Positions 1 to 29,645 of a stretch of DNA of 29,645 nt are shown here, piece by piece (positions within the stretch are counted from its first letter, which is position 1; each line of letters starts with the position of its first letter). A program made the translations under genes and the position numbers. The stretch is from positions 1 through 29,645 of IMG/VR virus record IMGVR_UViG_3300020198_001561; one strand, written 5' to 3'. The notes beneath the pieces were generated by a model, which was given only the letters and a program-made list of their open reading frames with translations, ran no database searches and had not been told where the DNA came from. The stretch is from a virus.

Positions 1-204
1 GGTCGCTTGACCCGGGCCGGGCCGGGGAGGGGAGGGGGGTGGGGTAGGGGAGGGGGGGGAGGACTAGCCCTCCCACCCCTGATGGCTTTCCCAGGTTCCA
101 CCCCCTGGCGCCTGACCTGGTGGTAGGCGGTTGGGGTCCGCGAGCCCCGATCGTGAGGAGTTTTAAGGGCTTGTCAAGGGGGTGCGCGAGAAAACTTCAG
201 GTCG
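1..204. other. Left edge, no supported gene
   Basis: I see no convincing gene here. The segment lies downstream of the minus-strand gene that ends at 205. It holds an extremely G-rich plus-strand tract near its start, described separately. A short inverted pair (CCAGGT at 91-96 and ACCTGG at 115-120) has no T-run after it on either strand, so I do not call it a terminator. Open frames crossing this segment are rich in Arg, Gly and Pro and look like chance readings of GC-rich DNA. Confidence 0.6.
24..59 (+). other. Putative G-quadruplex-forming G-tract
   Basis: Six plus-strand runs of at least four G (24-27, 29-32, 34-39, 41-44, 47-50, 52-59) are separated by spacers of one or two bases. This is more than enough for a stable intramolecular G-quadruplex on the G-strand. 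A related GC-rich stretch (CCCGGGCCGGGCC) sits just before it at 11-23. The tract is outside any supported gene. Its role is unknown; an origin, terminus or transcription roadblock would all be guesses. Confidence 0.7.
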
Positions 205-519
205 TTAGGGGAAGCGTGCGAGGAAGGCTGCGAGGGGGCAGTCGGGCTTGTGGCCGTTCAACTCTGAGCCGAGGCAGACCTCGCAGGAGGCCATCTCGGC
301 GTCGTAGTTCCAGGACCACTCGACCTTGCGGAGGAGGGCGATGGCCTCGTCGAGGTCCCGCTTCTTGGCCTTGCCCTCCGCCAGGACAACCTCGGCGAGT
401 TCCTTGGAGCGGTTGTAGGGCTTCAGCCACGGGCCGTGGTTGTAGAAGCCACACCCGTAGTCCTCGTCGGCGGCGTGCATGGCCAGGACGGCCTTGGCCA
501 GGTCAATGGCTGCGGTCAT
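205..519 (-). CDS. Small Cys/His-motif phage protein, 104 aa
   Basis: The start is the ATG at 519, preceded on the minus strand by AAGGAGAG with good spacing; an upstream in-frame ATG at 579 lacks such a site. The protein begins MTAAIDLAKAV and has a helical N-terminal half. Its C-terminal segment is C79-x2-C82-x7-H90-x3-C94 followed by PLAAFL. This CxxC...HxPDCPLA pattern recurs in short uncharacterised phage proteins and suggests one bound zinc ion. The function is unknown. It is transcribed away from the structural genes, probably from a promoter candidate near 744-773, with a long GC-rich leader. The gene is well supported by its ribosome binding site and motif. Confidence 0.75.
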   Translation of the reverse strand: MTAAIDLAKAVLAMHAADEDYGCGFYNHGPWLKPYNRSKELAEVVLAEGKAKKRDLDEAIALLRKVEWSWNYDAEMASCEVCLGSELNGHKPDCPLAAFLARFP

Positions 520-586
520 GGCTCTCTCCTTGGTACGGGATCGGTACGGGAACGCCCGGCCGTGCCGGGTTAGCTGCAAACCCCCT

Positions 587-608
587 CCTTCCCCCTTGCG
601 GGGGAGGG
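587..608. repeat. GC-rich hairpin in the leader of the 205-519 gene
   Basis: A nine-pair stem (587-595 with 600-608, one G-T pair) closes a TTGC loop; its core is CCCCC/GGGGG. A second stem lies nearby at 640-646 with 657-663 (TCGCAGG/CCTGCGA, 10-base loop). Neither is followed by a T-run, so they are not classical terminators. Both would lie in the minus-strand leader upstream of the gene starting at 519. The sequence resembles the palindromic GC-rich intergenic repeats common in high-GC bacterial chromosomes. Apart from these hairpins, the promoter and the terminator, I see nothing else in 520-850. Confidence 0.5.
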
Positions 609-743
609 CGCCTCCGGGAGGGCGCAGCGGGGGAACCCCTCGCAGGCTTCGCGGCCCCTGCGACCCAGGCTCCTGGCTGAAAAAAAGCCCCTTTGTTTAC
701 CAGGCGGGGTCGTCCTGTCTGGACTTGACAGCCCAGGACAGCT

Positions 744-773
744 ATGGTAGGTTGCGTTCTCCAAGGTCGTCAA
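744..773 (-). promoter_or_regulatory. Possible sigma70-type promoter, minus strand
   Basis: Read on the minus strand, TTGACG (773-768) is followed after 18 bases by TACCAT (749-744), matching the TTGACA and TATAAT consensus at five and four of six positions. It lies just beyond the terminator of the upstream minus-strand gene and points at the gene starting at 519. The leader would be about 220 bases long. A plus-strand TTGACA at 725-730 also exists, but its best -10 partner is weak. This is a call from pattern alone. Confidence 0.3.
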
Positions 774-794
774 GCCCTGAGATCTTGGCAGGCT

Positions 795-850
795 GGAAAA
801 AAGCAGGTAGGGCTCCGGTAGGCCGCCGCCTGCCGGGGCCCTACTTGCTT
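795..850 (-). terminator. Rho-independent terminator after the 851-1120 gene
   Basis: Bases 801-823 pair with 828-850 to form a 23-position stem around a four-base loop (824-827). Three positions are non-Watson-Crick: A-C in minus-strand RNA, G-U in plus-strand RNA. The hairpin begins directly after the stop codon of the minus-strand gene (851-853). On the minus strand it ends in a run of six T (802-797), giving the classical hairpin plus U-tract. It should insulate the 851-1120 gene from the next minus-strand gene. Confidence 0.75.
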
Positions 851-1120
851 TCAGGCCCTCTTGACGAACTCGTCCCAAGCTCGGGACTGCTCCGTGTAGG
901 CCTGGGCCGCCCGACGCTCCCTTGCGGCCCTCTGGGGGTCGAAGGTCGGAGCGCAGGCGGGACAGATCAGCCTGGTGCCGGTCCGGGGCCCCTTGGTGGG
1001 CATGTCCACACCGGCCTCGAACAGCTTCCCCTGCCCGAAGATGTTGGTGCAGCGGTTCTCGTGCCGCGCACACTGCCCCCAGCACTGGCAGGTGCTGCCC
1101 AGGACCTCGACGCTGTTCAT
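851..1120 (-). CDS. Small Cys-rich putative zinc-binding protein, 89 aa
   Basis: The ATG at 1120 has a near-perfect minus-strand Shine-Dalgarno (AAGGAGGT) seven bases upstream. The N-terminal half carries C11-x-C13-x3-C17-x2-H20-x3-C24, and a second pair, C53-x2-C56, follows. Together these look like a small zinc-ribbon or treble-clef-like fold. The C-terminal 30 residues are a charged helix rich in Arg and Ala. Short proteins with a CWGxC...H..RC signature are found in many actinobacterial and proteobacterial phages with no assigned role. Binding of nucleic acid or protein is a reasonable inference only. The gene is monocistronic: its own terminator follows the stop directly, and a divergent promoter region lies upstream. 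Confidence 0.8.
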   Translation of the reverse strand: MNSVEVLGSTCQCWGQCARHENRCTNIFGQGKLFEAGVDMPTKGPRTGTRLICPACAPTFDPQRAARERRAAQAYTEQSRAWDEFVKRA

Positions 1121-1132
1121 GGTAGTACCTCC

Positions 1133-1162
1133 TTGACGTGGCTCAGGGCATTGGCGTATGTT
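1133..1162 (+). promoter_or_regulatory. Candidate promoter for the rightward structural operon
   Basis: TTGACG (1133-1138) and TATGTT (1157-1162) are separated by 18 bases and match consensus at five and four of six positions. The -35 hexamer and spacer have the same form as the minus-strand candidate at 744-773. Transcription would begin near 1169, about 40 bases before the first rightward gene at 1211. No comparably placed promoter is obvious further right, so this one may drive much of the late region. It also lies close upstream of the divergent gene starting at 1120. Confidence 0.4.
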
Positions 1163-1177
1163 CCATGCACCCCTGAG
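1142..1177. promoter_or_regulatory. Inverted repeat straddling the -10 region (possible operator)
   Basis: CTCAGGG (1142-1148) and CCCTGAG (1171-1177) form a perfect seven-base inverted repeat. The 22 bases between the arms contain the candidate -10 hexamer at 1157-1162. The placement, one arm in the promoter spacer and one just past the expected start site, is what an operator for a dimeric repressor or activator would look like. A chance repeat of this length is possible. Confidence 0.3.
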
Positions 1178-1210
1178 GGATAGTCTTCAGGAAAACTAAG
1201 GAGTTTGATC

Positions 1211-1510
1211 ATGGCTATGGCGATTGTGATTGTCAAGGACCCTCTCCCGCTGGATCTTGGGAGGCGTCGTGGCCCTTCTTCGTCCTCATGGGGTGCTCTG
1301 AGAGATTCTCTTTGGTCCCTTGAGCTTGGAGAGAGGGCGGATCTGACGGATGGGCCCTCCCACGAGCCTGACGGCCGCAAGAAGTTGACGGCCGCGGTGC
1401 GTTACGCCCAGAAGACGGACCCTCGGACGGGTCGCAGGTACTCCCTGCTGCGCGGGAAGGTGCCTGGGAGCTGGCACGTGCTGTGCCTGTCCTTCGATGC
1501 AGGGCGCTGA
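1211..1510 (+). CDS. Small basic phage protein of unknown function, 99 aa
   Basis: AAGGAG at 1198-1203 sits seven bases before the ATG at 1211, which I take as the start. The N-terminus (MAMAIVIVKDPLPLDL) is hydrophobic and beta-like. Residues 30-42 read as LRDSLWSLELGER, followed by a basic segment and a Gly/Arg-rich end. The pattern (short strand, L-x-x-LxxGE, Arg/Lys helix, GR-x-Y/F-S, aromatic strand) resembles small phage proteins with a possible DNA-binding C-terminal unit, but I do not recognise a family. It is the first gene of the rightward block and overlaps the next gene by 14 bases. Confidence 0.6.
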   Translation: MAMAIVIVKDPLPLDLGRRRGPSSSSWGALRDSLWSLELGERADLTDGPSHEPDGRKKLTAAVRYAQKTDPRTGRRYSLLRGKVPGSWHVLCLSFDAGR

Positions 1511-1850
1511 GCTCCACAGGAAGGCTACTTTGGGAGGCAGGAACGTCCTGGGACCTGCCGGGAACCCCTTTGTTGGCCGTCACTGGCAGGAAGCCATCGC
1601 CCTGCTCAGGCAGGAGAGCGGAATCCTGGTCAGGACCGAGCCCTGCGTGTCGCTGATGTCCGCTGTCGGCGACCTGCACGACAAGCTCACGCTGGCGCGG
1701 AGGTTGCTGATCAAGGCCTACCGCGAGATCGGTCATACCGAGGTCTGCGCCAGGGACATCGAGGAGGTGGGGTATCTTGGCGAGGAGCCGGTCTGCACCT
1801 GCCCCGCCAAGGCCCTGCTGGATGAGATCCACAACTTCTTCGAGGGCTAG
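1497..1850 (+). CDS. Hypothetical phage protein, up to 117 aa
   Basis: The longest form begins at the ATG at 1497, overlapping the preceding gene by 14 bases but without a visible ribosome binding site. An in-frame TTG at 1530, preceded by AGGAAGG at 1518-1524, is an equally good start and would give 106 residues. The body is mostly helical (HWQEAIALLRQ, then a leucine-rich helix DKLTLARRLLIKAY). Near the end is a CTCP pair within GEEPVCTCPAKALLDEI, which could take part in metal or disulfide chemistry. No family is recognised. It lies two bases upstream of the small terminase candidate. Confidence 0.6.
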   Translation: MQGAELHRKATLGGRNVLGPAGNPFVGRHWQEAIALLRQESGILVRTEPCVSLMSAVGDLHDKLTLARRLLIKAYREIGHTEVCARDIEEVGYLGEEPVCTCPAKALLDEIHNFFEG

Positions 1851-1852
1851 TC

Positions 1853-2449
1853 ATGGCTGACCACGACAGGGAGGACGACGGCTTCCCGGAGCGCATCAGG
1901 GACCAGCTTGCGAACTACCTCAGGAGCGGCCAGGAGAACCTGCTCCCGGACAAGCTGATCAAGCCGCAGGACGGGCTGACCGAGTCCACGGCGGACGTGT
2001 CCCTGATGCGCAAGGTGGCCATGTCGTTTTGCGACTTGACGCACACGGTCCCGGACCCCACGTCCAAGTCCGGCGTCCGCCCGGCCAGCACGCACGAGAG
2101 GCTCCAGCGCGCCGGCGTCTCGCCGGCCATGTACGCCCAGATGGTGCAGCACCCTGAGTTCCCCAGGATCCTCAACCGGACCAGCATCGAGTTCGTGGTC
2201 CTGCCCAGGCTCCCTCAGATCCAGGCCTCACTGGCAGGCAAGGCCGAGAAGGGTGATGATCGTGCAGCCCGAGTGCTCTTCGAGCTCTCGCGCCTCACGG
2301 AGTTGCCGACCATGGACGACATGCGCCGGGAGTATGCGACACTGGACGAAGACGGCTGGCGCAAGCGGATCCGCGAGGAGACCGAGGGCGCACTCAAGTT
2401 GCTCGACGAGATGGAGGGCAAGGTGGCCATGAACGAAACCACGACGTGA
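1853..2449 (+). CDS. terS: Putative terminase small subunit, 198 aa
   Basis: The ATG at 1853 follows GAGGG (1842-1846) with six-base spacing. Residues 82-105 form a helix-turn-helix-like unit (ERLQRAGVSPAMYAQMVQHPEF). They are followed by a long helix containing PRLPQIQASLAGKAEKGDDRAARVLFELSRL. This layout, a resting-on-DNA HTH with PEF and then an A-x-KGD-x-AA helix, is what phBC6A51-type small terminases look like. Small terminases recognise the packaging site and load the large subunit. The position just upstream of the large terminase, with only one small ORF between, supports the call. The N-terminal 50 residues are polar and may be flexible. A different DNA-binding role cannot be excluded. 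Confidence 0.6.
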   Translation: MADHDREDDGFPERIRDQLANYLRSGQENLLPDKLIKPQDGLTESTADVSLMRKVAMSFCDLTHTVPDPTSKSGVRPASTHERLQRAGVSPAMYAQMVQHPEFPRILNRTSIEFVVLPRLPQIQASLAGKAEKGDDRAARVLFELSRLTELPTMDDMRREYATLDEDGWRKRIREETEGALKLLDEMEGKVAMNETTT

Positions 2450-2625
2450 TCTGGTTCATCATCGGCTGGGACGCGAACGGCAGCGAGGTCGTGGAAGAGC
2501 TCGACGCCAAGTTCCCAGCCCCTGATGATCTCCCGATCATCGCCATGTTCATCGACGAGCAGGATATCGTGCCGGAGTGGCTCACGCGCAGGCTGTACCC
2601 GCCGGCGGAGCTAGGAGACAGCTGA
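2446..2625 (+). CDS. Small acidic hypothetical protein, 59 aa
   Basis: A GTG at 2446 overlaps the preceding stop in a four-base GTGA junction. The frame runs to a TGA at 2623-2625 that abuts the large terminase ATG at 2626. The product (VIWFIIGWDANGSEVVEEL, then acidic and Trp-rich to the end) has sensible composition for a soluble protein. It fills the gap between the two terminase genes exactly. There is no strong Shine-Dalgarno, so translation would rely on coupling. I recognise no family. Confidence 0.5.
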   Translation: MIWFIIGWDANGSEVVEELDAKFPAPDDLPIIAMFIDEQDIVPEWLTRRLYPPAELGDS

Positions 2626-4281
2626 ATGCTGACTCAGGCCCAGGTGGATGTCCTCATCCGGGCCGCGGCTCGCCGGCGCTCCGTCGAGGAGCGTCTCTCA
2701 GCGTCGTGGCTGGCCGTCAAGTACAGGCAGTACCTCGCTGGTGGGTGGACGCGCTCAGACGGCGTGGTCGCCAAGCCGCACGCAAAAGCTGCTGAGTTCC
2801 ATGAGGCCTGCAAGGATCCACTGCACCACACGTTTGTGATTGGCGGTGGGCGCCGCAGCAGCAAGACGTTCTCGGCCATGAGCGAGTTCTGCTCCTGGGT
2901 GCGCTACTACAGGCCCTGGGACATGACGCCCACGTGCCCCAAGGGCCCTGCGCGTCGCTGGCTGATCGTGGCTCCCAACTACAGCACCGCAGTTCCCGAC
3001 GTGATCGAGCCCTACCTGGACATCAGGCTGGGCGACCTCATCACGGACCGCGTCAGGAACCAGCAGAAGGCCTTGGTGACAGCCGTCCTCAAGGACGGGT
3101 CGATCATTCGCATCAACACCTTCGAGCAGTACCTGAAGATCGGGCGTGAGCAGACCTCCGTCTTCCAGTCAGGTCACTTCGACGGCGTGCTGCTCGACGA
3201 GGTGCCGCCGCGCGATGTCTGGATCGGCGTCAAGCGCGGCCTGGTCACGGGCAGGAGTCGCGGCTGGGGCAAGGCCATCATCGCGGCGACTCCCGACAAG
3301 GCCGAGTTCGGCTGGCTCTACGACGAGCTCTACTCCCGGGCCCACAACAAGGGCGGGCCGGACCGCGGCGTGTACGCCACGGAGTTTTCGATCTACGACA
3401 ACCCCGCCAACACGGACGAGGCCATCGAGTCCCTGGCCTCAGGCCTCTCCGACGAGGAGCGCGAGGCCGTGATCTACGGCCGGTTCCGGCACGTGACCGG
3501 GCGCGTCTACAAGACCTTCAACGAGGCGGTTCACGTGGCCCATTGGGACCCGCTCGTGGACGTGGATGGCTACGCGACCACCTGGCCGATCGTGATGGTC
3601 GTCGACCCAGCCTCCCGCAGGCCCTGGTACATGGCCTGGTTCGCCATGGACCCCAGCGGTGGCTACCACGCCGTCCGGGAGTGGCCCACGGACGACTTCG
3701 AGCGCATGCGCAACTGCGCCCTGGGCTGGGCCGACTACGCCAGGATCATCCAGGAGGTCGAGTCCACCATCCCCTGCAAGGGCAGGGATGGCATCGAGCG
3801 CACGGGCAGGGACCGCGTCCTCTGGAGGCGCATGGACCCGAACTACGGTCCGACGCCGTCCTCGGAGCAGGCCGGCAAGGTCATGGCCGAGATGCTTGAG
3901 GAGTGGGGCTACTACTTCGACACGGACATTATTGACAACATTCCCACAGGGCACATTGAGGTAAAGAAGTACCTGGCGCTGCCCAATGCCGGAATGCCGG
4001 TCTCAGATCTCAATATGCCAAAGTTCCTGATTCACGCCTCGGAAGCGCATCCCATGAGGAACTTGCGCTGGGGCATGAGCCACTACATTCACGACGAGCA
4101 CAGGGACGGCCAGAAGAGTCCCAAGGAAACACCACTTGACATCGGCAAGGACCAGGCCGATGTTGTCAGGTACCTCGTCATGAAGGAGGCCTGGTTCGTG
4201 AACTGGCTGGCCCGCAACGAGTCCTATTCCAAGATGCGTCTGGCGCGGCAGAAGCGCTTTGCCAGGAGTCGCCTTCAGTGA
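2626..4281 (+). CDS. terL: Terminase large subunit, 551 aa
   Basis: This is the ATPase/nuclease motor that cuts concatemeric DNA and pumps it through the portal. AGGAG (2613-2617) lies eight bases before the ATG. The Walker A motif is GGGRRSSKT (residues 73-81), Walker B is GVLLDE (187-192), and the coupling motif is AATPD (220-224). The segment YGRFRHVTGRVYKTF (284-298) joins the two domains, as is typical. The RNase H-like nuclease has candidate acidic residues D327 (VMVVDPAS), D404 (RRMDP) and D512 (KDQADVVRYL). The length is normal for the family. It overlaps the portal gene by four bases (GTGA). I cannot assign the packaging type (cos, headful or terminal repeat) from the sequence alone. 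Confidence 0.93.
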   Translation: MLTQAQVDVLIRAAARRRSVEERLSASWLAVKYRQYLAGGWTRSDGVVAKPHAKAAEFHEACKDPLHHTFVIGGGRRSSKTFSAMSEFCSWVRYYRPWDMTPTCPKGPARRWLIVAPNYSTAVPDVIEPYLDIRLGDLITDRVRNQQKALVTAVLKDGSIIRINTFEQYLKIGREQTSVFQSGHFDGVLLDEVPPRDVWIGVKRGLVTGRSRGWGKAIIAATPDKAEFGWLYDELYSRAHNKGGPDRGVYATEFSIYDNPANTDEAIESLASGLSDEEREAVIYGRFRHVTGRVYKTFNEAVHVAHWDPLVDVDGYATTWPIVMVVDPASRRPWYMAWFAMDPSGGYHAVREWPTDDFERMRNCALGWADYARIIQEVESTIPCKGRDGIERTGRDRVLWRRMDPNYGPTPSSEQAGKVMAEMLEEWGYYFDTDIIDNIPTGHIEVKKYLALPNAGMPVSDLNMPKFLIHASEAHPMRNLRWGMSHYIHDEHRDGQKSPKETPLDIGKDQADVVRYLVMKEAWFVNWLARNESYSKMRLARQKRFARSRLQ

Positions 4282-6584
4282 CAAAGGCCAACGCCTACAT
4301 CGAGAACAGCGACCGGGTTGATGACTCCAAGAAGCTGCTCGATGCGCGCGTCCAGCGGCTCCTGACCTGCGTCGAGAGAGACGCGACGGACATCCAGCCC
4401 TGGGTCGAGAAGCAGGCCTTCTACCGCTGGGTGCGTCACGGCGCCGGCGATCCCGGGCGTCGCGGTGTCGCAAACCCATGGGTCGGCGCCAGCGACCTGT
4501 TCATGCCGCTGCCCGAGGTCTACTGCAACCAGGTCATGGCGCCCTACATGAACCTGCTGCACGGTGGCCCGCGCCACGTGCGCATGGTGCCGGCGAACGC
4601 CGAGGGCTGGCGGAACAGGGCTGCTGCCGAGCTGGTCATGGAGTCCTGGGCGCGTGGCGGTGGCAAGCACCACCAGCGCGACCTGCGCCGACAGACGGCG
4701 TACATGATCCACAACCTGACCCAGACGGGCCGGGGCGTTCTGCACGTGCGCTACGCCTACGAGACGCGGGTCGAGTCCCATCGCCTCATGCGCGACAGGC
4801 TGCCAGGCATCCTGGGCAAGCTGGTCATCGTCCCGGACATCACGGAGCAGCAGCGCCAGCTCATGCAGAGCGCGGTCCAGGCCATCAACAGCCCCGATGT
4901 ATTGGCCTTCTTCGGGTCGCAGGAACCAGTCCAGCCCCTGAGCAAGGCCCTGTTCAAGCAGTACTACGACAGGATCAAGCGCGCCGTGATCCAGCTCTAC
5001 GAGCTGGACTACGAGGACGAGATCGACACGGTCGCCTGCAAGGACCTGATGGACTACTTCGCCGCCGGCACGCCGGAGAAGGAAGTGGTCGTTCGCATGC
5101 GCGCCGTCACGCAGGACGGCCCGCGCCTTGAGAACGTGAACCTCGAAGACCTCGTCGTGCCCGTGGGCGCCAAGACGGACTTCTCCATGCTGGAGCGCCT
5201 GTGCCACAAGATCCACATGACGCGCAGCCAGGCTGCGTCGATGGCGGACGAAGACGACTGGACGAACGCCGACGAGGCCCTGGAGTCTGCGTCACTGGAT
5301 GACGGCCTCCAGCCCAACGGCCTCCAGCCCAGCAACCCGCTGCGTGTCGAGCAGCTTGAGCGCACGCTGAGCCGCCAGAATGCTGCGACGGGCGAAGAGG
5401 AAGACCACGTCACGTTCCTCAAGATCTGGTCCTACGAGCCCATCGAGGGCGTGGAGGACGAGGACTCCTGGAAGAAGCCTGGCCCCAGGCAGCTGTGCTG
5501 CACGATCGTCGAGCCCAACAGCAGGAAGGCCGTCTACAGCGCTGTGGTCGAGGGCGAGCTGCCCTACTACTGCCTGACGCTGGAGGCGAACTCCGACGAC
5601 TTCTTCGACAGCCAGGGCATCGCGGAGAAGCTGCGCGACGTGACGGCGCACGTCAACGCGCTCTACCGCGGCTACGAGAACGCGGTCACGCTGGTGACGT
5701 TCCCGACGTACCAGGCCAAGCGCTCGGCCTACACGGACATCGAGGGCTTCGAGATTGCCCCGGGCGACGTGGTTCCTGTCGCCAACCCCGGCGACATCCA
5801 GCAGTTCCCGATGAACGTGAACCTCTTCCCGCTCGACAAGCTGCTGTCCAACCTCATGCAGTGGCCCGAGCGCCTCATCGGTGGCATCGATCACCAGCTG
5901 GGCGGAGAGGAGCCGCGCGAGCGCCCACGCACGGCGACCGAGATCAGCAAGATGGACAGCGCCAGGCAGCGCATCTTGGGTGTGCGGGCCCTGGTGTTCC
6001 TGGACGACTACGCCAAGGCGCTCCAGGGCGTCTACCGCATGCTCCTGCGCTACGGCCCGGACAGGCTGTTCATCCACGCAGAGGGCTCGGTGCCGACGCG
6101 CGTCTCGATGGCGCAGCTGCGCGGTGACTTCACGGTGCGCCCGATGGCCGCTGTGGGAGACCTCGACCCGCAGATGCGCTACCAGCGCGCCATGGCCAGG
6201 CTCCAGATGCTGATGCAGAGCAAGCAGATGATCGACGGCGACCTGACGCGCAAGGCCGACGTCATGCAGGCGCTGGTCGACGTGTTCGACGCCGACGATC
6301 CCATGGCGACGCAGGCCCTGCTGCCCATGCGCAGCCCTGAGGAGCAGCAGTCGCTCATGAAGATCCAGCAGCAGGAGGCCCTGCGCCTCCAGGGCCTGCG
6401 CGAGACGGCCGACGCTCTGGACGCCAACGTGGAGATCAACAACCCGCAGGTCCTGCTGGCCCTGTTGCGCGAGCTGAAGTCGATCTCGCCCTTTGGGGAC
6501 TTCCAGCGCCTGCGCCTGGTGGCCGACGAGGCCAAGAACAGGGCGATGGGCACCATGGCAGCGCTCAACGGAGGGCCGCGGTGA
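4278..6584 (+). CDS. Portal protein, 768 aa (large P22-size class)
   Basis: The portal is the dodecameric ring at the special vertex through which DNA is packaged and ejected. The GTG at 4278 overlaps the terminase stop by four bases, suggesting coupled translation. Residues 67-81 (PWVGASDLFMPLPEV) match the W-x-GAS-x-L-x-x-P-x-P signature of large portals. EDLVVPVGAKTDF (290-302) is the second typical segment, and RPRTATEIS (about 548-556) precedes the long helical crown or barrel region. The C-terminal 200 residues are Gln/Met/Leu-rich helices, resembling the extended barrel of P22-type portals. The length is close to P22 gp1 and longer than the usual 400-550 residues of many siphovirus portals. 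Confidence 0.9.
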   Translation: MTKANAYIENSDRVDDSKKLLDARVQRLLTCVERDATDIQPWVEKQAFYRWVRHGAGDPGRRGVANPWVGASDLFMPLPEVYCNQVMAPYMNLLHGGPRHVRMVPANAEGWRNRAAAELVMESWARGGGKHHQRDLRRQTAYMIHNLTQTGRGVLHVRYAYETRVESHRLMRDRLPGILGKLVIVPDITEQQRQLMQSAVQAINSPDVLAFFGSQEPVQPLSKALFKQYYDRIKRAVIQLYELDYEDEIDTVACKDLMDYFAAGTPEKEVVVRMRAVTQDGPRLENVNLEDLVVPVGAKTDFSMLERLCHKIHMTRSQAASMADEDDWTNADEALESASLDDGLQPNGLQPSNPLRVEQLERTLSRQNAATGEEEDHVTFLKIWSYEPIEGVEDEDSWKKPGPRQLCCTIVEPNSRKAVYSAVVEGELPYYCLTLEANSDDFFDSQGIAEKLRDVTAHVNALYRGYENAVTLVTFPTYQAKRSAYTDIEGFEIAPGDVVPVANPGDIQQFPMNVNLFPLDKLLSNLMQWPERLIGGIDHQLGGEEPRERPRTATEISKMDSARQRILGVRALVFLDDYAKALQGVYRMLLRYGPDRLFIHAEGSVPTRVSMAQLRGDFTVRPMAAVGDLDPQMRYQRAMARLQMLMQSKQMIDGDLTRKADVMQALVDVFDADDPMATQALLPMRSPEEQQSLMKIQQQEALRLQGLRETADALDANVEINNPQVLLALLRELKSISPFGDFQRLRLVADEAKNRAMGTMAALNGGPR

Positions 6585-7174
6585 TGCTTTCCTGGCTGAT
6601 CGAGTTCCTCGGTGGCTGGACAGCGCAGGAGAGGGAGGAGCTGGAGAGGGCCAAGGTCGAGCTCGTCAACGACAACGCGGCTCTCCGGGTGGCCGTCAAG
6701 CTGGCGCGCGAAGACGGCGCGTTGGCCAAGGCAGATGTCGAGGCTCTGGAGCTCAAGGTCGCAAGTCTACAGAGCGAGATAGACGCTAACGACGTAGCGT
6801 CGTTAGAAAGGTCTCTGACAAGCTACACGCGCAACGTAGGTGAGTCGGAGGTCGACTTCCTTCGTCGCCGAGCCGTCGACCTGGACGCTCTCCGAGGCAA
6901 CCGCGGCATCCAGGCCCTGCTTTGCGTGCTTATGGACGCAGAGGACAGGGCATTTGATGAGTGGCGCGACTGCCAGGGTGGTCCCGAGGCCGCCGAGCTC
7001 CTCCGCCAGCGGGCCAAGGCCATGCACGAGGCCAGGCGCCTCATTGTCACGTCAGTCAATCAGCTCAAGCTGGAGAAGCAGGCGCAGGAGCGCTCTGTTG
7101 CTCAGGAGCAGGGTGATTGGGACAGGTTCAGAAAACTGCGCGAGGCTGTTGACACAGCAGGAAGCGCATCATAA
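6584..7174 (+). CDS. Coiled-coil head-region protein, unknown function, 196 aa
   Basis: The ATG at 6584, sharing one base with the portal stop, is eight bases from GGAGGG (6570-6575); a GTG at 6581 is an alternative start. The N-terminus (MLSWLIEFLGGWT) is hydrophobic. It is followed by a heptad-rich region of about 55 residues (REELERAKVELVNDN onward) that should form a coiled coil. The second half is helical and charged. It sits between portal and scaffold, where minor head or prohead core proteins are common, but no protease motif is visible. Codon use near 6760-6860 is less GC-biased than in the flanks and contains overlapping hairpins. The function is unassigned. Confidence 0.7.
   Translation: MLSWLIEFLGGWTAQEREELERAKVELVNDNAALRVAVKLAREDGALAKADVEALELKVASLQSEIDANDVASLERSLTSYTRNVGESEVDFLRRRAVDLDALRGNRGIQALLCVLMDAEDRAFDEWRDCQGGPEAAELLRQRAKAMHEARRLIVTSVNQLKLEKQAQERSVAQEQGDWDRFRKLREAVDTAGSAS
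6782..6806. repeat. Two overlapping, mutually exclusive hairpins
   Basis: GACGCTA (6782-6788) can pair with TAGCGTC (6795-6801) around a six-base loop. Alternatively, CTAACGAC (6786-6793) can pair with GTCGTTAG (6799-6806) around a five-base loop. The two stems share bases and cannot form together. They lie inside the 6584-7174 coding region in a locally AT-richer stretch. There is no T-run after either. This could be chance, a scar of an insertion, or an RNA switch. Confidence 0.5.
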
Positions 7175-7185
7175 AAGGAGCCCTC

Positions 7186-8145
7186 ATGAGCGAGTTGGAT
7201 GATCTTGGCGATCCGCAGGGTGATGGCGAAGGCGCAGGGACTGCGGAAGCAGGTGCCCTGGACAGGCCTGGTTTCATCTCCGAGGAAGGTTGGGAGGGAT
7301 TGCCAGATGCCGACAAGGACCTCATCCGTCGTGATCGGCAGCGCACGAACGACCTGAAGAAGAACTTCCAGGGACTGGCCTCAACCGTGGCCAGGCTGGA
7401 GGGGAAGCTGGAGGGCCTGACAGCTGCTGGTGCGGGAAAGCCCAATGGCAACGGCAACGGCCAGAAGACCGTCGCCGAGTACACGGAGCAGGAGCTGAAG
7501 TCGTTCCTGTCCGAGGCCAACCGCGTGCGCGAGGCGTATCGCGCCAACCCCGAAGACGAAAAGCTGAAGCAGAAGTACGCGCTGCTCGGCGATGGCGAAC
7601 TCGAAGAGGACGCCAGGATCGAGCTGGCAGCTCGCCGTGCAGAGCTGCGCAGTGGCAAGAAGTTTGAGGACATCGAGAAGCGGGAGGCCGCGCAGACACG
7701 GGCGCAGGCCTTCCACAAGCGCCTTTTGGGAGTCGTTGGGCCGCAGCTGATGTCGGAGATGGTCGGGGGCAATGGCTCCCTGAAGGATGACCATCCGATC
7801 GTGCAGGCGGCCCGCGAACGGACCCAGGAGATGTTGGCTGAGCGCGGGATCGACCCGAAGAACGAGGACGCCGTATTCGTTGTGATCGAGCGTGCCTTCG
7901 AGGAGGTCGCTGAAGCTCAGCGTGGCCGAGGCGGTAGCGGGCGCGAAAGTGCTCGCGGGCGCCTAGAGATGGCTGCTGGTCATTCGTCCGACCCCGCCCA
8001 GCGCGGGCGTGCGAATGCCAGTGTCATCTCGACCCTGCTCCGGCGGGGGAAGGTGGCGGAGGCGCACGAGGCGTCGCTGCTGGACTATCTGACCACGGGC
8101 AGGGAGATGCCCCCGGAGTTCCGGGTGCCCCGCGCACGTAGTTAG
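7186..8145 (+). CDS. Capsid scaffolding protein, 319 aa
   Basis: A strong site (AAAGGAG, 7174-7180) lies five bases before the ATG. The product is highly charged and almost entirely helical: an acidic Gly-rich N-terminus, coiled-coil segments (NDLKKNFQGLASTVARLEG and EQELKSFLSEANRVRE), a central KR/E-rich region, and a basic C-terminus with GRGGSGRESARGR. That composition, together with the position directly upstream of the major capsid gene, is the usual description of a phage scaffold. A scaffold templates capsid assembly and then leaves or is degraded. The basic tail fits the coat-binding end of known scaffolds. No protease motif is visible. A 79-base gap follows before the capsid gene. 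Confidence 0.8.
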   Translation: MSELDDLGDPQGDGEGAGTAEAGALDRPGFISEEGWEGLPDADKDLIRRDRQRTNDLKKNFQGLASTVARLEGKLEGLTAAGAGKPNGNGNGQKTVAEYTEQELKSFLSEANRVREAYRANPEDEKLKQKYALLGDGELEEDARIELAARRAELRSGKKFEDIEKREAAQTRAQAFHKRLLGVVGPQLMSEMVGGNGSLKDDHPIVQAARERTQEMLAERGIDPKNEDAVFVVIERAFEEVAEAQRGRGGSGRESARGRLEMAAGHSSDPAQRGRANASVISTLLRRGKVAEAHEASLLDYLTTGREMPPEFRVPRARS

Positions 8146-8224
8146 TCCGTCCGGCCGCAGGACCCTCCGGTAGAGCTCGTGCCCCGAGCCTTGAGCCCAC
8201 ACGTCTCTACTAGGAATCCGTCCC

Positions 8225-9229
8225 ATGGCCGCCCCTTATGGCACCCCCTATGATTGGGCAGTCGATGCCCCGTCGTCGGACAAGTTCACTTGGAACTCCG
8301 GCGTTCGTGAAGTCTTCATGCACCCGCGGCTCACGAGCCTGAGCCCGGAACAGACCAAGCTGTGGTCCATGCTCGATGAGGTCCGAGGCGACAGCATCTC
8401 TCCCGAGTGGATGCAGGTCACCCTGGGCGCGATCGACGTCGACAACGCCTTCGCTGACGCTGCTGACTACAGCTTCACCGACGGCAACGTCCCGTCGCGC
8501 ATCCAGAACGTCTGCCGCATCCAGCGCAAGACGGTCAAGCTCGCGGGCGCGTCCCTGGTGGACCGCACGTTCTCGGCCGTCGGCAAGCTCAAGATGCAGC
8601 AGATGGACGTCCGCCTGCGGGAGCTCAAGCGGGACCTGAACCACGCGGCCTGGAACTCCCAGCTCAAGCTGGAGAACGAGCTCACGGAGCGTCGTACCAA
8701 GGGCCTGTGGCACTGGCTCTCTGGGTCGAGCAACATCGACAACTCCGGCGTGGCCCTGACGGAGCTGCTCTTCAAGCAGACCATGCTGAAGGGCGTCTAC
8801 GACGACAACTTCGAGGCCACGGACGTGTTCATCTCGCCCGTGCTCCAGAACGTCGTGGACAACTTCTTCACCGCCACGAAGCCCGGCTTCATGGATGGTG
8901 ACGGCCAGAAGTTCACGTCCTACATCAACAAGTACGTGAGCCCGTGGTCGTCCACCCCGGTGAACCTGCACACCGAGCGCAGCATCTACTTCGATGCCCA
9001 GTCGGGTGGTGGTGAGTCGGCCCTGTACACGGCCGACGACGCGACGCACGGCCAGTGCGTGGCGATCCAGCGGGACATGTTCAAGAAGTACATCTTCCGC
9101 CCGCTGGTGATGATCGAGCCCGAGCCGCACGGCGACTACTGGGAGGGTGTGTACCAGATCGACTGGGGCATCCAGGCCCTTGCGTCCGGCCTGGCCGGTT
9201 TCGCCCTCACCAACAAGACCCCGTCCTGA
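8225..9229 (+). CDS. Major capsid protein, 334 aa (SU10-like)
   Basis: This is the likely main shell subunit, expected to have the HK97 fold. AGGA (8212-8215) lies nine bases before the ATG. Residues 89-115 (VPSRIQNVCRIQRKTVKLAGASLVDRT) followed by a helix with RLRELKRDLNHAAWN (130-144) resemble the R-x-x-N-x-x-Q ... ELKRDIE region of SU10-type major capsid proteins. The rest is mixed alpha/beta with a conserved-looking end (PEPHGDYWEGVYQIDWGIQ). Length, position after the scaffold and absence of a competing candidate make the role firm; the SU10 affiliation is an inference from pattern. Confidence 0.85.
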   Translation: MAAPYGTPYDWAVDAPSSDKFTWNSGVREVFMHPRLTSLSPEQTKLWSMLDEVRGDSISPEWMQVTLGAIDVDNAFADAADYSFTDGNVPSRIQNVCRIQRKTVKLAGASLVDRTFSAVGKLKMQQMDVRLRELKRDLNHAAWNSQLKLENELTERRTKGLWHWLSGSSNIDNSGVALTELLFKQTMLKGVYDDNFEATDVFISPVLQNVVDNFFTATKPGFMDGDGQKFTSYINKYVSPWSSTPVNLHTERSIYFDAQSGGGESALYTADDATHGQCVAIQRDMFKKYIFRPLVMIEPEPHGDYWEGVYQIDWGIQALASGLAGFALTNKTPS

Positions 9230-9248
9230 TTCCTGGAGGAACTGACCC

Positions 9249-9698
9249 ATGGCAAGCAACAGCACAGGCTTCCCCCGAGCGGGGAGCATCCAGATCCCGA
9301 TCGTGTTCTCCCTGCCGGCGGCGACGCTGGCACAGAACACGACCTACTTCCTCCACGGAACGACAACGACGGCCAGCAACAAGCCGCTGGGCTTCCCGTA
9401 CCGCGTCGTGGGGCTCTATGGGACCTTCCCGGCCCAGACGAACAACACGACTGGGACGGTGAAGATCTGGAAGAACACGGACTCGGGCACGAACGACGAA
9501 GTCATGTCGTTCGCCCTCACGGACTCCGACGGGGCGGACATGGCCTACTCGACCACGACCGTTATCGACCAGGGTACGGACGTGTTCTCGGCGACGGACA
9601 ACATGGTGGTGACGATCTTCATCACCGACGGTACCGCCGACCTGGCCACGCGCTTCTGCGTGTGGGTGGTCATCGAGCCCGGAGAGGCTGGTCGCTGA
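9249..9698 (+). CDS. Probable head decoration/stabilisation protein, 149 aa
   Basis: GGAGGA (9235-9240) sits eight bases before the ATG, giving strong expected translation alongside the capsid gene. The protein is rich in Thr, Ser, Val and Asn with regular alternating hydrophobic strands (PIVFSLPAATLAQNTTYFL, GTVKIWKNTDSG, NMVVTIFITDG). It is almost certainly an all-beta fold. Small beta-rich proteins encoded directly after the major capsid gene are commonly decoration or cement proteins. No specific family is recognised. A minor tail or receptor-binding role is the alternative. Confidence 0.6.
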   Translation: MASNSTGFPRAGSIQIPIVFSLPAATLAQNTTYFLHGTTTTASNKPLGFPYRVVGLYGTFPAQTNNTTGTVKIWKNTDSGTNDEVMSFALTDSDGADMAYSTTTVIDQGTDVFSATDNMVVTIFITDGTADLATRFCVWVVIEPGEAGR

Positions 9699-9704
9699 AT
9701 GTGG

Positions 9705-9803
9705 TGACTGATGGGCGAGGAGCGCATCTGACGGAGGTCCGTCCATTTCCTCTCTCCTTGGTGGGTAGTGCCTGACCGTGAGTACCACCTCGCCCATCAG
9801 TCA
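9705..9803. repeat. Perfect 16-bp inverted repeat around the 9778 start
   Basis: TGACTGATGGGCGAGG (9705-9720) and CCTCGCCCATCAGTCA (9788-9803) are exact reverse complements separated by 67 bases. The left arm starts just after the stop of the 9249-9698 gene. The right arm covers codons 4-9 of the next gene, whose GTG start (9778) lies in the loop. An inner hairpin GACGG-AGGT-CCGTC (9730-9743) adds to the structure. No T-run follows. It could be an RNase III processing site or a translational attenuator that separates capsid-level expression from the downstream cassette. Confidence 0.65.
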
Positions 9804-10161
9804 TTCTTCAACCGACAAGCACCAGATCACGGACGAGCAGTTCGTGACCAAGCTCAGGGCCGTCTTCGACCTGTGGAAGAAGACGCGCCCCGCGGAGGTC
9901 AGGGGCTACCTGGAGAGCTGTCGCCAGGCCCGTGACGAGTTCAGGACCAAGGAGGGCTGGGACAGGGAGCGCGCCGGGCTGCTCCATGGCCGAGTCCCCG
10001 AGTTCATCGCCCAGACCCTCCGCATGACGGAGTGGGAGACGAACTTCATGTACGGCGTGCCCTGCGGACTGGGCATGCGCAGCTGGGACACCGACCCCCA
10101 TCTCTACCAGCTGTTCCTGTCCGAGATGCCCGAGAGCAGACTGTCTTCCCTGAGGAACTGA
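9778..10161 (+). CDS. Hypothetical structural-region protein, 127 aa
   Basis: An in-frame TAG at 9766-9768 forces the start downstream of it. The GTG at 9778 is the best choice, with only a weak GGTGGG upstream. After a Ser/Thr-rich start the protein is helical and charged (DEQFVTKLRAVFDLWKKTRPAEVRGYLESC). It then has a conserved-looking segment rich in Trp, Tyr, Met and Gly (MTEWETNFMYGVPCGLGMRS). I do not recognise the family. The start lies inside the loop of a 16-bp inverted repeat, so its translation is probably controlled. It begins a cassette of small proteins between the capsid and connector genes. Confidence 0.6.
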   Translation: MSTTSPISHSSTDKHQITDEQFVTKLRAVFDLWKKTRPAEVRGYLESCRQARDEFRTKEGWDRERAGLLHGRVPEFIAQTLRMTEWETNFMYGVPCGLGMRSWDTDPHLYQLFLSEMPESRLSSLRN

Positions 10162-10164
10162 GGC

Positions 10165-10473
10165 ATGCCTGACGCAACCTATCCGACCCAGGCGAAGATC
10201 ACGGCTGCCACGCTCGCTGCTGCCGGTGCGACGTGGACGGCTGCGGTCACCATCACCACGCCCATTAAGATCGTGGAGGTCTGGAACACGACTGACCAGG
10301 ACCTTGAGGTGTCCTTCGACGCCGGCACGACGGCTCACGCCACGGTGCCTGCCGGCGGGGCGCTGTCGCGCGACTACGCCAGCAACGGCTTGGTCGAGGT
10401 CAGCAGCGTGTCCGTGCGGCGCGAGGGCACCAACCCCAGCACGGGGCGTGCGCTCGTGGCGGTGGTGACATGA
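10165..10473 (+). CDS. Small beta-rich protein, 102 aa
   Basis: The ATG at 10165 follows the previous stop by three bases, with GAGGAACTGAGG just upstream as a ribosome binding site. The sequence is Ala/Thr/Val-rich with alternating strands (TWTAAVTITTPIKIVEVWN, LEVSFDAGTTAHATVPAGG) and has almost no helix. Proteins of this type, with the N-T-T-D-x-D-x-x-VSFDAG pattern, are often small virion or fibre-associated beta-sandwiches. It overlaps the following gene by four bases (ATGA), so the two are probably made together. No enzyme motif is visible. Confidence 0.6.
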   Translation: MPDATYPTQAKITAATLAAAGATWTAAVTITTPIKIVEVWNTTDQDLEVSFDAGTTAHATVPAGGALSRDYASNGLVEVSSVSVRREGTNPSTGRALVAVVT

Positions 10474-11066
10474 GCGGCGTCGGGGTTCCATCACGGCAGC
10501 GGTGCGCGTGGGACTACAGGAATATCGGCACGGGTGGCGCTGGCGAGACGTGGTACGTCGCCGGTCAGGCCACAGGCCCGGCCCTTTTGGCCGGTAGCGC
10601 GTTGGCGCCCGATCTTCTAGTGGCTGTCCCCTTTGTCGCCTCGATGCACGGCAATGCCCTGGATCGCCTGGGCTTTGAGGTGACGTCGGGCGGAGTCGAC
10701 ACGGGGCGACTCGGGATCTATGACACCGCTGCGCTCACGACGCTGTACCCAGGTGCGCTGGTGGTGGACTCCGGCGCCATCACGATCACAGGAGCGGTCT
10801 TTCTGAGTGCCACCGTGAGCGCGGTGCTCACGCCAGGTCGGCTCTATTGGGCAGCCCTCGTTCTCGACACCAACAACACGATTCGGGTGTGCAACGTGGG
10901 CGGCCAGGGCAACATCCTTGGCATTTCCAACTCGGGAGGCGTCACCGCGCTTCGTCATGGGGTGACCGTGGCCTACGCCTACGCCGCCCTGCCGGCTACG
11001 TTCCCTGGCGGGGCCACCTACCTTACGGCTTCGCCGCCGGCCATCTTCATGCGCTACTCGGCCTGA
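10470..11066 (+). CDS. Putative beta-sandwich virion/receptor-binding protein, 198 aa
   Basis: The ATG at 10470 overlaps the preceding stop as ATGA. The central part, LDRLGFEVTSGGVDTGRLGIYD followed by YPGALVVDSGAITITGAVFLSATVSAVLTPGRLYWAALVLD, follows a repeating beta-strand pattern. I associate R-x-GIY ... YPG-x-L-V-x-D-x-G ... L-TPG-x-YW with jelly-roll domains of phage fibre and adsorption proteins. This fits a surface-exposed structural role such as cell or carbohydrate binding. The gene uses more varied codons (for example tctag, cttttgg) than the head genes, suggesting exchange of this cassette among phages. The exact role is inferred. Confidence 0.55.
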   Translation: MSGVGVPSRQRCAWDYRNIGTGGAGETWYVAGQATGPALLAGSALAPDLLVAVPFVASMHGNALDRLGFEVTSGGVDTGRLGIYDTAALTTLYPGALVVDSGAITITGAVFLSATVSAVLTPGRLYWAALVLDTNNTIRVCNVGGQGNILGISNSGGVTALRHGVTVAYAYAALPATFPGGATYLTASPPAIFMRYSA

Positions 11067-11078
11067 TCGGAGGATTTC

Positions 11079-12506
11079 GTGCCAGCATCATTCCCCAAGG
11101 CCTACTACGTCCCGGGCACGACAACCGGCGCCCGCGCTCTGTCCTACCTGCCCGTGGACGTGACCACGATCACGAACGACTCCACGTCGGGTGAGCGGTT
11201 CTCGATGTTCTACCCGCTGGGCAAGCCGCAGGACTACGGCTGGACCACCGGGCGCTGGCCGGTGCTGGCATGGACGGAGCTGCTTGGCTTCACAAGCTCG
11301 GCCTCGACCTATGCTGACAGCACGAACCAGTCCTTCGCGGACACGCTGTTCCAGTGGCAGTGCCTCTCGCGCGGCATCGCGGTCGCCTCCGCGCAAGTCA
11401 CAGCTGCGGAAGCCACCAAGGCGTACTCCGGGCGCGGGTTCTTCAACCCGCCGGGGCACTCTGGCGGCTACTACGAGAACACGACGTACCCCAACGCCCG
11501 CAAGGATGCGATGTACTTCATCCAGCATCTGCGGAAGAAGTCTGGCGACTACCTGCTCGACCCAGGCGCCGTGTGCCTGGCTGGCGGCTCTGCTGGCAGC
11601 GACATCTCTGCGTGGTGCGCCTTCGGCCCTGAGCGCAAGTGGGAACTCGGGCAGGGTGGGCAGTACAACGAGTCCACGATCCCCAACGCCTACATCTCGC
11701 GCGGCATGTGCCTCGCGTGGTGGGAGGCGATGGATCAGACCGAGGCCACGTTCTCCAAGGGATTCCCGACGGACGCCGGTGGCAACGCCGTGGCGCTTAC
11801 GCCGCAGCAGATTGGCGCCAACGCGGCCGAGTCGCTCCAGTACCAGCGAGCGGCCTCCATCATGGGGTACTCGGGGCACCGTTGCGGCAACCCCCCGCCG
11901 GTCCTTCTCCACGCCTTCGAGGACAACGTGTCCTTCAAGTTCTACCAGCCGTACCCGGCCAGTACGGAACTGGTCGGGAACACGCACACCATCTGGCAGT
12001 TTTGCGCGCTCAAGTCTCAGTGGCCGTCGTCCGTGACCTTGATGGCCACGAGCGGCGTGACCAACCGGACGACGTTGCAGAACGCTGGCTACGTCGACGA
12101 GGCGACGGGCAACTTCGACACGAACTACACGCTGGAGACGAACCCGAACGTCCCGCTGGGCCAGTGGGCTCGTGGCGACGTCATCGACTGGCTCGTGAAG
12201 AACATCCGCACGCCCAACGTCTGGTACGAGGAGAACCGCGGCCCGAAGCGCTGGCACACGATGGTCAACACGACAGGGCGCTTCGTAGTCGCCCCCAACC
12301 CGGCGCGCAAGGAAGGCGTGCGCATCACCTGCACCGACCAGACCAATGGCGCGCTGTGGGGCGAGTACGCTGCCAGCACGGAGAAGGGCTACATCGCCCC
12401 TCGCGGCGCGGTCAACAGCGAGCGCTCGGTGGTCGTCCGTGGCGACGGCCCTGTCTGGGTCGCGTCCGAGGCGAACACGGCCACGCTGATCGTCGAGGAG
12501 ATCTGA
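11079..12506 (+). CDS. Alpha/beta-hydrolase-fold protein, putative esterase, 475 aa
   Basis: GGAGG (11069-11073) lies five bases before the GTG start at 11079. Residues 60-185 read like an alpha/beta hydrolase core: strand RWPVLAWTELLGF, strand GIAVASAQVT, an oxyanion-like turn NPPGHSGGYYEN, and the nucleophile elbow LAGGSAGSD with S171 as the likely catalytic serine. A later strand, PPVLLHAFEDNVSF (272-285), offers D282 as the acid. The histidine is not obvious; H303 and H393 are candidates. A beta-rich tail (about 395-475) may anchor it to the virion. The genomic position suggests a particle-bound enzyme removing ester groups from a host surface polymer, but the substrate is unknown. Confidence 0.65.
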   Translation: MPASFPKAYYVPGTTTGARALSYLPVDVTTITNDSTSGERFSMFYPLGKPQDYGWTTGRWPVLAWTELLGFTSSASTYADSTNQSFADTLFQWQCLSRGIAVASAQVTAAEATKAYSGRGFFNPPGHSGGYYENTTYPNARKDAMYFIQHLRKKSGDYLLDPGAVCLAGGSAGSDISAWCAFGPERKWELGQGGQYNESTIPNAYISRGMCLAWWEAMDQTEATFSKGFPTDAGGNAVALTPQQIGANAAESLQYQRAASIMGYSGHRCGNPPPVLLHAFEDNVSFKFYQPYPASTELVGNTHTIWQFCALKSQWPSSVTLMATSGVTNRTTLQNAGYVDEATGNFDTNYTLETNPNVPLGQWARGDVIDWLVKNIRTPNVWYEENRGPKRWHTMVNTTGRFVVAPNPARKEGVRITCTDQTNGALWGEYAASTEKGYIAPRGAVNSERSVVVRGDGPVWVASEANTATLIVEEI

Positions 12507-12541
12507 GAGCGGGCCCTAGCACCCTGGACACGGAGGTGTAG

Positions 12542-13588
12542 ATGGCGGCGACGAACCAGGGCCTGATGACCTTCGGTCAGCTGGCGGACGAGGTAGGCGT
12601 CCTGATCGAGGACAGCTCGGCCGGCAGGCGCCCGTCCATCAAGTCGTCCATCGCCAGGCTCTACGACGCGGCCTGCGCCGAGTCGGGCTTCTCGGGCCAG
12701 GACAAGGTGGACTCCTCGGGGCTGCGCAACGGCGCGTCTTCAGCCTCAACGATCAAGACCCTGGAGAACGGCGAGGCCGAGTTCCCGCTGCCCTACGGCG
12801 TGGGGCGCCTCAAGTCCCTGCACCACCAGTCGGTCCTCGCGGCCAGGACGCTCATTGGCGTCGACCCCCAGGAGCTCTTCGACCGCGCAGGCAGCGACCT
12901 CAACACGACTGGCACGCCTCTGTACTACGCCGAGGTCGGCTACACGGCCCAGTGGCGCCGGCTGTCGGCGGCCTCTGTCCTGACGGCCTACGCCTCACTG
13001 CCCAACAACGACGGCTCTAAGACGGTGAGGGTTGTCTTCAGGACCCAGGCGGCTTACACGGGCGAGACGCTCTACCATGACCTGACGGGGAGCTTCTCGA
13101 CTGGCCTGTCCCTGGCTGAGGGAGCGACCTTCGAGGCTGGGTGGCCGATCGAGTCCGTGTACCTGCCGCCGGCGTGGGTTGGCCGCTTCATGATCCAGAC
13201 AGGGTCCACGGAGATCGTGGACATCCGCGGCTGGGTCGCTCCGTCGACATCGAACACGGAGCTGGACAAGGCCTACAGGCGCAAGCTCATCCGTGTCTGG
13301 CCGGTCCCCAGCATGGACTACGGCCTGACGGTCACGTGGAGAAACGCTCCTCGGCGCCTGGCCCTTGAGTCGGACGTCATCGAGATCCCCGTGGCGGGGT
13401 ACCTGGTCCACGCCGCGGCGGCCGACGTGTTGACCACGATGGGCCTGCTCCAGAAGGCCTCGGTCCAGATGTCGCTGGCGATCAAGAAGCTGGAGGACAG
13501 CAAGAACCAGAACCTGCCCTCGACGAGCCGCAGCATGAGGCCGAAGTACAGGAACATGCTGGGCACCTCGGACATCCCACTATGGTGA
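12542..13588 (+). CDS. Putative head-tail connector/adaptor protein, 348 aa
   Basis: GGAGGT is six bases upstream of the ATG at 12542. The N-terminal 60 residues are helical (TFGQLADEVGVLIED, KSSIARLYDAAC). The middle is long and beta-rich. The end contains APRRLALESDVIEIPVAGYLVHAAAADVLTTMG (about residues 270-302) followed by a helix ending KKLED. The pattern of a proposed interface strand, then I-P-x-A-x-Y-L-x-x-x-AAA-D-x-L, then a helix with K-x-LE is typical of neck and adaptor proteins that bridge the portal and tail. The position before the beta-propeller tail protein fits. P22 gp4-like function is a reasonable inference, not a proven homology. Confidence 0.6.
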   Translation: MAATNQGLMTFGQLADEVGVLIEDSSAGRRPSIKSSIARLYDAACAESGFSGQDKVDSSGLRNGASSASTIKTLENGEAEFPLPYGVGRLKSLHHQSVLAARTLIGVDPQELFDRAGSDLNTTGTPLYYAEVGYTAQWRRLSAASVLTAYASLPNNDGSKTVRVVFRTQAAYTGETLYHDLTGSFSTGLSLAEGATFEAGWPIESVYLPPAWVGRFMIQTGSTEIVDIRGWVAPSTSNTELDKAYRRKLIRVWPVPSMDYGLTVTWRNAPRRLALESDVIEIPVAGYLVHAAAADVLTTMGLLQKASVQMSLAIKKLEDSKNQNLPSTSRSMRPKYRNMLGTSDIPLW

Positions 13589-15288
13589 TGAGGTCGCTTT
13601 ACTTCGGTCCTGGCGAGGGGCACATCGGGATCATCCCGGAGCCCCTGCTGGGCGGCATTGTCAACCGCCTGCGACCGCGGTACATCAATGACCAGTCCTC
13701 GCCCATGCTGCGCAACACGGACCTCACGGACCCCACGGCGCCCGCAAGGCGGGCCGGGTACGTCAGGCAGACGATGACCGGCGCAACGGCCAGCAAGCGC
13801 ATCGCCGACGCCCTGAACTTCTACCCGACGAGCAGCAACAAGTACGTCTACATCACCCAGAACGGTGGCGGCACGTACCGCAACAACCCCAGCTCCTTCG
13901 CAGACTGGACGCAGATCCTGGACGCTGCCACCGCGACCGTGGACCTGGATGCGACCACTGATGACGCAATCCTCCAGCCGATCCTGGACGGCGTCTACGT
14001 GTTCAGGGGCCTCAACGCCACCGCCATGATCACGCCGGCGACGGACCGCTACGCCCTCGACACCAACATCGACACCTCGCCGCCCAGGAACGTCATCTCG
14101 TCCTGCTTTGCCGCCGAGCGCGTGTTCGCCCTGGCCTCGGACGGATACCTGTACTACACCGGCGTCAACCCGACGGCGGCGTCCTTCGACACCGACTGGG
14201 ACAGGGCGTCGTCTCGGTTCCGGATGTCGCCGCATGTCGGCGGCAAGCCCGTGTGCGTGGTGCCGTGGAAGGACAACTACCTGCTGGTCTTCTACGATCG
14301 GTACATCGAAGTGCTGGCGGTTGACAACAGCTGGAGCTCGCTGGCCAACTCGTCGCGCTTCGTGGCTGAGCCGCGCTATGGATGCAGCGCCAGGCGCAGC
14401 GTGGTTGTTCTTGGGCAGCAGGTCTACTTCCTTGACCAGTACGGGGAATACCGGGCGCTGGCCCAGACGATCAATGGCCAGCTTGCCGGGACGACTGCGC
14501 TTCCGGTCTCCGAGTCCATCAAGGACCTGATCCCGAACAGCCTGCTCAAGACACAGCTTTCCAAGGCTCACGCCATTGCCTTCGAGGACAAGCTGTACCT
14601 GCGCGTGCCGGTCTCGGAGTTCTCATCCGCAACGTCGGAGTGCCTGTGCCAGGCTGTGTACGACACGGGCCGTGGCGTCTGGACCTCCTGGGACAAGTTG
14701 CAGGTGACGTCGGGCCTGTTCTTCACGTCGCAGCTCAGGCCCCTTGCCGAGGGCGAGGAGCTCTGGTTCACGGATGGCGGCAACGGCGCGACGGCTCCGT
14801 ATGCCAAGAACTCCCAGCTCTACCGCATGACGCCAGAGGCCTACTCTGACGCTGACCAGGCCGGTGCGCTGTACCCGATCCCGTGGCACGTCGAGACCAA
14901 GTCCTGGGACGCCGGCCTCCCCGAGAACGACAAGATTCTTGACACGATTGAGGTCGAGATCAGCGGCGGCACAGGCATCAGGGCGCGCGTGGACGTCCAG
15001 ATGGACGATGACGGTATTTGGGACGAGCTGACCCCCGGCCTGACGATCGCCAAGGCGGATGACGACGGGTACCCGATCGCGTACAGCGGAGGCGACATCG
15101 TCTACCCGCTGGGCGCTGGCGGTCACGGCGCGACGAAGGTGAAGATCAGCGCCGGCCCACAGCTCACCAACCATGGCAGGGCAAGGACACACCGATTCCG
15201 CTTCCGCGCCAACGATGAGGAGCTGGCCGTGAAGCTACTCAGGTGGCATGCTGAGGTTCGCGTGCTGCCGCACGAGAGAGGTACCTGA
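13582..15288 (+). CDS. Beta-propeller tail hub/DNA-stabilisation protein, 568 aa
   Basis: The first in-frame ATG is at 13582, overlapping the connector gene by seven bases; a GTG at 13585 and an ATG at 13588 are alternatives. The body is made of repeated strand blades: RVFALASDGYLYYTG, KPVCVVPWKDNYLLVFYDRYIEVL, RRSVVVLGQQVYFLDQYGEY, KAHAIAFEDKLYLRVPV, GVWTSWDKLQVTSGLFF, and a C-terminal beta-sandwich with TKSWDAGLPENDK. Blades of the type D-x-L-L-V-F-x-x-x-x-I-x-V-L are seen in P22 gp10-like and T7 nozzle proteins, which close the portal channel after packaging. The size is a little above P22 gp10. It is probably part of a short, non-contractile tail. Confidence 0.75.
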   Translation: MVMRSLYFGPGEGHIGIIPEPLLGGIVNRLRPRYINDQSSPMLRNTDLTDPTAPARRAGYVRQTMTGATASKRIADALNFYPTSSNKYVYITQNGGGTYRNNPSSFADWTQILDAATATVDLDATTDDAILQPILDGVYVFRGLNATAMITPATDRYALDTNIDTSPPRNVISSCFAAERVFALASDGYLYYTGVNPTAASFDTDWDRASSRFRMSPHVGGKPVCVVPWKDNYLLVFYDRYIEVLAVDNSWSSLANSSRFVAEPRYGCSARRSVVVLGQQVYFLDQYGEYRALAQTINGQLAGTTALPVSESIKDLIPNSLLKTQLSKAHAIAFEDKLYLRVPVSEFSSATSECLCQAVYDTGRGVWTSWDKLQVTSGLFFTSQLRPLAEGEELWFTDGGNGATAPYAKNSQLYRMTPEAYSDADQAGALYPIPWHVETKSWDAGLPENDKILDTIEVEISGGTGIRARVDVQMDDDGIWDELTPGLTIAKADDDGYPIAYSGGDIVYPLGAGGHGATKVKISAGPQLTNHGRARTHRFRFRANDEELAVKLLRWHAEVRVLPHERGT

Positions 15289-16553
15289 TGACTCTTAACC
15301 TTCATGGCGCGATCGTTGCCGGAGTGGCCCACGCCGCCGCCCACGAGGCAGCCCTCGAAGCCGCCGACCCTGTGGATGTTGACGACTCGCACCTGCTCCC
15401 GGGCCGCAAGCTGGTCCGTGTCGGGGCGCCGGACACCTCGGATGGCTCGGTTGGCTGGGCGGCGACTGGCGTGGCCGATGCCCCGACCAAGAGCCTCAAG
15501 GTCAACTCGGGCGGGACGTTCAACGTCGAGTCCATGCCCTGCGTCATCAGCGCCGCGACGCCCACGTCCAGCTTCGAGCAGCCGGGCCTCATGTGGTTCG
15601 ACTCGGCCAAGGGCGTCTGGAGGATGTTCCAGACGATCAAGTCGGACGCCTTGGTCGCCGGCTCGGGCGTGGCGGGATGGCACCCAGTCCCCTCGGGGCT
15701 GATGCTGGTCAACAACGCCACGGACAGCCCCATCGAGGTGGGCCGCGTTGTGCGTCTCACGACCACAGCCAGGAACGTCTCCAAGGCGAGCGGGCTCAAA
15801 GCGAGCAACATCCTTGGCGTGACGATCCACCAGATCGGCGCCGGCGAGCAGGGGCTGGTCGCCAGGGTTGGCTACGCGGAGCCCGTGCAGGTCTACTGCA
15901 ACGGCGCCTCGGTGGCCGTGGTGGCTGGCGACCTGCTTGTCACCTCGGGCACGAGTGGCGTGGCGCAAAGTGTCGGCCCTTCCCCGGGAGGGGCCTGCGA
16001 CGTCCACGCGCTGGGCTTCTTGGGCATGGCCACCGGCATCCCAGCCGGCGCGTTCGCCATGGCTCTTGGGGCCACTGGCGCCGACGCGCTGGTGCAGGCC
16101 GTCATGCTCCCCAGCATCGGCCAGGGATGCCACGTGACCTTAGCCGCCACGCCGCTCGCATCGTTCACAGACTCGAAATCTGGGACCGGATCGACCGTGT
16201 ACACGGAGAGGGATATCACGGGAAGTCTTCGCAGCCCCAAGCACGTCCCGCACGGTGTGTATGTCTATTTCCGCGTCGCCGTCACTACGGCCACCAACAG
16301 CGATCCGACTTCCGCTACGTCCAGCATCGCCCAGGGCACCGCTGGCCTTGTTGAGGAGGCTTGGGCCGGCAGCTTCCAAGGCAGGTCAAACGGGATCAAG
16401 ATGTGCGAGTCCACGACGGCTGACATCCTCATCCCAACTCGGAACGACTCCGCGAATCCCAGCGACTACGGACCGAAGTACGCCTCGAAGCTCACGCTCA
16501 CCACGGGTGCGAGCGCCAAAGTGGAGCACTGGATCCGTGGATACGTGTACTAA
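15288..16553 (+). CDS. Putative tail/fibre structural protein, 421 aa
   Basis: The ATG at 15288 shares one base with the preceding stop (TGATG). The protein is Gly/Ala/Val/Ser-rich and almost free of helix. It carries a repetitive beta pattern (VYCNGASVAVVAGDLLVTSGTSGVAQSV, ALGFLGMATGIPAGAFAMALG) like trimerising virion decoration or fibre stalks. Residues from about 285 onward form a second domain with different codon usage and different character (TLAATPLASFTDSKSGTGSTVYTERD, then FRVAVTTATNSDPT). This suggests a swapped C-terminal receptor-facing domain. No enzymatic motif is seen. A minor head protein remains possible. Confidence 0.55.
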   Translation: MTLNLHGAIVAGVAHAAAHEAALEAADPVDVDDSHLLPGRKLVRVGAPDTSDGSVGWAATGVADAPTKSLKVNSGGTFNVESMPCVISAATPTSSFEQPGLMWFDSAKGVWRMFQTIKSDALVAGSGVAGWHPVPSGLMLVNNATDSPIEVGRVVRLTTTARNVSKASGLKASNILGVTIHQIGAGEQGLVARVGYAEPVQVYCNGASVAVVAGDLLVTSGTSGVAQSVGPSPGGACDVHALGFLGMATGIPAGAFAMALGATGADALVQAVMLPSIGQGCHVTLAATPLASFTDSKSGTGSTVYTERDITGSLRSPKHVPHGVYVYFRVAVTTATNSDPTSATSSIAQGTAGLVEEAWAGSFQGRSNGIKMCESTTADILIPTRNDSANPSDYGPKYASKLTLTTGASAKVEHWIRGYVY

Positions 16554-16562
16554 GGAGCTCTC

Positions 16563-17417
16563 ATGGGTGGCTTGAAGCCATACAAAGAAACGTACAAGAC
16601 GGCGCTGGACCAACTCCTGAGCCTTCCGGCCTTCATGAGCGGCTACCAGCTGATGCTCTCGATTGGGGAGGACCCCAACCAGTTCATCCTGGAGGGCAAG
16701 CAGGGCAAGAAGGCCATGAAGGCCGACCCTGCTGGGTGGGTCCCCCTCGGTGGTAAGCAGTACTTCGACATCAAGAGCTTCATGAAGGCCCAGCCCGGCT
16801 TCGCAGCCAAGATGCAGGAGCAGTCGGTCAAGGAGCTGCAGAACACCTACGAGCTGCTGGCCAAGACCCCGGCCTACGCCGGCATCTTCGGTGACGCCGC
16901 TGGCAACTTCAGCCCCGAGTTCTCCGCTGCCGTCGACCAGGGCTTCGGCCTCCTCGGCCAGCAGGCGGTCAACATGGCCTCGACCAAGGGGTTCATGTCC
17001 GATCCCAACATGCAGGCCATGGTCCTTGGGCCGCTGGCGATCCAGAAGGCGCAGTACCTCAAGGGCGTGAAGGACGCCGCGCAGCAGACGGCTTGGGGCC
17101 TGGCCGGGTCGGCCGGCTCCGCGGGCACCATCCCCTTCTACTCGTACACGGCGCCCAACCCTATGAGCTACGTGGGCCCGCTGATGAACTCCGTCAGCAT
17201 GCAGCAGCAGTTCGCCTTGCAGGAAGCGGCGATGGAGGCCCAGAAGAAGCAGTTCAACAAGCAGTTCTACGGTGACGTCTTCGGCTCGCTGGCAGGCATG
17301 GGCATGGGCATGTACGGGATGGGCCAGCAGATGGACATGTTCAACCAGTGGATGGGCTCGATGCCCAAGTCCTACACGCCCGGGTTTGGGCAGCCGCCAT
17401 GGGCTCCGCAACAGTGA
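16563..17417 (+). CDS. Putative internal virion (ejection) protein, 284 aa
   Basis: AAGGAG (16552-16557) sits five bases before the ATG. The N-terminal half is helical and charged. Residues 120-180 are long Ala/Gly/Met/Gln-rich amphipathic helices, and the C-terminus is very Met/Gly-rich (GSLAGMGMGMYGMGQQMDMFNQWMGSMP). Such Ala/Met/Gln/Gly-rich helical proteins lying between the tail hub and a giant protein are characteristic of ejection proteins that leave the head with the DNA and form a conduit in the envelope. No specific family is recognised, so the call rests on composition and position. Confidence 0.5.
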   Translation: MGGLKPYKETYKTALDQLLSLPAFMSGYQLMLSIGEDPNQFILEGKQGKKAMKADPAGWVPLGGKQYFDIKSFMKAQPGFAAKMQEQSVKELQNTYELLAKTPAYAGIFGDAAGNFSPEFSAAVDQGFGLLGQQAVNMASTKGFMSDPNMQAMVLGPLAIQKAQYLKGVKDAAQQTAWGLAGSAGSAGTIPFYSYTAPNPMSYVGPLMNSVSMQQQFALQEAAMEAQKKQFNKQFYGDVFGSLAGMGMGMYGMGQQMDMFNQWMGSMPKSYTPGFGQPPWAPQQ

Positions 17418-17425
17418 GGTGAGCA

Positions 17426-18538
17426 ATGGCCTTCTCTGACGCCTTCGCCTCTTCCTACAGCGCCCTGACGCAGGGCGCCAACTCGCGCTTCGGCATGCTC
17501 ATGGACATGGAGCGCCTGTCCATGCAGGCCGCCGAGCAGAGATACCTGGCCCACGAGCGCGCCAGGGTCCAGGGGATCCGCGACAACCTGCTCAAGACCT
17601 ATTCCGACAACCCCATCGTGCAGATGCTTGGCGGTGACCCGGACTCACTGATCCAGTTCGGCCAGGCCACGGGCCTGTTGCAGGAGGCCTTCAAGCCTGA
17701 GTCCCAGCGCCAGCGAGAACGCCTGGAGGAAAGGTTGGCCTTCGGCCAGGGCAAGGCCAACATCGCCGCCACGCGTGAGCAGACCCGCACCCTCGCCCAG
17801 CAGAGGAAGACGCTCGAAGCTCAGGAGAAGCAGGCCGCCGAGGCCCGGGACATGTGGTCGAAGATGACCAGCATGTTCACGGGCGCGCAGGCGGCCGTGG
17901 AGTCCCAGGCCTTCAAGGAGCAGAAGGCCTTCCAGGGCGTGCTGTCCGAGCTCGACAGCAAATACGGCGTGCGCCTGGCCCCCAAGGAGTGGGGGAGGGC
18001 CGTGCAGCTCATGCGCAGGTCTTTCGCTGAGTTCGCCAGCAGCCCCGAGGCAGCCAGCATCGCCGCCTTCGTGGGCCAGGATGCCATGCAGCAGCTGGGC
18101 CTCGACTACGCCATGGGGAAGCTGGTCTCCGAGTACAGCCCGGAGCCGGCCGACCCGAGCTTTACCGGCCTTCCAATGTTGCTGCCCGGCGGGCCTCCTC
18201 CCCCGTATGGGCCGGCGCTCTTGGCCCGCCCGCCCGTCCCCATGGGCGGCGCGTTTGGGCTGGCCGCGACAGCCATTGGCGCCGTGAACGAGCCCATGTC
18301 GGCTGGCGGGCATGGTGTCCTCGCCGGAGCTGAGCGCGCGGCCGAGTTCTTTAGCCGCGGCATCGGTGCGCTGCTGGTTGGCCGCGAGAAGTCCGGCTTC
18401 GACGAGATGCTCGTCTCGCGCGTCAATCGATACAACGAAATGCGCGAACAGCAGATGCGAGAGCGCGGGCGCGCGTGGCAGATCGAGCAGATCCTCAATC
18501 CGCCGCCGCCTGATCCCTTCATGGTTCCCATGTACTAA
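17426..18538 (+). CDS. Coiled-coil virion protein, putative ejection protein, 370 aa
   Basis: AGGT (17417-17420) lies five bases before the ATG. Residues 1-60 are helical. Residues 90-150 are a Gln/Arg/Glu-rich coiled coil (QRQRERLEERLAFG, EQTRTLAQQRKTLEAQEKQAAEARD). A helical core follows to about 235. A Pro/Gly linker (LLPGGPPPPYGP) leads to a hydrophobic Gly/Ala segment (GGAFGLAATAIGAVNEP) that could contact membrane, and a charged C-terminal helix ends PPPPDPFM. The layout fits an internal virion protein. The stop overlaps the next ATG (TAATG), so the neighbours are probably translated together. Confidence 0.5.
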   Translation: MAFSDAFASSYSALTQGANSRFGMLMDMERLSMQAAEQRYLAHERARVQGIRDNLLKTYSDNPIVQMLGGDPDSLIQFGQATGLLQEAFKPESQRQRERLEERLAFGQGKANIAATREQTRTLAQQRKTLEAQEKQAAEARDMWSKMTSMFTGAQAAVESQAFKEQKAFQGVLSELDSKYGVRLAPKEWGRAVQLMRRSFAEFASSPEAASIAAFVGQDAMQQLGLDYAMGKLVSEYSPEPADPSFTGLPMLLPGGPPPPYGPALLARPPVPMGGAFGLAATAIGAVNEPMSAGGHGVLAGAERAAEFFSRGIGALLVGREKSGFDEMLVSRVNRYNEMREQQMRERGRAWQIEQILNPPPPDPFMVPMY

Positions 18539-19650
18539 TGTCCTCCATCGACGCCTTCCTCAACCAGCCGATGGCCCCAAGGCCCCTGAACGGCGCCGGC
18601 ATCGCCCGGCGCGTCGAGCAGCGCGCCAGCGGCGAGCGGCTCCAGGGCGTCGCCCAGCCCCTTCAGCCCATCATGGACGTGCTCAGGGGCCTTGATCCTC
18701 AGAGCAGGGAGTTCGCCCGCCAGCTCTACAACCAGGCCTTCCAGGACGCCGACATCCCCTTCCAGATCCCGGACCTGGAGGAGATGGAGCTCGAACAGCT
18801 CAAGCGTCAGCGCGAGTCGTTGCAGTTGCGCCGCGACATCGCCAAGGAGACCGTGTTGCAGGTGGACGCTATCGTCAAGAGCATGCCCAAGGACTGGAAG
18901 CTCCGGAACGGCATCATGACAGACAACCTGCTCGACGAGAGCCCTGGAAAGTTCATTGAGGTGGCCCGTGGTCTGGAGTATGAGATCGACGCCCGCACGC
19001 TGGCACTTGGCGGCTTCGAGGAGTCGGACGCGGACGCTAGTGCAGCCACGGCTGAGAAGAAGTCCAAGATGGAGGCTGATGCCCTCAGCCGGGAGGCCGG
19101 CATGCTGCGTGACGCAGCCTCGATCAAGAAGGCCGGTGGTGACGTGTTCGTCCAGGAGGCGAAGAGGATCCTCAAGGAGGAGGAAGAGGCCATGGGCGTC
19201 GACCTCTTCTTCTTCGACACCGACATCGACGAGGTGGCCGGCGCCAGGGCGCTGCTCACAGCCTACGACAAGCTCATGCGCAGGACGCCTGTGGCCATGC
19301 GTCGCCGCGCCACGGAGTCGTTCATCAAGCTCAAGGGCGACGACATCCGCGACGTTCTCGAAGAGGCCGAGACGGACGAGCACGGCTCCATTAAGTTCGG
19401 TACCGGGAGCTGGGACGCGGATCCCGAAGCCATCTGGTTCGTTGGCGCGCTGACCCACCGCATGTCCCGGGAGCTGGGCAACCTCAGCGCCACGGACATC
19501 CTGTCCAAGTTGGGTGTTCCCGCCACGCAGTTCGACGAGGCCTCCTTCAAGGGTATGGGTGAGCAGATCGCAGCCGGGCTTGGGGAAGAGTTCGCCCAGA
19601 AGTTCTGGCCGGCGATCATGGGGCTCGATACCCAGTCGGAGGGCCTTTGA
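18538..19650 (+). CDS. Helical virion protein with +1 frameshift end, 370 aa (467 aa fused)
   Basis: The ATG at 18538 overlaps the previous stop. The zero-frame product is acidic and helical (LEEMELEQLKRQRESLQLRRD, then a central region with EADALSREAGMLRDA and AKRILKEEEEAMG). It ends with FAQKFWPAIMGLDTQSEGL. Its final codons are GAG-GGC-CTT-TGA-C, preceded by the anti-SD-like GGAGGG, a prfB-like +1 recoding site. Reading through in the +1 frame adds a 97-residue domain with a YDY...GHWPS signature, giving 467 residues. No family is recognised for the first 370 residues. From its position it is probably an ejection or internal head protein. If recoding is partial, both forms would be made. 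Confidence 0.65.
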   Translation: MSSIDAFLNQPMAPRPLNGAGIARRVEQRASGERLQGVAQPLQPIMDVLRGLDPQSREFARQLYNQAFQDADIPFQIPDLEEMELEQLKRQRESLQLRRDIAKETVLQVDAIVKSMPKDWKLRNGIMTDNLLDESPGKFIEVARGLEYEIDARTLALGGFEESDADASAATAEKKSKMEADALSREAGMLRDAASIKKAGGDVFVQEAKRILKEEEEAMGVDLFFFDTDIDEVAGARALLTAYDKLMRRTPVAMRRRATESFIKLKGDDIRDVLEEAETDEHGSIKFGTGSWDADPEAIWFVGALTHRMSRELGNLSATDILSKLGVPATQFDEASFKGMGEQIAAGLGEEFAQKFWPAIMGLDTQSEGL

Positions 19651-19651
19651 C
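19638..19651 (+). promoter_or_regulatory. Putative programmed +1 ribosomal frameshift site
   Basis: The sequence is GGAGGG (19638-19643), C, CTT (19645-19647), TGA stop (19648-19650), C. CTT-TGA-C is identical to the core of the bacterial prfB (release factor 2) +1 frameshift site, where an upstream Shine-Dalgarno-like element at short spacing and a slow UGA codon let tRNA-Leu slip from CUU to UUU. Here slippage gives GAC as the next codon and enters an open frame of 97 codons that encodes a recognisable phage domain. The spacing of the SD-like element (1-2 bases) is a little shorter than in E. coli prfB. Confidence 0.7.
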
Positions 19652-19942
19652 GATTCGCGGCGCCGCCTTCAGCAGTGGATGCAGGATCGCGGGATTGATC
19701 CGCGCGAGCTCGATGTCTACGACTATCGCGCGGCCATGATGGCGGGAGCCTCCCCGGATGCGAGTGGGCACTGGCCGTCGGAGTTCAAGCGGGACAACCA
19801 CCCGAATCTCGTCGTGGGCGGCTTCAACACGAAAACCGGCGCACGGGTGCCGGGGACGCCCCTCGCAAAGAGCGTGGATGAGCTGATTCGGTTGGGCTGG
19901 GAGCCGGAGGCGGCGAGGCAGCTATGGGAGTCGGTGAAGTAA
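19649..19942 (+). CDS. GHWPS-type phage domain, likely made by +1 frameshift, 97 aa
   Basis: The frame opens at GAC (19649-19651) after the proposed shift and ends with TAA at 19940-19942. Its sequence includes DSRRRLQQWMQDRGIDPRE, then YDYRAAMMAGA, then GHWPSEFKRDNHPN. The Y-D-Y/A-x-x-AG ... GHWPS-x-FK-x-x-x-HP signature is familiar from the ends of large phage structural and polyvalent proteins; its function is unknown. As a separate gene it would have to start at the ATG at 19679, which has no ribosome binding site and would cut into the domain, or inside the upstream gene near 19559. Codon use differs slightly from the head genes. Confidence 0.6.
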   Translation, partial: DDSRRRLQQWMQDRGIDPRELDVYDYRAAMMAGASPDASGHWPSEFKRDNHPNLVVGGFNTKTGARVPGTPLAKSVDELIRLGWEPEAARQLWESVK

Positions 19943-19961
19943 TGTTCGCCGGGGGTGACTG

Positions 19962-22900
19962 ATGACTGGCGGGGAGGTCATCAAACTCTTCGCCCAGGAT
20001 GCTCCGCCCAAGTTCCTTGACGCGAGCCTCCTCAAGCACGGCCTCAAGGTCGCAACGTACAAGACGCGGTCCTCCTCGGAGCCGCAGGGCTACCAGTGGG
20101 CTGACCTTGACGACGCGATGTTCAACGGGGACGGCTTCCGCTCCAAGGCCTTCGTCCCCAAGCAGTACGCCAAGGACCCTGAGCTGTTCTGGTACGGCCT
20201 GCCGCAGGTGGGCACCTACCTCAAGGGGCAGGGCGTCATCGACAGCGACGGCACGGCACTGCTCCTGGACATCGCCCTGGACCCCACGAACCTCCTGGCG
20301 CTCCCCGCCGGCCCTGTTCTCAAGGCGGCTACGGCAGGGCGCCTGGGGCTCACCAGGGCCGGTCAGATGGCCAAGGCGTTCACCTGGCTCTCGCGTGGCG
20401 GCGAGATCGAGGATGCGGCCAAGGCCGTGGATCGCGGCATTGGCGTCCTGGAGGAGGCCTGGAGGATCTCCTCCAAGGGGCCCGAGATCCTTGAGGCCGC
20501 CAAGTCCGGCAACCACAAGGCCATCAAGCGCATCGTGGATGGCGCCCGCAAGACAGGGACGCTGACGGCTGAGCAGGCCGACGAGCTCGCCAGCCTAAGG
20601 GCCAACCGCAAGCGGCTGACCACGATCTTCCAGCACGTGGATGACATCCGTCGCAAGGGCACCAAGCTGACGCCCGCAGACCTGCGCCAGCCCACGCTGA
20701 GGGAGTCGTTCCGCACTGGACAGATGGCCCCGCACCCCTTCGGCTTCATCGTCCCCAGGAATCCTCTCGCCAGGGGCGTGCCCTTCAAGCAGCGCGCCAA
20801 GTTCCTGGGCGAGATCGTGGGCTGGGAGTTCCAAGACACCAAGATCTACTTCCCCGCTGGCGACATCGTCTCCCAGGGCCTCGATGCCGTTGGCGCCGGG
20901 AACATCATGCGCATCGGCGAGAAGGAGTTCGCCAAGGACGCGCTGCGCTACAACAAGGTCATCGAGGCCGAGGAAGCGATTCGCGGCCAGTTCAAGACGC
21001 TGCCCAAGGAGCTGCGCGACTCGCGCTTCATGCCCGCCTGGCAGACGACCATGGCCATCCAGGCCATCAAGGTGGCCAATGGCACGCCCCTGGACCACGT
21101 GTCTATGGGCCTCGTTGGCCCACTCGACGAGAAGGTCTTGCGTGGTGAGTACAAGCGGCTTCACCAAATCCCCCTGGGCGTGTCGCTGACACAGGACGAC
21201 GAGTTTGGCAGGGGCTTCAAGGAGTACGTGAGGCAGCGCCGCGACGCCGAGCTGAGCGTGCAGGCTGGCGCCGACGGTCGCTCTGCGATGCGCAGGGACG
21301 TCATGCTCGACGGCATGGTGGGCGAGCTCGATGATCTCGTGGCCGCCAACAAGATGAGCGCTGCCGTGGCGACGGCGGCCCAGTCCCAGCTGCACAAGAT
21401 CGCCGAGACTCTGAGCCTCAAGCGCCTGGCCTGGGAGACGACCACCCCTGGTCAGGGCCTGGCCGCCAGGAGCTCGCTCATCAACCTGATGGCGCGCACG
21501 GTCAACAACAACATCCGCTATACGGTGAAGCGCGCCTACGGCACGGGCTGGAACAAGCGCCCCGTCCGCGAGGCCATCACGGATGTCATGAAGTCCGTGC
21601 TCGACCACCCCGACCTGTGGAAGCTCGGGGACGATGGGCGCTACAGGCTGATGGTCAACGCTGCCCAGGCGCGCGAGGCCGGCGCCGACTTCTTGGCGCA
21701 CTCGCTGGATGTAGCCCAGCGTAGGAAGCCCACGAGCGGTCTCTTCAAGCACCTCTCCGAGGAAGGCCTCGACGAAGAGGTCTCCTACATGCTGCGTCAC
21801 GTCTCCGACGCGCTGAAGGTCACGGGTGTCAACCTACTCGAAGCCCGTGTGGTGCGCGGCCTTCTCCAGAACTACTTCCCCCGCGTCTTCAAGCCCAACT
21901 CCGCGTTCTGGAAGATGGTCGGCAAGGACGTCCACCTCTCCGCCGCCATGGCCCAGCTGTTCGTCGGCGACGACAACGAGCGCGCCTTCCAGAAGCTGAT
22001 GGGCGAGAGCTACGGCGAGTTCACCCAGCGTGCCAAGGCCGGCCGCGTCACCCTCCAGGAAGTCAGGAGACTGACCGAGAAGGTGGCCATGGACCTGGAG
22101 CGCCGCGGTCTTGGCAAGTTCGAGCGCGACTCGGCCATCCTCCTGGGCGAGTACTTCTCCGCCTCGGGCAACGCCCTGCTGATGTCGCGGCTCTTCAACG
22201 ACCTGCCGCGCATGTCCGGGTTCCTGACTGAGACAGCGGTGGAGACGGCCCTTGGCCACGAGGCGGCGTCCAGGATCCCCAGGGATGCCTGGGGCCAGTG
22301 GCGCCGCGTCATGGAGTGGGATGACGCGCCCGAGGAAGCCAAGGGCATCTACAGGCGCGTGAGCGGTGAGGTTGTGGGCGATATCCCAGGCCTCTCCGAG
22401 GAGGCGTTGCGCGACGAGGCCCACCTCAAGTACCTGGACGCATGGGCGCGCAGCCCGGAGATGGCCAAGACCATCGAGCGTGAGAGCGCCAGGCTCCACA
22501 AGCTCGCTGAGACCGATCAGCTCGCGGCCATTAGGAATGGCATCAGGCTCATCGAAGGCTTGCGGCGCGAGGAGGAGCGGGTCCTCAGCCACGTCGCCAG
22601 ACTGGACCAGCGCGCCCTGGACCTAGCTCTCAAGGAGTCTGAGCTGGTCAAGGCCGCTCAGGGCGCGTCCCTGGATGCGCGCATCGCGGAGTGGAAGTCG
22701 GCCCTGGCCAAGTACAGGGGGACATTCGAGGCCTCGTGGAGCAAGCTGAACGAGATCGAGTTCAAGATCCTCCAGTACCAGGACCAGCTGGAGGACATCT
22801 CGCGGCACCGCGTGGCCCAGTACCTGTCCGGCAAGAAGGTCATCGGTGGGATCCGCCTCAAGCTCAACGGGAAGCAGGTGGCGTTCGATCCCAACTGGCT

Positions 22901-25900
22901 CCTCAGCGGGTCGTTCCCTGAGGGGCTGGAGGGCATCAAGGGCGTCAAGGACGCGGCCAAGAAGCTCGTCGCCGAGGAGCTGGCTAAGGAGCTCGACTCC
23001 GAGGTGGCCAAGCGCCTCAAGGCTGCGGTGGACAAGGTCAAGGAAGACCTCGACAAGATGCTTGTCAGGCTCAAGGAGCAGCGCGCTGCGTCTGCCCTGC
23101 GCCTCAGCAGGCGCGCGGAGGCCATTGGCAAGGCTGCTGAGCGCACGGCCAAGTCCGCGGTCAAGCGCGTCGAGGCCTTGAGGGCGATCGACGAGTCCCT
23201 GAAGGCATTCGAACCAGGGCCGCAGCTCCTGGATATCCGGCGCCGCTTTGACAAGCTGTTCAAGCCCATCGCCGAGCAGGAGGCCAGGGCGTCCTACTTG
23301 GCCAGGCAGGGCCGCAAGCTCGGGAAGTTCTCCGTGCGTGGGCGCCTGGCCTCTGTGCGCCACGAGATCCGAGAGCGTCTCGTCAAGGAGGCGGAGCGCG
23401 CCCAGGGCTTCCGCCGGCGCTCTGTCTGGGTCTTCGAGCCCGACTTCAAGTACCTCCAGGAGTCCTTCAGGCTCTACGAGCTCGGCCAGAAGGATAAGTT
23501 CTGGCGCGCCTACGACCTGTGGAACAGCAGGATCAAGGGCGTCGTCCTCCTGGGTGACATCTTCCACTTCAACACCCTGGCCGTGTCGTCCTTCCTGGCC
23601 AACCCCGAGGACCTCATCAAGGCCCTCTCGGACGACCTTGGGAACCTGTATCCAGAGGTGGACAAGAACCTGCTGGTCACCTTCTGGCGGCAGATGCCTG
23701 TGATCAAGGGCGCCGTGCTCGGCGCCGGGACTGGGGCAGCTGTCGGCGAGATGCGTGGCGGCGACAACGCCGAGGTCGGCACTGCGGCCCTCGTTGGCCT
23801 GCTCTATGGCGCCGTGATCGGGGCCGCCATGAAGCACGCGCGGCACGCCGGCGACATCGCCATGAACCCGGAGAACATCGAAACGCTGATGTGGATGGGA
23901 CTGGGTGGCTGGACGGGCCGTCCCGACGACCGCTCCATCGGCATCGTCAACAACAGCCTCAGGGCCCTGGCCAACAAGTGGCTCAGCGATTCGGGCACGG
24001 CCGGCCTTGGGTCCATCGCGGCGCGCATGGCCGAGGGCCTGGACCTGTGGGACGAGACGCTCTGGCAGACCCTGCACAACGGCTCCAAGCACTACTACTT
24101 CTCCCGCGTCTGGGAGAAGGAGCTGCCCAAGCTGATGAACAGCGAGCAGTGGTCGCAGGCCTTCCTGGAGCGTCAGTTCCGGGAGCTGCGCCAGCTGCCG
24201 CCTGAGGGTGGTGCGCCTGCTATCGAGCAGGGCCCGCGTCCTCCGCCTCCTCCCAGCGGTCCCATGCCGAGTCCGCGCGCTGGCGGCGTCGAGCTACGCT
24301 TCCAGCCCGTGCCCGTGCCGGCTGGTGCCGAGGGCAGTCTACGAGCACGTGGTTTCACGGAGCCGGTCAAGGACGCTGACGGCAAGATCACCGGGTTCAG
24401 GATCTACGTGGACCCGAACCTGCCTGAGCCCATCAAGGCCACGGTGCTTGGCCACGAGCTGGTCCACGTCGCCTTCAACAGCCTGCCCGTCGAGAGGCGC
24501 CTGGCCTACTTCGACGAACTGCGTGCCTACCTCGGCAAGGATGCCGACGAGCGCCTGCGCACGGTGGCCAAGAAGTGGGGCCTTGAGGGGTTCTATGAGA
24601 AGGCCGAGTGGAACCTGGCCGCTGCTGGCGAGGAGGTCCTGGCCGACGCTGGCTCGCTGGCCCTCATGGACCCTGGCTTCCTCAAGCACCTCAAGGACCG
24701 CGCCGACAAGCTCGGTAACAATGCGGAAGGCCTGGCCCTGCTCAAGGACTATGAGTCCCTCATCAGCAAGGTCAAGGACTGGGTGGACTGGGTCATTGCG
24801 CGCCTCAAGGACCTGGCCAGCTTCACGGCCCTGACGGCCTCGGGGTCTTCGGCCAGTGAGGCCCGGGGCCTTGCCGACATCGGCAAGAAGATCTTCAACG
24901 AGTACGCCGACATGCTCGACGCCAAGCAGCTCAGGGAGCTGGGCGGCGCCTTGGCCAACGCGGACCCGAAGTTCGCCGTGGGGCCTGCGCGCAAGGGTGT
25001 GCTCGTTCCTCTGTCCGCGTTCGCCGACCCGTCCATGAGCGGCGTTGGCGTCCAGCTCGGCTGGATCAGTCGTGGCGGCCTGCACTGGGAATCCCCTGGC
25101 GGCGCCGTGCGCTTCAACCGGCATGGCCTGGCCATCGACCTGTTCTCCAAGGACGGTATGGCCGAGGCTTCTCAGCTTGCTGCCGCCCTGCGCAAACCCG
25201 TGCGCAAGGATGCCGCGGCGCGTGTGGCCGACCCGATGTCGACGCGCATGCGCCTGGCCAACGCCGTGGACTGGCTGATCGAGCACGAGGATGCCCTTAA
25301 GGGCCTGCGCGGCAAGGGCCATGGCGCCACGCCACGCCTGTGGATCAGGGAGAACACCGAGACCGGCGACCTTGTGATCCACATGGGCAACAACCCCAGC
25401 TCCCCGAACTTCGTGTTCAAGAGCGGGCGGACCGAGCAGCGCGCTACGGCCGAGGCCTACCACGCCTCCATCGAGGACAACAAGGTTCGGGCCAAGGAAC
25501 TCGCCAGGGAGGCCGCTGAGCAGGCGCGCGTCGCTGAGCGCGAGGCCAAGGGTGTGCGCATGGGCCAGAAGAAGGCCCTGAAGGCCTCCAGGGAGGCGCG
25601 CGAAGACATCACCATTGAGCAGATTGCGAAGGAGCTCAAGGGCCTGGTCGAGGACCCGTCGGCCAGCGAGCTCGTCCCCCGCAAGGAGCTCGTGGACAAG
25701 GCCTTCAAGCGCCTGCTGGCCAAGGAGGCCAAGGGCGGCAAGCCCATCACCAAGGAGCGCTCGGTTGCGCTACTGGATGAGGCCAGGGACAGCGTTGTCA
25801 AGCGCATCGACAAGCTCCAGTCGCAGTACCAGGACATCACGGAGCGTGCCGCTGGCAGCAAGCAGGCCAGTGAGTTCGTTGGCGCTGAGGCCGACCTCAA

Positions 25901-28900
25901 GACGGAGGCGCGTGCTGCTGCCGATGAGGCGGACGAGGTCGTTGGCGGCGATGAGCTCGATCCCCTCGACGACATCAACGAGAGGGTCGGGGCCATCGAG
26001 ACCGAGGCTGCTGAGGTGGACGGTGAGATTGCTGACTACGTGGCCACGCATGTGGCCGACGAGGAAGCCGGTGCCAAAAAGGCCGGCGCCGAGGTCTCCG
26101 AGCGCGCGGCGGCCCTGATGCGCGACTCAGTCCATCTGCTCAAGCCGGACCTGCGTGAGGCCTGGGTGGCCGTGGCCCAGCCCGTCGAAGAGGGAGGGCG
26201 TGGCCTGACCAGGGCTGCTTACGCCAAGGAGCTGGGCAAGGCTGGCCAGGCTGGGAAGCACGCCGTCTCCGGCATGATCTACCAGGCACGCCGCCAGATG
26301 ATCGGCATCTTGCAGATCAATGAGCTGAAGGCCCTGCTCGGCGAGGCCGAGACACTGATGGACAACGCTGCCCGCGAGGTCGCTGATCTCCGGGCCGCAG
26401 GCGATGCTGCCGGTGCTGCCAAGAAGCAGGTGCTCGCCGAGAAGGCCGCCGAGTCCGCCCTCGCCCTTGATGACATGCTGCGCTCCACGGCCATCTCCAA
26501 GAACTACCCGCTGGAGATCGACCCCAAGTACGGACCGTCACGCATCCCCTACGGTGAGGGACTGCCCGAGTACGCACCCAAGTTCGACGTGGGCTACCAC
26601 GCCGGCGACCTCAAAGAGTCCGGCAGGTCACTGATCCATGCCGGAACCAAGGAGGTTGCGGCTGGCATCTGGGCGAAGTCAACGAGGGGCATCTACAAGA
26701 CCAAGGAGGAGTTCGACCCCTCTGCGTTCCTGAGGATGTACGACGACGGCGTTGCGCATACCCATACGCCGCACCTCGTGCTTGAGGGCATCGACCGGAT
26801 GTACGAGGCCGGATTTATTCCGGAGGGCTCTAACAAGAGGCAGCTTACAAAGGAGCAGGCCGCTGGGCTGAAGGCGCTGGCGGTTCGCCAGCGCAAGGAG
26901 TTCCTTGCGCTTGCACGTGGCGAGCTCCCTCAGGAGCTTCATGGGTTTCCTCACCCGGCTCATGAATTGCTCGCCGCCAAACACGAGGCCGAGATCGTCA
27001 AGGCGCTCACTGGCATGGGCTTCAACGGGATCGTTTACAGGAACATCTACGAGCTGCCTGCCAGGCGACTGGTCGCCGTGACAAGGCGCCGTGCCGAGGA
27101 TGCCTTGCGGCTCGCGGAGACAGAGGGCGCGGCCACCGCCGAACTCCGTGACGCGCGCATACGAGCCAGAGAGTTGCAGGCCCGCGCTGAATCACGGGCG
27201 GTTGGCAGGGACCCGATGCGCAATGCGCCCGACTCCTATATCCTCTTCAACAAGAAGGCCGCGGACTTCACGGGCTACCCGGCCGGCGAGGGCGACATGG
27301 CTGCGGTCATGGACCCCAAGTTCGACGTGGGCGGCGACGAACGGCCCATGCCAAGCTACCTTGTGCAGATGCGGGCGGAGAACAAGAAGAGGATCCTGCT
27401 CGCTGAGCAGGATGTGCCCGAGCTGCGCGGCAACGGCACAGAGGCTCTAAGCAAGGCCTCTGCCCTTATGAGGTTTATTGTTGACGACGGCGGCGAGCTG
27501 GGCGACGCCTTGGGCGAGACGCCGCCAGACATCATCCGCAAGGTGCTGTTGGAAAAGCACGTCACGCCAGAGCTGGCCGACAGGATCACCTCGGACATCA
27601 AAGACAGGGGCCTGGTTGCGGCCAGGCACTGGAGTAAGGCGCTGGAGTCGTACCAGCAAGACCTTGAGCGGGAGCTGTTTCATCAGAAGCAGGTGCTGCG
27701 CCTGCGCGAGCCCAAGTTCGACGTGGGCCCTGCCACGTACCCCGGCGACGATGAGCTGCGCAACACCAAGCGCCCGCCTGTCCCGCCGCGTGATGAGATC
27801 CCGCTGAGGAAGGGGATGGGCCCGCCGGACGATAGGTGGCTCAAGGGCGTGCCGCTCCACACGCAGGCTGGGCTGCGCTACTTCCAGCCGCCCAGTATGT
27901 ACGGTGGCCCGCGAGGCGGGCGCGGCGACTTCCGACACATACCGCCGCTGGCGAGGACCGTCAGGAAAGAAGACGGCAGGGTCCTGCGCCTCCCGCTGCA
28001 CGACAAGGCCTCGCTGTTCAAGACCAAGCGCGGCCATGGCCCAGACAGCTGGGGGCCGCACTGGGACGTGGGCCCCAACCCATCCGAGCTCAGAGAGTAC
28101 GTGGCCAAGCAGCGCCACCTCATGAAGCAGGACCTGGCCAAGCAGATCGTCCATGCCAGCAACACCATCTTCGGCGGCTTGCACTGGGCCGAGATGCTCA
28201 ACAACCCGCAGTTCCAGCACTCGCTGAGGCGCTTCCTGCTTTCGCCTGACTGGACCCTGTCGCGCCTGGAGATGACCTCGTCCTTCGTGGCGCAGCTGGA
28301 CCACCCCGCCAAGGCTGCCGCCCTGGGCGCCGGCGTGGGCCAGGCCGTCGAGCTTGCCGACGCCGGCTTCCATCCGACCAACGAGGACGGTGAGCGCCAC
28401 GGCATCACGGGCCGTGGCCCGGTCTTCGGCGCCCTGGGTGCCGTGGCCCTGCACAAGTGGGCGCAGGGGATCCAGAAGCGCATGAACACCAAGGGCGATG
28501 TCTACGCCCGCAAGGCTGGGCGCCTCCAGGCGACGGCCCTGGTGGCCGGCTACGTCTTTGCCAACCTGCTCAACAAGGCCTTCACCGACAGGTGGATGTT
28601 CGAGAACGAGGAGGGCAAGCGCACCTCCGTGGCCATCGGTGACGGGGACTACATCGGGCTGGGCAAGCCCTGGGTCGAGGCCTTCGAGTTCGGCTCCTTC
28701 CTGGAGCCGGAGAAGTACCCGCTGCCCATGGTCTCGCGTGCGGTCAGCAAGGGCGCCTCGATCCCTGTCAACGCCATCCGCCTGTTCTCCAACAGCAACT
28801 ACTTCGGCGGCCCCATCTTCGAGGCCACGGACTCGCCAGGTGAGGTCGGCTACAAGCTCTTCGACTTCACCGTGGATGCCGCCGTACCCATCATGTTCCA

Positions 28901-29099
28901 GGGCCCGACCCGCTACGGCAGGGCGCTCCTCTCCGGCGAGCCCGCTACGGGCCGGGACACCTCAGTGGCACTCATGCGCGGCTTCGGCATGAGGGTCTTG
29001 TCACCCCGTAGACCAGAGGCCGGCAGCCTTGCCGACATCATGGCCGGCCTCGGCGTCACCCCGCCCAGAGACCTGGCCTCAGCACTCGGAGATTTGTGA
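19962..29099 (+). CDS. Giant polyvalent virion protein, 3045 aa
   Basis: GGGGGT lies about six bases before the ATG. From the N-terminus: residues 1-880 are helical and unrecognised; 880-1170 are long coiled coils; 1165-1410 are a helical domain with IKGVVLLGDIFHFNT and a Gly/Ala zipper (about 1250-1296) that may enter membrane; 1413-1445 is a Pro-rich linker. A zincin motif HELVH (H1498, E1499, H1502) follows, with E1557 or E1558 as likely third ligand. Residues about 2060-2117 look helix-turn-helix-like. Residues 2212-2440 have an ART-like YHAGD ... GFNGIVYRN ... DSYILF pattern. The C-terminal domain carries FGGLHW (2737) and SPDWT (to 2765). PKFDVG-like motifs occur at 1669, 2206, 2452, 2584 and 2699. 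Architecture and position indicate an injected multi-effector ejection protein. Confidence 0.8.
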   Translation: MTGGEVIKLFAQDAPPKFLDASLLKHGLKVATYKTRSSSEPQGYQWADLDDAMFNGDGFRSKAFVPKQYAKDPELFWYGLPQVGTYLKGQGVIDSDGTALLLDIALDPTNLLALPAGPVLKAATAGRLGLTRAGQMAKAFTWLSRGGEIEDAAKAVDRGIGVLEEAWRISSKGPEILEAAKSGNHKAIKRIVDGARKTGTLTAEQADELASLRANRKRLTTIFQHVDDIRRKGTKLTPADLRQPTLRESFRTGQMAPHPFGFIVPRNPLARGVPFKQRAKFLGEIVGWEFQDTKIYFPAGDIVSQGLDAVGAGNIMRIGEKEFAKDALRYNKVIEAEEAIRGQFKTLPKELRDSRFMPAWQTTMAIQAIKVANGTPLDHVSMGLVGPLDEKVLRGEYKRLHQIPLGVSLTQDDEFGRGFKEYVRQRRDAELSVQAGADGRSAMRRDVMLDGMVGELDDLVAANKMSAAVATAAQSQLHKIAETLSLKRLAWETTTPGQGLAARSSLINLMARTVNNNIRYTVKRAYGTGWNKRPVREAITDVMKSVLDHPDLWKLGDDGRYRLMVNAAQAREAGADFLAHSLDVAQRRKPTSGLFKHLSEEGLDEEVSYMLRHVSDALKVTGVNLLEARVVRGLLQNYFPRVFKPNSAFWKMVGKDVHLSAAMAQLFVGDDNERAFQKLMGESYGEFTQRAKAGRVTLQEVRRLTEKVAMDLERRGLGKFERDSAILLGEYFSASGNALLMSRLFNDLPRMSGFLTETAVETALGHEAASRIPRDAWGQWRRVMEWDDAPEEAKGIYRRVSGEVVGDIPGLSEEALRDEAHLKYLDAWARSPEMAKTIERESARLHKLAETDQLAAIRNGIRLIEGLRREEERVLSHVARLDQRALDLALKESELVKAAQGASLDARIAEWKSALAKYRGTFEASWSKLNEIEFKILQYQDQLEDISRHRVAQYLSGKKVIGGIRLKLNGKQVAFDPNWLLSGSFPEGLEGIKGVKDAAKKLVAEELAKELDSEVAKRLKAAVDKVKEDLDKMLVRLKEQRAASALRLSRRAEAIGKAAERTAKSAVKRVEALRAIDESLKAFEPGPQLLDIRRRFDKLFKPIAEQEARASYLARQGRKLGKFSVRGRLASVRHEIRERLVKEAERAQGFRRRSVWVFEPDFKYLQESFRLYELGQKDKFWRAYDLWNSRIKGVVLLGDIFHFNTLAVSSFLANPEDLIKALSDDLGNLYPEVDKNLLVTFWRQMPVIKGAVLGAGTGAAVGEMRGGDNAEVGTAALVGLLYGAVIGAAMKHARHAGDIAMNPENIETLMWMGLGGWTGRPDDRSIGIVNNSLRALANKWLSDSGTAGLGSIAARMAEGLDLWDETLWQTLHNGSKHYYFSRVWEKELPKLMNSEQWSQAFLERQFRELRQLPPEGGAPAIEQGPRPPPPPSGPMPSPRAGGVELRFQPVPVPAGAEGSLRARGFTEPVKDADGKITGFRIYVDPNLPEPIKATVLGHELVHVAFNSLPVERRLAYFDELRAYLGKDADERLRTVAKKWGLEGFYEKAEWNLAAAGEEVLADAGSLALMDPGFLKHLKDRADKLGNNAEGLALLKDYESLISKVKDWVDWVIARLKDLASFTALTASGSSASEARGLADIGKKIFNEYADMLDAKQLRELGGALANADPKFAVGPARKGVLVPLSAFADPSMSGVGVQLGWISRGGLHWESPGGAVRFNRHGLAIDLFSKDGMAEASQLAAALRKPVRKDAAARVADPMSTRMRLANAVDWLIEHEDALKGLRGKGHGATPRLWIRENTETGDLVIHMGNNPSSPNFVFKSGRTEQRATAEAYHASIEDNKVRAKELAREAAEQARVAEREAKGVRMGQKKALKASREAREDITIEQIAKELKGLVEDPSASELVPRKELVDKAFKRLLAKEAKGGKPITKERSVALLDEARDSVVKRIDKLQSQYQDITERAAGSKQASEFVGAEADLKTEARAAADEADEVVGGDELDPLDDINERVGAIETEAAEVDGEIADYVATHVADEEAGAKKAGAEVSERAAALMRDSVHLLKPDLREAWVAVAQPVEEGGRGLTRAAYAKELGKAGQAGKHAVSGMIYQARRQMIGILQINELKALLGEAETLMDNAAREVADLRAAGDAAGAAKKQVLAEKAAESALALDDMLRSTAISKNYPLEIDPKYGPSRIPYGEGLPEYAPKFDVGYHAGDLKESGRSLIHAGTKEVAAGIWAKSTRGIYKTKEEFDPSAFLRMYDDGVAHTHTPHLVLEGIDRMYEAGFIPEGSNKRQLTKEQAAGLKALAVRQRKEFLALARGELPQELHGFPHPAHELLAAKHEAEIVKALTGMGFNGIVYRNIYELPARRLVAVTRRRAEDALRLAETEGAATAELRDARIRARELQARAESRAVGRDPMRNAPDSYILFNKKAADFTGYPAGEGDMAAVMDPKFDVGGDERPMPSYLVQMRAENKKRILLAEQDVPELRGNGTEALSKASALMRFIVDDGGELGDALGETPPDIIRKVLLEKHVTPELADRITSDIKDRGLVAARHWSKALESYQQDLERELFHQKQVLRLREPKFDVGPATYPGDDELRNTKRPPVPPRDEIPLRKGMGPPDDRWLKGVPLHTQAGLRYFQPPSMYGGPRGGRGDFRHIPPLARTVRKEDGRVLRLPLHDKASLFKTKRGHGPDSWGPHWDVGPNPSELREYVAKQRHLMKQDLAKQIVHASNTIFGGLHWAEMLNNPQFQHSLRRFLLSPDWTLSRLEMTSSFVAQLDHPAKAAALGAGVGQAVELADAGFHPTNEDGERHGITGRGPVFGALGAVALHKWAQGIQKRMNTKGDVYARKAGRLQATALVAGYVFANLLNKAFTDRWMFENEEGKRTSVAIGDGDYIGLGKPWVEAFEFGSFLEPEKYPLPMVSRAVSKGASIPVNAIRLFSNSNYFGGPIFEATDSPGEVGYKLFDFTVDAAVPIMFQGPTRYGRALLSGEPATGRDTSVALMRGFGMRVLSPRRPEAGSLADIMAGLGVTPPRDLASALGDL
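26577..26594 (+). repeat. 18-base direct repeat, copy 1 (encodes PKFDVG)
   Basis: The 18 bases CCCAAGTTCGACGTGGGC encode P-K-F-D-V-G and recur exactly at 27315-27332 and 27711-27728. Diverged copies at 24966 (PKFAVG) and 28056 (PHWDVG) keep the protein pattern but not all bases. This copy is directly before the ADP-ribosyltransferase-like domain. Confidence 0.85.
27315..27332 (+). repeat. 18-base direct repeat, copy 2 (encodes PKFDVG)
   Basis: Exact copy of the repeat at 26577-26594, in the same reading frame of the giant gene. It closes the ADP-ribosyltransferase-like module and opens a short helical segment. Confidence 0.85.
27711..27728 (+). repeat. 18-base direct repeat, copy 3 (encodes PKFDVG)
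   Basis: Exact copy of the repeat at 26577-26594, again in frame. It separates a helical segment from a Pro-rich, low-complexity linker that leads to the C-terminal domain. Confidence 0.85.
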
Positions 29100-29425
29100 T
29101 GCTCGCTGTCCTCCTTCGCGGTCCCGATGCTCTTCCTGTTCAGGGCGGCGCAACCGCCATGTCCACCGAGAGCTGGATCCAGCTTGGGCTGGTGATCCTG
29201 CTGGTCGGAGGGGCCATTACCATCACGTCCTATCTGGTCACCATGCGCAAAGATCTAGAGATCATGATCAGGGAGCTCCGAGCTCTTCGTAAGGCTGTGA
29301 ACAACTCAATGGTCAGGCGGTCAGAAATGATGCTCTGGATAGCAACACTCAGAGGCACGAACAAGGATGTCATCAGCGTCCCTGATCTGCCAGAGAACAC
29401 GGAGGAATACATTGAAGACATCTAA
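29099..29425 (+). CDS. Small membrane protein with coiled coil, 108 aa (holin- or i-spanin-like)
   Basis: The ATG at 29099 overlaps the giant gene's stop, with CGGAG about seven bases upstream; a GTG at 29096 and an internal ATG at 29159 are alternative starts. Residues about 27-49 form one transmembrane segment (WIQLGLVILLVGGAITITSYLV). It is followed by a charged helix with heptad character (RKDLEIMIRELRALRKAVNN) and an acidic C-terminus ending NTEEYIEDI. One N-terminal membrane anchor plus a coiled coil is the layout of inner-membrane spanins and of some holins. It overlaps by 14 bases a gene for a putative lipoprotein, which favours a lysis role. The family assignment is not certain. Confidence 0.6.
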   Translation: MLAVLLRGPDALPVQGGATAMSTESWIQLGLVILLVGGAITITSYLVTMRKDLEIMIRELRALRKAVNNSMVRRSEMMLWIATLRGTNKDVISVPDLPENTEEYIEDI

Positions 29426-29645
29426 GATCAAAATCGTGGCGATCTACTTCTTCGTCGCCGTGGCCATGGTGCTCCTTACCCTGGCTCTCCAGGGGTGCAT
29501 GGTGCCGACCAAGATGACGGGCAAGGTGGACCTGGCCACGGGCGACGTGGACCTGCAGACCGCGGAGGTCGGCATCCACGAGCCGGTCATGGGGACCACG
29601 CTGGTTGTCCACCCGGTCGAGTACGTCGATGCCCCCCTGGGCCTG
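29412..29645 (+). CDS. Putative lipoprotein (o-spanin-like?), partial at right edge
   Basis: The TTG at 29412 has a strong GGAGG (29401-29405) six bases upstream, so I take it as the start despite its rarity. The N-terminus is a signal sequence: basic KTSKIK, a hydrophobic core (IVAIYFFVAVAMVLLTLA), then LQGC with C29 as the likely lipidated cysteine. After the cysteine the chain is polar and beta-like (TGKVDLATGDVDLQTAEVGIHEP). It runs open to the end of the window, so at least 78 residues are present and the end is unseen. Following an overlapping single-pass membrane gene, it could be an outer-membrane spanin. Another phage lipoprotein, such as a superinfection-exclusion factor, is possible. 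Confidence 0.6.
   Translation, partial: MKTSKIKIVAIYFFVAVAMVLLTLALQGCMVPTKMTGKVDLATGDVDLQTAEVGIHEPVMGTTLVVHPVEYVDAPLGL

Follow-up and report, generated by a model that had tools for sequence, protein, structure and literature searches.

A candidate prfB-type +1 frameshift site that may append a mobile GHWPS domain to a probable virion protein of an uncultivated phage

A programmed +1 frameshift of the kind found in prfB, the gene of release factor 2 (RF2), is the best single explanation for the junction between a 370-codon phage gene and the conserved GHWPS domain that continues in its +1 frame, an explanation which is read on one metagenomic contig and to which we assign about an even chance. 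It is favored because all local features except the spacing of the Shine-Dalgarno (SD)-like element fit, in what is a single sequence.

The Contig and its Gene Layout

The window, i.e., the whole stretch of DNA analyzed, is the uncultivated virus record IMGVR_UViG_3300020198_001561 (29,645 bases), which has the layout of a short-tailed phage. Genes for terminase (2626), portal (4278), a scaffold-like protein (7186) and the major capsid protein (8225) are followed by tail genes and then by the genes at 16563, 17426, 18538, and 19962; profile matches were obtained for terminase, head-tail adaptor, and major head. Assigned by gene order only, the last four genes are a probable ejection-protein cluster, within which no family match to known ejection proteins was found. 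The 370-aa product of the gene at 18538, the last one ahead of the GHWPS segment, is without database homologue. The gene that follows the segment directly encodes a giant virion-type protein of 3045 aa and carries a strong SD of its own (GGGGGTGA). In this giant protein, HELVH (HEXXH) at residue 1498 (window 24453-24467), followed by AAGEEVLAD, resembles a zinc-peptidase-like motif, a reading for which no backing Pfam or PHROG match was found. The features of the region are as follows.

18538..19650, + strand: upstream zero-frame gene, 370 aa
19638..19643, + strand: SD-like GGAGGG, of which GGAGG (19638-19642) ends 2 nt before CTT
19645..19651, + strand: CTT_TGA_C, prfB-type +1 slippery stop (CTT 19645-19647, TGA 19648-19650)
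19649..19942, + strand: +1 frame segment with the GHWPS domain, 97 codons, first codon GAC 19649, stop codon 19940-19942
18538..19942, + strand: predicted recoded fusion product (P0003), 467 aa, one base skipped at CTT_T
19679..19681, + strand: ATG without SD, the only ATG, GTG or TTG that the domain frame offers after the upstream stop and ahead of the conserved core
19962..29099, + strand: gene of the giant 3045-aa virion-type protein

The Junction and the SD-like Element

The upstream gene ends in TCG GAG GGC CTT TGA C, as the sequence-only reading had it (GGAGGG-C-CTT-TGA-C, 19638-19651), and the +1 frame does stay open for the 97 codons that had been claimed. CTT_TGA_C is the prfB-type +1 slippery stop (PMC12421855, PMC3711429); the site of E. 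coli prfB reads AGGGGGUAUCUUUGAC (PMC8710568), and the SD-like run of prfB sites is near-universally kept 3 nt from CTT (PMC5009743, PMC12421855). In the window, the slippery CTT_T lies directly ahead of the in-frame TGA and a C, and from this site the +1 frame continues as conserved coding sequence. An SD-like AGGGGG or GGAGG exactly 3 nt from CTT is absent; the GGAGG is strong and sits at 2 nt. Of the earlier proposal of a prfB-type site with its SD-like element, the heptamer and the strong GGAGG were confirmed; the spacing differs from that of prfB by one nucleotide.

The predicted pairing with the anti-SD amounts to -10.0 kcal/mol, compared with -10.7 for E. coli prfB, and a pairing at least as strong is found upstream of 144 of 8734 codons in the phage (1.6%). 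In all DNA examined, CTT TGA C terminates 3 of the 649 ORFs with a length of 200 codons or more, and the window site is the only one of these three with GG[AG]GG upstream. The joint chance of CTT TGA C and strong pairing is ~1e-4 per gene end, or about 0.2% for the window; a coincidence at the junction is thus unlikely in one window, yet expected occasionally across a scan of many windows. It should be added that chance alone puts GGAGG at spacing 2 (0.6% of the phage's codons) more often than GG[AG]GG at spacing 3 (0.09%), a roughly six-fold ratio in the codon phase of this phage. No downstream stimulatory structure was evident at the junction (z = +1.05), and Rfam gave no match.

Frame Switch and Start Codons

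Around position 19650, GC content by codon position passes from frame 1 to frame 2. With a codon-usage model for which the other genes of the phage served as training set, the best switch point fell at 19643-19649 (log-likelihood 55.9-56.0). Keeping frame 1 until ATG 19679, with the stretch past the stop assigned to frame 1, gave 49.8, and a switch at GTG 19559 or TTG 19580 gave 29-31. The ten codons from the stop to ATG 19679 score weakly positive in frame 2 (+2.7). This ATG lies ten codons past the stop and 29 nt after it; if it were used as a start, the domain would lose its residues 1-10. GTG 19514, GTG 19559, and TTG 19580 share the domain frame deep inside the upstream gene, with AAGGG 5 nt ahead of GTG 19559. 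ACG and ATT near 19650 were considered as alternative starts and rejected, being out of the domain frame.

The GHWPS Domain

The YDYR...GHWPS...FK...HP signature noted from the letters alone is present in the +1 frame and belongs to a conserved domain. The window copy has the motif set F..WY, YDYRAA..AG, GHWPS.FK, and HP together with a compact fold; F7 is replaced by Leu and Y11 by Met, while W10 is kept. F7, W10, YDYR, GHWPS, and HP show next to no variation across 41 members. In an AlphaFold model of the domain, built with 41 sequences and reaching pLDDT 91, helix 1 spans residues 2-13 of the +1 frame, so that the start of the domain coincides with the recoding site; a model of the fusion from the single sequence was unusable (pLDDT 53) and was discarded. 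M11, encoded by ATG 19679, lies near the end of helix 1, and a start there would lose most of this helix, including W10. The earlier statement that the domain has no good start codon holds in so far as this ATG lacks an SD and cuts helix 1, but an ATG does exist in frame.

In IMG/VR, 16 domain-coding loci were found in the first scan and 94 subsequently. Among 69 distinct copies, 32 form the N-terminus of a large protein, 28 stand alone, three are C-terminal, and six are otherwise placed. The closest copies (L042-L044, 51-57% identity, matching through the C-terminal LGWEPEAA segment) are in-frame parts of giant proteins. Standalone genes encode about 90-150 aa, often sit just ahead of other genes, and start before the F..WY helix, with the exceptions of L120 and the stop-interrupted L107; because 28 of the 69 copies are such small genes, fusion is dispensable for the function of the domain. 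In L107 (2950-2962), an in-frame TAA (TGG TAA GCA) occupies exactly the W-Y position of the family, either as a point mutation or as a recoded stop codon. In L006 (7957-8000), the GTG start of the GHWPS gene overlaps (GTGA) the stop of an 8-codon mini-ORF (MAYTSGTL*), which suggests translational coupling or an indel.

The GHWPS domain (~95 aa) is mobile, unnamed, and widespread among uncultivated phages; it occurs standalone, at the N-terminus of giant proteins or at the C-terminus of the preceding protein. It was not found in cultured phages, in prokaryote genome contigs (exact GHWPSEFK pattern only) or in plasmids (with the fusion as query). It had no PHROG match, the window copy had no Pfam match either, and its fold matched nothing in the PDB and only weakly some viral models. 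No match to RF2 or any other family was obtained for the 370-aa part, the domain or the fusion; the locus is not prfB itself.

Relatives and Gene Neighborhoods

Relatives of the phage were sought by terminase, portal, and the 370-aa protein, and only L040 (65% terminase identity, 13.6 kb), L041, and L122 (31-32%) were recovered, all of which end before the site or are without the domain; none has the site. Neither viral contigs nor cultured phages contained a homologue of the 370-aa protein; cultured phages and plasmids gave no match to the gene or the domain, only distant terminase and portal matches. When 2.9 million viral contigs were scanned for CTTTGAC with YDYR 45-75 nt downstream, 21 matches were returned, none of them a frameshifted GHWPS domain. 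GHWPS genes with starts of their own do exist, none of them related to the window gene.

A comparable arrangement is seen in L121, with a 394-aa gene, a 529-aa gene with a C-terminal in-frame GHWPS domain and then a giant gene; in L060, with 239 aa, 334 aa, 504 aa with an internal GHWPS domain and then a large gene; and in L008, with 344 aa, 383 aa, and 478 aa with the domain C-terminal and in frame. The window series 284, 370, 370(+97), 3045 matches this pattern if the frames are joined, and the predicted 467-aa fusion comes close to the 478-529-aa in-frame fusions of L121 and L008, by which the proposal of a 467-residue fusion is supported. No other GHWPS domain carries the site. In many other phages, the domain begins the giant gene, and there, too, a third gene of 370 aa is of normal length. 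Homology of the 370-aa protein to the N-terminal parts of the L121, L060, and L008 proteins was not detected. Synteny thus supports the fusion without proving it, since 370 aa fits both patterns and the third genes lack sequence homology.

Proposed Recoding and Alternative Explanations

According to the recoding proposal, the majority of ribosomes would end translation at the UGA (19648-19650), with the 370-residue protein as product. Some would pause with peptidyl-tRNA-Leu on CUU, and the 16S anti-SD, by pairing with GGAGG(G), would pull the mRNA, such that the tRNA re-pairs one base downstream (UUU), T19648 is skipped, and translation resumes at GAC in the +1 frame. The 97-residue GHWPS domain would thereby be appended, and a minor product of 467 residues would result. 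The short and the long product are probably both virion (ejection-complex) proteins, a role assigned by inference. That ribosomes shift here, how frequently they do so, and that release factor 2 levels are of relevance, we infer. Counted in favor of recoding were the exact CTT_TGA_C with adjacent strong anti-SD pairing, the codon-usage switch, the domain boundary, in-frame fusions elsewhere, the ~27 kb of other coding sequence without frameshift, and the phage precedent of +1-appended virion domains; counted against it were the 2-nt spacing and its commoner chance phase, the absence of the site from other GHWPS domains, the standalone copies, the lack of downstream structure, and the single metagenomic contig.

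The weights given to the different readings are judgements, not computed values. It is rather unlikely that the GHWPS segment forms a small gene of its own, with translation by termination-reinitiation at ATG 19679 or from a start at GTG 19559, and that CTTTGAC and GGAGG are present by coincidence. Standalone copies are common (28 of 69) and frequently precede other genes, this phage has further genes with weak SDs, e.g., at 13582 and 18538, and GTG 19559 has its AAGGG 5 nt upstream; however, a separate start is disfavored because the helix would be lost and an SD is missing, ATG 19679 dropping residues 1-10 while the conserved helix comprises residues 2-13 with W10. GTG 19559 or TTG 19580 would require an overlap of more than 70 nt without coding signal (29-31 versus 56 at the site), and other standalone copies, apart from the two exceptions above, begin before the F..WY helix. 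Slightly less probable still is an indel, in the contig or the real genome, whereby a single gene of 467 codons is broken by one extra base, or a standalone gene by the loss of one base. The standalone gene would begin at TTG 19647, in overlap with the stop, and would have GGAGGG as its SD. In-frame C-terminal fusions in L121 and L008, the good placement of GGAGGG for such a TTGA-overlap start, and the use by this phage of start/stop overlaps (GTGA/ATGA) at 4278, 6581, and 10470 are in line with this explanation, as is the reliance on a single contig. Yet it is disfavored because coding is intact over the other ~27 kb, which includes a 9.1-kb ORF, and because a random event would rarely place CTT_TGA_C, an SD, and a stop exactly at the switch point with no overlap. 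Any other explanation is considered very improbable. The readings predict different tryptic peptides, namely FWPAIMGLDTQSEGLDDSR for the recoded, FWPAIMGLDTQSEGL for the terminated, and MQDR... for the reinitiated product.

Comparison with Known Systems

The window site shares with prfB the CTT_TGA_C, the zero-frame UGA, a purine-rich SD-like element just upstream, and the +1 continuation; its SD register is 1 nt closer. Whereas the prfB site lies near codon 26, the window site ends a 370-codon phage gene, and unlike in prfB the +1 product would gain a C-terminal domain, with no obvious autoregulatory logic. As a class assignment, the proposed recoding is of the prfB kind in a gene that is not prfB, at a site outside the strict spacing of that class. 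Every CUU-stop +1 site in RECODE belongs to prfB (PMC10885494), and the literature searched contained no report of a CUU-stop +1 site in a phage virion or ejection gene. Virion domains appended by +1 frameshifting are known from tsh of the Listeria phages PSA, A118, and A500, where the tsh shift occurs at CCC_UGA, and from PSA cps; in other phages, such extensions of virion proteins occur in frame (PMC5009743). Like the window gene, these are phage structural genes with a +1 slip at a stop-adjacent codon (tsh) and a minor C-terminally extended product, but they have a CCC slippery codon, a pseudoknot instead of an SD in cps, concern major capsid and tail proteins, and were demonstrated experimentally.

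The GHWPS proteins of uncultivated phages (L042, L044, L121, L008, and others) share the domain at 30-57% identity and a similar neighborhood; unlike in the window, their copies either open a giant protein in frame, stand alone with a start of their own or form an in-frame C-terminus, and the frameshift site is seen in none of them. The ejection proteins of podoviruses comprise gp7, gp16, and gp20 of P22, gp14-16 of T7, and those of N4 and DEV with a giant vRNAP. As in the window, a virion-protein cluster and then a giant protein come after the tail genes; no sequence homology to the window proteins was found, whose assignment is by gene order only.

Significance

It is possible, if on balance doubtful, that this phage adopted the RF2 slippery stop outside prfB and so equips some of the copies of one virion protein with a mobile domain, in a ratio tied to the host RF2 level and with a functional 2-nt SD spacing. 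If true, the junction would be a variant of the already known frameshift-appended virion domains of phages. A functional site in a structural gene of a phage would mean that the RF2 recoding cassette is usable outside prfB, the composition of the virion would be coupled to the host's release-factor supply, and the site could serve as a natural experiment on whether the +1 slip still takes place with an SD gap of 2 nt. It would also be a caution that domains appended at such junctions are overlooked by gene callers.
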